NCBI GenBank assembly: GCA_018433675.1
Contig: JAHDQS010000006.1
Location: 130,425 to 194,424 of the forward strand
Source of the DNA: Clostridia bacterium
Lineage (GTDB): Bacteria; Bacillota; Peptococcia; DRI-13; SM3-B62
DNA length: 64,000 bases
Reading direction: 5' to 3'
Positions 1-64,000 of the stretch are shown one piece after another. Positions within the stretch are counted from its first letter, which is position 1. The number at the start of each line of letters is the position of its first letter. The translations under genes were made by a program, and so were the position numbers. The notes under the pieces were generated by a model, which made no database searches, had not been told where the DNA came from, and was given only the letters and a program-made list of their open reading frames with translations.

Positions 1-258
1 CTGGACTAAAGAAGCAATAACCAAAATGAAGGCAATAGTCTGCAGATATTCGATTTCCAGGGGTATCAGTACAAACTGCTGAACGAACCAGGTAATCATC
101 CCGGCAAAGGTCAAGACAAAAGTAACGGCAAGGCCCATCCCCACTGCTGAAGAGACCTTTTTAGATACCCCCAAAAAGGGGCAAATGCCTAGAAACTGTG
201 ACAGCACAATATTATTAATCAAAACCGCGCTAATAACAATAATTGAAATGTCTCGCAT
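1..258 (-). CDS. rnfA: RnfA, Rnf complex membrane subunit (partial, 3' end outside window)
   Basis: First 86 codons of an integral membrane subunit of the Rnf complex, which couples reduced-ferredoxin oxidation by NAD+ to export of Na+ or H+ across the cytoplasmic membrane. The start (ATG at 258) reads MRDISIIVISAVLINNIVLS and continues with SQFLGICPFLGVSKK, the hallmark N-terminus of RnfA/RsxA with its conserved membrane Cys. Several hydrophobic segments follow. It lies 33 nt downstream of rnfE in the order C-D-G-E-A, so rnfB is expected just beyond position 1. A GGA-type ribosome site lies about 10 nt before the ATG. Identification is firm; only the C-terminal half is missing. Confidence 0.95.
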   Translation of the reverse strand, partial: MRDISIIVISAVLINNIVLSQFLGICPFLGVSKKVSSAVGMGLAVTFVLTFAGMITWFVQQFVLIPLEIEYLQTIAFILVIASLVQ

Positions 259-291
259 CGGCCATCTGTCCTTTCGTTAATTAATTACTCT

Positions 292-894
292 TTAATTTGA
301 CTGGGCTTTTTTCTGTTGCATTTTATTCAACAAGGCCAGGATACATCCCAAGGCTATGAAGCCACCGGGGGGAAGTATCATGACCAGCGCTGGATTGTCA
401 ATTAGTCCGATAATAGGAATCCCTAAAAACGTCCCAGCCCCCAGCACTTCCCTGACCGCACTTACAGTTACCAGCGCCAGTGTATAACCGAGGCCCATAC
501 CTAAGGCATCCATTACGGAGGGCACCAGACCGTTTTTACTGGCAAAGGCTTCAGCCCGACCGAGAATAATACAGTTCACAACAATCAAAGGAATGAAGAT
601 TCCCAGGCTTTCAAACAAGGCCGGGGCATAGGCATGCATAACCATTTCCGTGATAGTTACGAAGGAAGCTATCACAACAATAAAGCAGGGTATACGTATG
701 CTTTCGGGAATAATCCTTCTCAGTAAAGACACAACAACGTTTGAGGCCAAAAGCACGGCTGTAAAAGCCATCCCCATGCCGATCCCGTTTTCAACCGACG
801 TCGTGATTGCCAGCGCAGGACACATACCTAACATTAAGCGGAAAAGGGGATTTTCATTTATTATGCCTTTGCTGAATGTTTTCGCTAAGTTCAT
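292..894 (-). CDS. rnfE: RnfE, Rnf complex membrane subunit
   Basis: 200-aa polytopic subunit of the ferredoxin:NAD+ oxidoreductase; homologous to RnfA, with which it forms the central membrane pair carrying an intramembrane iron-sulfur centre in characterised complexes. The sequence shows the family signature at the N-terminus (NENPLFRLMLGMCPALAITT) with the conserved Cys, and about six membrane segments. Length equals that of typical RnfE (about 200 aa). It follows rnfG by 38 nt and precedes rnfA by 33 nt, so the genes are co-transcribed. The tail is lysine/glutamine rich (NKMQQKKAQSN), as is common for the cytosolic end. Confidence 0.96.
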   Translation of the reverse strand: MNLAKTFSKGIINENPLFRLMLGMCPALAITTSVENGIGMGMAFTAVLLASNVVVSLLRRIIPESIRIPCFIVVIASFVTITEMVMHAYAPALFESLGIFIPLIVVNCIILGRAEAFASKNGLVPSVMDALGMGLGYTLALVTVSAVREVLGAGTFLGIPIIGLIDNPALVMILPPGGFIALGCILALLNKMQQKKAQSN

Positions 895-932
895 TGTTTT
901 TTACCTCCCACAATATCAATCTAACACCGGGG

Positions 933-1523
933 TTAGAGAAAATTACTCACAAAATGCTCTCTGGCGGTATTCACACCTTCCACCACCGCTTTGGAGGTAA
1001 TAGTAGCAGCCGTGATTGCCATTACCTGATTATCTCCGACAGGTTCTTGCTTTACCAGTTCCAAGACACCTTCCGCACTTTTGTTTTGGAAACGCTCGCT
1101 AAAAAATTCTTCGCCGCATTTGGCACCTAAACCCGGAGTTTCTTTGTTGCTTAATACCTTGATCGCTGTAATTTCCTTTGTAGCTATATCAAAGGCTACC
1201 AGCATTTGTATTTCTCCGCCATACCCTTTCGGCTCGACCATATAAATAACACCGGCCGGGGTTCCTTTTTGGTAGGCAACATTCACTTCCCGCACAATTC
1301 CGTCCGCACCATCCGGTAGGTACTTAGCGCTTTCGTCCTTTATTTCCTCAGCTTGGGAATAAACCTCTTGAAACCCGCTGATTTTGTTTTCTTCCTCTTG
1401 GGCTAATATTACCGGTGCGGTGAGGGAATTCACATAGCCCAAGCCTAACCCGGCAATACCGGCTACAATAAGCAAAAACGCTCCTAATTTTAACACATCA
1501 CGCATGACTCTTCCCTCCTCCAA
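933..1523 (-). CDS. rnfG: RnfG, FMN-binding Rnf subunit
   Basis: 196-aa single-span membrane protein with an extracytoplasmic FMN_bind domain that transfers electrons inside the Rnf complex. One membrane segment lies at about residues 10-30 (GAFLLIVAGIAGLGLGYV). The FMN attachment loop near the C-terminus reads ITAATITSKAV; the family consensus is S(T)GATxT, so the glycine is an alanine here while the flavinylated Thr is kept. The start overlaps rnfD by 26 nt. An internal ATG at 1505 (MRDVLKLG) would cut the overlap to 8 nt and may be the real start. Covalent FMN is expected, which would need an ApbE flavin transferase encoded elsewhere. Confidence 0.94.
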   Translation of the reverse strand: MEEGRVMRDVLKLGAFLLIVAGIAGLGLGYVNSLTAPVILAQEEENKISGFQEVYSQAEEIKDESAKYLPDGADGIVREVNVAYQKGTPAGVIYMVEPKGYGGEIQMLVAFDIATKEITAIKVLSNKETPGLGAKCGEEFFSERFQNKSAEGVLELVKQEPVGDNQVMAITAATITSKAVVEGVNTAREHFVSNFL

Positions 1524-2463
1524 ACACCCGGTCTTTTGTATAACGGTCTATCAGAGGAGCTAAAGTATTCATCAACAATATTGAATAGCAGACTCCTTCC
1601 GGATACCCGCCTTTTAAACGAATCAAAACCGTAATCAATCCACAACCGATTCCAAAAACCACCCTCCCCTTCTTAGTCACAGGGGTAGTAACCCAGTCGG
1701 TGGCCATGAAGAAGGCCCCCAGCATCAAACCGCCGGCAAAAAGATGAAAGACGGGATAAGAAAGACCCTGTCCCTTTGTCATCCCCACCACCGCCGTAAT
1801 AGCAAAAACCGTGGCCAGATAGCCTGTAGGAATACGCCAATCAATATGCTTTTTATAAATGAGATATAAGGCTCCGAGCAGTAACGCCAAGGCGCTTGTC
1901 TCGCCGAGACACCCGGCAATATTTCCGATAAACATATCTGTAAGATTTGGCAGCTCACTTCCTAATGATTCTTTGATGATACCCAGAGGTGTTGCCGTGG
2001 AAACACCGTCGATGGGTGTAACCCAGCCTGTTGTTGCTACCGGCCAGGAGGCCAGCAAAAATGCCCTGCCGATCAAGGCCGGATTGAAGATATTATTTCC
2101 CAGTCCACCAAAAAGCTGCTTGCCGATAATGATTGCAACCGCAGCCCCTATCGCCGCTACCCATAAAGGTACCGTAGCAGGCAGCGTAAGTGCTAAAAGC
2201 AGTCCCGTAATGACAGCGCTGTAATCATTTACGGTTACCTCTCTCTTCATTAATTTCTGTGCTGCCATTTCACAAACAACGGCCGTTACAATACAAGTTA
2301 CGACCACCAAAACGGCAGAGATTCGAAAAAAGTACACCGAAGCTATAAAAGCAGGTATAAGTGCAATAATAACGTCCCGCATAGCCGCAGGTATGCTGTT
2401 CGAACTGTGTAAATGCGGTGACGGTGTTACGGTTAACAGATTGCCCTGATTGTTCATATCCAC
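1498..2463 (-). CDS. rnfD: RnfD, FMN-binding membrane subunit
   Basis: 321-aa integral membrane subunit of the Rnf pump, related to NqrB. It shows multiple membrane helices and the loop IDGVSTATPLGI, which holds the Thr that carries covalent FMN in RnfD/NqrB. It begins 9 nt after rnfC and overlaps rnfG, indicating translational coupling. The N-terminus (LLTVTPSPHLHSSNSIPAAM) is the typical cytosolic RnfD opening. Role and family are secure from the operon and motifs. Confidence 0.95.
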   Translation of the reverse strand: MDMNNQGNLLTVTPSPHLHSSNSIPAAMRDVIIALIPAFIASVYFFRISAVLVVVTCIVTAVVCEMAAQKLMKREVTVNDYSAVITGLLLALTLPATVPLWVAAIGAAVAIIIGKQLFGGLGNNIFNPALIGRAFLLASWPVATTGWVTPIDGVSTATPLGIIKESLGSELPNLTDMFIGNIAGCLGETSALALLLGALYLIYKKHIDWRIPTGYLATVFAITAVVGMTKGQGLSYPVFHLFAGGLMLGAFFMATDWVTTPVTKKGRVVFGIGCGLITVLIRLKGGYPEGVCYSILLMNTLAPLIDRYTKDRVFGGGKSHA

Positions 2464-2472
2464 ATTCCCCCG

Positions 2473-3804
2473 TTATTTATTCGCCTTAGCCCTGTTGATG
2501 GCTGTTATTTCTTGTTTCGCCCGGCGTATATACTGCAAAAGCGGTATCCTGGCAGGACATACGTATTCGCACGAACCACATTCTATGCAATTGAGAGCAT
2601 AGTTTTTCTCAGCTTCTTCCCACTGCTGGCGTTTTGCCAGTTTCATCAAAGTAGTCGGTTCAAGAAACTGCGGACAGCCGTCGACACACCTGGCACAGCG
2701 AACACAGTCACGTTCCTTGAATACTTCTTGTTCTTTCTTCTTGTACACCACTACACCGGAAGAACCTTTAATAACCGGAACACTATCCGTATAAACCGTT
2801 TTCCCCATCATCGGCCCACCGGCAATGATTTTTTCTATTTCTCCGGTATAACCGCCGCTCTGCTCGATCAAATCACTGAACAAGGTACCGACCCTCACTG
2901 AATAGTTTGCAGGCGACTTGACCCCATCACCGTTTAAGGTAAGGATTCTCTCAATCAACGGCTTGCCTTCTTCAATGGCCTCAGCCACAGCAACCGACGT
3001 ACCCACATTGCTGACTACGACTCCCACAGCAAGAGGTAACCCACCAACCGGAACCTCCCGACCCGTACAGGAATAAATCAACTGTTTTTCCGAACCCTGC
3101 GGATATTTTTCCGGCAAAGACATCACCTCGATACCCGGTACACCTGACGCGGCCTTTTCCATAACTTCAATCGCATCCGGTTTGTTATCTTCTATCCCGA
3201 TTACACCTTTGCTGCAATCGACAGACTTCATAATATATTGCAAACCGGCTACAACGCGTTCAGCTTTTTCCAGCATCAAGCGATGGTCGGAAGTGATATA
3301 CGGTTCACATTCAACCCCGTTTAACACAACAACTTCGGCTTTTTTCCCTTCAACCGGACTATACTTAACATGGGCAGGAAAAGTAGCCCCTCCCATACCT
3401 ACAATCCCGGCTTCAAAAACAATTTTGCGGATCTCTTCCGGGCTCAAATCCTGAGGATTAGAACGAGGTTTGATCGTCTTCTCCCATTCCTCCCGGCGAT
3501 CGTTCTCAATAACAATACAGGGAACAAAATTTCCGCCCGGGTGCTCCCTCGTCTCAATAGCCACTACCTTGCCACTCACGCTGGCGTGGACAGGAGCCGT
3601 AACAAAGCCTTTTCCTTCACCAATTTTCTGTCCCTTTTTCACTTCCTCACCAACCTGCACGATAGGTGAACAGGGAGCGCCTATATGTTGGGACAGAGGA
3701 ATATAGACTTTGTCCGGAATAACTGCGGTGACGATTCCCAGCCCTTGGGTCATATCCTTATAACCCGGCAGGTGAACGCCACCTTTAAAGGTCCCTTTCT
3801 TCAT
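2473..3804 (-). CDS. rnfC: RnfC, NADH-binding iron-sulfur subunit
   Basis: 443-aa cytosolic subunit that binds NAD(H)/FMN and two [4Fe-4S] clusters. The N-terminus MKKGTFKGGVHLPGYKDMT is typical RnfC. The NAD/FMN fold contains GMGGATFPAHVKYSP and NGVECEPYI, and two ferredoxin motifs sit near the C-terminus (CVRCARCVDGCPQ and CIECGSCEYVCPA). The open frame runs 26 codons further upstream, but the ATG at 3804 is preferred because a GGAAGAGGAG site precedes it at normal spacing and family proteins start here. First gene of the rnf operon. The C-terminal alanine-rich extension found in proteobacterial RnfC is absent, as in other Firmicutes. Confidence 0.95.
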   Translation of the reverse strand: MKKGTFKGGVHLPGYKDMTQGLGIVTAVIPDKVYIPLSQHIGAPCSPIVQVGEEVKKGQKIGEGKGFVTAPVHASVSGKVVAIETREHPGGNFVPCIVIENDRREEWEKTIKPRSNPQDLSPEEIRKIVFEAGIVGMGGATFPAHVKYSPVEGKKAEVVVLNGVECEPYITSDHRLMLEKAERVVAGLQYIMKSVDCSKGVIGIEDNKPDAIEVMEKAASGVPGIEVMSLPEKYPQGSEKQLIYSCTGREVPVGGLPLAVGVVVSNVGTSVAVAEAIEEGKPLIERILTLNGDGVKSPANYSVRVGTLFSDLIEQSGGYTGEIEKIIAGGPMMGKTVYTDSVPVIKGSSGVVVYKKKEQEVFKERDCVRCARCVDGCPQFLEPTTLMKLAKRQQWEEAEKNYALNCIECGSCEYVCPARIPLLQYIRRAKQEITAINRAKANK

Positions 3805-3907
3805 GAACTTTTTCACTCCTCTTCCAATGTTGAATATATCACTTCTTACAAATATTTTGTCTCCTTTATCAGCACCTTCCACTTATTCATATACTATTTT
3901 AACCACC

Positions 3908-3937
3908 ATAATACCATTAACAATAATTGTACAACAA
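3908..3937 (-). promoter_or_regulatory. Candidate sigma-70-type promoter of the rnf operon
   Basis: On the minus strand TTGTTG (3932-3937) and TATTAT (3908-3913) are separated by 18 nt, about 100 nt before the rnfC start. It is the best match in the gap between the PBP gene and rnfC, which lacks a clear terminator, so read-through from upstream is also possible. Confidence 0.35.
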
Positions 3938-3998
3938 TTTACCCGCTTTTTCGATACCTATTTTACTTAAATACACACATTTTACTTTACTTAACACC

Positions 3999-5732
3999 CT
4001 ATTCCTCTGCTAGTTCAAATATCCCCTCCGCTATTTCTCTGAAGACCGGCGCGGCCGAAGACCCTCCCTGCAGACCGCTTCTCTCGCCGCTGGTATTCTC
4101 CTCAATCATCACGGCGATGGCGAACTTTGGCTTTTCAACAGGTGTGTAGCCGGCAAACCAAGCAATTACCCGCCCTTCATCATTAACCTGAGCGGTACCG
4201 GTTTTGCCGGCTGTTCCTTTCCCCTGCACCCAGGCCTGTCGGCCCGAACCTGATAACACAGCCTTTGCCAGGGCCTTCTGAAGCAGCGCAGATGTATCCT
4301 CCGACATGACTTGAACCGAAGGTGTCGGAGAATCTTCAAAGACAACCTCTCCCTGGTAATTACGAATAGAAGAAACCAGACGGCAGGGACAATACCAGCC
4401 GTTTCGGGCAATAGTGGCATAAAGATTGGCCACCTGTAAGGGACTGACCAGTACCCCTTGCTGCCCTATTGAAGTATTCCCCAAAAGGGCAGGTGGTGAA
4501 GACGAAGTTAAATTGACTGCAAAACCCAGCTTTGCCGCGTATTCCCTTAGCTTATCATTCCCCAATCTCTGTCCCAGTTGTATAAAAGTCGTATTGCATG
4601 ATTTCGTGATAGCCTCAATAAGATTAATATCGCCGTGCTTTTGCAAACACTTGATCTCGGTCCCGTCAGAAAAGACATAACTACCCTCGCAAGTAAACAC
4701 CTCATCAGGATCAACAAGCTTCTCCTCCAAAACACCTGTCGCTACGACCATTTTGAAGACCGAACCCGGGTAAAAAGCGACCCTTTGTGTCCGATCGATC
4801 AACTCATCGTAACCGTCAATAAATTTTTCTACCTCGTTTTGATCAAAATTCGGTCGGCTGGCGGCCGCTAAAATATCGCCGGAAGCCACATCGACGATAA
4901 CCACCGCCCCACGTGCGATTTTCTCATCCATGACCTTTTCCACAATCTCTTGATAACGCCTGTCAAGTGTAAGTATTAAATGATTACGCCAAGAGTCCGA
5001 GGATATTTCCTGAATTTTGTACCCTAACCCTTCTATGATTTTCCCGCCGGCATCAGAGATAGCCAGAATTGATTTTTCGGCCTTCGTTCCTCTTAAGGCC
5101 TGCTCATATTTCTTTTCCAGTCCGGCAACTCCTATTTTATCATTAATCCTATAAGAAGTAGGCAAATCCGCATTAGTGTCTCTCGTCTTTTTCTGTTCTT
5201 TCAACTCATCCCACTGTTCATCATCAATACCGTTCAAATGCCCGATAAGGTGTCTGGCCACCGAGTCCGGGCCATATCTGTTTTTAATGGGTATTACCTC
5301 AATCCCGCTAATTTCCTGGTTTTCAAGCGTCAGTACATCCGCGGCCTCAAGATTGACTTTTAGAAAAAAAGGTGTCCTTTTGCCAAGAGCCTCCCGGTTT
5401 CTCTCAATCTGTTTCACCGTGTATTCATGCGCCAGGCCAATCCGATCCTCCAATAGCTTTGCAGTATCTTCCACGTTCCTGATGCTTCCGGGGAAGACCA
5501 CCAATGCCGGTCTTACACCACTATCCGTGAGCGAGAAAAAATTACGGTCCAGTATTTCACCCCGGCAATAATCTTCTCCGGCTATGATTTGCGTACGAAA
5601 CTTAATGGCCTTTTCGGCCAAAGCCGCTCCGGAGTTATCACCGTTGTACAACTGAAGATAACCCGTTCTTAATACGACCGCCCACATAAGAAGCCCTGAA
5701 ATACACAATAAGATGTTAATCCTTTTACCCAT
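3999..5732 (-). CDS. Penicillin-binding protein 2 / FtsI-SpoVD-type D,D-transpeptidase
   Basis: 577-aa class B penicillin-binding protein that cross-links peptidoglycan outside the membrane. An N-terminal signal anchor (about residues 5-25) is followed by a PBP dimerisation domain and a transpeptidase domain. All three catalytic boxes are present: S324-V-F-K327, S378-C-N380 and K510-T-G512. The start ATG has a GGGAGG site. It belongs to a run of wall-related genes (mltG, vanW) and probably ends the cluster that begins near mltG. There is no PASTA domain, so it is closer to FtsI/PBP2 types than to full-length SpoVD. Whether it serves division, elongation or sporulation cannot be told from sequence. 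Confidence 0.88.
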   Translation of the reverse strand: MGKRINILLCISGLLMWAVVLRTGYLQLYNGDNSGAALAEKAIKFRTQIIAGEDYCRGEILDRNFFSLTDSGVRPALVVFPGSIRNVEDTAKLLEDRIGLAHEYTVKQIERNREALGKRTPFFLKVNLEAADVLTLENQEISGIEVIPIKNRYGPDSVARHLIGHLNGIDDEQWDELKEQKKTRDTNADLPTSYRINDKIGVAGLEKKYEQALRGTKAEKSILAISDAGGKIIEGLGYKIQEISSDSWRNHLILTLDRRYQEIVEKVMDEKIARGAVVIVDVASGDILAAASRPNFDQNEVEKFIDGYDELIDRTQRVAFYPGSVFKMVVATGVLEEKLVDPDEVFTCEGSYVFSDGTEIKCLQKHGDINLIEAITKSCNTTFIQLGQRLGNDKLREYAAKLGFAVNLTSSSPPALLGNTSIGQQGVLVSPLQVANLYATIARNGWYCPCRLVSSIRNYQGEVVFEDSPTPSVQVMSEDTSALLQKALAKAVLSGSGRQAWVQGKGTAGKTGTAQVNDEGRVIAWFAGYTPVEKPKFAIAVMIEENTSGERSGLQGGSSAAPVFREIAEGIFELAEE

Positions 5733-5792
5733 CAGAAAAAGAACCTCCCGCTTCTATCCTCGCCGAAAAGTTCCTGTTTTAATCACATGTTT

Positions 5793-6065
5793 TTAATCAC
5801 CTGTTTGCCCTGTCAAATACTCAATAGCAAAAGGCATCTCCGCCAGTATTTTCATGACTTCCTGCCTTGTATCCGGGGTAACACGTACCATCACCAAGCC
5901 CTCCTGAGGATCAAGGGTCGACACCACCCCAAGATTATCATATCCCTCAATGATCCTATTCAAAAAATTGATGTCTTTTTTCGGTATTCTCAGAAGGATC
6001 CTGTTTTCCAACTCTCTCATCTTTTCCAACCCCATCATCCTTTGGCCCGCCGAATCAAATCCCAT
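5793..6065 (-). CDS. DUF4911 domain protein
   Basis: Small cytosolic protein of up to 90 aa resembling the DUF4911 family, found beside U32 peptidase genes in Clostridia. No catalytic motif is visible; the fold looks like a short alpha/beta domain (ILLRIPKKDINFLNRII, VVSTLDPQEGLVMVRV). It overlaps the end of the U32 gene by 31 nt if translated from 6065. A downstream ATG at 6038 (MMGLEKMRELEN) would give a 4-nt overlap typical of coupled genes, so the start is uncertain. Conserved linkage suggests an accessory role in the same tRNA or wall pathway, but that is inference. Confidence 0.7.
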   Translation of the reverse strand: MGFDSAGQRMMGLEKMRELENRILLRIPKKDINFLNRIIEGYDNLGVVSTLDPQEGLVMVRVTPDTRQEVMKILAEMPFAIEYLTGQTGD

Positions 6066-7255
6066 TTGCTCACCGGCTTATCCACCGGCATCCTCACGAC
6101 CTGTTGCGGATGCGGCGCTATTTCTATACATTCCCCTTCCTCATCCTGCAGCTCCGTCAAGGACTGGGAGAACACATCCAACGAAGGCCCGAAAAACTCC
6201 AGCACATCACCAACCCCGAAATTATTACGCTGTTCAACCGTAGCCCAGCCTGTCTCTTTATCATAATCTAAGACCAGACCGACAAAATCATAGTCCCTCA
6301 GGTAAGAGGACGTCCCGTAATTATGGTCTTTTTCATCCGGCTTGCCGAACAAAAAGCCGGTGGTGTAATCACGATGACTGACCTTAGTTATTTCCTCATC
6401 CCACGCAGGGTCAAAGGAATAGTTTTGCGGATCACGGTAATACTCATCCAGCGCCCTGCGGTACGCATTAACGACAGTCGCCACATAGTGGATGCTCTTC
6501 ATGCGTCCTTCAATTTTCAAGCTGCTGACTCCGGCCTCGAGCAAAGCCGGCAGATGGTGTATCAAACACAAATCTTGAGAATTAAAGACATAGGACCCCA
6601 ATGCATCCTCCTCAAGAGGATAATATATGCCGGGCCTCTTTTCTTCAACGAGGGCATATTTCCAGCGGCAGGGCTGAGCACACTCACCCTTGTTGGCATC
6701 CCTGCCGGCCATGTAATTGCTCAAAAGACAGCGTCCCGAATAGGAAATACACATGGCACCATGGACAAAAACCTCCAGGTCAATACCGACATGCTTTCTG
6801 ATTTCCATAATTTCTTGCAAAGACAACTCCCTGGCCAAAACCAGCCGTTTCATGCCATGGTTTTCCCAAAACTTTGCCCCGGCCCAGTTGACCGTATTAG
6901 CCTGGGTACTGAGATGAAGATCGAGGTTTACTCCCGTATCCCGCACGATCTGCCATACACCCGGGTCGGAAATAATGAGACCGTCGATTCCGGTCTTCTC
7001 CAGTTCTTTTAAGTATTCCGGCAGCATCCTGATATCATCATTATGGGGGAAAATATTAACCGTCACATACACCTTGGCCCGGTGTTCATGGGCAAATCTT
7101 ACGCCCTCCGCAATCTCCTCCAGGCTGAAATTATCGGCGAAGGCTCTCAAGCCAAAGAGCTTTCCTCCCAGGTAAACGGCATCCGCACCGTAATGCACGG
7201 CTATTTTTAACTTCTCCAAATTTCCCGCGGGAGCAAGAAGTTCAACTTTCTTCAT
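6035..7255 (-). CDS. trhP: U32 family protein, tRNA hydroxylation protein TrhP-like
   Basis: 406-aa TIM-barrel-like U32 family protein. Despite the peptidase name, characterised relatives (B. subtilis YrrN/YrrO, E. coli TrhP) take part in prephenate-dependent 5-hydroxylation of U34 in tRNA. The iron-sulfur cysteine set is visible: C169, C176, C192 and C196 (C-x6-C-x15-C-x3-C). The N-terminus VELLAPAGNLEKLKIAVHYG is the family signature. It starts 6 nt after trmR, giving the B. subtilis yrrL-M-N/O order mltG-trmR-trhP. B. subtilis has two adjacent U32 genes; here only one is seen, similar in length to YrrO. Function by synteny is likely; a true protease role is less likely. Confidence 0.85.
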   Translation of the reverse strand: MKKVELLAPAGNLEKLKIAVHYGADAVYLGGKLFGLRAFADNFSLEEIAEGVRFAHEHRAKVYVTVNIFPHNDDIRMLPEYLKELEKTGIDGLIISDPGVWQIVRDTGVNLDLHLSTQANTVNWAGAKFWENHGMKRLVLARELSLQEIMEIRKHVGIDLEVFVHGAMCISYSGRCLLSNYMAGRDANKGECAQPCRWKYALVEEKRPGIYYPLEEDALGSYVFNSQDLCLIHHLPALLEAGVSSLKIEGRMKSIHYVATVVNAYRRALDEYYRDPQNYSFDPAWDEEITKVSHRDYTTGFLFGKPDEKDHNYGTSSYLRDYDFVGLVLDYDKETGWATVEQRNNFGVGDVLEFFGPSLDVFSQSLTELQDEEGECIEIAPHPQQVVRMPVDKPVSKWDLIRRAKG

Positions 7256-7261
7256 GATAAT

Positions 7262-7954
7262 CTATCTCCTTACACTGACCGCCAGCCCGTCACCCAAAGG
7301 GATTACAGAAGTAATCAAATCAGGGTGGGCCTTCAGGGTATCCAGCAGTTCCTTCATGCGAACAACCATGGTCTTTTTTCTCCGTTCGGGCCAGCTCATA
7401 TCAATTACCCAACCGTTCAAAAAGATGTTGTCAATGAGCAAAACCCCACCCCTCTCCAGCAACGGCCACAGCCGGGCAAAAAATTCAGGATACTGCCCCT
7501 TGGCCGCATCCATAAATATCAAGTCAAAGCTTCCACCAAGTTCGGGAAGTATCTCATTGGCATCGCCGTGCAACGCCGTAATCAGGTCACTGACCCCGGC
7601 CTCACAAAAATTCCTACAGGCCCTCACATGCCTGTCCTGATCTATTTCAATCGTCGTAAGGTGTCCCCCGCTGTCCCGGAAAGCTTCTGCCAGCAGAATT
7701 GCCGAATACCCAATCCCTGTTCCGATTTCCAGTATCCTGCATGCCCCTCTGGCCTTGACCATCACCTGCAAGAACTGTCCCACCTCAGGCTCAACTAAAG
7801 GGATATATTCATCTTGACACTCTTTTTCAAGCTGCTGTAAAAACTCTGTTCTTTCCGGCAATAGGTTTCTAATAAATCCTACAACCTTTTCAGGTACCAT
7901 TTCAACCATCAACGCCACAACCTTTTTAGCCTTCTCACAAAAAGCTTGTCTCAA
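7262..7954 (-). CDS. trmR: O-methyltransferase, TrmR (YrrM)-like tRNA 5-hydroxyuridine methyltransferase
   Basis: Class I SAM methyltransferase (family 3), up to 230 aa. Motif I is ILEIGTGIGYSAI, an acidic loop follows (TTIEIDQD), and FDLIFMDAAKGQYPE plus LIDNIFLNG carry the metal/acceptor residues of this family. The B. subtilis orthologue methylates 5-hydroxyuridine at tRNA position 34, the step after TrhP, which is encoded next door. The longest frame begins with a TTG whose T belongs to the mltG stop (4-nt overlap). Internal ATGs at 7909 and 7900 would give lengths closer to the 217-aa YrrM, so the start is open. Confidence 0.88.
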   Translation of the reverse strand: MRQAFCEKAKKVVALMVEMVPEKVVGFIRNLLPERTEFLQQLEKECQDEYIPLVEPEVGQFLQVMVKARGACRILEIGTGIGYSAILLAEAFRDSGGHLTTIEIDQDRHVRACRNFCEAGVSDLITALHGDANEILPELGGSFDLIFMDAAKGQYPEFFARLWPLLERGGVLLIDNIFLNGWVIDMSWPERRKKTMVVRMKELLDTLKAHPDLITSVIPLGDGLAVSVRR

Positions 7955-8997
7955 TACCCTAGTAAGTTCTTGTTTTTCACATGCTCGGAAAACGTTGCGG
8001 CAAAAACGTGTTCCCCGCTGTTATCCTTTCTGGCCACGAAGTAAAAGTAATCGGTATCCGCCGGCTCAAACACAGCCCTCAATGAAGCTTCTCCCGGACT
8101 GCCGATGGGTCCGGGCGGCAATCCCTTGTTGCGATAAGTATTATATGGAGAATCTATCTCCAAATCCGCGTACAAAACACGCCCCTTGCGTTCGTCAAAA
8201 AGGTACTGGATCGTGGCATCCGAATCCAGCTTCATCCCAATATCCAGACGGTTCAAGAAAACCGAAGCCACCAACGGCCTTTCCCTATCAAGCAAGGACT
8301 CGCACTCTATGATCGAGGCCAGTGTCACGGCATCATGCACACTTAACCCAGAATTTTCCGGGCTCACCTTTTTGTAGACCTCATCAAAACGCTTCAGCAT
8401 CACATCTAAAACTTTTTCTACTTCCATGTCCTTAGCTATAATGTATGTATCCGGAAACAAATATCCCTCCAGACGCCTTTCGTCCCGCGGCAAGTCCTGC
8501 AAAAACGGATAGTCGAACTCTCCGTTTTTTACCGCATCCCAAAATTCTTCCTCTTTGGCAATCCCTTTATCGGCAAAAACCCGCGCTATTTGGCGCAAAT
8601 GGTATCCTTCGGGAATAGTGAAGGTTTCTGTTGCGACCCGTCCCTCAATGAGGAGATCGATGATTTCCCGACTGCTTTGTGACGGAGTGAATATGTATTG
8701 GCCTGCTTTAAACTGATTGATTTTGCCGGTTATACGTGCATAAAGCAAAAAAGAGCGCTGATTCTTAATCAAATTTTCGCTCGCAAGATTGGCGGCTATC
8801 TCTCCCGGGGTCGAGCCGTATTCCACCACAAAAGAATGTTCCTCAATATCCCCTGCATCCACAGGACCTAACTGGCTATAAAATACCGCTCTACTCAGCA
8901 CCGCAACCACCAGCAAGATAACCAGTAACGACCCAACCAGCAGCTTGGCCTTGCTTCGTTTCCTGCCTGTATTCTTTGACAAGATTGTCTTCATCAC
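7951..8997 (-). CDS. mltG: MltG, endolytic peptidoglycan transglycosylase
   Basis: 348-aa YceG-like protein that cuts nascent glycan strands at the outer membrane face. A basic N-terminus is followed by one membrane helix (about residues 17-38). The catalytic region LASIIECESLLDRERP holds E231, equivalent to E. coli MltG E218; the usual IIEKE is IIECE here. SVFLNRL and SDATIQYL, conserved around the active site, are present. It is the first gene of the mltG-trmR-trhP-DUF4911 string, with a 4-nt overlap to trmR. Confidence 0.93.
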   Translation of the reverse strand: MMKTILSKNTGRKRSKAKLLVGSLLVILLVVAVLSRAVFYSQLGPVDAGDIEEHSFVVEYGSTPGEIAANLASENLIKNQRSFLLYARITGKINQFKAGQYIFTPSQSSREIIDLLIEGRVATETFTIPEGYHLRQIARVFADKGIAKEEEFWDAVKNGEFDYPFLQDLPRDERRLEGYLFPDTYIIAKDMEVEKVLDVMLKRFDEVYKKVSPENSGLSVHDAVTLASIIECESLLDRERPLVASVFLNRLDIGMKLDSDATIQYLFDERKGRVLYADLEIDSPYNTYRNKGLPPGPIGSPGEASLRAVFEPADTDYFYFVARKDNSGEHVFAATFSEHVKNKNLLGY

Positions 8998-9103
8998 CTT
9001 ATCTCCCTATATTGCATGATATCTCTTTGACAGCAATTCACTAATGTTACAGGTCATATTATACTACAAAGCATCATCACCGGACAACCACAGGCCTAAA
9101 AAC

Positions 9104-10465
9104 CTAACCACCTTCACGGACTTTGATGATCCTGGCAACCGCAGGATAAGAATCACGGGAAATAAACTCCTTCATGATTAAGCTACCTGATTTATCATAG
9201 TAAAACCTTTCCACCACTACAATCAAACCGGCCTCACCCTGGCGCGCCAGAATATATTCCCCCTGGGGCACGTCAGGATCCTCAAGGAAAATGGTATCCG
9301 GCTGAATCTCACTCACCCTCCTGCTTTTGATCTCTACTGTCCCTTCACGCTTTTTCTCTTTGCCATAAATCTTTACCATAAGCCTGTTCTTTTCGACATG
9401 ACATTTGATTAGCAAATGTCCTTCCGTATTGTTTCTAAACTTGACATCCCTGTATCCGTATACGACTGTCGCATCTAGACCGGGAGTTGCGTAGGATACC
9501 GTTTTACTGTGTGGATAACGCTCAACGATTTCCTGCTCCGCTTTTAAAGCAGCAATATATACAGTGCTGGAAACCTGGCAAACCCCGCCCCCTATCCCGG
9601 GGACAACCTCATTTTGAACAAATATCTTCGCATCACTGTATCCGGCCTCCTCCGTACGGGGCCCCACTACCTCATTAAACGAAAAGATACCTCCCGGCTC
9701 AATGAGACAACCGTCAATACTATTTGCTGCTATGCGTATATTTTGGGTCCTATTCTTCTCATTCTGATTAAAAACCGTTGTAAATCCGCTCAACAGCTCC
9801 GTTATTTGATACTTCTCAACATCCTCCGTCAGTCTCTTTGGTTCTATGGAAGTAAGGTGTAGCGTCACCCCAAGGGGCAACCCCGGCCGATAGCTTATCT
9901 CTTCTTGCAAATACCTCATGGCAGCATCCCAATCCACACCTCTGCCATATTCATGGGGTATTATCATCACCTTATCGTCCTCAGTTGTTTGTAGGGCGGC
10001 ATCCTTTGCTTCTCTATACCAGGGCTTTGTCTTCTCTCGCAGAAACTTCTCCGCTCTTTCCTCATCAATGTACAACCGCAAAGAAATGACATACCCCTTT
10101 CTTTTGGCCTGCCATTTCATGAGAATATTCGTCCACCAATTTCCGTCACGTCCGACAGCGACAGCATCCTGCCACATTTTATCCTTATCAAGAACAATAC
10201 CTATTTCCTGATACGTTGTTGTGATTTTCCCCGGTAAATCGCCGGAAACATCGTCTATGACAAAATTTATACTCCTTTTACCTACCTTTTCGTCAATAGA
10301 CTCAAAAACTTTAAAAACCTCTGCTTGATTCTTTCCGCCCAATTCCATGCCTTCGACCCGCACACCCGGAAAAACAAGCAAGTCTTCGCCTTGAATAATA
10401 AACGGCAACATCAGAAATATAAGAGCAATCAGAAATACTCGAAATATCCCACCACACCTTTTCAC
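9104..10465 (-). CDS. VanW-family membrane-anchored wall protein with G5-like tail
   Basis: About 453-aa exported protein. A basic, hydrophobic N-terminus (KRCGGIFRVFLIALIFLML) acts as signal anchor. A peptidoglycan-binding-like repeat region follows, then a VanW domain (FNEVVGPRTEEAGY, PGIGGGVCQVSSTVY) and a C-terminal G5-like beta domain. The frame is open to an ATG at 10489 that lacks a ribosome site; the GTG at 10465 has a run of six G at good spacing and is preferred. VanW proteins of Firmicutes are thought to act in wall assembly or glycopeptide response; the enzymatic activity is unknown. It is separated from mltG by 106 nt, so it has its own transcript or reads through. Confidence 0.85.
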   Translation of the reverse strand: MKRCGGIFRVFLIALIFLMLPFIIQGEDLLVFPGVRVEGMELGGKNQAEVFKVFESIDEKVGKRSINFVIDDVSGDLPGKITTTYQEIGIVLDKDKMWQDAVAVGRDGNWWTNILMKWQAKRKGYVISLRLYIDEERAEKFLREKTKPWYREAKDAALQTTEDDKVMIIPHEYGRGVDWDAAMRYLQEEISYRPGLPLGVTLHLTSIEPKRLTEDVEKYQITELLSGFTTVFNQNEKNRTQNIRIAANSIDGCLIEPGGIFSFNEVVGPRTEEAGYSDAKIFVQNEVVPGIGGGVCQVSSTVYIAALKAEQEIVERYPHSKTVSYATPGLDATVVYGYRDVKFRNNTEGHLLIKCHVEKNRLMVKIYGKEKKREGTVEIKSRRVSEIQPDTIFLEDPDVPQGEYILARQGEAGLIVVVERFYYDKSGSLIMKEFISRDSYPAVARIIKVREGG

Positions 10466-10640
10466 CCAAATCCCCCCGTCACAAAACATGCATATTACAA
10501 TTTACCGGCTTGGGGGAATTTTATGCCTAATATAGTTTTGCATTCTTTGCATAAATCGTCGAGGGACCTCCTGTCATGACGGTACATATATTGAAATACA
10601 AGGATTTAGTAAAATATCTTAATTGACAGGAGTGTAGAAA

Positions 10641-11258
10641 TTGCAAGAGGTTTTTCAGAAAATATATGAAGGCAATATGTGGGGAGGAAAAGAATCTGTT
10701 TCTGGTCCTGGTTCGAGCCTTAAGGAAACAAAAGTGCTGATTAGCAAACTAGGAACTTTGTTTTTGCGGTTTAAAATAAACACTGTTTTGGATGCTCCGT
10801 GTGGAGATTTCAACTGGATGAAACATGTCGACATGAAGCGTATCAAGCAATACATCGGTGTAGATATTGTTCCCGCACTCATTAAACAGAATAATCATAA
10901 ATACGCAAATGAGAAAAGGCATTTTCTCTCACTGGATATATCCAAAGACCCTTTACCCCAGTCGGATATAATTATTTGCCGAGATTGCCTTGTTCATTTT
11001 TCCGTTCAGGACATATGTAGATCGTTAAAGAATTTTAAAGAAAGTTCTTCCAAATACCTTCTCACCACCACTTTTAACAAGCATTTAGTAAATAATGATA
11101 TCACAACCGGTAGCTGGAGATTTTTAAATCTAGAGGTGGAGCCATTTAATTTCCCAAATCCGACTTATATAATCAAAGAACATCCCGTCTGGGATAAATG
11201 TATGGCTTTATGGCTTCTGGATGATCTGAATGTCATTGCCTCACAGCTGCCAAAATAA
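10641..11258 (+). CDS. Class I SAM-dependent methyltransferase of unknown substrate
   Basis: 205-aa soluble protein and the first of the few plus-strand genes. Motif I is VLDAPCGDFNWMKHV and the acidic ribose loop is YIGVDIVPALI; SDIIICRDCLVHF corresponds to motif IV/V. The start is TTG at 10641 behind GACAGGAGTG. The AT-rich composition and opposite orientation differ from the wall genes on its left, suggesting independent acquisition. The 3' end faces the S41 gene with 25 nt between the two stops and no visible terminator. The substrate cannot be inferred. Confidence 0.8.
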   Translation: MQEVFQKIYEGNMWGGKESVSGPGSSLKETKVLISKLGTLFLRFKINTVLDAPCGDFNWMKHVDMKRIKQYIGVDIVPALIKQNNHKYANEKRHFLSLDISKDPLPQSDIIICRDCLVHFSVQDICRSLKNFKESSSKYLLTTTFNKHLVNNDITTGSWRFLNLEVEPFNFPNPTYIIKEHPVWDKCMALWLLDDLNVIASQLPK

Positions 11259-11283
11259 AATATTCACTCATGCGTATATGTGA

Positions 11284-13407
11284 TCACTGAACCTTTAACT
11301 TGATGCAAACTCCAATAATAGCACATAATCCCACTCCTATCAGGATTCCTTTCTTCATTCTGTTTGGTCCTTCTTGCTTCGCCGAATTCACATACTCAAG
11401 AGCTGTGGCTAACGTCAGGTCATCATCTCCGATTTCTTCTTCCAATGAATAAGGAATGATAATATCCGGAATAACGCCCCTGCCATATTCAACATCAGAT
11501 GCTACATAATTAGGTATGATTTTTACAAGGGGTACCTGTAAAATAAGCCCTGATTCACCAAGACGGATCTTAGAAAATTTCAATGCATTCATATGATGAA
11601 TTGCTCCGGAACCTTCTCTTCCCAGAACCAAACCGATTTTATGGTATTGAATCAGATTTGATAAAACCGTAGCAGCCGATCCGGTCAGTTCCGAAGTTAA
11701 CACATATATTCGTTTATCTTCACATAAGTTTTTACCCTGAATTTCCGCAAATTCATCCGGGTGGGTTGTCCAGTCTATATAATAATCATTGGTTGTCTCA
11801 TCATACAAGTAGTCTGCAAAACATGCTATTTCGCCAGTCAAATTTAAAGCATACTTATTAAACTCATATGATTCATTGCTTCTTACCTCATACCTTTTTT
11901 CAACAATAAAAGAACCATCATAAAGCATCTGAAACAATTTCTCTACTGATTCATCACTTCCGCCCATGTTTTTACGCAAATCAATGATTATATTTTCCGC
12001 GTCAGGTGCGGTTAAAGCTTCTTCTACCGTTTTAAAGTGCTCGTCTGTCAAGTACATCGTATTTATCCCCAGAATTAAAGTGTCCCCTTTTCTATTTACC
12101 TCTACGTACTGATAATCGCCTGGGCTTTTTTCCGGTATTTCCAAACTTTCCAGCGTGAAAGAAATTTTTCCGTGATCCGTTTCCATTACAAAGGGATCCC
12201 CAAGCTTAGGCCTATACACAATGTCATAAAGGTATTTAAAACCACTTCCTAAAGACGGGGATTCTTTAAGCAGATAGATATCACTGAAACCTTTGATATT
12301 TCCATCCGCTGTTCCGGCGGCTCTCTTAAGCTTTTGACTTACAATCTCTATAGCTTCGCCATTGATAGCAGTAATCTCATCTCCAATATTTAGTTGGTCC
12401 AAATCTTTATAAATATCTAAAACATAGCATTTACCGTTGATAAAACCTAATTTTACAGGCAAATCGTACGGTATATCATAGGCCATATCTTCATTGGACA
12501 GGTATGATTTTGCAATATATGTATGATTGTCCTTAACCAAATGGATAATTTCATTTAGATGCAAAAACAATTCATTTCTTCTTAAAGGTTGACTTAACTT
12601 GCTTTTCAATTCTTTAAATGCCGTATCCAGCTGCTCTTTATCCGTGTAAGCATATAAACTCGGATGCCCTTCCATTAACGATTGATAAAAAATCGCATAT
12701 ATTTCATCCAACTCATCTATTGACAAGTAGTCCTCTCGATAATCTATTTCAGACTTTTGATTTTCCCGATTTATTTTTTCTTCACTCTTCTTTTCCTTAA
12801 TCTCTTCACTTTGATTCTCTACGCTGTCATTGTTGCTCGTATTTGTAAAATTGCTAATCACTTTTTCAATATCCCCAAGTTTATTACCAACTTCATAGGA
12901 TACGGTCAAGCTTTTTTCAGGTACATCTTTTATGCCATATCCTATCTTACCCAAATAACTTCCCTTTTTGACTTCTTGACCTTTTGTTACATTAGCTGTA
13001 CCGGGTTCAATGCCTATGTAATAAACCTTCTCTGTTTTATTCAGTGCTATACAAACGGTCATGCTTATATATTTTGTATCAACATTATTTTTTTTAAGAC
13101 TTTTTACCGCCTCCTCATAACTAGCAAATCCATAGGTCATATAGAAATTGGGATTAAAACTATATTGGACCGATTGAACTGTTCCCTCCGTTATTGATAT
13201 GGCATTACCCATTCTTTCACCGGAAAAACAGTACTTCATGAAAGGTTCTTCTTTCTTAAGGTATTTGTTATATATATAATCCTTTGGTCCATAAATAACA
13301 TCTTTTTCACTTCCGCCTTCAATTGGCAGCTGAGCAAAAGTTCTTATACCGAATAACTGAAAAGCTACTATTACCATGAGCACAATTGCAATTACTTTTT
13401 TCTTCAT
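11284..13407 (-). CDS. Exported S41-family serine protease with N-terminal M23-like fragment
   Basis: 707-aa exported protein. A signal peptide starts at ATG 13407 behind an ideal AAGGAGG; the frame's extra 13 codons upstream lack a site. After it comes a beta-rich stretch (VTKGQEVKKGSYLGKIGYG) like the beta-barrel part of M23 peptidases but without metal ligands. A Glu/Lys linker follows, then an S41 protease region with IIIDLRKNMGGSDESV and the nucleophile region VLTSELTGSAATVLSN. A C-terminal hydrophobic helix near the end (GILIGVGLCAIIGVCI) is a second anchor. Its promoter carries the same operator as the blaI promoter, so it is probably the output gene of the BlaI/M56 pair. The cleavage target is unknown. 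Confidence 0.82.
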   Translation of the reverse strand: MKKKVIAIVLMVIVAFQLFGIRTFAQLPIEGGSEKDVIYGPKDYIYNKYLKKEEPFMKYCFSGERMGNAISITEGTVQSVQYSFNPNFYMTYGFASYEEAVKSLKKNNVDTKYISMTVCIALNKTEKVYYIGIEPGTANVTKGQEVKKGSYLGKIGYGIKDVPEKSLTVSYEVGNKLGDIEKVISNFTNTSNNDSVENQSEEIKEKKSEEKINRENQKSEIDYREDYLSIDELDEIYAIFYQSLMEGHPSLYAYTDKEQLDTAFKELKSKLSQPLRRNELFLHLNEIIHLVKDNHTYIAKSYLSNEDMAYDIPYDLPVKLGFINGKCYVLDIYKDLDQLNIGDEITAINGEAIEIVSQKLKRAAGTADGNIKGFSDIYLLKESPSLGSGFKYLYDIVYRPKLGDPFVMETDHGKISFTLESLEIPEKSPGDYQYVEVNRKGDTLILGINTMYLTDEHFKTVEEALTAPDAENIIIDLRKNMGGSDESVEKLFQMLYDGSFIVEKRYEVRSNESYEFNKYALNLTGEIACFADYLYDETTNDYYIDWTTHPDEFAEIQGKNLCEDKRIYVLTSELTGSAATVLSNLIQYHKIGLVLGREGSGAIHHMNALKFSKIRLGESGLILQVPLVKIIPNYVASDVEYGRGVIPDIIIPYSLEEEIGDDDLTLATALEYVNSAKQEGPNRMKKGILIGVGLCAIIGVCIKLKVQ

Positions 13408-13444
13408 AATTTCCTCCTTGGTTATATAAGATATTTTATTCCGC

Positions 13445-13503
13445 AAAAAGGACTATCGCGATAGACCTGTGTCTAGTCTACCGCGATAGTCCTTTTTTGT
13501 CAA
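13445..13503 (-). promoter_or_regulatory. Promoter of the S41 gene with two dyad operators; also a terminator-like hairpin
   Basis: On the minus strand TTGACA (13498-13503) and TAGACT (13475-13480) are exactly 17 nt apart. A dyad GACTATCGCGGTAGAC lies over the spacer and -10. A second dyad GTCTATCGCGATAGTC (13451-13466) lies just downstream of the expected start. The spacer and -10 align base for base with the blaI promoter (15 of 23 identical). The two dyads together also form 22-bp arms (13445-13466 and 13476-13497) around a 9-nt loop, flanked by A and T runs, so the element could end blaI-M56 transcription as well. Confidence 0.7.
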
Positions 13504-13520
13504 GCCACTATTTTTATATA

Positions 13521-14969
13521 TTACCGGACTATACTGGCCTCTAAAAATGTCATAGGATCAATAAATTCACCATTGTATAACACTGAAAAATGCAGATGTG
13601 GTCCGGTTCCACTAAATCCAACCGTCCCTATTTCTTGTGATTTTTTAACTTTTTGATCTTTTTCTGCTTTGATTGACTGGCACCTTGCGTACCATGTCTC
13701 ATAACCGTTTTTATGCGTAACTTTGATCAACAAACCATATTTCTCATCCTCGCCAACATATGATACATACCCATCCTCAACAGCCATAATCACATCACCT
13801 TCACGAGCACTGATATCTATACCGTCATGATAAACTGCCTGTGAGGATATATTAAAACCTTTTGTAATTTTTCCGTCGATTACCGGACTAACCATATTCA
13901 GCACATATATATCATCAGACACCTTGACATTTGGACTTGGATTATCAATTCCCAATACCTTTATTGGATTTGTTAGCATAGTAATAGAAAACATAATTAA
14001 AATCGCACAATAAAGACAATAAAAAGGAACGCTGTCTTTCTTTACAATCAACAGGTTTTCTATTCTTTTTCTTAGGCTATTATTACCAAAGGTAAGAAAG
14101 AGTTTCTCAAGCGGTTTATTATTTATTTTTTGGAATGACAACATCGAGTACATATAGTTTTGCTTTATGCCTCGCCCGTATACATTAATTACCTTTTCAT
14201 CACAAGACATTTCAATATCTTCACTTAATAACCTTACCGCCCACCAAACCAAGGGATTAAACCAATGAATACATGCGATAAAATATACAGCTAATTTGAC
14301 TAAATAATCTTTTCGTTTCAAATGAATAAGTTCATGTGCTATAACATGTACTGCTTTTTCTTCTTTTATATTCAACGGCAAATACACTTTCGGTTTAAAT
14401 AATCCGCAAACCATCGGGATAACCACCTGGTCTGTTTCATAAATCTTAACATCTTTTTTTAGCCCTAAATTGAAGGCAACTTCCTTAACAATACTACTTT
14501 TATATTTGGTTGCGGTTTTCAATGAGTGTATAACCTTTATGTATTTTATTACTGTAAATACAATCAAAATAAAAAAACCACTTAACCAGATAATACTTAA
14601 AATCTCACCTGTTAATTTGGCTGGAAATCTTGTTTCTTTGGGTTCCCCTTGTACGAAATTCCCCAATGTTTCAATTGGCTGTTTCATGCTAATATTTATT
14701 TTCGAAAGATTCACGAATTGTACATCATCCGAAAGGTATGATACTACTTCTACCTCTTTATCAAATAAAGCTTCAACAAAATTAAACGAACTTAATTCAC
14801 TGGATATGGTAACGGGAAGAATCAGTCGGATAAAAAACACCATCCAAAGGGTATAGAAGACAATGGAAGGTACCTTCTTTTTAAACACTTTCCTTAATAA
14901 CACTACACTTATCCCTATTATGGATGCCGTTATACCCATGCTGATAATACTTTCAAATAATTCAACCAT
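13521..14969 (-). CDS. M56 (BlaR1/MecR1-like) membrane metalloprotease fused to an M23-like domain
   Basis: 482-aa membrane sensor-protease. Helices near residues 5-25, 35-53, 121-142 and 318-335 frame an M56 domain with zinc motif H212-E-L-I-H216 and downstream ECD-like SEDIEMSCDE. Instead of the penicillin-binding sensor of BlaR1, the outer C-terminus is an M23 lysostaphin-like domain: H381-D-G-I-D385 and H458-L-H460. The usual Y-x-H of active M23 enzymes reads Y-A-R here, so the domain may bind peptidoglycan rather than cut it. It follows blaI by 14 nt. In characterised pairs the M56 protease inactivates the BlaI repressor on signal; by analogy this one senses wall fragments. Confidence 0.87.
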   Translation of the reverse strand: MVELFESIISMGITASIIGISVVLLRKVFKKKVPSIVFYTLWMVFFIRLILPVTISSELSSFNFVEALFDKEVEVVSYLSDDVQFVNLSKINISMKQPIETLGNFVQGEPKETRFPAKLTGEILSIIWLSGFFILIVFTVIKYIKVIHSLKTATKYKSSIVKEVAFNLGLKKDVKIYETDQVVIPMVCGLFKPKVYLPLNIKEEKAVHVIAHELIHLKRKDYLVKLAVYFIACIHWFNPLVWWAVRLLSEDIEMSCDEKVINVYGRGIKQNYMYSMLSFQKINNKPLEKLFLTFGNNSLRKRIENLLIVKKDSVPFYCLYCAILIMFSITMLTNPIKVLGIDNPSPNVKVSDDIYVLNMVSPVIDGKITKGFNISSQAVYHDGIDISAREGDVIMAVEDGYVSYVGEDEKYGLLIKVTHKNGYETWYARCQSIKAEKDQKVKKSQEIGTVGFSGTGPHLHFSVLYNGEFIDPMTFLEASIVR

Positions 14970-14983
14970 TTGATTCTCCTACA

Positions 14984-15346
14984 TTAATCCTTGTATTGAT
15001 CAATAATCAGCTTTAATTCTTCAGCTTCTTCAACTGAAATTTTTTTACCATCCAAAAAAGACACAAGAAAACGAGGCAACGAATCATCAAAAGTTGTATG
15101 GATTATTTTTTCGCTTTCATATTTTTTCACTTCTTCTATTCTGACTAATGATGACACAATTGCATTTTCGCTTTTAATTATATTACGATCTTTAAGCTTT
15201 TTAAGCATAGTATAAGTTGTTGACTTTTTCCATCCGAGCAATTCATTACATGTTTTTACTAACGACGTAGAGTTTATCGGTTCGTTTTTCCATATAATTT
15301 TCATTAATTTGTATTCTGCATCAAATAGCTTATATGAATCCTCCAT
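14984..15346 (-). CDS. blaI: BlaI/MecI/CopY-family transcriptional repressor
   Basis: About 120-aa winged-helix repressor. The DNA-binding part has the family pattern DAEYKLMKIIWKNEPINS followed by KKSTTYTMLKKLKDRNII, and a helical dimerisation tail completes it. The ATG at 15346 (MEDSYKLFDA) is favoured over a GTG four codons upstream (15358), though neither ribosome site is strong. It is the first gene of a two-gene operon with the M56-M23 sensor. It is probably autoregulated: its own promoter and the S41 promoter carry a shared dyad. Confidence 0.9.
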   Translation of the reverse strand: MEDSYKLFDAEYKLMKIIWKNEPINSTSLVKTCNELLGWKKSTTYTMLKKLKDRNIIKSENAIVSSLVRIEEVKKYESEKIIHTTFDDSLPRFLVSFLDGKKISVEEAEELKLIIDQYKD

Positions 15347-15391
15347 TGTTCTACTCACTTTCTTCTTTACTTTTCTTACCTCTCAGAAAAA

Positions 15392-15420
15392 AGTTTACTA
15401 CAGTAGACCTATTATGTCAA
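15392..15420 (-). promoter_or_regulatory. blaI promoter with BlaI-type operator
   Basis: Minus-strand TTGACA (15415-15420), a 17-nt spacer and TAAACT (15392-15397). The dyad GTCTACTGTAGTAAAC (15393-15408) covers the -10 region and resembles TACTAC/GTAGTA operators of the BlaI/CopY family. The spacing and many bases match the S41 promoter at 13475-13503. Confidence 0.7.
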
Positions 15421-15471
15421 TTCCCTATACCGGTATTTGACTACCATAAATAAGCAACTACCCAATTCATA

Positions 15472-16302
15472 TTACCCCTGAACAAGCCCATTCAGCGTTT
15501 CCAGCTGAGCAATCAATTCCTCCATAGATGCCGCTATCTCCTGTGTGGCTGAGGACTGTTCCTCGCTGACTGCACTCGTTTCCTGAGTATCACCGTTTAT
15601 GCCCTCTATGGCCCCTGCAATTTCTACAAGAATTGATTCAACCTGCTTAGCGGAGTTATTACTTTCCGCTGCAAGCCTCCTTATCTCTTCGGCCACAACG
15701 GCAAATCCTCTTCCGTGTTCCCCGGCCCGAGCTGCTTCAATAGCCGCGTTTAACCCTAACAGCTTGCTCATATCGGCAATCTCTCGTATCATCCGAATTA
15801 TTTCATCAGTCTTCTTCACGTTTTCTTTCGCCTGTTGAGTTGTTGCCGCCAGTCTTGTTCCAATATTAGCCATATTCTGGGCTCCAAAAGCTATTTCTTG
15901 CACACTGCTATTCACCTGCTCAAAGGCTGAACTAAACTGCTCAATAACCTCCCGCAACTCGTTCTGACTCTCCAAATCACGGCCGATTGCGACTGCTCCG
16001 ATTACATTATTTTCTTTATCAAAGATCGGTTCAGCAATGGCTTTATACGAAACGCCATAAACCTCTTTCTCAACTAACATCATTTCCTTTTTTCTTCCCT
16101 GCATCGCGGCATATAATGAACTACCAGTTTGAACCCGATCTCCAATTTTAGCTTTTATATCCAGGCCATCTGCAGGTACGTACGCAAGAATTTTTTCCGT
16201 ATCACAGACCAGTACAAACACATCAAAAGCATATAAATCTTTCAGACATGGTGCAATAGTCACAAATGCATCTAAAATTTCTATGCCGGTGAATTTTGCC
16301 AC
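15472..16302 (-). CDS. Soluble methyl-accepting chemotaxis-type signalling protein
   Basis: 276-aa protein without membrane segments. The N-terminal half looks like a small sensor domain related to double-Cache/PAS ([19 protein letters not shown]). The C-terminal half is a shortened MCP signalling hairpin with the tip [24 protein letters not shown]. It would signal to CheA/CheW in the cytoplasm. The start is GTG at 16302 behind GAGGAGG. Only the trimmed hairpin remains, a form common in Clostridia. The ligand is unknown; there is no che gene nearby. Confidence 0.88.
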
Positions 16303-16354
16303 TTAATAAGCCTCCTCGTCATGTATTTGCTATTCTAGCATAGCGTTCTTATTT

Positions 16355-16741
16355 TTATGCTGGTAAACAAGCAATTGCCTCGATCTCAACTAACGCACCT
16401 TTAGGCAATTTTGCAACCTCTACACAAGACCTTGCCGGGGATTCGCAACCGAAATATTCCGTATATACCTCATTCATTTTCGCAAAATCTGCCATATTTT
16501 GAAGAAATACCGTTGTCTTAAGAACCATTTTGGTATTTAATCCACATTCATTCAAAATAGCACAAAGATTCTTTAAGGACTGCTCAGTCTGTGTTTTGAT
16601 GTCATCGCCTGCAAATTCTCCATTTAATGGGCTAATTGGCAGCTGCCCTGATATAAAGAGAAGATTATTGCAAGAGATCGCCTGAGAATATGGCCCGATG
16701 GCACTTGGGGCTTCATTAGTGTTAATAACTTTTTTTTCCAT
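16355..16741 (-). CDS. ridA: RidA-family enamine/imine deaminase (module 1)
   Basis: 128-aa YjgF/YER057c/UK114 protein. Typical features are NEAPSAIGPYSQAI near the N-terminus, ISGQLPISP, and SPARSCVEVAKLPKGALVEI with the catalytic Arg. RidA hydrolyses reactive enamines/imines such as 2-aminoacrylate to the keto acid and ammonia. CyuA, encoded in the same module, releases 2-aminoacrylate from cysteine, which gives a direct reason for its presence. It lies 36 nt after the EamA gene. A paralogue sits in module 2 (38815-39192). Confidence 0.93.
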   Translation of the reverse strand: MEKKVINTNEAPSAIGPYSQAISCNNLLFISGQLPISPLNGEFAGDDIKTQTEQSLKNLCAILNECGLNTKMVLKTTVFLQNMADFAKMNEVYTEYFGCESPARSCVEVAKLPKGALVEIEAIACLPA

Positions 16742-16777
16742 GTTTATCCCTCCATTTTTTATTTTCCACTTGTCCCT

Positions 16778-17680
16778 TTATAGAACCTCATTCTGCTCTT
16801 TAGGAACAGTATTAGAACAATTAAGAAAAACTATGGCTGACATTATTAGAACAACACCAAATAATTGTTTCATACCCATACTTTCATTTAAAAATATAAA
16901 ACTAAGAATTATACCTTCTACAGGTTCGAAAATACTTATTATGGAAGCCTTTGATGCTCCAATAATACGCACGCCTTTAGATAAAGCTATAACTGCAATT
17001 GCAGTTGAAACAATTGCTATAAAAGCAATACCCGCCAGACCATTCATTGGTACATTTAAATGAAATTCTCCTCTTGCAATACAATATACAAAAAATGATA
17101 TTGAACCAAATAGAGTTGCATATGCTGCTGTAACAACAGAATCAACTTTACCTATCTTCTTTACTCCCAATAAAAGCACATAACTTCCGTTAGATATTGC
17201 AGCCAATACAGAAAATATTATGCCTATACTACTTAAGGTCATAGTTTTCATGGAGACAGTCAACAGCACTCCTATAAAAGCAATAACCATAACAAAGAAT
17301 TGCTTGCCTGTTATTTTTTCCTTTAAGACAAAAAAGGAAAAAATATTAACCATAAATGGATATGTATAAAAAATCGTCACATGTAATGATACTGGGATGA
17401 ATACTATTGCATTAAAATAAAATGTGCAAGCCAAAAAATATGCAACAGCCCCTATAGCTACCATAATTAATACTTGTTGTTTATCAAGTTTATAATTAAT
17501 TCTTTTCCTGTTTATAAATATATAAACCCAAAGAAACGACGAAGCCATAAAAAATCTCAAAACTAACATTAAACTGGGTGTTATATCATATTGATAAACA
17601 TACTTTGCCACAGGGGCTGCAGCACCAGCACTTGCTGCTGCTAATAATACTATTAACAGCCCTTTTATTTTTTCATTCAC
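16778..17680 (-). CDS. EamA/DMT-family permease
   Basis: 300-aa protein with ten predicted membrane helices in two five-helix EamA repeats (start GTG at 17680 behind AAGGGA). The drug/metabolite transporter family includes E. coli EamA, which exports cysteine and O-acetylserine. Its place beside ridA in a cysteine-catabolism locus makes a cysteine or related amine exporter plausible, but family substrates vary widely. It is separated from the ATC hydrolase genes by a hairpin at 17881-17923, so EamA-RidA may be a separate transcript. Confidence 0.85.
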   Translation of the reverse strand: MNEKIKGLLIVLLAAASAGAAAPVAKYVYQYDITPSLMLVLRFFMASSFLWVYIFINRKRINYKLDKQQVLIMVAIGAVAYFLACTFYFNAIVFIPVSLHVTIFYTYPFMVNIFSFFVLKEKITGKQFFVMVIAFIGVLLTVSMKTMTLSSIGIIFSVLAAISNGSYVLLLGVKKIGKVDSVVTAAYATLFGSISFFVYCIARGEFHLNVPMNGLAGIAFIAIVSTAIAVIALSKGVRIIGASKASIISIFEPVEGIILSFIFLNESMGMKQLFGVVLIMSAIVFLNCSNTVPKEQNEVL

Positions 17681-17880
17681 TCTGCGTCCCTTCTTTCATT
17701 GCAAATAAATTGTTACAACTACAAATTTTATGTATCAATTACACAGATTATATTTGACAGTTGCTCTTTCCGCCGGATTACAGCAAAGATATGCTTCTTT
17801 GTTTCTTTTATTTAAACTTATTTAATATAAAATACTAATATTTAATTCTCAATTCTATTTAATTCAGTATCTCGAATATC
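17681..17880. other. Intergenic stretch upstream of eamA
   Basis: AT-rich gap belonging to the 320-nt gene-free interval before the ATC hydrolase gene. A TATAAT on the minus strand at 17748-17753 lacks a convincing -35, and I found no sigma-54 motif. Apart from the hairpin at 17881-17923, nothing else is evident. Confidence 0.3.
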
Positions 17881-17923
17881 GATATTATAAGGGCGTTGGC
17901 GAAAGCCAGCGCCTTATAATATC
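17881..17923 (-). terminator. Long GAAA-loop hairpin ending the ATC hydrolase transcript
   Basis: Arms 17881-17900 and 17905-17923 pair almost fully (one bulged G, one G-U) around a GAAA tetraloop. It lies 78 nt after the stop of the 18001-18528 gene. There is no long U-run, so it may be a processing or stabilising hairpin rather than an intrinsic terminator. Confidence 0.55.
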
Positions 17924-18000
17924 TTCAATACTGACTTTGAAAGGGCTGCCTCAATATTTGACACAGGACCACAAAATCCACAGGGAGAGCCTAAATATTT

Positions 18001-18528
18001 CTATTCAGTTTTTGGTTTCAAAGTGATAATGCAGCAATCCTCAGGATGCTTATCCCAAAAATCTACGGTACAATTGTACATCGCACCAAAATCGCCGTGA
18101 TCAATACCATCGGCCACTTCGCACATCTCCAAAACCTCTTCTTTACTCAGACCCAATTGCCGCCAAAATTCCTTAAACGGACAGGACTTAACTTTTATAA
18201 CAAGCTCTTCCTCACTACATTTTACAAATTCAATACCATTTACTGCACCTTCAGCAGGTAGTGCTTTTAAAAGTGTCTCTCTGAAATCAGGTAAACTTTG
18301 CTTTTCAGGGAAAAACATTTTCTGCATTTTTCTACCGGCATTAAACGTCGCCTGGTAAAAGACCTCTTTTGCCTTCTTTACGCCCATCTCTTTTTTCATC
18401 AGCGGCAGAAATTCAGAATATACGAGTGCACGTATTCTCTCTGAGCCGGTTACTTGTTGAATGAGCTTTTGGCGTTGTTCCTCAAGCATTTGTTTTGCTT
18501 CTTCTAAAGTTTTAGGTTCAACCATCAT
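18001..18528 (-). CDS. ATC hydrolase family protein (L-2-amino-thiazoline-4-carboxylate hydrolase-like), paralogue A
   Basis: 175-aa soluble protein of the ATC_hydrolase family. The family's founding members open the thiazoline ring of L-2-amino-thiazoline-4-carboxylate to N-carbamoyl-L-cysteine. Conserved features are KSCPFKEFWRQLGLSKEEV, the MC near EMCEVADGID, and the C-terminal pair HPEDCCIITLKPK. ATG behind AAGGAG. It is followed upstream by paralogue B with 121 nt between. Most family members in anaerobes are uncharacterised; the linkage to cysteine desulfidase supports a cysteine-precursor substrate, which remains an inference. Confidence 0.78.
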   Translation of the reverse strand: MMVEPKTLEEAKQMLEEQRQKLIQQVTGSERIRALVYSEFLPLMKKEMGVKKAKEVFYQATFNAGRKMQKMFFPEKQSLPDFRETLLKALPAEGAVNGIEFVKCSEEELVIKVKSCPFKEFWRQLGLSKEEVLEMCEVADGIDHGDFGAMYNCTVDFWDKHPEDCCIITLKPKTE

Positions 18529-18649
18529 AATTCTCCTTTCTTTTACTGGAAATTAATTTAATTAACATACAATGCCTTAATTAACTCTCCCTGTATCATA
18601 AGGCTTGTAAAATTTATTCAGCTTTTAGTTCCAAAGTGATATTGCCTTT

Positions 18650-19339
18650 TTACTTCCTTTTAAAACAGAAATCACAAACTTTATCGCCTCTTGCAATAGT
18701 GCCTTTGCGTATGAACTCTACTCCAAATTGAGGACAGTATTCTGCGAAGAAAACGTCATCTCCATAACAGCTTGGTACACATACAGCCCCTAATCCAACT
18801 TCTTGAGGTATGGAATAAAATGAGCAAAACTTTACATTGAAACGATAAACATCCGGTTTATCCTCTATTTCATCAATACAATGCAATCCAACTTTATTAT
18901 TTGCCGCATTATTTGCTTTCTGGAATTCTTTGAAGGCCTCGAATGGATCACCACAGGCTTTTAATTCTTCAACTGTTGGGAAAAAGCCCACCAGCACCTT
19001 GTAACCAACTTTTTTCGTTTTCTCCATGTTTATAGCCAGCGCCTTTTCTTCTCCCACTACTCTGATCAAAGCTGAATAGGCAGCCGCAACCTCAATACGT
19101 TCACGAAGAAAGGTTGGATGCGTAATGCCATGTTCCTTTACTGTAACGAAATCATGTTTCAGTAATTTTTCCCTTTCTTCTGGGAGCAACGAGGCAAACT
19201 GCTCCATACCCTTTTCACCCAAATTGTCAAGCATGACTTTTTGCGAAACCGTTTTGATTTCTTCTAGCAATTCAGGAGATAATGACGACAATACGTCTGT
19301 TAAAGGTTTACCGTAGTTTTTTGTATCCTGAATTCTCAT
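18650..19339 (-). CDS. ATC hydrolase family protein, paralogue B
   Basis: 229-aa member of the same family as its neighbour. Shared pattern: RFNVKFCSFYSIPQEVGLG, a cysteine-bearing AVCVPSCYGDDVFFAEYCPQFGVEF, and the basic C-terminus GDKVCDFCFKRK. The family's DCC pair reads VCDFC here. It is more cysteine-rich than paralogue A. It lies 38 nt after the aldehyde dehydrogenase gene with an AAAGGAGG site. Two different family members side by side suggest a heteromer or two related substrates. Confidence 0.75.
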   Translation of the reverse strand: MRIQDTKNYGKPLTDVLSSLSPELLEEIKTVSQKVMLDNLGEKGMEQFASLLPEEREKLLKHDFVTVKEHGITHPTFLRERIEVAAAYSALIRVVGEEKALAINMEKTKKVGYKVLVGFFPTVEELKACGDPFEAFKEFQKANNAANNKVGLHCIDEIEDKPDVYRFNVKFCSFYSIPQEVGLGAVCVPSCYGDDVFFAEYCPQFGVEFIRKGTIARGDKVCDFCFKRK

Positions 19340-19377
19340 TTTTCCTAGCCTCCTTTTCTTCCATGCTATTTATTACG

Positions 19378-20874
19378 TTAAAAACTATACCAACCGGAAG
19401 GATTTTCATTCATACTGATAAAGATCGTTTTAATCTTGGAATATTCATCCACCGTTATTAAGTCATTGCCGTATCCATAACCTGACTTTTTATGTCCTCC
19501 GAAAGGAGTACCGGGAACTGCTTCTGCATAAGTGTTCACCCACATATAGCCTGTTTCGATTGCCTTTGCAACTCTTAACGCCCGGTTAATATCTTGAGTC
19601 CATACTCCTCCCGCCAGTCCGAAATCGCTGTCGTTGGCCATTTTGATTGCGTCGTCTTCGTCCTTAAACTTAATAAAACAAGCAACGGAGCCAAATATTT
19701 CTTCCTGAGCTACTCTCATATCGTTTTTCACATCAGCTAAGATAGTAGGCCTGATAAAGCATCCTTCTGCCAAATCACCCTCGGTTAGCCGATAGCCTCC
19801 GCAAGCTACTCTGGCACCTTCCTTCTTACCAATATCTATATAGCTCAGAACCTTTTTCATATGAGCTTCAGTACATAGCGACCCTACCTGGCTTTCCATC
19901 TTAAACGGATCGCCAACTCTGATCTCATTAAATTCCTTAATACAATCTTCGAGGAATTTATCATAAATATCCTCATGGACAAATACTCTTGAACCCGAGG
20001 AGCATACCTGCCCACTACAAAATGTAATACCCATTTTTACTCCGTCTAAAGCTTTCTTCCAGTTGCAATCCGGGAATACAATATTTGCCGATTTCCCTCC
20101 CAGTTCCAAAGTAGCGGGTATCAGCTTCTTTGCCGACGCTTCAGCGACAACATAACCAACCTCAGTTGACCCTGTAAGATCAAGTTTTTTAAAGCCCTCA
20201 TGCTCCAATATATAATTTCCTGTTGTCGATCCCTTCCCGGTAATCACGTTTACTACGCCCGGAGGTAAAATATCAGCACTCGCCTTGGCAAATTCCAAAA
20301 GGCTCAGCGGGGTCTCAGAGGAAGGCTTTATTACTATAGTGTTTCCGGCTGCTAAGGCGGGAGCTATCTTCTGCATTGCCACGCTAAACGGAAAATTCCA
20401 AGGTACAATCTGCCCTACTACCCCCATTGGCTCTCTCACAATCAAGGCAAAACTGTTTTTGCTTGCCTCTTTTATACCATCTGTTAAAGCTTTAATCGCA
20501 CTTGCAAAGTACCTTAATTGGCCTATTGCACCGGGAATATCGATGTTTGAAGATTCACGAATTGCCTTACCGGTATTCATGGTTTCAATCATATAAAGTC
20601 TTTCAGAAATTGATTCCAATTTATCGGCAAGCTTCATCATTATAGCTGCCCGTTCATCACGACTTGTATCCTTCCATGTTTCAAACGCTTTACTTGCTGC
20701 TTTTACAGCAAGATCCACATCTTCTTTATTCGCATCTACACAAGTTGAAAGTAATTCACCATTGATTGGTGAGTACGTGTCAAAGGTCTTATCCCCTTTA
20801 GAATCAACCCATTCTCCACCGATAAACAATTTGTATTGTTTATCCAAAAATTCTTTGTTCATAAGTTTTATCAT
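19378..20874 (-). CDS. NAD(P)-dependent aldehyde dehydrogenase
   Basis: About 498-aa ALDH superfamily enzyme. Motifs: VGQIVPWNFPFSVAMQKIAP, VIKPSSETPLS with the cofactor Lys, GSTEVGYVVAE, LELGGKSANIVF with the general-base Glu, and FCSGQVCSSGSRV with the nucleophilic Cys. The ATG at 20874 behind GGAGG is preferred over a GTG nine nt upstream. It belongs to the CyuA-M20-MFS-ALDH-ATC string, so it probably oxidises an aldehyde released from the transported compound. The exact substrate is not predictable. Confidence 0.92.
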   Translation of the reverse strand: MIKLMNKEFLDKQYKLFIGGEWVDSKGDKTFDTYSPINGELLSTCVDANKEDVDLAVKAASKAFETWKDTSRDERAAIMMKLADKLESISERLYMIETMNTGKAIRESSNIDIPGAIGQLRYFASAIKALTDGIKEASKNSFALIVREPMGVVGQIVPWNFPFSVAMQKIAPALAAGNTIVIKPSSETPLSLLEFAKASADILPPGVVNVITGKGSTTGNYILEHEGFKKLDLTGSTEVGYVVAEASAKKLIPATLELGGKSANIVFPDCNWKKALDGVKMGITFCSGQVCSSGSRVFVHEDIYDKFLEDCIKEFNEIRVGDPFKMESQVGSLCTEAHMKKVLSYIDIGKKEGARVACGGYRLTEGDLAEGCFIRPTILADVKNDMRVAQEEIFGSVACFIKFKDEDDAIKMANDSDFGLAGGVWTQDINRALRVAKAIETGYMWVNTYAEAVPGTPFGGHKKSGYGYGNDLITVDEYSKIKTIFISMNENPSGWYSF

Positions 20875-21057
20875 GTTTATCACCCTCCATTTACATTTTA
20901 TTTACAATCACAAATCATTCCGGATATACTGCTGCCGTATCGAGCAAGACTGTTAGTATCTACACGGCAAACAGTATATCGGTATGACATTTTAAATCAT
21001 AAACAATCTGCAAAATCCCAAAATTTTATAGTGGTATCCTTTTGCTTCTTCTGTACA

Positions 21058-22329
21058 TTATAAACGTTGTTTGACAAGTGAAATCGTTGAAACAAGACCA
21101 ACAACAGTCAAACCAACCAGTAATAGTAATCCGGAATTAAGCGTACCTGTTTTATTATAAAGAACACCCATAAGAAATGGTACAGCAGAGGAACAAATGT
21201 ATGCAAAGCCATTAAGGAATCCAGTAGCCGTCGCTATCTGATTTCTTTTAACAATGTTTTGCATTATTGTAAAAATAGCAGGAGTTGTTAATGAGAGAAT
21301 TGAAAAGCCCAAGGTCATTGACGAGAAGGCGGCTGAAGTATTCTTAAGTACAGTAGTCAGATAGAAAAATACTACAAATCCTAAGAAACTAAAAGTAAGG
21401 AAAGGAGCTCTTTTGTTAAATTTGTCCATAAGCGGAGCTATACACAATGCTACAAAAGCGCCACCAACGTAAGGTAACATCGCCAGCGAACCCATCTGCC
21501 CCCAGGAGAAGCCCAAGCTTGCCTGAAGATAAGAAGGCATCCACGCCATTATTCCCCATGCAGCAGCAGTACTGCAAGAGTAAATTAAGATCAGCAGCCA
21601 GAAATTACCGCTTTTAAGGAATTCAAAACTAACCTTATTCTGTACTGAAGCTGTTGTTCCTTCTTTCTCTCCTTGTGTAATATAATCAATCTCTTCTTTA
21701 CTGATTTTCGGATGATCGGTAACTTTGTCATAAACAAAGACAAATGCGGCTATAGCAGGAATAAGACCTAACGCTGCAAGTACATAAAAACTGGTCCTCC
21801 ACCCTGCAGTGGATACTATTCCTGCGACAAGAGGCATAGCTAATACTTGCCCAGCAAGAACCCCAGTGAACCATACTCCATTAGCCTTGCCTCTTTCCTG
21901 AACAGGGAACCACGTTTGAATAAGTTTTGAAGTACAAGGCCCGATCACGGCTTCTCCGACACCTAACAAAGCCCTGAACACGATAATTGTCATAAAGGAT
22001 GACACCGATCCCATAATAGCCATTATGACAGCCCACGCAATGAGACTATAGCTTAAGGTTTTTCTAACACCCAATTTCTGTACAATAGGTCCGGCAAAAA
22101 AGCATGTGATCCCATAAAACAAAAGAAAAGAAGTAGTTAAAAGTCCCTGCGAGGATTTATTTGCTGTAATTCCTAAGATATCAGTAAAACTTTTGTCTGC
22201 AATTAAAACTGATATGTTAGAACGATCAAAGAAAGCGATCACATAGGCAATGAACAGAAACACAATTATCCATTTGCGAACATTACTTGCAGGGCTTTTT
22301 ATTTTTTCTGTGTTTGTTTCAATTGACAT
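21058..22329 (-). CDS. MFS transporter, anion:cation symporter type (copy A)
   Basis: 423-aa major facilitator with 12 helices and the ACS-family opening FIAYVIAFFDRSNISVLIA. The D-R loop motif and GVGEAVIGPCTSKLIQTWFP are typical of transporters for organic anions such as hexuronates, phthalates or N-acyl amino acids. It is strikingly similar along its length to the MFS at 26522-27799, so the two are recent duplicates. It sits 158 nt after the M20 amidohydrolase gene and probably imports that enzyme's substrate. Confidence 0.9.
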   Translation of the reverse strand: MSIETNTEKIKSPASNVRKWIIVFLFIAYVIAFFDRSNISVLIADKSFTDILGITANKSSQGLLTTSFLLFYGITCFFAGPIVQKLGVRKTLSYSLIAWAVIMAIMGSVSSFMTIIVFRALLGVGEAVIGPCTSKLIQTWFPVQERGKANGVWFTGVLAGQVLAMPLVAGIVSTAGWRTSFYVLAALGLIPAIAAFVFVYDKVTDHPKISKEEIDYITQGEKEGTTASVQNKVSFEFLKSGNFWLLILIYSCSTAAAWGIMAWMPSYLQASLGFSWGQMGSLAMLPYVGGAFVALCIAPLMDKFNKRAPFLTFSFLGFVVFFYLTTVLKNTSAAFSSMTLGFSILSLTTPAIFTIMQNIVKRNQIATATGFLNGFAYICSSAVPFLMGVLYNKTGTLNSGLLLLVGLTVVGLVSTISLVKQRL

Positions 22330-22487
22330 AATTATATCCCCCTGTCTTTTAATATGTCCTTTAATAATTTTCTGTGGGAATTTTTACCGAATTAGCACAC
22401 ATCACTCTTTTCTGACTCACCACCTTTTTATTTAATATTTATATTTTTTTTAATCGCCCCCCTCCTTTTAAGGTTCTTTCGCTATTT

Positions 22488-23897
22488 TCATTCTTTCGTC
22501 GGATTAGACGGCTTAACTCCTTCTGGAATCACGCTTTTGTATTTTTTTCCATCTGTTTCGGTATCAAATTCAGCACGAACCTTCCCCAGTAGCTCCGAAT
22601 TTCTAATCAGTTTGCTTCCTGCTAAGGCCAGCACCTTGGCTGCATAAAGCATTCCTTTATGACCTATGCTCATACCGGATGCTGCTGTAAGCTGCCAAGT
22701 GTGTCCGGCAGTCCCTATAACCTGACAACATGTCATTATCTGGGCCGTTGGTGTAATCCAGCTTACATCGGCTACATCCGTAGAACCTGGGAACAATAAT
22801 TTTTCACTTGTCAAGGGCATTACGCTTTCATGCAGGTATTGGTTTATCAAACTGGAATCATTATAAATCCTCAATTGCGTTTGTTTTTGATCTGCTGAAA
22901 AGGATTCTGTAATTCTCTTTGCAAACTCTAAATCTTCTTCGTTCCAAGATTGCAGTGGCAATTCGAGCATACATTCATGCAATAACCCATTAAGAGTCCT
23001 GTTAATCAAAGGATGATAGCATCCTGACAAAAATTCAATTTCCATTCTTGTCTCGGTCATCTGCGCAGCCCCCTGAGCAATCTTCACGATGCGCTCATAA
23101 ACCGAATCTACCACTATCCTTTTGGGAGCGCGAATATAATACCAAACTTGAGCATACTTCGGGACAACATTAGGTTCTTTACCACCCTCAGGAATTACGT
23201 AGTGAATACGAACATCAGAATCAACATGTTCTCGAAGATAATTCACTCCAACGTTCATTAATTCCACGGCATCCAGCGCGCTTCTCCCTTGTTCGGGAGC
23301 AGCAGCAGCATGGGAGGTTCTGCCATAAAAATTAAACTTGACTGAATTCATAGCTAAAAATGACTGTTCAACCACAAAATTAACAAATGCTGGATGCCAT
23401 GTAAGAGCAACATCTAAATTATCAAAATGTCCATCCCGAGCCATAAAGATTTTTCCCGTCATAATCTCCTCAGCAGGACATCCATAAAAAACCAAGGTCC
23501 CGGGCAATCCTTCATCTTTCATTTCCTGTTGCAAGCCCAAGGCGGTGCCCAGTACTGCTACGCCAAGAAGATTATGCCCACAACCATGCCCTGGACCGCC
23601 CTCATGAACAGCTTCTTTATAAGGAACGGATTTCTGGCTAAGTTCAGGAAGCCCATCATATTCCGCTAATAAGCCAATAATTGGCTTTCCACTACCCCAT
23701 GTAGCTTTAAACGCTGTCGGCATTCCCGCCAAGCCTTCCTCTACCATAAATCCGTGTTCTTTTAATATTTCTTGCAAAAGTTTAGCAGATTTATGCTCAT
23801 TCAAAGCTGTTTCAGCAAATTGCCAAATACTATCGCTAGTATCTGTCAATAAATCCTTATGAGAATCGATCCAATTAACCGCGTTAGTATTAACCAA
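22488..23897 (-). CDS. M20-family amidohydrolase (AbgB-like)
   Basis: 469-aa zinc-dependent amidohydrolase close to the p-aminobenzoyl-glutamate hydrolase subunit B type. Metal-site features: GLLAEYDGLPE, GPGHGCGHNLLG, CPAEEIMTGK, and the late His in TAGHTWQLTA. The lid domain contains FYGRTSHAAAAPEQG. The start is TTG behind AGAGGTG. It follows cyuA by 59 nt and very likely shares its sigma-54 promoter. In context it could release cysteine from an N-acyl or N-carbamoyl conjugate. N-carbamoyl-cysteine amidohydrolases are also M20 enzymes but of another subfamily, so the substrate is open. Confidence 0.88.
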   Translation of the reverse strand: MVNTNAVNWIDSHKDLLTDTSDSIWQFAETALNEHKSAKLLQEILKEHGFMVEEGLAGMPTAFKATWGSGKPIIGLLAEYDGLPELSQKSVPYKEAVHEGGPGHGCGHNLLGVAVLGTALGLQQEMKDEGLPGTLVFYGCPAEEIMTGKIFMARDGHFDNLDVALTWHPAFVNFVVEQSFLAMNSVKFNFYGRTSHAAAAPEQGRSALDAVELMNVGVNYLREHVDSDVRIHYVIPEGGKEPNVVPKYAQVWYYIRAPKRIVVDSVYERIVKIAQGAAQMTETRMEIEFLSGCYHPLINRTLNGLLHECMLELPLQSWNEEDLEFAKRITESFSADQKQTQLRIYNDSSLINQYLHESVMPLTSEKLLFPGSTDVADVSWITPTAQIMTCCQVIGTAGHTWQLTAASGMSIGHKGMLYAAKVLALAGSKLIRNSELLGKVRAEFDTETDGKKYKSVIPEGVKPSNPTKE

Positions 23898-23956
23898 TTA
23901 AAACACCTCTTACATTCTTAAAGTATAATAACTGCTGTTGACAAAGCCTTCTATTG

Positions 23957-25234
23957 TCAACAAACATTCGTTAATATTTTTACGATGCTTTGGTTCGTAG
24001 GAATCATGCCGGGGGTACAGACATATCCTAAATTGCTTACCATTTTCTCAAAATCACCGCTTACAATGCCATCCGATTCATTAATAATCGTTCCATTTAA
24101 CGCAAGCAGGGCTGATTCGACCGCCCATCCGGAAGCCAAGGCCAATTTATAAGCGCATCCCTCTTTTGCTCCATCGCAAATCATGCCGGAAATACTACCA
24201 ACCATATTTTGCATAGCACCCATAATCTCTTTTTTGCCACCATCCAGCAAATACACCACACCGGCGCTGGCTCCCACGCCTGCCGCCACACCACAGCCGC
24301 ACATTGCTGACAAAGTTCCGGTGAACGATTTAATATAGGCCGTCAATAATATACTTAACGCTAACCCACGCAAATATTTTTCTTTGCTAATATTAAACAC
24401 CTGCACAACCGCTGCCAAAGTCATAAATACTGTAATACCATGATTTCCACTGCCGGAAACACTCATTACGGGTAACCTGACTCCCGACATTCTGGCTTCA
24501 GAAGCTCCCGCACAAAGAATTTGTGCCCTGCGAACTACATTTTCACTCATTAAATTCTTTTCGATCAAAGCATAAAAACTTTTTCCAATACTACCCGGCA
24601 GCGCCAGGCCTTCTTTTGTAATAATTTCATTCATATCAATTCCATCTTGAAGAAAAGAGATTTTTTCCACAGATACTTCGTTTACAAACTTAATTATTTC
24701 TTCTATGTCATATTTTTGAATTTTAGGGGTTTCCTTAGAAGAGCTGTTTGAAGCCGCTTTATCATCGATCAATTCCTTGCCACTGTCTATGGAAACTACA
24801 TTTAAATGACTATTCATTATTACTACTCTGCGCGTACCCTTATCAGTGGTAAGCACCGTTTCGATATATAAACTGCTAAACTTTTCATTAATACGCACGG
24901 TTATTTTCTTTTGCTCAACCAACTCTTTAGCTTTTTGAATAATTTCATCTGATAGACTATCTAATATAAGCAATTCCTTTTCCGGCATACCGACTACATA
25001 ACCTAGTGCTGCGGCCATATCCAGTCCCCGCTCTTTAACACCCGGCATGCCCACACCCATACCATTTTTATAAAGATAGGGGTCTGTCCATATCTCTAGA
25101 GAAACTAATTCCCCTTCCTGGTGTTTACGCGCAACAGCCGCGGAATAAGCTACCGCCGCTGGTTCGGTACAGCCCGATGCTGGAGCAACTCCTCCTTTTA
25201 GGATATCTAGCAATTCTTTTTCATTCCTGCTCAA
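23957..25234 (-). CDS. cyuA: L-cysteine desulfidase CyuA (module 1)
   Basis: 425-aa iron-sulfur enzyme that splits L-cysteine into H2S and 2-aminoacrylate (then pyruvate and ammonia). Conserved cysteines match the family: C22 in SGCTEP, C312/C314 in MCGCGVAAG, and C353/C360 in CDGAKEGC. SGSGNHGITVF is also diagnostic. The start is TTG at 25234 behind AGGAGG. It is the first gene after a sigma-54 promoter at 25293-25308. A paralogue leads the module 2 operon. Older annotations call this family UPF0597 or a serine dehydratase-like protein; the cysteine role is well established for archaeal and enteric members. Confidence 0.93.
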   Translation of the reverse strand: MSRNEKELLDILKGGVAPASGCTEPAAVAYSAAVARKHQEGELVSLEIWTDPYLYKNGMGVGMPGVKERGLDMAAALGYVVGMPEKELLILDSLSDEIIQKAKELVEQKKITVRINEKFSSLYIETVLTTDKGTRRVVIMNSHLNVVSIDSGKELIDDKAASNSSSKETPKIQKYDIEEIIKFVNEVSVEKISFLQDGIDMNEIITKEGLALPGSIGKSFYALIEKNLMSENVVRRAQILCAGASEARMSGVRLPVMSVSGSGNHGITVFMTLAAVVQVFNISKEKYLRGLALSILLTAYIKSFTGTLSAMCGCGVAAGVGASAGVVYLLDGGKKEIMGAMQNMVGSISGMICDGAKEGCAYKLALASGWAVESALLALNGTIINESDGIVSGDFEKMVSNLGYVCTPGMIPTNQSIVKILTNVC

Positions 25235-25292
25235 CTTTATTGCCTCCTAATCATGTCGTGTATAAGCTATTTGTTTTACAAACATTGTTTAA

Positions 25293-25308
25293 TGCAAATG
25301 CTATGCCA
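25293..25308 (-). promoter_or_regulatory. Sigma-54 (-24/-12) promoter of the cyuA operon, module 1
   Basis: The minus strand reads TGGCATAGCATTTGCA, matching TGGCAY-N-N4-TTGCW with the invariant GG and GC 10 nt apart. It lies 59 nt before the cyuA start and immediately after a terminator. The same sequence type occurs at 27939, 36713 and 43414. Confidence 0.88.
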
Positions 25309-25326
25309 AAAAAACAAAAAGCCCGA

Positions 25327-25369
25327 CAAAACAAAAAATCCCCGGTATTATAGGGATTTTACCGGGGAT
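25327..25369 (-). terminator. Intrinsic terminator after the alpha/beta hydrolase gene
   Basis: 10-bp stem ATCCCCGGTA/TACCGGGGAT (25338-25347 and 25360-25369), followed on the minus strand by TTTTTGTTTTG. It isolates the upstream MFS-hydrolase unit from the cyuA promoter. Confidence 0.85.
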
Positions 25370-25545
25370 AGTAAACAGCAATACTATTCAATTGGATTGG
25401 ATCGGTCTCATTTCTGAGATACTCCTCTATAGCAAGCCTGGGTTTTTAGGTCTATTCCTTATCCCTCAAGGCTTTGAATACTCTTGTTCCGTCAGTCTCA
25501 ATTGCGATACAGTCTCAGCATTGACACCATCTCATTCTTTCAGGC
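25370..25545. promoter_or_regulatory. Possible activator-binding region for the module 1 cyuA promoter
   Basis: 176-nt gap. On the plus strand TCTCATTTCTGAGA is a short dyad, and a related GTCTCA/GATAC pair recurs about 85 nt further on. These lie 100-200 nt upstream of the -24/-12 site, where enhancer sites usually occur. Spacing differs between the two, so the call is weak. Confidence 0.3.
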
Positions 25546-26388
25546 CTAACCTAGAAATTCAGAAACAACTTGCACATACTTTTTAGGGTTTTCAACAAAT
25601 GTAAAGTGGCCTCCACCTTCTTCTTCCTCAAATATTTCCAGCTTTGAACCAGGAATTACCTTGTTGATCCAAACTTGACTTTTCCAAGGTATATTACTGG
25701 CTCTGCCGGCCATAACCATGGTCGGAACGGTTATCCTTTTTATAAGATCGCGCCAGTCGTTTGTAAATGTAGTATATAATAACTGAGCCCCATGTTCAGG
25801 GGGAAGCTTGAAACATTCCTCCAAAAGCCACTCGATATCTTCATCTGAAGCATTCTTGGTGAGCATAGCCCTCACCATATTTTCATAAATACTAACATAA
25901 TCAGGACCGGACAGCGATTGCCCTGTAGGATAAAGTTGTTCCGGCTTCATTGTACACCCCGAATCCACTTTTTCCTGCTCGGTCCAACTACTGTCCTCGA
26001 GATACATTGCTGCGTTATCGTTAATTATAAACTTTGCAATGTTTTGTTGACCGAATAAATCAATATAGCACCATATAATGGAATTCCCCATGGAATGGCC
26101 TAAAATATATATGTCTTTTAAATTTAAGGTTGTAATGAAGTCATGCAGATCTTTTGCTAAACGTGAGATTCTATATCCAAAGTTTGGCTTTTCCGATTCA
26201 CCATGGCCACGCAAGTCTAAAGCATAAACATGATATTTTTTACTCAGATCATCTAAAACATACTGAAAACATTTTGCACTCTGTGAGCAACCATGAAGAA
26301 GGATAAAGGGTACCCCTTCTCCTCCCTCTAAATAACTGAGTTTTACGCCGTCGCTCGTTACAAAAGAATTGCGTTTTAAATTTAACAT
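25546..26388 (-). CDS. Alpha/beta hydrolase
   Basis: 280-aa soluble hydrolase of the alpha/beta fold. Oxyanion motif FILLHGCSQSAKCF, nucleophile elbow GHSMGNS, and the catalytic His in GGHFTFVENP are visible. The acid residue is less clear (around VMAGRASNIPW). The ATG at 26388 fits the AGGAG site better than the GTG at 26397. It follows MFS copy B by 133 nt and is probably co-transcribed with it from the sigma-54 promoter at 27939. It may hydrolyse an ester, thioester or amide of the imported compound. Confidence 0.85.
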   Translation of the reverse strand: MLNLKRNSFVTSDGVKLSYLEGGEGVPFILLHGCSQSAKCFQYVLDDLSKKYHVYALDLRGHGESEKPNFGYRISRLAKDLHDFITTLNLKDIYILGHSMGNSIIWCYIDLFGQQNIAKFIINDNAAMYLEDSSWTEQEKVDSGCTMKPEQLYPTGQSLSGPDYVSIYENMVRAMLTKNASDEDIEWLLEECFKLPPEHGAQLLYTTFTNDWRDLIKRITVPTMVMAGRASNIPWKSQVWINKVIPGSKLEIFEEEEGGGHFTFVENPKKYVQVVSEFLG

Positions 26389-26521
26389 AACAATCACTCC
26401 TAAACTATTTTTCCTTTTTATTAATCTTTTCTTAATCCATTCTCCTTAAATAAACAATTTGCACTTATCATCCAAAAGCTTTTTTCACGCTGACACCCCC
26501 ATTCTTATATAGCTTGCAGGT

Positions 26522-27799
26522 TTATAAGCGTTTTTTTACGAGCGGTATTGTTGAAATAAACGCGACAACAGTTAGACCAATCAGCAATTGCAGGCCAGAA
26601 TTAAGCGTACCGCTTTTATTATAAAGAACCCCCATAACGTATGGTATTGCAGAGGAAAATACATTTGCAAACCCATTAACAAATCCGGTAGCCGTTGATA
26701 CCTGATTTGGTTTTACAATGTTTTGTACTATTGTAAACACAGCAAGAGGTGCCAACGAAAGAATAGCAAAGCCCAAAGTAATTGATACTAATACAGCTGA
26801 AGTACTCTTTAATACAGTAGCAAAGTGGTAGAATATTCCAAATCCTATAAAACTGAACGTTAGAAAAGGGGCCCTTGTGTTATATTTGTCCATCAACGGA
26901 GCTAAACACAATACTAATACAGCTCCGGCAATATAAGGCATCGCCACTATCCAGCCCATCTGCTCCCAAGAAAAGCCCAGACTTGCTTTGAGATAAGTGG
27001 GTAACCACGCTACTATCCCCCAAGCAGCGGCATTACCACAAGAGAAAATCAATACCAGCAACCAGTAATAACGATCCTTAATAAATTCAAAACTAACCTT
27101 ATTCTGTTCTGATATTGACGTTATTGTTTCTACTTTTTGTCCGCTTGTAATATGTTCAATCTCTTCTTCGCTAATTCTTGGGTGTTCAGAAACTCTATCA
27201 TAAACAAAGGTAAATGCAATAACAACCGGAACAAGGCCTACTACAGCCAGAACATAAAAACTAGCCCTCCACCCCGACACGGCCACTATCCACGCAATAA
27301 GAGGCATTGCAATGATCTGCCCCAGTAGGCTCCCGGTAAACCATACGCTATTAGCCTTGGCCCTTTCCTGAACAGGGAACCAGGTTTGAACAAGTTTTGA
27401 AGCACAAGGTCCGACCACGGCTTCTCCGATACCAAGCAGTGCCCTAAACACTAAAATTAGCACAAAAGACGATACTGATCCCATGATAGCCATCATAACA
27501 GCCCAGGCAATGAGACTATATCCTATGGTTTTTCTGACACCGCATCGCTGTACTATAGGTCCGACAAAAATACATGTAATCCCGTAAAATAGAAGAAAGG
27601 AAGTCACTAAAAGTCCTTGTGAGGATTTATCCGCTGTAATTCCCAAAACATCAGTAAAACTTTTATCAGCAATTAAAACCGATACGTTAGAACGGTCAAA
27701 GAAAGCAATCACATAGACAAAGAATAAAAATACAACTGTCCATTTACGAACATTGCTTAATGGTTTTCTATTTTTTTCAATACTTTTCTCAATTGACAT
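26522..27799 (-). CDS. MFS transporter, anion:cation symporter type (copy B)
   Basis: About 425-aa paralogue of the MFS at 21058-22329, with nearly the same N-terminus (FVYVIAFFDRSNVSVLIADK) and the same GIGEAVVGPCASKLVQTWFP loop. Twelve helices. Two ATGs (27805 and 27799) are possible; the second has better spacing to GGAG. First gene after the sigma-54 promoter at 27939-27954. Two near-duplicate carriers with separate promoters suggest related but different substrates, or dosage. Confidence 0.9.
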   Translation of the reverse strand: MSIEKSIEKNRKPLSNVRKWTVVFLFFVYVIAFFDRSNVSVLIADKSFTDVLGITADKSSQGLLVTSFLLFYGITCIFVGPIVQRCGVRKTIGYSLIAWAVMMAIMGSVSSFVLILVFRALLGIGEAVVGPCASKLVQTWFPVQERAKANSVWFTGSLLGQIIAMPLIAWIVAVSGWRASFYVLAVVGLVPVVIAFTFVYDRVSEHPRISEEEIEHITSGQKVETITSISEQNKVSFEFIKDRYYWLLVLIFSCGNAAAWGIVAWLPTYLKASLGFSWEQMGWIVAMPYIAGAVLVLCLAPLMDKYNTRAPFLTFSFIGFGIFYHFATVLKSTSAVLVSITLGFAILSLAPLAVFTIVQNIVKPNQVSTATGFVNGFANVFSSAIPYVMGVLYNKSGTLNSGLQLLIGLTVVAFISTIPLVKKRL

Positions 27800-27938
27800 A
27801 ATCATATCTCCTGTATTTTTTTTAACCGATATAACACATCTCGTTTTTCCCCCTTTTCTCCTTTGTGTAATTTTTTACTATTTACCAAATTGTGTTATAT
27901 ATTATCGATTTTTTTTGCAGCTTACGGTTATTTTAATA

Positions 27939-27954
27939 TGCAAACATTATGCCA
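27939..27954 (-). promoter_or_regulatory. Sigma-54 (-24/-12) promoter upstream of MFS copy B
   Basis: The minus strand reads TGGCATAATGTTTGCA, with GG and GC 10 nt apart. It lies 140 nt before the MFS start and directly after the terminator of the sigma-54 activator gene. Confidence 0.88.
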
Positions 27955-27979
27955 AAAAAAAGAAAAGTACAAAAAAACA

Positions 27980-28016
27980 GGCTACATTTCATAAATTCCA
28001 GTTATGAAATGTAGCC
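27980..28016 (-). terminator. Intrinsic terminator of the module 1 activator gene
   Basis: Perfect 15-bp stem (27980-27994 with 28002-28016, GGCTACATTTCATAA/TTATGAAATGTAGCC), 7-nt loop, followed on the minus strand by a T-rich run (TGTTTTTTTG). It lies 27 nt after the activator stop codon. Confidence 0.92.
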
Positions 28017-28042
28017 CCTTATTCATCATATTAAAATCAGCC

Positions 28043-29866
28043 TTATTTTTTAATACTAATACTATGCTCTTTTACCTTGCGATAAAAAGTCGCTTTGCTT
28101 ATATTCAACTCATCACATATCTTATAAACTAAATCCGAATCGGTTTGATAGTCGTTAATTTTATCCGAAATTACTTTTTTCTCGGTCATTTTGAGATAGG
28201 AATCGAGAGTTACGCTCGAAAACCCATCATTTATTTTGTCAACATACACTTTTGAAGAAATATCATTGATATTCAACCGTTTCTCTATACATTCCCTGCT
28301 AATAACCGGTTCCGTTTCAAAGTTTATGGCGTATTCTATAACATTTTGCAGCTCCCTCACGTTGCCAGGCCAATCGTATTTTAGAAAAATCTTCTTTACT
28401 TCCTCAGAAAATCCTATAATGTTCTTCCCCAACAGCCGATTATAGTATTTTAAAAAGTAATCGCCGATACATATGATGTCATCCCTTCGTTCCCGTAACG
28501 GTGGTATCTGCAGGGGTATAATATTCAACCGGTAATACAGGTCTTTTCTAAACAGGCCGCTTTCTATCCGCTTTATAAGATTGGTATTAGTAGCAGCAAT
28601 TACACGAATATTTATCTTGCGGATTTTATTGCTGCCAATACGGCAGACTTCCCTCTCCTGTAAGACTCTTAGTAGTTTAACCTGCAAATGAAACGGCATT
28701 TCACTTATTTCATCAAGGAAAATGGTTCCGTTATCGGCTACTTCAAACTTTCCATACTTGATAGCATGAGCTCCGGTAAAAGCACCCTTTTCATGGCCGA
28801 ACAGCTCGCTTTCTAACAATTCGTCGGGAATAGCTCCACAGTTAATCGGTACAAAGGGTTGATCATTTCTGTCACTCCGGCTATGAATAGCTCTGGCAAA
28901 CAGCTCCTTACCTGTCCCGCTTTCACCACAAATTAATATGCTGGAATCACTTCGAGCCGCTTTATCAGCAAGCCTCTTCACATTAACAAATTTAGGCGAA
29001 CATCCGATGATGTCCCGCAAATGAATTTGCACCTGGTTCTTTTCAGCCGACTGAATGACTTTCTTTTGCAATTTTCTAAGGCTCTGCAGCATAATAATCA
29101 ATTCTTTGCCACTATTATCGCTCATCTTTAATGACGAAAAAGAAGCGAGGAAATGGAGTTGTTCACCTTTATGGTTAACAACAATCTCAATAGGACCGTT
29201 TGTATTCTCGCTTTTAAACTGTTCCGGTAGATTCAATTGCTTTTTTATCGATTCTATAAATCCTTCCCGTTCTTCGATCCCTGCCTCTTTAAGAAACTTA
29301 TCCAATGTCTTGTTATAGTACAACACCTCGCCACTCTTATCAAATACTATTAGCCCCTCATCAATACTATTAATAATAGTATTGATGCGTTGCGTAAGCA
29401 GCTTATTTTCTCTTGTCACAGCAATCTCCGCATACTTGGCTTCCAATAACGACGCCATCTTTTGTATGAAGTTAAGATAGATCTTTTCATTAGCCAGCAT
29501 ACTTATTTTTTTCTCTTCGGTAAAAGCAATTATCCCAATAACACCGACTGCCTTGCCTTGATGTCTTATAGGCACACAAATCTCTGCTTTTTCAATACAG
29601 GTTTCAAACCGCGGACAACTAAAGCATATCTCTTCGTTACGGGCATTTCTGATTATACAATAATCATTATTTTTTACACAGTGATCAAAAACCGTTTTGG
29701 GCCCGATGTTTTCACCGATATTGTTTCTATAGGAGCCGGTACCGGCAATGCGCCGCATTTCACCGTTAATAATGGTTACATCCACTCTAAGAACAGCTTC
29801 AATTGCATCAGCCACTTTTTGAGATAGTTGATTATATTCTTGAAAATCCAATTCTTTCGCAACCAT
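28043..29866 (-). CDS. Sigma-54-dependent transcriptional activator, module 1
   Basis: About 607-aa enhancer-binding protein. Domains: an N-terminal GAF-like sensor (1-150) with C83-x2-C86-P-x4-C92 and C99, a PAS-like domain (about 160-275), an AAA+ domain with Walker A GESGTGKE (316-323), the sigma-54 contact loop GAFTGA (363-368) and Walker B (382-389), and a C-terminal Fis-type helix-turn-helix (KICDELNISKATFYRKV). Start at ATG 29866 behind GGAGGGGGG. It reads toward the two sigma-54 promoters of module 1, its likely targets. The cysteine motif recurs in the module 2 activator and may hold metal, an Fe-S cluster or a thiol signal. Confidence 0.92.
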   Translation of the reverse strand: MVAKELDFQEYNQLSQKVADAIEAVLRVDVTIINGEMRRIAGTGSYRNNIGENIGPKTVFDHCVKNNDYCIIRNARNEEICFSCPRFETCIEKAEICVPIRHQGKAVGVIGIIAFTEEKKISMLANEKIYLNFIQKMASLLEAKYAEIAVTRENKLLTQRINTIINSIDEGLIVFDKSGEVLYYNKTLDKFLKEAGIEEREGFIESIKKQLNLPEQFKSENTNGPIEIVVNHKGEQLHFLASFSSLKMSDNSGKELIIMLQSLRKLQKKVIQSAEKNQVQIHLRDIIGCSPKFVNVKRLADKAARSDSSILICGESGTGKELFARAIHSRSDRNDQPFVPINCGAIPDELLESELFGHEKGAFTGAHAIKYGKFEVADNGTIFLDEISEMPFHLQVKLLRVLQEREVCRIGSNKIRKINIRVIAATNTNLIKRIESGLFRKDLYYRLNIIPLQIPPLRERRDDIICIGDYFLKYYNRLLGKNIIGFSEEVKKIFLKYDWPGNVRELQNVIEYAINFETEPVISRECIEKRLNINDISSKVYVDKINDGFSSVTLDSYLKMTEKKVISDKINDYQTDSDLVYKICDELNISKATFYRKVKEHSISIKK

Positions 29867-29940
29867 ACTCATGCCCCCCTCCTATATACTTGTTCTTATT
29901 GTAGCCCTTCTTTTATTGCAGGTAAAGGGCTGTTTTTATT

Positions 29941-31686
29941 TTATAGACTCCATCCGGTTGCTTTTCTTCTTGCTCGAATAAATTCGAAATAGATTCCTTC
30001 TTCATTAACCAATTCTTCATGTTTTCCTTGCTGTACAATATGTCCTCCACTTAATACAAAAATATTATCGGCGTTTCTGACTGTTGAAAGGCGATGAGCA
30101 ATCATAATAACTGTCTTATGTTTTGTAAGTTCTTCAATAGCCAACTGCAATTGCTTTTCATTTTCCGGATCAACACTTGAAGTTGCCTCATCAAGAATAA
30201 TAATTGGAGCATCTTTCAAAATTGCTCTGGCAATTGAAATACGCTGTTTTTCACCGCCTGATAAACTGCATCCCCCTTCTCCAATCATTGTCTCATATCC
30301 GTCCGGTAAATTTGATATAAATTCATGACAACATGCTTTTTGGGCAGCCTCCACGACCTCTTCCATTGTTGCCTCCGGACGCCCGAATTTAATATTATTT
30401 AAAATAGTATCTTGAAATAAATATACATTTTGAAATACCATGCTGATATTTTTCAACAAACTTTCACAGGTATAATCCTTTACATTATATCCTCCAAGCC
30501 TCACTTCGCCCTCGTTTACATCCCAAAACCTGGCAATCAAATTGCAAATTGTACTCTTTCCTCCACCGGACGGCCCTACAATAGCAGCTGTTGTATCTTG
30601 CGGGATAGTAAGGCTTATATTGTCAAGAATTTTTCTTGAGTCATACGAAAACGATACATTTTTAAATTCAATATCATAGTTTTCAGGTTTAATATCCACT
30701 CCATTTTCATCCATGAGAGGTATTTGTTCTACTGCCTCCAACTTGTCCATGCTGCTGTCCAGCATGCGCAGCAATGACGAGTTGGTTCCGGCAGCTTCTA
30801 TTTGGCCGAATATAATAAAACTGGAAATAATAATCATCAGTGTATTCAATAAAGAAAATTCACCGCCAACAAACAGATAACACGCCGTCATCAGCATGGC
30901 ACAGCCTGCAACTTTAAATATGTACAGATAAAGAGCAATCAATTTTATAAAAGCTTTCTCTAAGCCTATATTGCGTTTGCGGCTTTCCTCAATAGCGTCA
31001 TCGACTGCACGATCGGATTTTTCTCCCAGACCAAAAGCTTTTATAACCGCTATCCCCTGTATGTATTCCAAAACTGCGGCAACAAGCCCGCTTTGAGCTT
31101 GCTGTCTTTTTGGCGAAACAGCAATGCTTTTTTTCTGCAAAATAGAATTAACAAATAGCCCCGCTACAATTGCGCAAATAGAAATGAGTCCGATGCGCCA
31201 GTTAAAAAAGGTAATCACAATTGAAATTACAATTGCATGGATAAATCCGACAAAAATACTTTTTAAAATATAACCTGCCTGAAATTCTATATCACTGATT
31301 GTTGTTGTTACAGCAGATGCGATCTCACCCAGACGGTTTGAGCTGAAAAATCCCATAGGCATCCTTTTAAGCCTGTCACCAATTTCAATTCTTTTATCCG
31401 CACACATATTAAAGCAAGCAATACTATTCTTGCTGTTGGCAATAGAACCGAAGATGATTTTCCCGACCACATGGATGAGCATAATCAAAAACGCACCGAT
31501 TACTATTTTTATTGTAATTTGATTTCCATTCTCTTTAGCAAGAATAATACTATTTAAGCTGTATACAATCGCAAAAATGGGAATGACCTCGCAAATGGTT
31601 AACATCGTACTATAAACAAAAGATTGTATCATAGCATTTCTATTTTTACCCGAAAACTCCAAGAGCCTTTTTAATGTCTTAACCAT
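29941..31686 (-). CDS. ABC transporter, fused permease-ATPase (second subunit)
   Basis: 581-aa half transporter: six membrane helices, then an ATPase domain with Walker A GPSGGGKST, signature LSGGEKQRISIARAI, Walker B IIILDEATSSVD and the switch His in IAHRLST. It overlaps the preceding half transporter by 8 nt, so the two form a heterodimer. Type IV exporter fold; siderophore importers such as YbtPQ/IrtAB share this architecture, and the nearby AraC and metal-type importer genes favour a metallophore role. Export of a small molecule is the alternative. Confidence 0.88.
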   Translation of the reverse strand: MVKTLKRLLEFSGKNRNAMIQSFVYSTMLTICEVIPIFAIVYSLNSIILAKENGNQITIKIVIGAFLIMLIHVVGKIIFGSIANSKNSIACFNMCADKRIEIGDRLKRMPMGFFSSNRLGEIASAVTTTISDIEFQAGYILKSIFVGFIHAIVISIVITFFNWRIGLISICAIVAGLFVNSILQKKSIAVSPKRQQAQSGLVAAVLEYIQGIAVIKAFGLGEKSDRAVDDAIEESRKRNIGLEKAFIKLIALYLYIFKVAGCAMLMTACYLFVGGEFSLLNTLMIIISSFIIFGQIEAAGTNSSLLRMLDSSMDKLEAVEQIPLMDENGVDIKPENYDIEFKNVSFSYDSRKILDNISLTIPQDTTAAIVGPSGGGKSTICNLIARFWDVNEGEVRLGGYNVKDYTCESLLKNISMVFQNVYLFQDTILNNIKFGRPEATMEEVVEAAQKACCHEFISNLPDGYETMIGEGGCSLSGGEKQRISIARAILKDAPIIILDEATSSVDPENEKQLQLAIEELTKHKTVIMIAHRLSTVRNADNIFVLSGGHIVQQGKHEELVNEEGIYFEFIRARRKATGWSL

Positions 31687-33445
31687 TATTTTTTTCTCCT
31701 TCCTTCATGTCCATATCCTTAGCTCCAATATGAGCTTCCCACATGTTTTGGTACAATTTACATTTTCCCAGCAATTCTTTATGGGTTCCCTGTGCAGCTA
31801 TTTTGCCCTGATTCATCACGATAATGTTATCTGCCGATACGATAGTGGAAAGTCTATGTGCAATGACAATCAGAGTTTTTCCTTTAACAAGCTTTGATAT
31901 GGATTCTTGTATGACTGCTTCATTTTCAGGATCCGTATAGGCTGTAGCTTCATCCAGCACGATAACCGGGCTGTTCTTAATTATCGCCCTTGCAATTGAA
32001 ATACGTTGTTTTTCGCCGCCTGAAAAATGATTTCCGGCTTCACCGGCCAAGGTGTCATACCCGTATTCCAGAGACATAATAAAATCATGACAGCTGGCCT
32101 TCTTGGCCGCTTCTATTACTTCTTCATCCGTTGCATCTTCTTTACCAATACGGATATTTTCTTTTATAGTCATATTAAACAAAAAGTTATCTTGGGACAC
32201 ATAGGAAATAATGTCACTTATTTGGTTCAACGGCAGATCCTTTACATCTATATCCCCTAAAGTTATTTGTCCGCCTTTTACATCCCAAAAACTTGCCATA
32301 AGCTTTGTGACAGTCGATTTTCCTGAACCGGAAGGCCCTACTATCGCAGTTATTCCATGGGGGATTGTTTCAAAAGATATACCGTGTAAAATTTCCGTAT
32401 CATCATAGCCAAAAGAAACATTGTCAAATCTTATTTTATAATCCTTCATTTTTTTATAGTCCAAGGGACGCTTGAGTTCATCTGCATCAAGTATTCTACT
32501 TACCTGTCCAATAATAGTGCCCATAGAAGCCACCCCGTCTGTAAGCTGCATTGCCTGTATTAACGGACTTACAAGACCGAATGATAATATAATGCATGAA
32601 ATAAATGTTGCAAGTGTTAATGTGCCGTTCATATAAAAATATAGCCCGGCAGGCAATGCAAAAAGTAAAGTTGCCGGCATAATATACATAACTGCTGAAT
32701 ACAGCCATAAGGTATTTTGGAAAAAAGAAGTTACAGCGGCACAATTATTATTTACTGAATCTGAATATTTTTCATAGGAAGTTGTTGACTGGTTAAAAGC
32801 TTTAATTGCTTGAATACCATTGATATACTCCACAACAATTGCATTCATGATATTTCCTGCTTCTACATGTTTCGGATAATAATATACATATTTTTTCATC
32901 AGAACCTTATATAAAATCAATCCGACCGGCAAGGTGATTAAGGAGATAAATGCAAGGCGTGCGTCCAAATAGAACAAATATGCGAATATACACAACGGAA
33001 TCAATAAATTTGATGTCATTTCCGGAATGATATGTGCAAGGGGCTGCTCTAATTTTTCTACTGTATCAACAATCGTTGTCTTCAGCTCGCCGGATGAACT
33101 TTCCATTACATAACCAAGCGGTAATTTTGATAGCTTTTTCACCAATTCGCTGCGAATGTTTTTCAAAACTGTATATGCCGATTCATGCGATAATGTAGTG
33201 GATATTCCGTGAAAAACCACTTTTCCCGTAAATCCCGCCAATGCCAGCAGAACACTCAAAATGAGTTCCTTAATAGAATAGTTTCCGCTTACAATCTTTA
33301 CCGTAATATTTGCAGCAGCGAAATACGGTATCATACCGCAGCCGACACCCAATACTGCTATGATAACCGACAGTATCATTTTGCTTCTGCATTGTGAAGC
33401 AAATAACAATAACCTTTTAAAAGTATGCTCTTTCTTAGCTTCCAT
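31679..33445 (-). CDS. ABC transporter, fused permease-ATPase (first subunit)
   Basis: 588-aa half transporter with six helices and an ATPase domain (GPSGSGKST, FSGGEKQRISIARAI, VIVLDEATAYTD, IAHRLST). ATG behind AGGAGG. Its promoter region holds a TATAAT and a palindromic operator AAGTTAG-N6-CTAACTT at 33505-33524, shared with the importer operon at 50893 and the AraC gene at 55107. Upstream lie remnants of an AraC gene and a binding-protein gene, so this pair was probably once the distal part of the importer locus now at 44.9-50.9 kb. Confidence 0.88.
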   Translation of the reverse strand: MEAKKEHTFKRLLLFASQCRSKMILSVIIAVLGVGCGMIPYFAAANITVKIVSGNYSIKELILSVLLALAGFTGKVVFHGISTTLSHESAYTVLKNIRSELVKKLSKLPLGYVMESSSGELKTTIVDTVEKLEQPLAHIIPEMTSNLLIPLCIFAYLFYLDARLAFISLITLPVGLILYKVLMKKYVYYYPKHVEAGNIMNAIVVEYINGIQAIKAFNQSTTSYEKYSDSVNNNCAAVTSFFQNTLWLYSAVMYIMPATLLFALPAGLYFYMNGTLTLATFISCIILSFGLVSPLIQAMQLTDGVASMGTIIGQVSRILDADELKRPLDYKKMKDYKIRFDNVSFGYDDTEILHGISFETIPHGITAIVGPSGSGKSTVTKLMASFWDVKGGQITLGDIDVKDLPLNQISDIISYVSQDNFLFNMTIKENIRIGKEDATDEEVIEAAKKASCHDFIMSLEYGYDTLAGEAGNHFSGGEKQRISIARAIIKNSPVIVLDEATAYTDPENEAVIQESISKLVKGKTLIVIAHRLSTIVSADNIIVMNQGKIAAQGTHKELLGKCKLYQNMWEAHIGAKDMDMKEGEKNNG

Positions 33446-33504
33446 TTTGACCTCCTCAATTTGAGAAATAGTTTAAAACACGCATAAAAAAAGATATAAC
33501 CGTT

Positions 33505-33536
33505 AAGTTAGGTTCTTCTAACTTCCCTAAATTATA
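33505..33536 (-). promoter_or_regulatory. TATAAT plus AAGTTAG-N6-CTAACTT operator before the ABC pair
   Basis: Palindrome at 33505-33524 with spacer GTTCTT. A TATAAT (33531-33536, minus strand) lies just upstream, so a repressor bound here would block the transcription start. No good -35 is visible, suggesting an activator-assisted promoter. Resembles DtxR/MntR-class sites (TTAGG...CTAA). Confidence 0.6.
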
Positions 33537-33576
33537 TCCCACTTCTATTTACTTATCTGCTCCAATAACTCCTTTT

Positions 33577-33812
33577 TACTCCAAAACTGCAGCTAAACTA
33601 TTCTTTCTGTATTGGTAACAATAGAAATGTCCTTATAATTACCTAAAGGAAAGATGTGTTTATGATGTTCGTTGCCTAATAGTGCCGCTACAAAATCACT
33701 TGATCCTATATAAAATACCTTGTGACTTTTGTAATCTAATTCACATCTCCCTGAAATACAGTAATTCATCCGAGGGATTTGCAATATCAACTCTTTTTAC
33801 ATTTTTTCTTAT
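33577..33812 (-). pseudogene. AraC-family regulator remnant
   Basis: Two blocks of the gene at 44934-45944 are joined here with the helix-turn-helix region deleted. The surviving frame includes MNYCISGRCELDYKSHKVFY, almost identical to the intact protein's ligand-domain segment. Not functional as a regulator. Confidence 0.85.
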
Positions 33813-33863
33813 AAAAATTGAAAGAAGAGACTGAAATTAAAATCTCAGCCTCTTCTTTCAATT

Positions 33864-34146
33864 TATTGCAAAGACTTGATGTTGTCAATCTCAAACATGA
33901 TCGGTGTATCGGCGAAGGTATAATCTTTAATTATATCCTTATTAAGGATACATCGTGTCCTGTCCCTGAGTTTGAACATCAATCCGATTTCCTTAGCTGG
34001 CTTTTTATTGTAGTTGCCAGCATTTTGTTCATGGCTTCTCCTGAATCACAGGTCAACTTAAAGGAAATTTCTCAAGCAGTCCGGTGCTTGCATTCATCTC
34101 CCAACCCGTACTGTCAAACAGTTGTTTCGCTTTTTCCTGATACATA
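33864..34146 (-). pseudogene. Nickel/peptide-binding protein remnant
   Basis: Matches the 3' third of the binding-protein gene at 46002-47606 with internal deletions and frameshifts. The signal peptide and N-terminal domain are absent. The gap from 34147 to 34225 holds nothing recognisable. Confidence 0.85.
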
Positions 34147-34225
34147 AAGTCCATAAGCGTCACGAAGCTATGAGACTATATTCGAACTTGATAGCTTAAT
34201 AGCAAAACTACAATACGTACATCTT

Positions 34226-34774
34226 TCAACAATTTAAATTAAATTGACATATTGAGTTTAACGCATATCCAATACGATATTCAACTAATCCATTTATGCA
34301 GTTAATTGCCATGACTTTGCATTCTTCTACCTTACTTAATTTTCCCACCCAACAAGGCAGATGGATTATTTCTTTAGACACAACTTTGAACTTCGGCAAT
34401 TTAAGTACAAATAGTTTTCTTATATCTTGCTTTAGGATTTTATTGATTGCCTTTTCAGTTGATTCATCAATAACGGAACTGGGTGACTCGATAATGCATC
34501 TTTCATCTATTTTAAGGTTTTTCCAAGTTGGAATACTCCCGATCAATCCACTATCTTTCAAAAATGGATCAATATATCCAACAAACTGCATTTTCTTGGG
34601 TTTAAAAGGTGGCCGATCAGCAATTCCTTCAATAAATACTATCCACATAGGATAATACAAGATTTTTGCCGTTTCAAATTCTGGATATTTGTTCCAAAAC
34701 ACAAATTTCTTTTTAGTCTTAAGTTGCTGCCTTGTTAAAAAATCCCCCCCACAAATAACCTTAATATCTTTCAT
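34226..34774 (-). CDS. Uncharacterised protein downstream of the SSS symporter
   Basis: 182-aa protein of no family I recognise. No signal peptide or membrane helix. It contains scattered Cys (VICGGDF, DERCIIESP, HLPCWVG, ECKVMAINCING) and a hydrophobic YYPMWIVFIEGI stretch. It begins 2 nt after the symporter stop and so is almost surely co-expressed with it. Possible roles are an accessory to the transporter or an enzyme on its substrate; nothing in the sequence decides. Confidence 0.65.
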   Translation of the reverse strand: MKDIKVICGGDFLTRQQLKTKKKFVFWNKYPEFETAKILYYPMWIVFIEGIADRPPFKPKKMQFVGYIDPFLKDSGLIGSIPTWKNLKIDERCIIESPSSVIDESTEKAINKILKQDIRKLFVLKLPKFKVVSKEIIHLPCWVGKLSKVEECKVMAINCINGLVEYRIGYALNSICQFNLNC

Positions 34775-34776
34775 GG

Positions 34777-36219
34777 TTATTCTACTAATGCTCTGTGTTG
34801 AGCTCTTACACTTTCAACAATATCTGCTGAGGGGGCTGGAGTCATTAGGCTTACAATTATCATTATTATTAACGATAGAGGTGCTGTTATAAGGACTTCT
34901 GACACCAGAGGAAACGGTTTCGTCAAAACCAATGTTATATAGACTGCTACGGAAATTACCATACTGGCTAGAGCACCTTCTTTTGTTGCTCTAGTCCACC
35001 AGATTCCCAATATAATCGGAAATGCAAAAGCTGCTACTAGACCTCCACTAACCCATGTCACCATTATTGTGATTAACTGCGGAGGATTAAGGGCTAAAAC
35101 CATAGCAACTAATCCAGCTATCCACATAGCAAAAACACCAAGACGGACTATCTGCTTTTCAGTTGCGTTTTTATTTATGAATTTAGGATAGATATCATGA
35201 GCAATCCCAGCTGATACCGCAAGTAAAAAAGAATCCGTAGACGACATTATTGAAGCAAAAATGGCTGCATATACCAAGCCGGCCATAATAGGAGGAAGGA
35301 AATGCCCTACTGTTTCAAAAAATACATAATCTGCTGTGGGTAAAGACCCTGGTTTATATAATCCAGCTCCTGCAACTAATACTAGTAGTCCACCCATCCA
35401 AAGAACTATGAAAAAAGCAGTCCCCCAGGCCATTGCTTTTCGTGCAACGGCAGCATTCCTCGCTGCAAGGTTCCTCATATTGGAGTTTGGAGCAACAATT
35501 GCGAACCAAATGAATACAAAAAATATACCGAAATAAGACATCCATGGTAGATTAACCGATCCAAAATCCGGGTTTGCCGCTAATGCTGCTTTCGCTAGCT
35601 CCGTAAATCCACCCTTTGTTGAGAAATAAATTACTGAACCGATAACTACTGAAGCTGTCATCATCAATATTCCCTGAATTAAACTGGTAATTGTTACTGC
35701 CCACATGCCTCCTAATGATGAATAAGCAACAAATGTTAATGCTACAATTACCACAACAGTTTTGTACGGTAGTCCTAATACATACGAACCTAAAATACCA
35801 CTAGCACTTAATTGTGGAATAATGTATAGAGTCATGAAAAGAATAACAAGCAGGGAACTAATTAATGATACACTCGAACCGTAACGTTTTAGAAAAAATT
35901 CGGGTAATGTTGTAGCTCCAGTACGCCTCATTTGAGCAGCAAAAAGAAATAGTGCAAAGGGGAAAAGCGAGGCTGCTCCTAAACCATAAGCTAGATAAAA
36001 TGGTAGCCCTAACTTCCATCCTAACCCAACTCCACCTACCATAGAACTGGCACTTGCAACTGCTGCAAAAAGTGCAAAAGAAGAAGTGAAAACCCCCATC
36101 TGACGTCCAGCCATCCAGTAATCTTCTTCACTTCCAGTAGCTTTCCGATAATAGTAATAGCCGATTCCCACAACAAGTACCATATAAAGTAAAATGATAG
36201 TTGATTCTAAAATCTTCAT
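34777..36219 (-). CDS. Sodium:solute symporter (SSS family)
   Basis: 480-aa carrier with about 13 helices. Family motifs: YWMAGRQMGVFTSSFALFAA in the first loop, YSSLGGMWAVTITSLIQG, and IMSSTDSFLLAVSAG with the sodium-site Ser/Thr. It overlaps its small partner gene by 4 nt (ATGA). Expressed from the sigma-54 promoter at 36713. Panthothenate/proline-type SSS carriers take up organic acids and amino acids with Na+; in context it is the uptake system of module 2. Confidence 0.92.
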   Translation of the reverse strand: MKILESTIILLYMVLVVGIGYYYYRKATGSEEDYWMAGRQMGVFTSSFALFAAVASASSMVGGVGLGWKLGLPFYLAYGLGAASLFPFALFLFAAQMRRTGATTLPEFFLKRYGSSVSLISSLLVILFMTLYIIPQLSASGILGSYVLGLPYKTVVVIVALTFVAYSSLGGMWAVTITSLIQGILMMTASVVIGSVIYFSTKGGFTELAKAALAANPDFGSVNLPWMSYFGIFFVFIWFAIVAPNSNMRNLAARNAAVARKAMAWGTAFFIVLWMGGLLVLVAGAGLYKPGSLPTADYVFFETVGHFLPPIMAGLVYAAIFASIMSSTDSFLLAVSAGIAHDIYPKFINKNATEKQIVRLGVFAMWIAGLVAMVLALNPPQLITIMVTWVSGGLVAAFAFPIILGIWWTRATKEGALASMVISVAVYITLVLTKPFPLVSEVLITAPLSLIIMIIVSLMTPAPSADIVESVRAQHRALVE

Positions 36220-36431
36220 TCCTTACCCTCCCTTTTTTCTATCCAGTAAATATAAATAAAACATTGTGCTGCCCAAACAAAATACATAAAAATCATTAAC
36301 CAACCAACTTTTGCAATCCCAAATGCTCCTATACTTGTTGGCCACCAAGCAAAAAGTAAAATGGCTTCTAATATCATAATAATTGTCATTATTATCCCTG
36401 GGCTTTTTAAAACAGATGATTTTTCTTGCAT
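36216..36431 (-). CDS. Small membrane partner of the SSS symporter
   Basis: 71-aa protein with two hydrophobic helices (IIMTIIMILEAILLFAWW and WLMIFMYFVWAAQCFIYIYW) and charged ends. Its size, topology and 4-nt overlap with the symporter resemble the small YhdT/DUF997-type subunits that precede PanF-like SSS genes. First gene after the sigma-54 promoter, with a 280-nt leader. Exact family assignment is uncertain. Confidence 0.75.
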   Translation of the reverse strand: MQEKSSVLKSPGIIMTIIMILEAILLFAWWPTSIGAFGIAKVGWLMIFMYFVWAAQCFIYIYWIEKREGKE

Positions 36432-36712
36432 TAGTATACCTCCTCTTTTTATTTTTTTAACCGCTGCTATAGATTAGCAAATGTCTTCTGCATAGCCAAA
36501 TACGCTGTTTTTATTAAGAAGCGTCTCTTTCTCTTTCACCTCTCTCCCTAAACCTTTTTTATTATGTATGAGCTATACTTAATTCATACACCTCCCCCCT
36601 TCCTCAAATACTCGATCTTTGTAGGACTTATCTTGTTAACCTTGGGACTTCCCACTCACGCTGCCTCTCGAACGCTCTGGGAGATTCATATTGTTACTCT
36701 CTTTATTGTTAA

Positions 36713-36728
36713 TGCAATTTATATGCCA
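36713..36728 (-). promoter_or_regulatory. Sigma-54 (-24/-12) promoter of the symporter unit
   Basis: The minus strand reads TGGCATATAAATTGCA with GG and GC 10 nt apart, 282 nt before the 71-aa gene. Same type as 25293, 27939 and 43414. Confidence 0.87.
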
Positions 36729-36764
36729 TTTGATATATCTTAATTTATTAATCGTTAAAAACAA

Positions 36765-36813
36765 AAATTTCGCTGTTAGATTACCGTTATCGGCAATAAA
36801 CACAGCGAAATTT
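36765..36813 (-). terminator. Hairpin ending the module 2 activator transcript
   Basis: 12-bp arms AAATTTCGCTGT/ACAGCGAAATTT (36765-36776 and 36802-36813) with an inner short palindrome, followed on the minus strand by TTGTTTTTAACG. It lies between the activator gene and the next sigma-54 promoter, as in module 1. Confidence 0.75.
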
Positions 36814-36844
36814 ATCTACTCTTTTTTACAAGCAATACTCTCCT

Positions 36845-36870
36845 AATAATTATCATACTTGATAATTATT
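36845..36870. promoter_or_regulatory. Upstream activator site (palindrome) for the symporter promoter
   Basis: Perfect 11-bp arms AATAATTATCA/TGATAATTATT separated by TACT. It lies about 120 nt upstream of the -24 element, a normal enhancer distance. A near-identical element lies upstream of the module 2 cyuA promoter (43674-43699). Confidence 0.75.
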
Positions 36871-37009
36871 TACCAGCGGCGATATTCAAATCAGTCATTT
36901 TCTATTTCTGGAAACAGCATATATATAAAAATGTGTTACATCAGCTTCACTAAATCAAGACCTTTATAGGGCTAGAGCAAACTACAAGAACAACGTAACT
37001 AAAGCTCTT

Positions 37010-38497
37010 CTAACATTTGATTTCATATTTATCTATCTTCCTGTATAAAGTTGCGATTCCTATACCAAGTAATTTTGCTACTTCATTCCTGGCTTCTAAA
37101 TCATGGCCGAATTTTTTAACATGTTCTTCAATTATTGCTTTTTCATATTCTTCCAGTCTGCTTTTTAAATCCATCTTACTAATAGTTAATTTATTCATTT
37201 TTTTGCGATAGTGGGGGGGGAAGTCTTTTAACTTAATAATATCTCCTTCACACATATTTACATTATATTCGATTATATTTTTTAGTTCCCTTATATTACC
37301 CGGCCAATTATAAGATTGAAAAAACTCAATTACTTCTATGTCAAAATCGGGAGTTTCTTTTTGCAATTTTTCACAAAACAATTGCGCGAAATATTTTGCG
37401 CATAATATTATATCATATCCCCTTTCCCGTAACGGTGGTATATGAACTGGAATTACATTGAGACGATAAAACAAGTCTTCTCTAAAACGACCTGCTGTTA
37501 CTTCAGTTTCCAAATCTTTATTTGTGGCAGCGACAATCCTTACATTAACTTTAACAGGGTCATTTCCACCAATTTTTTCTACCATACTTTCCTGCAGAAA
37601 TCTTAACAGTTTTGGTTGAATACTAATCGGCATATCAGCTATTTCATCAAGAAATATTGTTCCCCCATCCGCCATTTCAAACTTACCCCTTTTACCGGAA
37701 GGCAGTGCCCCTGTAAAAGAACCCTTTTCATAACCGAAAAGCTCACTCTCTAATAACGTTTCTGGTATGCTTGCGCAATTTATTGCAATAAACTTCTGAT
37801 GTCGGCGGCTACTAAGCGCATGTATGGCACTGGCAAAAAGCTCTTTACCAGTACCGGTTTCTCCTTGCAGCATTATATTAGTATTTGTATCAGCTACTTT
37901 CTTTACAATACTTTTGACATTTTGCATCTCTTTACTTTCCCCGATTATATCTGAAAATGCTTGTTTGTATACCGAGGAAATATATTTATCATCATCTAGA
38001 GCAAGGTTGTTTTGCACTACTTCGTAAACAATATTCTTTTTCATAATATTATTCTGAATTAAAACGTTAAGCTCTATTTTACTTTCCAGCAAATTGCTAA
38101 TATTTTCTAGCAATTTTATATAAGACTTCTCCTTCTGAAGAATTCTTATCCTTTGGTTTTCATTAAACGCTATTATCCAGATCGAGCCAACAACCTTATT
38201 TTCAAGAAACAATGGGTATCCGACTGAAGCCAATTCTAAACAAACATCTCTGTTAGGACAATTAGCACACTTTAATCTATCCTTCATAACAACTGTTTCT
38301 CCATTTTTGTGTATTCTTTGGAGAAGCTGTCCGGGAGACGCAGTTTTCCCTAAAACGCATTTATATGCTCCTGTCCCTGCAACTCTGTAAAAATCATGGT
38401 CTACAATAGTTGCATCCACTTCTAAAGTTGTTGACATAACCTCCACAAAATTTTGAACTGAATCTTTTATATTTTGTAAGTGAAAAATAATAATCAC
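37010..38497 (-). CDS. Sigma-54-dependent transcriptional activator, module 2
   Basis: 495-aa enhancer-binding protein. The N-terminal sensor domain (1-145) carries C77-x2-C80-P-x4-C86, the same motif as in the module 1 activator. The AAA+ domain has Walker A GETGTGKE (212-219), the sigma-54 loop as GSFTGA (259-264; usual GAFTGA) and ADGGTIFLDEIADM. A Fis-type helix-turn-helix ends the protein (AKLLGIGIATLYRKIDKY). It lacks the PAS domain of its paralogue. It probably binds the AATAATTATCA palindromes next to the two module 2 promoters. Confidence 0.92.
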   Translation of the reverse strand: MIIIFHLQNIKDSVQNFVEVMSTTLEVDATIVDHDFYRVAGTGAYKCVLGKTASPGQLLQRIHKNGETVVMKDRLKCANCPNRDVCLELASVGYPLFLENKVVGSIWIIAFNENQRIRILQKEKSYIKLLENISNLLESKIELNVLIQNNIMKKNIVYEVVQNNLALDDDKYISSVYKQAFSDIIGESKEMQNVKSIVKKVADTNTNIMLQGETGTGKELFASAIHALSSRRHQKFIAINCASIPETLLESELFGYEKGSFTGALPSGKRGKFEMADGGTIFLDEIADMPISIQPKLLRFLQESMVEKIGGNDPVKVNVRIVAATNKDLETEVTAGRFREDLFYRLNVIPVHIPPLRERGYDIILCAKYFAQLFCEKLQKETPDFDIEVIEFFQSYNWPGNIRELKNIIEYNVNMCEGDIIKLKDFPPHYRKKMNKLTISKMDLKSRLEEYEKAIIEEHVKKFGHDLEARNEVAKLLGIGIATLYRKIDKYEIKC

Positions 38498-38739
38498 CTT
38501 CTTAAGGCTAATAAATCTGAGTTACCAGTTGCCATTAATTTAGGTTGAAAATTGCTGTGTACTTACTTATTTCACCTTAGGATAACTCATTTGCATGTTT
38601 TTTTACTTAATAAAAAAATAACGCTAGACACACGGTTGTAATGTTTTAACCCCCCCCTCCTTCATTATCAAAATAATTAGACTGCTTTTAATTTATTATA
38701 TCATAGATATTATATTCCTGTAAAACCTCTAAAATCATG
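38498..38739. other. Intergenic leader of the module 2 activator gene
   Basis: AT-rich gap with a C7 tract near 38650 and no -24/-12 motif, so the activator gene probably uses a housekeeping promoter. I could not pick a convincing -35/-10 pair. Confidence 0.3.
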
Positions 38740-38780
38740 AATAAAGGTTAGACGAAAAAATGATTCACCTAACCTTTATT
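38740..38780 (-). terminator. Hairpin after ridA of module 2
   Basis: Perfect 12-bp arms AATAAAGGTTAG/CTAACCTTTATT (38740-38751 and 38769-38780), 35 nt after the ridA stop. Only a weak U-run follows. It marks the end of the four-gene cyuA operon. Confidence 0.7.
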
Positions 38781-38814
38781 TTTTACAATCTAAAAAATGC
38801 TGTTATATTTATGC

Positions 38815-39192
38815 TTAAAATACTGCTACTGCTTCCACTTCTATTAAAGCATCCTTAGGTACTTTAGAAACTTGAACACAACTACGTGCCGGGTAGTTTT
38901 CAGTAAAAAAGCTGTTATAAATTTCATTCACTTTTACAAAGTCATCAAGATCTTTTAAAAATATAGTAGTCTTAACTACATTTTCAAGTCCAATCCCTGC
39001 TTCTTCCAAAATACTCTTAATATTTTTTAACGACTGATTAGCCTGTTCTTCTATACCCTCAGGCATTATGCCCGTTGCCGGGTTAATAGGTAATTGACCG
39101 GAAGTAAAAAGGAAATCACCGATCCGAATAGCTTGCGAATACGGTCCAATAGCAGCAGGAGCTTTCTGGGTAAATATAACCTGTTTTTCCAT
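38815..39192 (-). CDS. ridA: RidA-family enamine/imine deaminase (module 2)
   Basis: 125-aa paralogue of the module 1 RidA, with KAPAAIGPYSQAIRIGDF, TSGQLPINPATG and YPARSCVQVSKVPKDALIEV including the catalytic Arg. ATG behind AAAGGAGG. Last gene of the unit cyuA - amidohydrolase - ATC hydrolase - ridA. The independent presence of RidA in both CyuA modules supports a role in clearing 2-aminoacrylate made by CyuA. Confidence 0.93.
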   Translation of the reverse strand: MEKQVIFTQKAPAAIGPYSQAIRIGDFLFTSGQLPINPATGIMPEGIEEQANQSLKNIKSILEEAGIGLENVVKTTIFLKDLDDFVKVNEIYNSFFTENYPARSCVQVSKVPKDALIEVEAVAVF

Positions 39193-39336
39193 TTTTATTC
39201 CTCCTTTAAATACAGTGTTTTATAATGACTCCTCATGTCATGAAATACTTACCATTTATCATCGAAACAGCATTATTAAAAACCCACATATCTATAATGG
39301 GTCCCTCATCTGTATTAACTAAAGCTGCCACTATTA

Positions 39337-40014
39337 CTAATCTACTACTTTTCCAAAAAGAAGTTCAGCATACGTATCTTGAACTTTCCTGCCCTTCTTA
39401 AATCTAAAATCGCAGCAATCATCACCATTGCCTAATGCCTTCTTTCTTATCAACCCTGTATCCATAGCTTGGCTAATGGGTATATCGAATAAACATATGT
39501 AAGGCAGGAAATCAACCGCTCCTTGAGAATGAAAAAATTTACATACACCGCACTCAGAATAGTCATAGCCAACATCAAATTCTTCGCCTTTATATTCAAG
39601 AAATGTTCCGGCCCAGTCCTCAGCATATTGACGTTTATGCGATTCCTTCATATTCTTCTTTACTCTTTCTCGATTTTCAGGAGTAAAAATCTTCTCTCCG
39701 GACTTTACCAGTAATTCCTCGGGATATTGAGCCAGCTGCTGTTTAAAAACTTTATATAATAACTCACCTGTTTCATTCGGGGCTTTTCCATAACACCTGT
39801 GAAAAGCCAAACACCAAGCGCTAAAAAACAAAACATCACTTAGCCAATTTTTCTTGCCACCTATATACGGAACATCGGGAAGTATTCTTATAAACTCCTT
39901 TTGTGTATTCCAAATTAATTTGTTAGCTGATTGTGGATACAAGCTATACATCATTTTACTTACATATACTGGGGCTTCTATAAAAATATCACTAATTGTA
40001 ATAAGTTTGCACAT
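39337..40014 (-). CDS. ATC hydrolase family protein, paralogue C
   Basis: 225-aa member of the L-2-amino-thiazoline-4-carboxylate hydrolase family. Conserved C-terminal pattern: YDYSECGVCKFFHSQGAVDF with a CxxC, YICLFDIPISQAMDTG, and GNGDDCCDFRFKKG with the D-C-C pair. It sits 144 nt before ridA and 249 nt after the amidohydrolase gene in the module 2 operon. Membership is clear; activity on a thiazoline or another cysteine derivative is inferred from neighbours. Confidence 0.8.
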   Translation of the reverse strand: MCKLITISDIFIEAPVYVSKMMYSLYPQSANKLIWNTQKEFIRILPDVPYIGGKKNWLSDVLFFSAWCLAFHRCYGKAPNETGELLYKVFKQQLAQYPEELLVKSGEKIFTPENRERVKKNMKESHKRQYAEDWAGTFLEYKGEEFDVGYDYSECGVCKFFHSQGAVDFLPYICLFDIPISQAMDTGLIRKKALGNGDDCCDFRFKKGRKVQDTYAELLFGKVVD

Positions 40015-40263
40015 TATATTTCATCTCCTATAATTTTTTTGACTCTATTTTCATTTCATTGCCAAACTGATAACCAAAAATACTCTTAAACCAAATCATA
40101 CTTCCAATATCTCTTTCTAGCTATATCTATAGCATTATGCGCAAATTTACCAAGTCTGTATCAGCAAGAGTCAGTGTAACAAGTATTCCAACTTTGGTCT
40201 TCAGTTACATTTAACTATCATTTGGACAATTTACCATCAAATCAGAGCAGGGGCAACAGGTCA

Positions 40264-41859
40264 TCAAAATCTTAGGACTTTTCCGTTTGTTTCTCCGGTT
40301 GCCACATTGCCCTTAACCGATATTCTGCCGTTTACCAATACATACTCTATACCATCATTTTTGGCATACGGCTCACTAAAATCAGCATTATCTATTATTG
40401 TGGCTGGGTTAAATATTACTATATCTGCATCATATCCTTCTTTAATTATTCCTTTATTCTTCAAACCCATGTGTGTTGCAGGAAGCGAGGTTATTCTACG
40501 GACAGCTTCCGTCAAACTCACTAATTTTTTTTCTCTTACATACCTTCCTAAAATTCTTGGATATGTCCCCACCGACCTAGGATGGCCAAAAGTCATCGCA
40601 CCATCCGTACATACCATTCCCCATGGACATTTAATAAGATTTTTAACATCATCATCGCTCATGCCAAATAAAGCAACAAGAGCTTTACAGCGTGTTTTAA
40701 TCAATATATCATACAGAGCATCAACGGGATCCATTCCCATAGTCGCTGCGTACTCCGCTAATGTTTTTCTTTCACTTTCCGGAGTGGCATATTTCGTTAC
40801 AAGCATCCCATCAAAACCACAGTTTTTCACCATGTTTTCCCAATAAGTTTTTGGATGTAATATTTCTTCTTTTATTTCTTCACGTAAAGCAGTGTCTTCA
40901 AGACGCTCCAACAGCTTTTCCTTACCGCCAACATGATAGGCGGGCGGAATTGCCGTGTCTAAATAAGTTCCCGCGGCATTATATGGGTAAAAATCAAAAC
41001 TTACATTTATTCCCTCAGCAATGGCCTGCTCAATTATTTCTAGTATTTCATCACTCCTGCCCCAATTTTTCCTGCCGAATACTTTAAGATGGGAAATTGC
41101 AACCTTCACTCCTGTTTTTCTTCCGATATCAATTGACTCTTTAACACAGTCCACGACTCTGTCCGATTCGTTTCTCATATGTGTAGAATATATACCATCA
41201 TAATCTTTTATAACTTTGCATAGCTCTTCTATTTCGTACCTTGGCGTAAACAGACCTGGTGGGTAAATGAGACCCGTAGATAAACCCACAGCGCCATTTT
41301 CCATCGCCTCACGCACATAATCCTTCATTTTTTCCATTTCGAGTTCTGTAGCATTCCTGTTTTCAAAACCCATCACAGCTAATCTAACCGTACCCTGCCC
41401 GACATAAAAACCCGTGTTACAACTCAATGGTAATTTCTCTACAGCACTTAAATAACTCTTGAAGGTTTTATAACTAGACCAGTTTGTAATAAAATTGTTG
41501 CCAATGCAATTTGGATCATCAATTCCAAAATAATTCTTCAATTCTAAGAAATATTTCTCAGAAACAGGTGCCGAAGTTAAACCACACAGACCCGCAAATT
41601 CCGTGGTAACCCCCTGCTCGATCTTGTTGTGAAAATGATCGTTACCCATAAAGTCCATGTCCGTATGTCCGTGTGGATCGATAAACCCCGGTGCAAGTAC
41701 CAGTCCCTCTCCATTAATTATTGTATCAGCAACTATGCAGCTGTCTTCTCCTATATAATCTATTTTTTGGTCATTAATTGCCACATTCGCGATATACTCC
41801 TTATTGCCGAGTCCGTCAATAACACGTACCCGCTTTACTAAGATATCAACTTTTTTCAC
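40264..41859 (-). CDS. N-acyl-D-amino-acid deacylase-like amidohydrolase
   Basis: 531-aa metal-dependent amidohydrolase of the D-aminoacylase group. The metal site opens with APGFIDPHGHTDMDF (HxH), later metal/substrate residues lie in YSTHMRNESDR and VAISHLKVFGRKNWGRS, and the C-terminal VRRITSLPATHMGLKNKG with DADIVIFNP is typical. The GTG at 41859 behind GGTGGAG is preferred; the open frame extends 43 codons further without a site. In this operon it may free cysteine or a related amino acid from an acyl or carbamoyl derivative, the role played by M20 in module 1. The stereochemistry of the substrate cannot be known. Confidence 0.87.
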   Translation of the reverse strand: MKKVDILVKRVRVIDGLGNKEYIANVAINDQKIDYIGEDSCIVADTIINGEGLVLAPGFIDPHGHTDMDFMGNDHFHNKIEQGVTTEFAGLCGLTSAPVSEKYFLELKNYFGIDDPNCIGNNFITNWSSYKTFKSYLSAVEKLPLSCNTGFYVGQGTVRLAVMGFENRNATELEMEKMKDYVREAMENGAVGLSTGLIYPPGLFTPRYEIEELCKVIKDYDGIYSTHMRNESDRVVDCVKESIDIGRKTGVKVAISHLKVFGRKNWGRSDEILEIIEQAIAEGINVSFDFYPYNAAGTYLDTAIPPAYHVGGKEKLLERLEDTALREEIKEEILHPKTYWENMVKNCGFDGMLVTKYATPESERKTLAEYAATMGMDPVDALYDILIKTRCKALVALFGMSDDDVKNLIKCPWGMVCTDGAMTFGHPRSVGTYPRILGRYVREKKLVSLTEAVRRITSLPATHMGLKNKGIIKEGYDADIVIFNPATIIDNADFSEPYAKNDGIEYVLVNGRISVKGNVATGETNGKVLRF

Positions 41860-42088
41860 GAAATCTCCACCTTTACATTTTAAGCGTTTTATAAACCTAA
41901 ATGAAAATTGAGAATCTATCATCCTTTCTGATCCAACGTTTTTGCCACAAAATACATGCCTCCTAAAAAAAGGCAAGTCCTTATGCAAAACGTACCATTA
42001 GATACCTAAAATGCAATAATCCTCACTTATTCTACCGATACGGCAAAGATCATTTAGCTTCCTAAAAGTATTGTCAGTAGAAACGTTT

Positions 42089-43372
42089 TTACTTTTGTAT
42101 CATAATCTCCACGATAGCATTATTCGTTTCAATCATACCCGGACTACATACATAACCCAAGTTTTTAATCATTTTTGCGAATTCTTCCGTTACTATACCA
42201 TCTGATTGATTTATAATCGACCCATTTAGTGCAAGCATTGCGGCTTGCACCGCCCATCCTGCTGCTAATGCCAGTTTATAGGCACAGCCTTCTTTTGCCC
42301 CATCACAAATCAAACCCGATATGCTGCCCACCATATTCCTCATGGCACCAATAGTCTCATTTACACCACCACCCATTAAGTATACTACTCCTGCACTAGC
42401 ACCGATACCCGCAGCTACTCCGCAGCCACACATTGCTGATAGTGTACCTGTATATGATTTTATATATGCTGTCAGCAAAATACTCAGTGCTACCGCTCGT
42501 AAAGACTTTTCTTTATCGGCTTCGGAAACCTGTGCAACTGCTGCCAGTATCAAAAACACAGTTATCCCGTGGTTCCCACTGCCGGCAACACTCATAACAG
42601 ACATCCGGCTTCCTCTCATCCTTGCTTCAGAGGCACCGGCACAAAGACTTTGCGCCCTGTTAATCATATCATTGCTGCCCAACTCTTTTTTCATTATTTG
42701 TACAATATTATTACCGATACTATTTGAAAAACTAAGCCCTTCCTGGGCAATAGCAAGATTCATGTCAAATCCACCTTGGAGGAATGATATTTTTTCAATT
42801 GGTATATCGTTGACAGCCTGCAATATTTCTTCAATATTGTACTTTTGAATTTCTTTTTTTGAGTGCTGAGGATTACTCATACCTTCTGAATTGTATGGCT
42901 CCCCCTCCTGCGCTTCCTTTTCTATTTTTACTACATTCAAATGATTATCAACCGTTATTACTCTTATTTTTCCTTGATTTGTAACTAATATTGTTTCAAT
43001 ATATAAACTGGTACATTGTTTTTCAATATGTACGGATACCTTTTTTTGTGCTATTAACTCTTTTGCCTTCTGCAAATATTCTGGTGTTATATCTTCTAAT
43101 ATCCTCAACTGTTTTTCAGGATCACCGATTATAAGACCTAAAGCCGCTGCAATATCCAAACCTCTCTCTTTTATGCCGGGTATCCCCACGCACATAGCGT
43201 TTTTAAACAGATAGGGATCTACCAGTATTTCTACACTTAATACTTCACCATCAAGGTTATGACGTGCAACAGCCGTGGAGTAGGCAATCGCCACAGGTTC
43301 AGTGCATCCTGTGGCAGGTACAACTTCTTTTTCTAGAATACCTAATAATTCTTCCTTAGTACTTTTAAGCAT
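42089..43372 (-). CDS. cyuA: L-cysteine desulfidase CyuA (module 2)
   Basis: About 427-aa paralogue of the module 1 enzyme with the same cysteine set (ATGCTEPVA, MCGCGVAAGIGASAG, CDGAKEGCAYK) and AGSGNHGITVF. The frame is open to 43405, but the ATG at 43372 has an AGAGGTG site and lies properly downstream of the sigma-54 start point, so it is the true start. It leads the operon cyuA - amidohydrolase - ATC hydrolase - ridA. Reaction: L-cysteine to H2S, ammonia and pyruvate through 2-aminoacrylate. Confidence 0.93.
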   Translation of the reverse strand: MLKSTKEELLGILEKEVVPATGCTEPVAIAYSTAVARHNLDGEVLSVEILVDPYLFKNAMCVGIPGIKERGLDIAAALGLIIGDPEKQLRILEDITPEYLQKAKELIAQKKVSVHIEKQCTSLYIETILVTNQGKIRVITVDNHLNVVKIEKEAQEGEPYNSEGMSNPQHSKKEIQKYNIEEILQAVNDIPIEKISFLQGGFDMNLAIAQEGLSFSNSIGNNIVQIMKKELGSNDMINRAQSLCAGASEARMRGSRMSVMSVAGSGNHGITVFLILAAVAQVSEADKEKSLRAVALSILLTAYIKSYTGTLSAMCGCGVAAGIGASAGVVYLMGGGVNETIGAMRNMVGSISGLICDGAKEGCAYKLALAAGWAVQAAMLALNGSIINQSDGIVTEEFAKMIKNLGYVCSPGMIETNNAIVEIMIQK

Positions 43373-43413
43373 TTTTTCACCTCTCAAAAATATTTTGTAC
43401 ATCATATTAGCGT

Positions 43414-43429
43414 TGCAAAAAGTATGCCA
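43414..43429 (-). promoter_or_regulatory. Sigma-54 (-24/-12) promoter of the module 2 cyuA operon
   Basis: The minus strand reads TGGCATACTTTTTGCA with GG and GC 10 nt apart, ending 42 nt before the preferred cyuA start. Fourth member of the set. Confidence 0.88.
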
Positions 43430-43673
43430 AAATGGTAGTAACTCATAATTTTCTTTTTTATTGCCCTCTTACTATTCGGAATTTACCATAATTACTATTT
43501 TTAAGACCGGGAAATAATGGCTGGTTTCCGTTGACAGCAAGAGAATACTGAAAACTGGTTGCAATGTAATCTGTATCTATCCCGTATTTCAGTAAAATAA
43601 GCAAATATATCTGACAAGGTGACATATTATTTGGAAGAAAGAAAAATACCACATCTTACCCTCATTATTGATA

Positions 43674-43716
43674 AATAATTATCATGCTTAATAATTGTTA
43701 AATAGTTATCATTCTT
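43674..43716. promoter_or_regulatory. Upstream activator sites for the module 2 cyuA promoter
   Basis: AATAATTATCA-TGCT-TAATAATTGTT (43674-43699) matches the palindrome at 36845-36870 with two changes in one arm. A further half-site ATAGTTATCATTCTT follows at 43702-43716. They lie about 245-290 nt upstream of the -24 element. Confidence 0.7.
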
Positions 43717-43898
43717 ACATAAAAGTTGTACACTTATAGCGTTATTTTGATTATTAACAGAAATAATCTAACCGCAATTATTATTTTAAAGTTAGTTTCG
43801 ATAGAAATTTGCCAATCCGTAAAAAATGGGGATGTCCCATTGTCCAGTGCAAACATCAAAAAGGCAACCCGGTAGAAGGCTCCCCTTTTTTTGGTAAA

Positions 43899-44846
43899 AT
43901 GCAAACTACGAAAAAGCACATTGGAGTAGTAATAAGGTTGTTATTAGAAAAAGTATTGGCGACAATAAAAAAATATGAGCTGCTCAAGGCTGGAGAAGCA
44001 GTAATTGTCGGTGTTTCCGGGGGACCAGATTCCTTGGCTTTGCTTCATTTATTGAAAAGGTTACAAGCAAAATTAGATATAAGGGTGCACGTTGCTCATT
44101 TAGATCATTGCTTTCGAGGCAAACAGGCGGAAGAAGAAGCCTAGTGGGTGAAAAACATTTCTCTGGAATGGGGTTTATCTTGTACCGTTAAAAAAGTAGA
44201 CGTACCCGCCTTGGCAAAAAAGAAGGCCTTTCGTCCCAGGATGCGGGTCATTTGGTCAGGAGAGAGTTTTTCCTTGAATTGCTTGAGCAAAAAAAAGCTA
44301 ATAAGATTGCCCTCGGACACCATGCCGACGATCAGGCAGAAACAGTATTGATTCACTTTTTTTCGGGAGCAGGGACTTGAACCCAGAAGAGACCCCAGCA
44401 ATCAAAAGAATGTGTATTTACGGAACAAAATTCGTCATCAATTGGTTCCCTGGCTTGAGGAAAATGTTCATTCAAATTTAGTGGAAACTCTAAATAGAAC
44501 TGCCCAGATTTTCTGGGCAGAGGAAGAAAACATGAAAGAGCAAGTCGAAGATGCCGTAGATAAATGTCTTTCTTGCACACAGCACAAGGCAAAAGTGCAT
44601 TTACGGGAATGGCTGCTGTTGTCCGTTGCCCTGCAAAGGAGGATAATCCGCCGCGCCTATGCTTGTATAGCACAAAACAGAAGGTTACCTTACCTTCATG
44701 TCGAAGAAGCACGGCAGTTGGCGGCAGAAAAGCAGGTGGGAAAGGTGTTGTGTTTACCAGAAAAGATTATTGTAGAAAAGGAGTATAAAGCAATAACCTT
44801 TTATCATCTCCTCAAAGACAAAGAGAAAGCTCCTGTCAAAATAAAA
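43899..44846 (+). pseudogene. tilS: tilS (tRNA-Ile lysidine synthase) pseudogene
   Basis: Plus-strand remnant of TilS, which makes lysidine at tRNA-Ile2 position 34. The PP-loop GVSGGPDSLALLHLL and VHVAHLDHCFRGKQAEEEA are intact, then an in-frame stop occurs. ALGHHADDQAETV-like residues survive only in another frame (near 44310-44360). After a deletion the C-terminal part resumes at 44412 (YLRNKIRHQLVPWLEENVHS). At least two frame breaks and a gap make it non-functional. An intact essential copy must exist elsewhere, so this is a displaced duplicate. Confidence 0.85.
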
Positions 44847-44862
44847 AAAAGATACAACCGCC

Positions 44863-44894
44863 AAGTTAGGTTCTTCTAACTTCCCTAAATTATA
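44863..44894 (-). promoter_or_regulatory. Orphan TATAAT plus AAGTTAG-N6-CTAACTT operator
   Basis: Same promoter-operator as at 33505-33536, here pointing into the tilS pseudogene with no target gene downstream. It marks the broken junction of the repeated block. Confidence 0.6.
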
Positions 44895-44933
44895 TCCCAC
44901 TTCTATTTACTTATCTGCTCCAATAACTCCTTT

Positions 44934-45944
44934 TTACTCCAAAACTGCAGTGAAATTATTCTTTCTGTAATGGAGCGGGGTAACACCCATAATATCTGAG
45001 AAAGCTTTAGAGAATTTGCTGGCATTCTGATAGCCGACAGTAATTGCAATCTCTCCAACGGTTTTGTTGGTACTGCCAAGCATTTCTGTAGCTTTATTAA
45101 TTCTAAATTCCCTAATAAAAGCATAATAGGTCTTTCCGTATATCTCCTTGAAGCACTCTGAAAATGCTCTGGAACTAACACTATATTTTTTTGAAATTTC
45201 CTTGATTGTCAAATGCGTCTCTATATCTTCCGTAACTTCTTTTTTTATTTGCTTAACTTTATTGGTCAAATGCCTGTTAAAATATTTTCCCTTTGATTCC
45301 GCTGCTTCCATATCATCATTAATCAGCAGCAAAACAAGTTCTGCGAACTTAAGCACCGCTTTTTCTCTCCAAAAAATGTCATTTGTTATAATGATCTCTT
45401 TCATTATTGCCTGTATTCCGCTGTCGTTTGAAAGAAGCATATATTTACCATCTTGTGCTATTTTTCTAATCAACATACTGCTTGTAATTTGGGTATCAAT
45501 AAATATTGTTTTAAGGAATTTATCCAGTTTTTTTTCTGTGGTAACAATAGAAATGCCCTTATAATTACCTAAAGGAAAGATATGTTTATGATGTTCATTG
45601 CCTAATAGTGCCGCTACAAAATCACCTGATCCTATATAAAATACCTTGTGACTTTTGTAATCTAATTCGCATCTCCCGGAGATACAGTAATTCATCCGAA
45701 TAAAACCGGTTTCTTCCATGGGAAACAGCTCGGGGATTTGCAATATTAAATCATGATAGACAATCCATACGCCGTCAAATATTTCATATTGAACTGTCTT
45801 TCCCCGTATATAATCCTTATTGTAATGAAAATTCATCTTATTATCTGTTTGTTCAACCTTTTCCACCATGCCACGGAAAGAAAATTGATGCTTTGTATCT
45901 TCCGTATATAATTGCTTATTCATCTTATCAACTCTTTTTAACAT
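44934..45944 (-). CDS. AraC-family transcriptional regulator
   Basis: Up to 336-aa regulator with an N-terminal cupin-like/ligand domain (MNYCISGRCELDYKSHKVFY) and a C-terminal double helix-turn-helix (KEISKKYSVSSRAFSECFKE and NKTVGEIAITVGYQNASKFSKAFSD). A second ATG at 45923 (MNKQLYTED) is possible; neither has a strong ribosome site. It follows the binding-protein gene, separated by a hairpin at 45964-45991. AraC proteins of this kind often respond to siderophores or other metallophores and activate uptake genes, which suits the neighbouring importer and the ABC pair. Confidence 0.88.
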   Translation of the reverse strand: MLKRVDKMNKQLYTEDTKHQFSFRGMVEKVEQTDNKMNFHYNKDYIRGKTVQYEIFDGVWIVYHDLILQIPELFPMEETGFIRMNYCISGRCELDYKSHKVFYIGSGDFVAALLGNEHHKHIFPLGNYKGISIVTTEKKLDKFLKTIFIDTQITSSMLIRKIAQDGKYMLLSNDSGIQAIMKEIIITNDIFWREKAVLKFAELVLLLINDDMEAAESKGKYFNRHLTNKVKQIKKEVTEDIETHLTIKEISKKYSVSSRAFSECFKEIYGKTYYAFIREFRINKATEMLGSTNKTVGEIAITVGYQNASKFSKAFSDIMGVTPLHYRKNNFTAVLE

Positions 45945-45963
45945 TTTTTCTTATAAAGCTGAG

Positions 45964-45991
45964 GGAGGCTGAAATTAAACTCTCAGCCTCC
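45964..45991 (-). terminator. Hairpin between binding-protein and AraC genes
   Basis: 9-bp arms GGAGGCTGA/TCAGCCTCC (45964-45972, 45983-45991) just after the binding-protein stop; a partial terminator is likely. The degenerate copy retains a version of it. Confidence 0.65.
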
Positions 45992-46001
45992 ACTTTCAAG
46001 T

Positions 46002-47606
46002 CTATTGTGCCGGTTTAATGTTGTCAATCTCAAACATGATCGGTGTATCGGTAAAGGTATAATCTTCAATTTTATCCTTATTAAACAATATCATATCCTT
46101 TACATAATATATCGGCAATTCAAGTACATTGTCATTGCTGAAATTAAGAATCATGCTGAATAATTCATTAACTTTTGCTTGATCATTTGTAACCAGAGAT
46201 TCTTCGATGGCCTCCAGGAATTTGCCGCTCCCCTCAATAGCTGTTAACGACGGAGTATGAGGTGAAGAATTGATCATTTTGGGGAAGTATATCTGCGGTT
46301 CCGTATTTTCCTCGGTTCCCCAAATTATCAGTCCATAATTGCCGGCTACGCCTTCTTTCCACCATGTCATCATATCCTGTCCCTGGGTTTGAACATCAAT
46401 TCCGATTTCCTTAAGCTGGCTTTTTATTGTAGTTGCCAGCATTTTGTTCATGGCTTCCCCGGAATTATAGGTTAACTTAAAGGAAAGAGGCTTGCCGTCC
46501 TTCTCACGCAGTCCGGTGCTTGCATTCATCTCCCAGCCCGCACTGTCAAGCAGTTGTTCCGCTTTTTCCTTGTCATATGTACGGACAACATTAAGCTTTA
46601 CATCTGAAAGGAAATTACCGTCGGGAAAAAGATCTAAAGCAGGATTCTGATTACCGTAAAACAATCCGTCGCAAATAGCCTGTTTATCAATTCCATAGGC
46701 AATTGCTTCACGAACTGATTTATCGGAAAGCATCGAATTTGCTGCATTCAAGACAAGTCCGACCGTTTTTGTATCAACGGGGGATACGATACCTTTGATA
46801 TTTTCGTGGGAGGTCGCCTGGTTGTAATCGTCCCAAGAAATGAGCGAACTGCCATAAATCATGTCAATTTCCCCTTTTTGCAATGCAAGCAGGCGTGCGG
46901 AGGCTTCCGGTATATATTTTACGACTATCTCATCGTAATATGGTTTCTCTCCCCAATAGCTTTCGTTCTTTACAAACTTAACATACTCTCCGTTTTTAAC
47001 CTCACTGTAAATGTATGGTCCTGTTCCGATAACCCCCTTCATGGTTTGAAAATTGCCTTTTTCAATAACCTGGGGCGAAACGCAAACCATAACTTCACGA
47101 TAGGCAAAGTCGTTCAGATAACCGAAATAAGGGGCGTCGTAATGGAAGGTAACGGTATAATCATCCACAACCTCAATTTCCTTTGTATTAACTACACCCA
47201 TCCACGCACGGTAGTTAGGGTTTTCTTTCTTGGAAATAAAATTTTCTTTCACTGCTTGTGCATTAAATTTCTCGCCATCGTGAAAGGTTACATCGTTTCT
47301 CAGCTTAAAAGTAAGAGCACAGCCGTCTTCGGAAAACTCCCAGCTCTCGGCAAGCCATGGTTCAATTTTGCCGTCTTTGTAATTTACAAGTCCTTCATAG
47401 CAAAGTCTTGTTGCCGAAAGATTTTGAGCATCCATATTGAAAGGATACAGCGTAGTCAACTCCGCACCGACCGCTAAGGTAAGTGTTTTAGTTTCATTTT
47501 CGCTGAAATCCTCACTGGAAGTATTGCTGCAACCTGCAAATACGGTACAGAACAGCACTAAGCAGATGCAAAGCGCCAGCAATTTGGAAAATATTTTATT
47601 CTTCAT
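46002..47606 (-). CDS. Nickel/peptide-type ABC transporter substrate-binding lipoprotein
   Basis: About 534-aa SBP_bac_5 family lipoprotein. The signal peptide ends in a lipobox (CTVFAGCSNTS). Family motifs: LTLAVGAELTTLYPFN, LAESWEFSEDGCALTFKLR, DVTFHDGEKFNAQAVKENF and GTGPYIYSEV. The second ATG (47606) fits the GGA site better than 47615. It binds the substrate outside the cell and hands it to the two permeases encoded upstream. Family members bind peptides, nickel, haem or metallophores; the metal-type operator before the operon points to metal uptake. Confidence 0.9.
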   Translation of the reverse strand: MKNKIFSKLLALCICLVLFCTVFAGCSNTSSEDFSENETKTLTLAVGAELTTLYPFNMDAQNLSATRLCYEGLVNYKDGKIEPWLAESWEFSEDGCALTFKLRNDVTFHDGEKFNAQAVKENFISKKENPNYRAWMGVVNTKEIEVVDDYTVTFHYDAPYFGYLNDFAYREVMVCVSPQVIEKGNFQTMKGVIGTGPYIYSEVKNGEYVKFVKNESYWGEKPYYDEIVVKYIPEASARLLALQKGEIDMIYGSSLISWDDYNQATSHENIKGIVSPVDTKTVGLVLNAANSMLSDKSVREAIAYGIDKQAICDGLFYGNQNPALDLFPDGNFLSDVKLNVVRTYDKEKAEQLLDSAGWEMNASTGLREKDGKPLSFKLTYNSGEAMNKMLATTIKSQLKEIGIDVQTQGQDMMTWWKEGVAGNYGLIIWGTEENTEPQIYFPKMINSSPHTPSLTAIEGSGKFLEAIEESLVTNDQAKVNELFSMILNFSNDNVLELPIYYVKDMILFNKDKIEDYTFTDTPIMFEIDNIKPAQ

Positions 47607-47632
47607 TTTGTTCATTCCTTTCTTGATTGTAT

Positions 47633-48334
47633 TTATTGTGCAATGCCCTCACGGACAATCCTGCCGTTTTTAATTACAAGAATTTTATCGAATAGCCTAT
47701 AAGCACCTGCTTTATGGTGCGTGATAAAAAGGCATCCGCATTGGTACTCTTTATGATAGGCTTCAAGCAAACCCAAAACTGCATCTTGAGAAATTAAATC
47801 AAGCCCGCTCAATACCTCGTCAAGAACAAGATATTTGGGATGTATCGATAAAGCACGAAGAAGAGACAGCCTTCGTTGTTCGCCGCCCGAAAGCTGCTTT
47901 GTCGGTACTTTCAGCAATCTTTCATCCATTCCGACAAGCGACATAAGTTCAAAAATGCGCTTTTTCCTTTCGGATCTGCTCAGTCTCGTTAAATTAAAAA
48001 GGGCTTCTTCAATATTGTGATAAACCGAAAGCTTTGGGTTTAGGGTTCCGCGGGTATCTTGAAACACGGCCTGTATTTTACGGCGCAGTAAACTATAATC
48101 ACGAGGCTTTAACTTTGAAATATCGCAACCGTCTAGCATAACCTTGCCGGAATCAGGTTTTTCAACCCCTAAAACAATTCTGGCAAGCGTACTTTTGCCT
48201 GTTCCTGATTCACCGGTTATGGATACAAATTCGCCGGGTGATATTTTTAAATTTATATCGGACAGCACGCTGAACATCACACCCTTATGATCGGAATATT
48301 TCTTATTCAAGCGTTCAATTTGTATTCCGTCCAT
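47633..48334 (-). CDS. Nickel/peptide ABC transporter ATPase (DppF-like)
   Basis: 233-aa ATPase: Walker A GESGTGKST, Q-loop VFQDTRGTLNPKL, signature LSGGEQRRLSLLRAL, Walker B YLVLDEVLSGLD and switch His in FITHHKAG. It overlaps the preceding ATPase by 28 nt and lies 26 nt before the binding-protein start. It lacks the oligopeptide C-terminal extension, as in nickel/metallophore systems. Confidence 0.9.
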   Translation of the reverse strand: MDGIQIERLNKKYSDHKGVMFSVLSDINLKISPGEFVSITGESGTGKSTLARIVLGVEKPDSGKVMLDGCDISKLKPRDYSLLRRKIQAVFQDTRGTLNPKLSVYHNIEEALFNLTRLSRSERKKRIFELMSLVGMDERLLKVPTKQLSGGEQRRLSLLRALSIHPKYLVLDEVLSGLDLISQDAVLGLLEAYHKEYQCGCLFITHHKAGAYRLFDKILVIKNGRIVREGIAQ

Positions 48335-49119
48335 ATGTAGCTCCTTTCTTCCATTTTTTTATGTGCTGCCGCAAATGCTCTTGTCCACTTTCGCTGCGGT
48401 GCTGAAAGCAGCTTTCCCATCGTTCCTGTTTCAGTTATTTTGCCATGCTCCATAACAAACACGCTTTCACATAGTGCACTTAAGGCATCCACATCATGCG
48501 AAATAAAAAGAATGCCCGTCTCTTTCTTCTGCTTTTTCAAAGTCTGCGTCAATATTTCCCGGTTATCCTCATCCAACGCACTTGTAGGTTCATCTGCAAG
48601 TATATATTTAGGTCGGAGGGCAAGCATCAGAGCCACGACAATACGCTGTAGCATACCGCCCGATAATTGTCCGGGATAGCTGCGAAGAATTCTATTAAAG
48701 TCTTTTAAATTAAGTGTTTTCAGCTTTTCTGCGCTTAAATCATCGGCCTCACTTTTTGAAATCCCAAGACGAATGCAAAGAGTTTCCCGCATCTGTGTAC
48801 CGATTTTTATTCTCGGGTCAAATGCAGTCATAGGATTTTGGGGAATAAACCCGATTGTTTTGCCACATAATTCTCTGCGCTCCTTTGGGCTCAATTCGCT
48901 TATATCCGCATCATCCACAAAAATACTTCCGTTAATAAGGGCATAACTTCTGTCGAGCATCCCCATCATGCTTTTTAACAGAGTTGTCTTTCCTGAACCG
49001 GAGGCTCCCGTCAAACCTATTATGTGACCTGACGCAACAGCAAGAGAAACGTCGTCAAGCAACAGCATGCCATTTCTTGCTTTAACCGATAAATTATCAA
49101 TTCTAAGCATAATAATCAC
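48307..49119 (-). CDS. Nickel/peptide ABC transporter ATPase (DppD-like)
   Basis: 270-aa ATPase: Walker A GASGSGKTT, Q-loop FIPQNPMTAFDPR, signature LSGGMLQRIVVALML, Walker B YILADEPTSALD and FISHDVD. An ATG at 49110 is likelier than the GTG at 49119. It overlaps the permease gene. Pairs with the next ATPase to energise the importer. Confidence 0.9.
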   Translation of the reverse strand: MIIMLRIDNLSVKARNGMLLLDDVSLAVASGHIIGLTGASGSGKTTLLKSMMGMLDRSYALINGSIFVDDADISELSPKERRELCGKTIGFIPQNPMTAFDPRIKIGTQMRETLCIRLGISKSEADDLSAEKLKTLNLKDFNRILRSYPGQLSGGMLQRIVVALMLALRPKYILADEPTSALDEDNREILTQTLKKQKKETGILFISHDVDALSALCESVFVMEHGKITETGTMGKLLSAPQRKWTRAFAAAHKKMEERSYIWTEYKLNA

Positions 49120-49900
49120 CGCCTTTAGAAGCTGCTCGTCCGAGCAAATGAAAAGATAGCGTACTCAAAAAAATAAATATTACAGGATAGAAAGTCAGCC
49201 CCGGATGAGACAGCATCATCTGATGGGAATCGGAAACCATAGACCCCCAATCAATAACATTATCACCGAGACCAAGACCAATAAATGAAAACCCGACAAT
49301 CGCAAGCACCATATCCGCGCAGGATAAGCAAATAAACCTCACCACATCCGAAACCAGGTTAGGCAGTATATGCCAAAATAAAACCCTCAGCCTTCCCGCA
49401 CCGGAGGTAATAGCACACATAACATAAGCACGGCTCATTTCAATTTCAGCTCTTGTTTTGACTAGTTTTATCAGCCGTAAAAAGAGCGAAAGAGTGATTG
49501 AAACAAGCATTGTTAAAATACCATTTCCCCAGGCGGCAATGAAAATAATTAAATAAGCAATAGGTGGGATTGCTGTTACCGCATTCAAAACACTTTCAAA
49601 CAATACTCCCTGTTTGTCTTTAGATCTGCTTATCAGCAATCCGATAACCATTCCTAAAACAGCAACGCAAAGACAACCAAGTGTAACAATTCCGATAGTT
49701 GCTTTACCTCCGTACAAAAGACGTGAAAGTGTACATCTTCCAAGGATATCAGTGCCGAGCGGATATTTTAAACAAGGCTGTACAAGCCTGTTTGCCATAT
49801 CAACGCTATGTGGATCGTTTGGAGCAAAATAATATCCAAAACAGCACAAAATTAATATAAAGATTGGACACCCTATATGAAATATCTTTCTTAGTTTCAT
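49103..49900 (-). CDS. Nickel/peptide ABC transporter permease (DppC-like)
   Basis: About 265-aa inner-membrane permease. N-terminal helix, then the family loop HPLGTDILGR-like YPLGTDILGRCTLSRLLYGG, and the EAA loop region ITSGAGRLRVLFWHILPNL. The ATG at 49900 behind GAGGAGG overlaps the upstream permease stop by one base (TAATG), indicating coupled translation. The frame's extension to 49942 is probably not translated. Confidence 0.9.
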   Translation of the reverse strand: MKLRKIFHIGCPIFILILCCFGYYFAPNDPHSVDMANRLVQPCLKYPLGTDILGRCTLSRLLYGGKATIGIVTLGCLCVAVLGMVIGLLISRSKDKQGVLFESVLNAVTAIPPIAYLIIFIAAWGNGILTMLVSITLSLFLRLIKLVKTRAEIEMSRAYVMCAITSGAGRLRVLFWHILPNLVSDVVRFICLSCADMVLAIVGFSFIGLGLGDNVIDWGSMVSDSHQMMLSHPGLTFYPVIFIFLSTLSFHLLGRAASKGGDYYA

Positions 49901-50859
49901 TATTTTGCCTCCTCGGTACGAATGTCCCGTCTGAGATACCATTGAAGAATTGTCGCGGCAAGATCAAGCAGTACAAGCATTATTGCCAGAAACAGTACGG
50001 AGGCGTGGATAACGGGAGCATTACGGTTAACTACGCTGTCTATAATCAAATATCCCAGTCCCGGAAGTGAAAACACACGCTCAACAATTGCAGCTCCCGC
50101 AAGACAAAGTCCTATCATCTGTACAAAATTCGGCACCAAATCAGTGACAGCATGGGGCAGAGCGTGAAAAAACAAGATCCGTTCTTCCTTCAAACCTCTG
50201 CAACGTGCGAAAAAAGAATAATCTTCGTTCATTTCCCGTTCCAAGCTTCCGGCAAGCATTTGTGAGTAAAAAGCAATGCCGCAAATTGACAGGCAAAGCG
50301 CAGCAGGTAAGTATTTCATTAGCCCCACATTTCCGGTAACTGAAATAAAGTTGAACCTAAAAGCAAAATACTGGATAAATAGTATCGCAAGATAGAATGG
50401 AGGAATGGAAATTCCAATAATACTGAGTACAGTAAGGAGTTTTCCCGTAAGGCTCTCTCTTGTCAAATATTGCAGACATCCAAACAGTAATACACCCATT
50501 ATCATTAAAACAGCTGAAACAGCAACCACACACAGTGTTACCGGAATTGATTTTGAAAGTTCCATCAAAACAGGTTTACCGCTTGCAAGGGAATTACCGA
50601 ATTCACCGCAAAGGGCGTCTTTTATCCATGTGACGTATTGAATCGCCAAAGGTTTATCGAGTCCTAATTCTATGCGGGCCTCGGCAATTTGTTCATCTGT
50701 AACAATTGGCGAATTGCGCATTACATAAGCGGCCGCAGGATCTACCGGTGACAAACGCATAAGCATGAAGGACAGCAACGTGACAAACAGCAAAGAAAAT
50801 ATCATAACTGATATTCTTCTTGATACGTAACGCCACTGTTTTGCATTCAAATCTGTCAT
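49900..50859 (-). CDS. Nickel/peptide ABC transporter permease (DppB-like)
   Basis: 319-aa permease with about six helices. Family features: FMLMRLSPVDPAAAYVMRNS, ELGLDKPLAIQYVTWI, and the EAA-type loop ARCRGLKEERILFFHALPHA. First gene of the five-gene importer operon. ATG behind GGAAGGAG. A palindromic operator (50893-50912) lies 34 nt upstream. Confidence 0.9.
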   Translation of the reverse strand: MTDLNAKQWRYVSRRISVMIFSLLFVTLLSFMLMRLSPVDPAAAYVMRNSPIVTDEQIAEARIELGLDKPLAIQYVTWIKDALCGEFGNSLASGKPVLMELSKSIPVTLCVVAVSAVLMIMGVLLFGCLQYLTRESLTGKLLTVLSIIGISIPPFYLAILFIQYFAFRFNFISVTGNVGLMKYLPAALCLSICGIAFYSQMLAGSLEREMNEDYSFFARCRGLKEERILFFHALPHAVTDLVPNFVQMIGLCLAGAAIVERVFSLPGLGYLIIDSVVNRNAPVIHASVLFLAIMLVLLDLAATILQWYLRRDIRTEEAK

Positions 50860-50892
50860 CTCCTTCCCAACTCATAATTTTTCTCGCCACAT

Positions 50893-50912
50893 AAGTTAGC
50901 GCAACCTAACTT
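50893..50912 (-). promoter_or_regulatory. AAGTTAG-N6-CTAACTT operator before the importer operon
   Basis: Palindrome with 7-bp arms and spacer CGCAAC, 34-53 nt before the DppB-like start. Same motif as at 33505, 44863 and 55107. A clear -10 was not found beside it. Confidence 0.65.
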
Positions 50913-50999
50913 TCAAGGCCAAAAAAACACACCCACCGGGGCGCATAGACTTACCTTGGCTTACATCACGCATAACGATAACACATAATAGAACAAAAG

Positions 51000-51055
51000 C
51001 GTTAATCCCTCAAGTCAGAATCAATCCCTTGCAGACATTTTTTTCTTCCGAATCC
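51000..51055 (-). pseudogene. AraC C-terminal tip remnant
   Basis: About 55 nt match the last codons of the AraC gene at 53829-55022; the minus strand still encodes CLQGIDSDLRD before the stop (intact copy CLQGIESNLRD). The rest of this extra copy is gone. Confidence 0.7.
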
Positions 51056-51150
51056 TGTTTAAGAGACAAGCCAGTAACTATTGCTTTATACCATGTTCTC
51101 TATTTAGTCTTGATTATGCATTAATAAAGCCTTTCTATTTCAATTTTTGC

Positions 51151-51217
51151 CTGCACCGAACAAACAAACGGTCATTGTCATACTGCCTTTTAACCTGCTC
51201 TTGTTTGTTCAGTGCAG
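51151..51217. repeat. Long-loop inverted repeat after the binding-protein gene
   Basis: 17-bp arms CTGCACCGAACAAACAA (51151-51167) and its complement with one mismatch (51201-51217) around a 33-nt loop, 18 nt after the stop of the 51235-52371 gene. No U-run follows, so it may stabilise the mRNA or be a small structured RNA. The rest of the 50913-51234 gap holds the AraC tip remnant only. Confidence 0.6.
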
Positions 51218-51234
51218 CGACAAAATATTTTTAT

Positions 51235-52371
51235 TTATTCTCCAGGATATATAAAAACGCCATGTTGATTTAAATCATAATCGAGCTTAAGAAATCGGGT
51301 AATGTAATCCTGATGAATCTCCTGAGGGTCAATATCTTTGAATAAATCAGGATAAAGCCATTTGGCAATATAGACAACACCGATATAGCTTCTAGGAGTT
51401 CTAACCAGATCATCTGATATTGTATAGACGCGATTGTTTTTTACCGCACTGCTTTGTGAAAGCTCCGGACGGGCCATTGTTTGTTCGATAAATGTTTTCA
51501 TGCCGCTATTGTCTTCAAGATCGAAGCCAGAAGGCTGCCCGTCTGCTTTTACAATAACCACGTCAGGGTTTTGTACAGCTAACCATTCCTTATCTGTTTC
51601 AAACCATTGAAGGTCATGTTTATTATCGTTACTGGCAATATTAATGCCTCCTGCTGCCGGAATGTTCCAGCCAACGCCCATGCATTGATTATTGACGGTC
51701 CAACCAGTCTGCAGCGGTTCATAATACACGTGCATCCTATTTTCATCAGGGACTGCAGAAACTCGTTCTTTCACCATCGCGAGAACTGCCTTTTTGGAAT
51801 TGATATATTCGGTTGCTGCTTCCTCAGTGCCGGTAAGCCGTCCTAGAATACGGACAGTTTCAGCCTCATCCTCCAAATACATCAAGTTAAAGCCAATCAC
51901 CTTGATATTGGGCTCCAATTTTTCAACCAACTGTAAATAAGGTTCTTTATTTATCTGAAGGGAAGAACTGACAATTAGTACATCAGGCTTCAACACGGCA
52001 ATTGTTTCAAAATCGATGCTCTGATTTATCATGTCTATCGACGGCAATTTGCTTAACTCAGGAAATACCGTTGCATTTTTGGGAATGTCTTTATTAACAG
52101 TTACAATCTTTTCCTGGACTCCTAGGGCTACGAGATACTCTACCAAGAAATGATGCTCTACAGCAATTTTTTCCGGTTTATTGGTAATTGTTATTTCCCG
52201 TCCAAATCCGTCTGTAAATGTAAAGGGCTCAAATTTTTCCGCGGAGACCTGCGCAGATGACGCTTCAGGCCCAGGCGATTTAGTGGATATCTCTTCAGTC
52301 TTTTGAGTACAGGCTGAAAGCAAAACGCAAAGAATCACAATAGAGGTTAAAACGGTAAAAACTTTTTTCAT
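51235..52371 (-). CDS. Fe3+-siderophore/cobalamin-type substrate-binding lipoprotein
   Basis: 378-aa class III periplasmic-binding-fold lipoprotein (BtuF/FecB type). The lipobox is CVLLSACTQ. The fold begins with FTDGFGREITITNKPEKIAV and includes LKPDVLIVSSSLQINKEP; IYPGE ends the protein. It follows the methyltransferase gene by 48 nt under the same cobalamin riboswitch, so a corrinoid ligand is the simplest reading. No permease or ATPase of the BtuCD type is present nearby, so it either uses a transporter encoded elsewhere or is an orphan. Confidence 0.87.
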   Translation of the reverse strand: MKKVFTVLTSIVILCVLLSACTQKTEEISTKSPGPEASSAQVSAEKFEPFTFTDGFGREITITNKPEKIAVEHHFLVEYLVALGVQEKIVTVNKDIPKNATVFPELSKLPSIDMINQSIDFETIAVLKPDVLIVSSSLQINKEPYLQLVEKLEPNIKVIGFNLMYLEDEAETVRILGRLTGTEEAATEYINSKKAVLAMVKERVSAVPDENRMHVYYEPLQTGWTVNNQCMGVGWNIPAAGGINIASNDNKHDLQWFETDKEWLAVQNPDVVIVKADGQPSGFDLEDNSGMKTFIEQTMARPELSQSSAVKNNRVYTISDDLVRTPRSYIGVVYIAKWLYPDLFKDIDPQEIHQDYITRFLKLDYDLNQHGVFIYPGE

Positions 52372-52419
52372 AATTAATAATCCCTTCTTTCAATTTGATT
52401 TTTTTGTCGGTGTAAAACA

Positions 52420-53421
52420 CTATTTTTTAGCAATATCAAAAGCTTGTCTGCTGCCATCGCAAAGTTTGGTTACTGTACGGAATCCAATCTTCTTTGCAGC
52501 ATCCGTAACAGCGTCACGGGCGAGTAAAAAGTTGAAATCCATAAGAATATTTGGCAGAATTTTTACAAACTGCTTAGAAGGACGAACGTCAGGATCAATA
52601 ACTCCATTGCATGAAATAAAAGTTCCACCCGGATTCATAGCATCATATATTTTTTTTATCATTGCATCCAGATCATCTTTCGCAATTCCCAAAACATTGC
52701 CGGCAAAAATCAAATCATAACCGCTGCCTATCCCCTCGGTAAGCATATTGCCGCTCATCAAGGAAATTCTATCTTCCATGCTGTATTTTTTTACATATTG
52801 AGCAGTCAGCTTTATTACCGGCTCCTGATCAAATAAGACCCCCTTCATCGAAGGATGTGCATCGACAATTGCCATACCTATCAAGCCCGGACCACATCCC
52901 AAATCCAGCATTTTTTTGAAGCTCTGGAAATCTTCAAGCTGGGAAATTATTCGTCGAATCATTTGCAGGCGTCCCATTTTTTGGAGCGCTGCCAGACTTA
53001 ATGCAGATTGCGCCCATAAGTCAGGCTGCAAAACCTGCTTCTCGTCGCTGGGCCCGGTTTTGATAAATCCAATCATATCCTCCATTACAGGAGCAATCCA
53101 TTGATATAAAGATAATATACTGTCCCCTATATAGAATTCGGAATTGGCTACAAGGAAATTAGCAGCCGAATTGGAGTTGAAGTACTTTCCATTTTCTTTG
53201 GTCAGCCATTCACATGCACATAGTCCATTCAGGAAATGCTCTGTATTAATTGGATGAAGGCCTAACATTTCCGCCACTTCAACAGCAGTTTTGGGTTCCT
53301 GTAAATTGGTAAATATGCAAAGCTCAACAGCAGTCAACAACAATTTTGCTTTAACCATAGGTTCCGTGATAATATCCAAAAGATCCCGAAAACCTTCAGG
53401 TGGATAGGGGAATTTTTCCAA
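52420..53421 (-). CDS. Methyltransferase with winged-helix dimerisation domain, riboswitch-controlled
   Basis: 333-aa O-methyltransferase family 2-type protein. The N-terminal winged-helix dimerisation domain (AVELCIFTNLQEPKTAVEVA) is followed by a SAM domain with MLDLGCGPGLIGMAI, an acidic loop GVLFDQEPV and YDLIFAGNVLGIA. The start is TTG at 53421 behind AAGGAGG. It is the first gene after a cobalamin riboswitch with its terminator. A role in corrinoid modification or in making a small molecule linked to cobalamin uptake is suggested by regulation only; the acceptor is unknown. Confidence 0.85.
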   Translation of the reverse strand: MEKFPYPPEGFRDLLDIITEPMVKAKLLLTAVELCIFTNLQEPKTAVEVAEMLGLHPINTEHFLNGLCACEWLTKENGKYFNSNSAANFLVANSEFYIGDSILSLYQWIAPVMEDMIGFIKTGPSDEKQVLQPDLWAQSALSLAALQKMGRLQMIRRIISQLEDFQSFKKMLDLGCGPGLIGMAIVDAHPSMKGVLFDQEPVIKLTAQYVKKYSMEDRISLMSGNMLTEGIGSGYDLIFAGNVLGIAKDDLDAMIKKIYDAMNPGGTFISCNGVIDPDVRPSKQFVKILPNILMDFNFLLARDAVTDAAKKIGFRTVTKLCDGSRQAFDIAKK

Positions 53422-53492
53422 ATGCCGCTCCTCCTTGTATATTTGATATCCAAGAAACTACAGAAGCTAAATATCAGACGGTTGTTTTCACA

Positions 53493-53525
53493 ATAAAAAG
53501 CTCTTCAGCAAATGCTAAAGAGTCC
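53493..53525 (-). terminator. Intrinsic terminator of the cobalamin riboswitch
   Basis: Stem CTCTTTAG/CTGAAGAG with a short loop (53501-53524) followed on the minus strand by TTTTT. It lies between the aptamer and the methyltransferase start, as expected for a switch that stops transcription when cobalamin is bound. Confidence 0.8.
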
Positions 53526-53591
53526 TTTGTTCAAGGAATAATATATAAAATTCCAACGCACTCCCTCCATCGCTCGTAGAGTTGTCCATGT

Positions 53592-53776
53592 CGCAAGGAA
53601 CAGGCAGGTCTTCTGGCTTAAGTCTCATCGTTTCTCCTGCCTTCCCGGTCTCCCAGTGGCATTCCCGGAGAATCTCCTCTTTCACAGCGGCGGGACCGCG
53701 CGGGCTTTTACCCGACTTCCCTTTTCACCAAAGTATGTATACGCTTTTCGTATACATACCCGGCACCTGTTCCGCA
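53592..53776 (-). ncRNA. Cobalamin riboswitch (aptamer)
   Basis: The minus strand has the class hallmarks in order: AGGTGCC, a perfect variable hairpin (GTATGTATACG-AAAA-CGTATACATAC), GGTGAAAAGGGAAG, a GGGTAAAAGCCC hairpin, the CCCGCCGCTGTGA core, the B12 box GCCACTGGG, and GGAAGGC...GCCAGAAGACC closing the fold. It precedes the methyltransferase and binding-protein genes and is followed by a terminator. Recognition rests on conserved sequence, not a covariance search. Confidence 0.93.
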
Positions 53777-53828
53777 TATTAACTTGTCAAAATCAATATT
53801 TATTTTAGTATAAAGTGGAACCAAAGCG

Positions 53829-55022
53829 TTAATCCCTCAAGTTGGATTCAATACCTTGTAGACAAAAATTTTTTCTGTAATCAGATGGGGACAATTTCAT
53901 TGCCTTTTGAAATGCCGCTGAAAACTTTGCAGGGTTTTTGTAGCCTACATTTTCGGATATTTCGGCTATACTCAATGCAGAATTTCTTAGCATTTCAGCA
54001 GCTGCCTGTAATCGGTATTCCCGCATATATGTAAGAATTGGAACACCATATATTCCTTTATAACACATTTTTATAGAAGTCATAGAAATTGAATATTTTT
54101 TAGATAATTCGGCGAGTGTATAGCGAGTTCCAAGGTTCTCAATTAGAAATTCTCGAATTTCTTTTATGGTATCAACTTGAGCTTTGTAAAAATATGGTCT
54201 TTTCTCCGTTGGTTTTGTTTCATCAATAGAACTTAAAAACAGAAAAAGTTCCATTATCTTGAGCTTAATATATCCCTCACGCATTTCATTCGGAGCATTG
54301 TATAATTCCGAGAAGATATGTTGTATTGAGTCTGTCGCCCTCATAATAAAGCAACCAGTATCCGATATGGTTTTTTTTCGAATTCGTTCAAAATCTATTT
54401 TGATATTTCCTAAAGTGTCAAAGAGTTTTTTCAAGGTTATCGAGGCTCGGGGAATATCTACAACAATCGAAATTCCATAATAACGCGAAAGAGGAAAATA
54501 TATTGAATCCCCCGGGTGTGTCAACATATTTATAGTTAAATCTCCCTCGCTCAAATATTCGTAACCACCCGACTTAAGTTCACATTCAATTCGTCCCTCA
54601 CAACAGTGATTTATTTCAATAACATCAGTACGCCACGGTTTTTGACGTCTAAAACCGTCAGACATGTGAAAATCATTGTAATATACATCGACACCCGGAA
54701 AGATACTATAATTTGTAATAACTCCGTTACCTGTTTTATTTTCTATATAATACACGGCACAACTCTCGTTTTGAGACAATTCGCGCACTTCGTTTCCGTA
54801 TAGTTCTGTTTTTATACGGTTATCCGAATAATAGTCGGCAGATTCATTTTTGTAATACTTCTTTCGTGCGTCTTTGGGTTTCTCTACACTAGCCGGTATT
54901 GCCCAAGAATGCCCAAAACGCGCAACACCACTAATACGATTTTCCTCGCACAGCTTTTGGATGCGGCGCTCTGAAATGCCCCAATTGTTTGCTGCTTCTT
55001 TAATTGAAATATAATTAAACAT
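53829..55022 (-). CDS. AraC-family regulator with N-terminal AlpA/excisionase-type helix-turn-helix
   Basis: About 397-aa protein with two DNA-binding parts. The N-terminal helix-turn-helix (YISIKEAANNWGISERRIQK ending in GHSWAIP and KPKDAR) is the HTH_17 type. The middle is an AraC ligand domain (VIEINHCCEGRIECELKSGG), and the C-terminus is an AraC double helix-turn-helix (LAELSKKYSISMTSIKMCYK, LSIAEISENVGYKNPAKFSA). ATG 55022 behind GGAGGGG. Its ligand domain resembles that of the AraC at 44934. The promoter holds the long palindrome at 55093-55140, linking it to the same metal-type regulon. Confidence 0.87.
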   Translation of the reverse strand: MFNYISIKEAANNWGISERRIQKLCEENRISGVARFGHSWAIPASVEKPKDARKKYYKNESADYYSDNRIKTELYGNEVRELSQNESCAVYYIENKTGNGVITNYSIFPGVDVYYNDFHMSDGFRRQKPWRTDVIEINHCCEGRIECELKSGGYEYLSEGDLTINMLTHPGDSIYFPLSRYYGISIVVDIPRASITLKKLFDTLGNIKIDFERIRKKTISDTGCFIMRATDSIQHIFSELYNAPNEMREGYIKLKIMELFLFLSSIDETKPTEKRPYFYKAQVDTIKEIREFLIENLGTRYTLAELSKKYSISMTSIKMCYKGIYGVPILTYMREYRLQAAAEMLRNSALSIAEISENVGYKNPAKFSAAFQKAMKLSPSDYRKNFCLQGIESNLRD

Positions 55023-55092
55023 TTTGCCCCTCCGTACATTCACCGAAAAAACCAGTATTTGTTTTATTTTTATCTATTTCCTGCATAAAAGA

Positions 55093-55140
55093 ACCCTGCT
55101 ATAATAAAGTTAGGGTTACCTAACTTTATTATAGCAGGGT
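55093..55140. promoter_or_regulatory. Perfect 48-bp palindrome with TATAAT and AAGTTAG operator
   Basis: Arms of 22 bp (55093-55114 and 55119-55140) are exact complements around GTTA. Each arm contains TATAAT and AAAGTTAGG, so the centre is the operator AAAGTTAG-N6-CTAACTTT and both strands carry a -10. On the minus strand a TTGCGT lies 17 nt upstream of TATAAT, giving a promoter for the AraC gene. It could also fold as a hairpin. Confidence 0.75.
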
Positions 55141-55303
55141 GATTCCATATACGCAAGCCTGTGAAATCCTATCTGTGCACCGCTAAAGCAGCTTCGTCCC
55201 TGACAGAAAAAAACAACCCAGAACTACCACTACCCCTATTTTTTCGGCCATTTTCAGGTCTTCCATTCGTTCTTTACAATACTATTTGCAAATTTTTTTC
55301 CTC

Positions 55304-56362
55304 TTAAAATGGATGATGTAACCGTTCAAACTGAGAATGTCCAATAATTGTTGTATCCTTTTGACCTACTGGAACATTTTCGTCAATAATCGTTTGTCCG
55401 TAACAATTTGTTAACTCAAAAGTGTATTCTTTCTTTAAACCTGCTTTGTCTCCATACATAAAATAACTATAACTTTTTTTCATAGGAACAAACTTATTCC
55501 CTTTTTTGATTTTGACGGTATAAATAGGATAAAGGCTATTTCTAATTTGTATTTTCATCCAAGCTCCACCCGAAATTTCTTTAAAATAGTATTGGAGCGT
55601 TTTATCGTACGGGCAAGGGCTAGGTATTAATCTCCACTTTACTTTAGCATACCCATGATCCTTATATCCAATTTTTTCAAAGGTGCTTTGATGAATCTTA
55701 TCTTCGAGTATATCAAGACTTCCTTGTTTACCCGCATATATTTTTTTATTAGTGCCTTTGACAGGTTCAGGACCGCCCATTTCATCGAAGATAAATGCTT
55801 CTGTCATTTTCTCAGGTTCTTCAATATTTACTATTTGTATATAGCCCCCACACCATCTAAGCTTATTAAAATCGTACATATTTAAAGCTACTACATTATG
55901 GCTGTTTAAAACTTGTTCATCCGGCTCACAAGTATATATTGGTTTTTTTGTTTTTTTAGGAGAATAATACGTGCATATACCTTCTATCCACTCTAGGGGT
56001 GCCGGTACAAAAATAATCATTCCTGGATAAATTAGATACGGACATCTGATATGGCAATTAATCGCAATCAAGGTTTGTAAAGAAATATCAAATTTTTTAG
56101 CAATAATAAACATTGTATCCCCACGTTTTACTACATAGCTTATTTCTCTTCGATAAGGAAAAGGGCGAGGCAGGCAAATATCTTGACCTGGGAAAATAAG
56201 GTTAGGATTAGTAATTTGGGGGTTGGCGCTAATCAATTTCCGCAGGGGAATATTGTACTTATTGGCAATATTGAATAATGTGTCACCTTGCTCAATTGTA
56301 TAAGTCCGGAAGCAGGAAGATTTCTCTGACCCAGATTGAAATTGATCTTTAAATTCGTACAT
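55304..56362 (-). CDS. Two LysM domains fused to an expansin-like module
   Basis: 352-aa protein. Two LysM repeats (TYTIEQGDTLFNIANKYNIP about 21-65; YVVKRGDTMFIIAKKFDIS about 76-120) bind peptidoglycan/chitin-like glycans. The rest looks like a bacterial expansin: a double-psi-barrel part with VALNMYDFNKLRWCGGYIQI, GSLDILEDKIHQSTFEKIG and KVKWRLIPSPCPY, then a CBM63-like part (QYYFKEISGGAWMKIQIRNS, LTNCYGQTIIDENVPVG). No classical signal peptide, so spore coat or non-classical export is possible. Expansins loosen polysaccharides without hydrolysis. The expansin call is from my own pattern reading and should be taken as probable. Confidence 0.75.
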   Translation of the reverse strand: MYEFKDQFQSGSEKSSCFRTYTIEQGDTLFNIANKYNIPLRKLISANPQITNPNLIFPGQDICLPRPFPYRREISYVVKRGDTMFIIAKKFDISLQTLIAINCHIRCPYLIYPGMIIFVPAPLEWIEGICTYYSPKKTKKPIYTCEPDEQVLNSHNVVALNMYDFNKLRWCGGYIQIVNIEEPEKMTEAFIFDEMGGPEPVKGTNKKIYAGKQGSLDILEDKIHQSTFEKIGYKDHGYAKVKWRLIPSPCPYDKTLQYYFKEISGGAWMKIQIRNSLYPIYTVKIKKGNKFVPMKKSYSYFMYGDKAGLKKEYTFELTNCYGQTIIDENVPVGQKDTTIIGHSQFERLHHPF

Positions 56363-56394
56363 ACCTAATACCTCGATTGATTACAATTTATAAA

Positions 56395-56640
56395 TTATAT
56401 GATCAGAACCTTATATAATGATAAATATCTAAAAACTATACGGTCAAAAAACCGCCGAAAATATAAACTTGTACTCCACAATTGATCCTCCCCCGGTAGA
56501 TTAGACAACGAGTTAAATTGATTAATACTTAACGAGTTCAAAATATCACCTTCGTATGTGTCTTTTGTAATGCACCTCGCTATAGCAGGATCATAATATT
56601 TTGCCCTTGGGTAGTTATTTGCTGTTATTGATGATATTTT
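56395..56640 (-). pseudogene. RHS/YD-repeat protein C-terminal fragment
   Basis: The minus strand encodes, without a start, RAKYYDPAIARCITKDTYEG followed by LNSLSINQFN, close to the RHS core end signature (YYDP..GRF...DP..G....SLN.Y). It occupies most of the 342-nt gap between the LysM gene and nadC. The fragment stops at 56395. It indicates a former RHS-type gene here. Confidence 0.65.
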
Positions 56641-56704
56641 TGCAGAGAACAGTACTCGTACTCTCTTCTTTTTATGCCTTTTTGTATTGCCATAAAAATT
56701 ATAC

Positions 56705-57544
56705 TCAAACTTTAATTCTTAAGCTGATATCCAACGCTTTTACAGAATGGGTTATAGCCCCTACAGATATTATATCGACCCCTGTCTCGGCAATTTTTCG
56801 CAGATTATGAAGTCCTATATTACCGGATGCTTCCAAAAGAGCCCGGCCTTTGTTTATTAAAACGGCCTCTTTCATTTTATCAGTACCCATATTGTCTAAT
56901 AAAACTATATCTGCTTCATAATTCAAGGCCTCTTCCAATTGCTCAAGAGTTTCTACCTCTATCTCTATTTTCATTGTATGCGGAACTTTTTCCCTTGTGT
57001 TTTTTAATGCTGCTTTTATCCCTCCACAAGCTTGGATATGATTATCTTTTATGAGGACAGCTTCCGAAAGGTTGAAACGATGATTATATCCTCCCGCAAT
57101 CTTAACTGCATATTTTTCTAAAGCTCTTAAGCCAGGTGTTGTTTTCCGGGTATCTACCAGGCGTACCTTTAAGCCCTTCAGCGCCTCCACATATTTTGCC
57201 GTTTCCGTGGCAACCCCCGACATTCTCTGCAAAATATTTAATGCTGTTCTTTCCCCTTGCAGGATGGTCTTGGTCCTTCCGCTGATACGCGCTATCACCT
57301 CACCTGGATTGACCCTATCCCCTTCTTGTACTAAAAATTCAAAGTCTATTTCACGATCCAGGCGCAAGAAAACTCTCTGCATAACGGTTAATCCGGCCAC
57401 AATTCCGTCTTCCTTAGCAATTAATTCACTATTTGAAGTAAGATCCTCCGCAATAAGAGCTTCAGTTGTTATATCACCATTATTCATGTCTTCCTTTACC
57501 CACTGAGCTATTTGCTCATCAACAATTAACCAATCCATCAGCAA
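56705..57544 (-). CDS. nadC: NadC, nicotinate-nucleotide pyrophosphorylase (carboxylating)
   Basis: 279-aa quinolinate phosphoribosyltransferase: quinolinate + PRPP to nicotinate mononucleotide + CO2. Signature residues lie in LNILQRMSGVATETAKYV, VRLVDTRKTTPGLRALEKYA and GGYNHRFNLSEAVLIKDNHI. It begins 6 nt after nadB, with start at ATG 57544 or two codons in. Last gene of the nadA-nadB-nadC operon for de novo NAD synthesis. Confidence 0.96.
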   Translation of the reverse strand: MLMDWLIVDEQIAQWVKEDMNNGDITTEALIAEDLTSNSELIAKEDGIVAGLTVMQRVFLRLDREIDFEFLVQEGDRVNPGEVIARISGRTKTILQGERTALNILQRMSGVATETAKYVEALKGLKVRLVDTRKTTPGLRALEKYAVKIAGGYNHRFNLSEAVLIKDNHIQACGGIKAALKNTREKVPHTMKIEIEVETLEQLEEALNYEADIVLLDNMGTDKMKEAVLINKGRALLEASGNIGLHNLRKIAETGVDIISVGAITHSVKALDISLRIKV

Positions 57545-57550
57545 ACCCTC

Positions 57551-59056
57551 CTATGAATCACATGCCATATAATGTGCGCCGACACTCTCTTTACGCATCA
57601 TCGCTTTATTTATAACCAGCTTAGAGACGGTCAACATATTATAGCATTCCATAAAATCCTTATTCAAACATTTTTTCTTTTGTAAGGCTTCTTCAATTCT
57701 CCTTAACTCCTGCAACGATGAAGCTAAACCTTCTTGGCGCCTCGTAATCCCTGCATACTTTCGCATCAACCTCTGTATACTTTCCCTTTCGTTTTTTACA
57801 GAACACTCAGGAGTCGAAATATACTCTTCGGTATACTGTGATAATAATGGAATTTGTTTATTATCTACCATAATGTTATTTATAGATTGTGCTGCACGGT
57901 TAGCAAAAACCAGGGCCTCCAGCAGAGAATTGGATGCCAAGCGATTTGCTCCATGAACTCCCGTACAGGCACTTTCCCCGCAGACATAGAGTCCTGGGAG
58001 ACTTGTCCGACCCCATAAGTTCGTTTTTATCCCACCCATAACATAATGCTGAGCCGGTGATACAGGGATATACTGTTTTGTTATATCTATTCCATACTCC
58101 TTGCATTTAGCCGTTATATTGGGAAAACGCCTAACTACATAGTTACTATCTAAATGGGTCAGATCAAGATAAACATGCTCGGCTTTCGTTTTTTCAATCT
58201 CACACATCACAGCTCGGGACACAACATCACGAAAAGCTAATTCCTGACGTTTGTCATAATTATGCATGAATTTCTCCCCATTAATGTTCCTTAAAATTCC
58301 TCCCTCGCCTCGAACGGCTTCCGAGATTAAAAACCTTTTATTCTCACAATTATGGAAAACAGTAGGATGAAACTGAATAAACTCCATATCATCAATTTCT
58401 ACACCGGTCCGTTGAGCCATAGCAATCCCATCACCAGTAATGGTACAGGCATTTGTCGTTATACCATACACCATCCCTATTCCGCCAGTTGCTAGTATTA
58501 CAGCCCTAGTGGCATAATAACAAAATACGTTTTGCTTTTCCAAAGCCTGTACACCTATACAGAGGTCATTTGACCTTAATAAATCCAGACAAAAACTGTC
58601 TTCTTTTATCGTAATGTTGGGTCGACTTCGTATTTCTCTTAATAAAGTATCAACTAGTCCTTTGCCGGTTGCATCCCCATTAATATGAAGAATTCTTGCT
58701 TTACTATGTCCGGCTTCCTTTGTTAGCGCAAGCTTTTCATTTATCCTATCAAACTTTACTCCCATTAATTGTAATATACGGATGTTCTCTAATGATTCTT
58801 GAACTAACACCTGCAAAGCCTGCTGATTATTTAATCCTGCTCCGGCACACAAGGTATCATTCATATAATCCTCTAAGTCATCACTTTCCTGGTCGATGGC
58901 GACTGATATCCCCCCTTGAGCCAAATAGGAATTACTGTCTTCCAGTTTTTCTTTTGTCAATACTATAATCCTCAAAGTCGGCTCAAGCAGCAAAGCGGCA
59001 TAAAGACCAGCAATCCCACTACCGATAATAACAACATCATACTTTTTATTCATCAT
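57551..59056 (-). CDS. nadB: NadB, L-aspartate oxidase
   Basis: 501-aa FAD enzyme that oxidises L-aspartate to iminoaspartate. FAD-binding VVIIGSGIAGLYAALLLEP, the covalent-free active-site parts SYLAQGGISVAI and EFIQFHPTVFH, and CGESACTGVHGANRLASNSL are all present. Under anaerobiosis fumarate is the usual acceptor. The C-terminal helical domain is somewhat short of the E. coli protein (540 aa) but typical for Firmicutes. It lies 57 nt after nadA. Confidence 0.95.
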   Translation of the reverse strand: MMNKKYDVVIIGSGIAGLYAALLLEPTLRIIVLTKEKLEDSNSYLAQGGISVAIDQESDDLEDYMNDTLCAGAGLNNQQALQVLVQESLENIRILQLMGVKFDRINEKLALTKEAGHSKARILHINGDATGKGLVDTLLREIRSRPNITIKEDSFCLDLLRSNDLCIGVQALEKQNVFCYYATRAVILATGGIGMVYGITTNACTITGDGIAMAQRTGVEIDDMEFIQFHPTVFHNCENKRFLISEAVRGEGGILRNINGEKFMHNYDKRQELAFRDVVSRAVMCEIEKTKAEHVYLDLTHLDSNYVVRRFPNITAKCKEYGIDITKQYIPVSPAQHYVMGGIKTNLWGRTSLPGLYVCGESACTGVHGANRLASNSLLEALVFANRAAQSINNIMVDNKQIPLLSQYTEEYISTPECSVKNERESIQRLMRKYAGITRRQEGLASSLQELRRIEEALQKKKCLNKDFMECYNMLTVSKLVINKAMMRKESVGAHYMACDS

Positions 59057-59113
59057 AACACCTCAAAATAAAGTTGTTTCTTTGCAAATTAAAGCAACGT
59101 ATAGAATGATTTA

Positions 59114-60025
59114 CTATGAATATTGCAACATTTTATTCAAGGCAAGCGAAGCCCTTTTACGAATATTGTCATCAATTTCCACTTTGTTTTCCATTGTAGA
59201 TAAGACCCTGTAAACATCATCTAACGATATTTTCTTCATATCTGGACAAATCATAGAAGATGAAAGCAATACAAATTCTTTTTCAGGGTTCTCTTTTTTC
59301 AGCCTGTATAAACTCCCCTTTTCTGTACCTATTATCATTGTCCAGGCATTGCTTTCTTTTGCATATTTTAAAATAGCCGAAGTGCTTCCTACAAAGTCAG
59401 CCCTTTCATAAACATCTTTCCGACATTCCGGATGCACTAAAAGTAGGGCTTGAGGATAAATCTTTTTTATATTGTCTACATCCTCTCCCGTAACTCTGTT
59501 GTGGGTTGGACAAAAACCCTCCCATAATATAATCCTTTTCTCTGGAACCTGTTTAGCTACAAAGCTTCCTAAGTTCTTATCCGGTACAAATATTATTTCT
59601 TCTTCTGGAATGTTTCTAACAATCTTAGCCGCATTTGAAGAAGTACAACAATAATCACTAATAGCTTTAACCTCGGCTGAAGAGTTTACATAGCAAACCA
59701 CAGCAGCCTTAGGGTGCTTCTCTTTCATTACCATAACGTCTTGAGCCTCTATCATGTCAGCCAAAGGACAACCTGCTTCTTCAACAGGTATTAAGACTGT
59801 TTTCTGGGGAGAAAGTATCTTCGCTGTCTCAGCCATAAATCTCACTCCACAAAATATAAGCACCTCTGCCTCGGCAGTTGCTGCTTTTTGGCTCAATTCT
59901 AAGGAATCTCCTGTAAAATCCGCCAGTTCCTGAATTTCATCCTCTTGGTATAAATGAGACAATATTAAGCCTTTTTTTTGTTTCTTTAAACGTTGGATCT
60001 CTTTCATCATAGCAACTTGATTCAT
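59114..60025 (-). CDS. nadA: NadA, quinolinate synthase
   Basis: 303-aa [4Fe-4S] enzyme that condenses iminoaspartate with dihydroxyacetone phosphate to quinolinate. The three cluster cysteines are visible in VVCYVNSSAEVKAISDYCC, LWEGFCPTHNRV and SSSMICPDMKKI. HLYQEDEIQELADFTGDSLE is the family N-terminus. First gene of the nad operon. Its upstream region (60026-60373) holds two hairpins but no clear NiaR or NadQ site that I recognise. Confidence 0.96.
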   Translation of the reverse strand: MNQVAMMKEIQRLKKQKKGLILSHLYQEDEIQELADFTGDSLELSQKAATAEAEVLIFCGVRFMAETAKILSPQKTVLIPVEEAGCPLADMIEAQDVMVMKEKHPKAAVVCYVNSSAEVKAISDYCCTSSNAAKIVRNIPEEEIIFVPDKNLGSFVAKQVPEKRIILWEGFCPTHNRVTGEDVDNIKKIYPQALLLVHPECRKDVYERADFVGSTSAILKYAKESNAWTMIIGTEKGSLYRLKKENPEKEFVLLSSSMICPDMKKISLDDVYRVLSTMENKVEIDDNIRKRASLALNKMLQYS

Positions 60026-60152
60026 AAGTACCTCCTCAGGCTATTGTCTTGTCAGCTGTCTTGTCACTTTAAAAACAATTATAGGTTAGAAACCTCCTTT
60101 TTGCAAACTAAAATATACTCAAGTATAGAGATCAATCAATAATAAGAACCCC

Positions 60153-60185
60153 ACCCGACATTGCAATCAAAGATTGCTGTCGGGT
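60153..60185. terminator. Hairpin in the nadA leader region
   Basis: ACCCGACA/TGTCGGGT outer and GCAATC/GATTGC inner stems with a 2-nt bulge. It lies 128 nt upstream of nadA, without a U-run on either side; leader structure or weak terminator. Confidence 0.4.
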
Positions 60186-60214
60186 CCCGGGAACCTTGTT
60201 GTATTCACAATAAT

Positions 60215-60251
60215 AAAATCAGTGGGGGATTCTTTCTCCCCCACTGATTTT
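60215..60251 (-). terminator. Intrinsic terminator after the lipoprotein gene
   Basis: Perfect 15-bp stem AAAATCAGTGGGGGA/TCCCCCACTGATTTT with a 7-nt loop, followed by TATTATTG on the minus strand. It lies 123 nt after the stop at 60374. Confidence 0.88.
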
Positions 60252-60295
60252 AGAATGTTGTTCTGGTAAACTAGCATGAATTCGAAACCATATTA

Positions 60296-60343
60296 ACATA
60301 TATTTTCATTTTTAGTATGCCGATGATATTTTTGAAGTGAACA
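60296..60343 (+). repeat. Solo IS end (copy of the 52-bp terminal repeat)
   Basis: About 48 nt closely match the right terminal repeat of the IS at 62375-63500 (ATTTTTAGTATGCCGAT then TTTTTGAAGTG). No transposase is attached, so it is a leftover of another insertion or of recombination. Confidence 0.7.
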
Positions 60344-60373
60344 ATCTTGCTTCGTATATTGTATCAATATTGC

Positions 60374-61621
60374 TTATTCAGTTATCAACAAACCTTTTTC
60401 ATTATTGATTTTGTATGTCAGCAGAACCCTGCCGTCATCAGTGATACCCAATAATGAAGGAATACCTGCCTTGAGTGTCAATACTGTTTTTGTAGTCATA
60501 TTGGATAGATCCACAACATTGATTGTATAATGCGCATCAGCCAAGTCACTGATCGTATCTTCAATTTGTCTGATATAGGCATAATATCTGTCTGTGAAGA
60601 GCATATTTGCTTCTGCTGAAAGCTTCGGCTCTTGCTCATTGCTGTATCTAATAGGGATGGGTTTTGAGACTTCCCTATTAGTAGTATTAACGAGAGACAT
60701 TGCCCAATCGCCAGCCCCCATGATATTCATTGATGACATTTGGGGCAAAAATTTCCCGATAATTGGCCAATTCCAAATAAAAGGATGCACAGACCTCGTA
60801 ATTAAATAGTCCTGGCTTTTATCCAGTGGAACGAAAGCCATACCAAGGTTGGAAATCTGAGCTACAATCCATGTGTCATTGCTGATAAAATATGGTGCAA
60901 AAGCAGGGAGATATTTATCTTTTGTTAGGTCTACCTTCGTTGGCCCCGGGGGTAATCTTTCCACCAACAATTTGCTTTTTTTAGTCTCAAGGTCGTAGCT
61001 GTATACGCCGTCACTTTTTGCATAAACAACCGTTTTGAAATCCTTACTGACATCATAATTAAAGTACCATATGGAACCCCGTAAATCGTGATCAGCATAA
61101 ATCTCTGCCGGTAATTCGTGCTTCACCGAGAACGAACTCAGCATATGATCTGTCAAGCAAAACCCGTCGAGGTATTTAACAATTATTTGATCTTCCGTAA
61201 TCCGAAGCCCCAAATATATATCTCCTTCATCTGCCACAGGTAAGCTGTTGATAATGGTTTTATTCTTTAAGTCGTACAGTGTCAGAGTTACTGCCGGAAA
61301 CTCACTGGTTCCGGTTGTTCCTACCACAAGAAGATTTTCATTTAGGTTGGCTGCACCGGACAATCTCGGATAATTGGAATAAGTATTATCAATGCCAAAT
61401 TTATGAGCGTCAAGAAAAATGCAGCGGCCTTCTATTTCAACAATACCGGATTCTTTAGTTGCCAAAGCGGAATTCTCGTTTTCAATTTCCCCAGGAGTGT
61501 TTTCAGTCACAGAATAAGGATTTTCTTGAAGAGTTGGTTTATTCACTGAAAACACTCTGCAGGAGACTAAAAAAATCAAAGGTATCAAGCAAAGCAAAAT
61601 CATCCTATAAAGTTTGTTCAT
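60374..61621 (-). CDS. Uncharacterised lipoprotein, beta-propeller-like
   Basis: About 415-aa exported lipoprotein. The signal peptide MNKLYRMILLCLIPLIFLVS ends in a lipobox Cys. ATG 61621 is behind GGAGG. The mature part is beta-rich with repeating blades (TLTLYDLKNKTIINSLPV, DGVYSYDLETKKSKLLV, INVVDLSNMTTKTVLTL), which suggests a propeller. No enzyme motif. It is separated from the M23 gene upstream by a terminator. Function unknown. Confidence 0.72.
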   Translation of the reverse strand: MNKLYRMILLCLIPLIFLVSCRVFSVNKPTLQENPYSVTENTPGEIENENSALATKESGIVEIEGRCIFLDAHKFGIDNTYSNYPRLSGAANLNENLLVVGTTGTSEFPAVTLTLYDLKNKTIINSLPVADEGDIYLGLRITEDQIIVKYLDGFCLTDHMLSSFSVKHELPAEIYADHDLRGSIWYFNYDVSKDFKTVVYAKSDGVYSYDLETKKSKLLVERLPPGPTKVDLTKDKYLPAFAPYFISNDTWIVAQISNLGMAFVPLDKSQDYLITRSVHPFIWNWPIIGKFLPQMSSMNIMGAGDWAMSLVNTTNREVSKPIPIRYSNEQEPKLSAEANMLFTDRYYAYIRQIEDTISDLADAHYTINVVDLSNMTTKTVLTLKAGIPSLLGITDDGRVLLTYKINNEKGLLITE

Positions 61622-61658
61622 GAGTACCTCCATATTCTTGGTTAATTCAGTATAAAAG

Positions 61659-61694
61659 ATTAATTGTCAGAGCATTTCTGCTCTGACAATTAAT
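61659..61694 (-). terminator. Intrinsic terminator after the M23 gene
   Basis: Perfect 16-bp stem ATTAATTGTCAGAGCA/TGCTCTGACAATTAAT with a 4-nt loop TTTC, followed by CTTTTATA on the minus strand. Confidence 0.88.
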
Positions 61695-61727
61695 TAATAA
61701 TTTTCAGATTAACGGTATCATATTTTT

Positions 61728-62381
61728 CTACCCATGTAAAGCCGCATCTATAACCTCGTATATATCTGCAGAGGTTAGGTTGTGATTACCCGCACAGACT
61801 TCTAACGATGAATCCTGCCCAATTCCTGCCTCAAAATGCAGATGGTATCCTGATGATACACCTCCATCTTTACCTTGTCTGCCAATGACTTGCCCGTATG
61901 AAACGTTCTCATTGAGCGATACATCGATTTGGCTCAAGTGAAAATATATTAGCGAACGGTTGATATTCGATGAATACAGTGCCACTTTATATGAACCGGC
62001 AGCTATTGCTGTTGAATATGTGGGCATGAAAGACTTAAGCTGAGGTGTATTGGTCGTAAAGGTAAAATCTATCCCTTCATGGGCTCCTTCCCGAGATTTT
62101 GACCATGTACCATAGAGATTTGTAGCACTGAAGTCATTAGTAGTAGTATAGATCCTCTCATATGCTTCCTGTGTTCGGTCGCTTTGAAAGGTTCTAATTG
62201 CGCTGGAAACGTGAGTCTGCGCATCTTCATGAAACCAATCTGAGCCATATCCCGGAAAATTTATTACATACCTGTATGTAGTCCCTTGCAGGTGTTCAGG
62301 CGGCTCTTCTGCATATCTTAGTTGTGTTAGATCATTCAGTTCCTCAATATATTTTATTTTGAAATCATAATACCTGTCCAC
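61728..62381 (-). pseudogene. M23-family peptidase, 5' end cut by the IS
   Basis: 217 codons with an intact M23 catalytic core: HEGIDF (H-x3-D), IYFHLSQID with the middle His, and GYHLHFEAG (HxH). Such enzymes cut peptidoglycan cross-bridges outside the cell and need a signal peptide, which is absent. The only start, GTG at 62381, lies inside the IS terminal repeat, and the first two codons are IS sequence. The open frame runs on through the IS end to a stop near 62463 without a better start. The original N-terminus was therefore lost on insertion; residual expression would give a cytosolic protein. Confidence 0.75.
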
Positions 62382-62481
62382 TTCAAAAATATAATCGGTA
62401 TACCATAAATAATAATGTATGTTATAAAATTTTTCTTTCAGTCTTAATTTTGCAGAATAACATCACAAAATTTCAATTCAA

Positions 62482-62526
62482 GAAACAAGAAATCTCGGAG
62501 TAAATATCCGAGATTGTTGTTTCTTG
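62482..62526. repeat. Hairpin inside the IS
   Basis: Arms of about 20 bp (AAGAAACAAGAAATCTCGGA and its near complement) around GTAAATA. Lies between the left IS end and the transposase fragment; may block read-through into the element. Confidence 0.6.
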
Positions 62527-62604
62527 GGATTGAGTTTTTAAGATTGTTTTTTTGAAATCTTAATTTGATATTGAATATGTTCTCATTTATTTGTTCTGAT
62601 TATA

Positions 62605-63283
62605 TTTTTGCAATCCACAGGTATCTGATGCTCCTGCTCCCAATACTATTGCCAAGTATATTCCTAAGATTCGAAAAGCCCCCACAGATAAGCAAAGGCA
62701 ATCGTGGATGACTTTTCTTGATAATCATAGTAAAGGTATTTGGGCCATGGACTTCTTTGTGGTTCCAACGCTTTGTTTTCAAGTATTGTATGTTCTTTTG
62801 ATTGTAAGCCATGACCGCAGGAAAATTATACATTTTGCGGTTACTGCTAATCCTTCTTCGGCTTGGGTTATACAGCAAATAAGAGAAGTTACACCTTATG
62901 GAGAAATCCCAGACTATTTAATCCATGATAATGACAGCATTTTTACGGCCACGTCATTACGGCAATTTCTGGAGAATACAAATATCAAAGATAAAAGGAC
63001 GAGTTTCCGCTCTCCCTGGCAAAACGGTATTTGTGAAAGGACAATTGGTATTTTGCGGCAGGAACTGTTTAATCATGCTATACCAATTAATGAAAGGCAT
63101 CTGGAAAGGCTTCTTTGCGAATATATTGAGAAATACTATAACCCTGCCAGGACTCATCAGGGAATAAACGGACAAACGCCTATTTTATCGGATAAGCCTG
63201 TTGAAACTGTTGCTGCAGAAACTGTTTTGGATGGTGAACCTATTCTTGGTGGATTGTATCATCGGTATTATAAGGTTGCCTGA
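62605..63283 (+). pseudogene. DDE integrase-core transposase fragment
   Basis: Open frame of about 226 codons, starting inside the protein (KYIPKIRKAP and TFLDNHSKGIWAMDFFVVPT) and without a proper start before 62708. DDE residues: D in WAMDFFVV, D in DYLIHDNDSIF, and E in NGICERTIGILRQE. The N-terminal helix-turn-helix part (about 100 aa) is missing, and the space before it is non-coding. Related to the rve-type transposases common in soil and anaerobic bacteria. Confidence 0.85.
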
Positions 63284-63353
63284 TAAAAGATGTAGCAGCT
63301 TTCCTGGCTCATTTTGGGTAACTTGTTTAACAGGCTTATTTTGTACTGGGTTA

Positions 63354-63392
63354 AACCAAAAATCTCGGGATATTGAACCGTGATTTTTGGTT
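63354..63392 (+). terminator. Hairpin after the transposase fragment
   Basis: Perfect 11-bp arms AACCAAAAATC/GATTTTTGGTT, 71 nt after the transposase stop and followed by TTCTTTGATT. Probably an intrinsic terminator. Confidence 0.6.
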
Positions 63393-63573
63393 TCTTTGAT
63401 TAAATTCTTGTAATGTTACCAAGAAAATCAAGATTAATTTCGAGGTTATATAACATATATTACCATTTTTAGTATGCCGATTATATTTTTGAAGTGGACA
63501 AGAAGGAATATCATAAATTAATCAGAATTATATAATATAGATTGAATAATAAAAAAGGGGGGGGGGTGAGCTT

Positions 63574-64000
63574 ATGGTAATAAAACCAATTTCTTCATCG
63601 AATGTTTATTATCAAAAACAGAAATCAGGAAAGACTAGTTTTAACGATAAAAATAATCAATCGATAACACTAAAAGCTAATAGTAAAATTAATCTTGGGA
63701 AAATTAATGGGAAAGAGTATAACATGAAAATTAATCCAACTAGCGGTTATCAATGGTCAGGAGCCAGTCCAATAAAATTGACAAACAGTAGTGTAGTTAC
63801 AGCAAATGATGCGGCGGCCGCTTATGCAGTTCAACAATATACCCGCGAGGAATACGACGAGTGTGCTGAAATTACTGGTACAATCAACCTTTTATATCTA
63901 ACTGTAGATAGAGGATGGACAGCGGAACAATTTAATGAGATTTGTGGTCAGACAAATATTTCACAATCGGATGTTGAAAGTGCATTAAGTAGGTTAGGTC
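63574..64000 (+). CDS. Uncharacterised protein, partial at the right edge
   Basis: At least 142 codons from ATG 63574 to the window end. It begins MVIKPISSSNVYYQKQKSGK, with no signal peptide or membrane helix, and is rich in Asn, Ser and Lys. A later part (EEYDECAEITGTINLLYLTV, RGWTAEQFNEICGQTNIS) looks helical. I do not recognise a family. The ribosome site is replaced by a run of ten G (63557-63566) 7 nt before the ATG. The gene lies 73 nt past the IS right end. Confidence 0.65.
   Translation, partial: MVIKPISSSNVYYQKQKSGKTSFNDKNNQSITLKANSKINLGKINGKEYNMKINPTSGYQWSGASPIKLTNSSVVTANDAAAAYAVQQYTREEYDECAEITGTINLLYLTVDRGWTAEQFNEICGQTNISQSDVESALSRLG

Follow-up and report, generated by a model that had tools for sequence, protein, structure and literature searches.

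The window, i.e. the whole stretch of 64,000 nucleotides that was analysed, carries on its minus strand a blaI gene, the gene of a BlaR1-type sensor and the gene of an S41 peptidase.

14984..15358, minus strand: blaI, a winged-helix repressor of 124 residues from GTG 15358 (PF03965, E 3e-18)
13521..14969, minus strand: BlaR1-type M56-M23 sensor of 482 residues (PF05569, E 7.1e-52; PF01551, E 1.7e-26)
11284..13407, minus strand: S41 peptidase of 707 residues from ATG 13407 (PF03572, E 9.7e-19)

The blaI ORF has an alternative start at ATG 15346, which aligns with the start of its relatives (M-E-D-S-YKLFDAEYK). A start of the S41 gene at TTG 13446 was considered and rejected, the true start being ATG 13407, which is preceded by AAGGAGG. 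The S41 gene is monocistronic, and the adjoining methyltransferase gene (10641-11258) is convergent. Gene listing and profile searches report neither a beta-lactamase nor a PBP target at the locus, and no putative protein partner of the sensor is encoded adjacent to the sensor gene. Upstream of blaI, the window encodes a short MCP-like protein (15472-16302), three tandem relatives of which are found in the sister genome (G001:C44).

Domain architecture of the sensor and of the S41 protein

Hydropathy and motif analysis assigns to the sensor four transmembrane helices, the M56 motifs H212ELIH and E253xxxD257, and a C-terminal M23/LytM domain (residues ~365-477). BlaR1 carries matching M56 catalytic residues and transmembrane helices (PMC9834060). 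The first-pass annotation had described a sensor devoid of a beta-lactam domain and carrying an M23-like domain instead, and Pfam analysis indeed returns only M56 and M23. The BlaR1 equivalog model covers residues 13-332 only, with 121 bits for a cut-off of 400. The pair resembles BlaR1-BlaI and MecR1-MecI in its Penicillinase_R repressor, in its M56 sensor comprising the HEXXH and ExxxD motifs, four transmembrane helices and an extracellular C-terminal domain, and in the autoregulated blaI-blaR gene order with dyad operators predicted over the promoter. It differs from them by the M23/LytM domain that replaces the penicillin-binding (SXXK) domain, and by its predicted target, which is an S41 protease and not a beta-lactamase or PBP2a. 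The system would work like BlaR1-BlaI, yet judged by its domain content it is no beta-lactam sensor. An ordinary beta-lactam response, with the S41 protein as a further resistance-related output, could still operate through cytoplasmic muropeptides acting on BlaI: the B. licheniformis BlaI binds the wall dipeptide gamma-D-Glu-m-A2pm and releases its operator (PMC3305447), and beta-lactams would generate such a muropeptide signal indirectly. Such a response is nonetheless improbable for a sensor that has no penicillin-binding domain, at a locus that has neither a beta-lactamase nor a PBP target.

The AF2 model of the C-terminal M23 domain, built from seven sequences, reaches a pLDDT of 78, and its best PDB matches are all M23/LytM proteins (E 3e-9), with EnvC, DipM and ActS among its nearest solved or curated relatives. 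The zinc ligands H381, D385 and H460 are retained. The catalytic histidine pair is incomplete: H458 is present, and the YxH motif reads Y427-A-R429, with an arginine for the histidine. When the sensor is compared with nine other M56-M23 proteins, each encoded next to a blaI gene, catalytic or zinc residues are lost from the M23 domain in seven of the ten. Besides the present sensor, three keep the zinc ligands and have Gln, Val or Lys in place of the YxH histidine (L208, L209, L210), zinc ligands are missing from three others (L087, L093, L097), and the full catalytic set is found in the remaining three (L086, L207, L211). By contrast, the M56 residues H212, E213, H216, E253 and D257 are invariant in all ten (L211 being read from an internal start). 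Two of these loci, L208 (G175:C4) and L209 (G010:C61), hold blaI/M56-M23 pairs that are near-identical although their genomes belong to different families of the phylum, which suggests recent transfer or contamination. Other BlaI-linked M56 sensors of relatives (L081, L082) have neither an M23 nor a penicillin-binding domain and end in DUF4825, another candidate sensor domain.

Because the signalling protease stays intact while the wall-peptidase fold erodes, the M23 domain probably serves as a receptor and not as an enzyme. If it were an active endopeptidase, the sensor would be a regulated wall hydrolase with its enzymatic activity as output or trigger; residual activity is conceivable with the three zinc ligands and H458 in place, and three of the ten proteins have the complete set. 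We nevertheless regard this as unlikely, since the YxH histidine is Arg429 here and is replaced in three other proteins, three more have lost zinc ligands, and the M56 residues never vary. As to what the putative receptor domain binds, peptidoglycan fragments are the candidate that we put forward tentatively, with somewhat less than even confidence. Since the usual binding partners of degenerate M23 domains are other proteins (PMC9662197), a wall enzyme, and not a muropeptide, may be the ligand. Sensing of a protein, for instance an amidase or another wall hydrolase, in the manner in which EnvC and NlpD bind amidases, would also agree with the presence of EnvC, DipM and ActS among the nearest relatives. 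The retained zinc ligands would however be needless for a pure docking surface, and no partner gene adjoins the sensor gene, so that this second type of ligand seems a real but less probable candidate.

The S41 protein comprises a signal peptide, an N-terminal region of ~200 residues, the S41 domain and a C-terminal transmembrane helix (residues 688-706), and it is predicted to be anchored so as to face the same side of the membrane as the M23 domain of the sensor. Its S41 domain is of the IRBP/CPAF type, with PDB matches to retinol-binding protein 3 (IRBP) and a match to the CPAF model, and exhibits the motifs DNHT 293, TGSAA 575 and EYGRGVIPD 640, the catalytic serine being assigned by motif only. 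The protein falls outside the CTP/Prc subfamily (NCBIfam TIGR00225, 27.3 bits vs a cut-off of 218.6). The N-terminal region was thought in the first-pass annotation to begin with an M23-like fragment, which is not borne out (13.4 bits vs a cut-off of 28.7; ~19 residues aligned, 37% probability). AF2 prediction of the S41 protein without an alignment yields a pLDDT of 36.

Among exported S41 proteases of the envelope, CtpA of P. aeruginosa degrades the M23 hydrolases MepM and PA4404 (PMC6050968), and by analogy a possible role of the present protein would be the removal of wall hydrolases. It shares with CtpA and Prc the nature of an exported S41 serine protease in the envelope, and differs from them by its IRBP/CPAF-like, non-CTP domain, its C-terminal membrane anchor and its long N-terminal region devoid of an assigned fold. 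The CtpA precedent and the shared membrane face would also fit a feedback protease that cuts the sensor itself or M23-type wall hydrolases, as opposed to some other downstream effector. This assignment is rather doubtful, since the domain scores far under the CTP model cut-off (27 vs 219 bits) and the substrate is proposed by analogy.

Operators at the blaI and S41 promoters

Both the blaI operon and the S41 gene are preceded by promoter-like sequences on the minus strand, listed here with the associated dyads.

15392..15420, minus strand: blaI promoter (-35 TTGACA at 15420-15415, 17-nt spacer, -10 TAAACT at 15397-15392)
15409-15392, minus strand: single blaI operator, GGTCTACTGTAGTAAACT, spanning the spacer and the -10 (20.4 bits)
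13475..13503, minus strand: S41 promoter (-35 TTGACA at 13503-13498, 17-nt spacer, -10 TAGACT at 13480-13475)
13492-13475, minus strand: S41 operator 1, GGACTATCGCGGTAGACT (14.8 bits)
13450..13467, minus strand: S41 operator 2, GGTCTATCGCGATAGTCC, its centre 25 bp downstream of that of operator 1 (17.4 bits)
13445..13497, minus strand: hairpin with a 23-bp stem formed by the two S41 operators and flanking A6/T5 runs

The TTGACA-17-TARACT arrangement common to the two promoters had been pointed out in the first-pass annotation together with 15 identical bases out of 23 across spacer and -10, and a recount gives the same figure. As such, the bare promoters are unremarkable, with 20 promoter-like sites in the region vs 20.2 expected from shuffled sequence, and what carries information is not the -35/-10 match itself but the 18-bp dyad, which occupies both the spacer and the -10. 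Across the 3.0 Mb of the genome, GGNYTAYNNNNRTARACT is matched exactly at four positions, two at this locus and two at a second blaI/M56 locus, a count that is descriptive as GGNYTAYNNNNRTARACT was drawn partly from the window. The test is a position matrix built from 12 blaI/M56 promoter sites, all outside the window. Among all positions of the 64 kb, this matrix ranks the blaI site first, S41 operator 2 second and S41 operator 1 fourth, with 0.03, 0.07 and 0.23 matches expected at the respective scores. S41 operator 1 taken alone (14.8 bits) scores below the sites of relatives, and the two S41 arms do not count as separate pieces of evidence, since a likeness between palindromic operators follows from their mutual pairing. 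A further operator-like sequence, AATTTATTGCAATAAACT (37777-37794, 17.3 bits), lies within a sigma-54-type regulator gene (37010-38497) and is probably a chance match.

The two S41 operators and their A6/T5 flanks fold into a hairpin of -41.4 kcal/mol (z -9.4) that starts 24 nt past the sensor stop codon. Judged by its fold only, it has the shape of an intrinsic terminator, with a stable, GC-containing stem of 23 pairs followed by T5; a consensus scanner does not list it. An RNA initiated at the S41 promoter starts within the hairpin and shows no structure of note (z -0.5). Hairpins are to be expected of any paired palindromic operators, and the T-run that immediately follows operator 2 is missing from most other operator promoters. 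The possibility that the hairpin is a repeated element was rejected, as it is unique in the genome, and Rfam reports no match in the 10-17 kb part of the window. The S41 operator pair may thus have a second function behind the sensor gene, as terminator of the blaI-M56 transcript.

The stability of the 23-bp stem, its T5 tail and its position 24 nt past the sensor stop raise the question of whether the dyad serves the sensor gene as intrinsic terminator and nothing more, with a chance resemblance to an operator, and the S41 gene is transcribed by read-through or from some unrelated promoter. However, the dyad is placed relative to TTGACA exactly as the operator is in relatives, both arms are scored as operators by a matrix built from sites outside the window, and the 25-bp spacing fits the twin operators of 31 other promoters. 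The composite promoter-operator pattern also yields few false matches (about seven non-BlaI and three control matches in 398 genomes). A terminator without operator function is thus very unlikely; the terminator and operator readings are compatible, and both can hold.

Operators and blaI loci in related genomes

Upstream of blaI genes of the class, the same layout is found in TTGACAATAAAGGTTTATCGCGGTAAACT (L034), TTGACACGGGAGGTTTATCGCAGTAAACT (L031) and TTGACAATAAAGGTTTATCACAGTAAACT (L048). In 46 class genomes, TTGACA combined with the operator returns 17 matches vs one for the reversed control, and all 17 are located in blaI/M56 loci. Extended to 398 phylum genomes, the composite promoter-operator pattern returns 46 matches vs three for the reversed control. 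According to their flanking genes, 36 of them precede blaI or M56 and one precedes an M56 remnant, one lies at a contig end, about seven are chance-like, lying within unrelated genes or in front of them, and the last is the window's S41 promoter. By this pattern search, the S41 promoter is the sole convincing match before a gene other than blaI or M56 in the 398 phylum genomes. The dyad, of which the first-pass annotation expected conservation in relatives, is thus kept as such as far as the operator itself is concerned.

The twin arrangement recurs as well: a second operator is centred 25-32 bp downstream in 32 of the 47 operator promoters examined, S41 included (25 bp), and ordinary 57-nt stretches hold a site of such a score in only 1.7% of cases. 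There are two operators at the S41 promoter and one at the blaI promoter of the window, where a second was searched for and not found. In a further genome, strong twin BlaI operators precede what appears to be the C-terminal part only of an M56 protein (L185, G333:C1:2340000-2350000, 5158-6243); the same genome has a second, intact blaI/M56 locus (L184).

BlaI proteins with the recognition helix GWKK[SP]TTYT go with the present operator, and in L085, L086 and L087 both the helix and the operator differ. Within the genome of the window, the BlaI of the second locus (G000:C32) is 57% identical to that of the window and has a nearly identical helix (GWKK[SP]TTYTM); since helix type and operator are the same, cross-regulation between the two repressors is possible. 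The third blaI/M56 pair of the genome (L085, G000:C57, 3296-5839) differs in its recognition helix and in its operator, GGATTACATATGTAATCC.

DAP-seq and EMSA data on two C. thermocellum BlaI proteins report the half-sites GTCTAT and GACTAT, arranged as paired inverted repeats at each true target (PMC8457756), and the S41 site contains these very half-sites. The BlaI_0696 and BlaI_1845 regulons of that organism resemble the present system in the half-site, in the paired inverted repeats (four protomers) per target and in a very small, autoregulated regulon (PMC8457756). They differ in the separation of the inverted repeats (five nucleotides there, four here), in their targets, which are BlaR1s and hypothetical proteins, and in the blaI promoter of the window, which has one operator and not two.

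In the sister species, locus L088 (G001:C38, 4036-9598) comprises blaI, an MBOAT O-acyltransferase gene and a DHHW/AlgX-like gene, followed by an operator-bearing promoter before M56. It is the orthologue of the second blaI locus of the genome of the window (L084, G000:C32, 229-3333), where both operator promoters are kept and the MBOAT and DHHW/AlgX-like genes are reduced to remnants (peptides such as DPIVRYKDI and DGYGEL, within 650-1050). The presence of this gene pair at L088 suggests that the targets of BlaI proteins of the present type vary and concern the envelope. For the majority of such BlaI-M56 pairs in the phylum, there seems to be no target other than the pair itself. Neither a second sensor-S41 pair nor a relative of the whole locus is found in the other genome of the genus, in the 46 class genomes or in the about 398 phylum genomes, a set that represents about half of the known species, the S41 linkage coming from one genome. 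The other genome of the genus does not have the locus; its sequence shows 90% identity as far as window position 10534, beyond which it diverges, near a contig end. A search of genome contigs for relatives of the locus returns only M23 relatives, and plasmids yield only partial matches.

A proposed circuit

Taken together, the operators make it highly probable that BlaI controls both promoters, and its control of the S41 gene is very likely. BlaI would repress its own operon, encoding itself and the M56-M23 sensor, through the single operator, and the S41 gene through two operators, of which the first lies over the spacer and the -10 and the second a short distance past the start site. Disturbance of the wall would let the extracellular M23/LytM domain engage a ligand, for which peptidoglycan stem peptides or a wall enzyme are the most likely candidates. 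The M56 protease, on the cytoplasmic side, would then cleave BlaI, as is presumed from the BlaR1 family, and the membrane-anchored extracellular S41 protease would be made. The complementary S41 operators with their A6/T5 flanks probably stop read-through from the sensor gene, and therefore S41 expression would depend on its own BlaI-controlled promoter. The whole circuit is likely to be a BlaR1-BlaI-type system in which both the sensor domain and the target are different.

A literature search on M56-M23 sensors returns nothing beyond a mention of the architecture. The M23-M56 fusion reported in a review of M23 proteins (PMC9662197) is the same domain pair, a rare architecture (<1%) to which no function is given there, and in contrast the present pair is tied to blaI, to operators, to a target gene and to a recurrent loss of M23 catalytic residues. 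As a tentative generalization, in which we have limited confidence, BlaI-linked M56-M23 proteins may be widespread wall-damage receptors, i.e. sensors derived from endopeptidases in which catalysis was lost independently several times, and here the receptor would control an exported protease anchored in the membrane, by way of paired operators that at the same time terminate the receptor transcript.

BlaI-M56 pairs are common in the phylum, and most have no recognisable sensor ligand or target beyond their own operon. The present locus provides both ends of such a circuit: a sensor domain whose fold is recognisably wall-related, and a target gene whose operators are clear. Should M23 domains indeed act as receptors, BlaR1-type signalling would be a general readout of wall state, and antibiotic sensing one branch of it.
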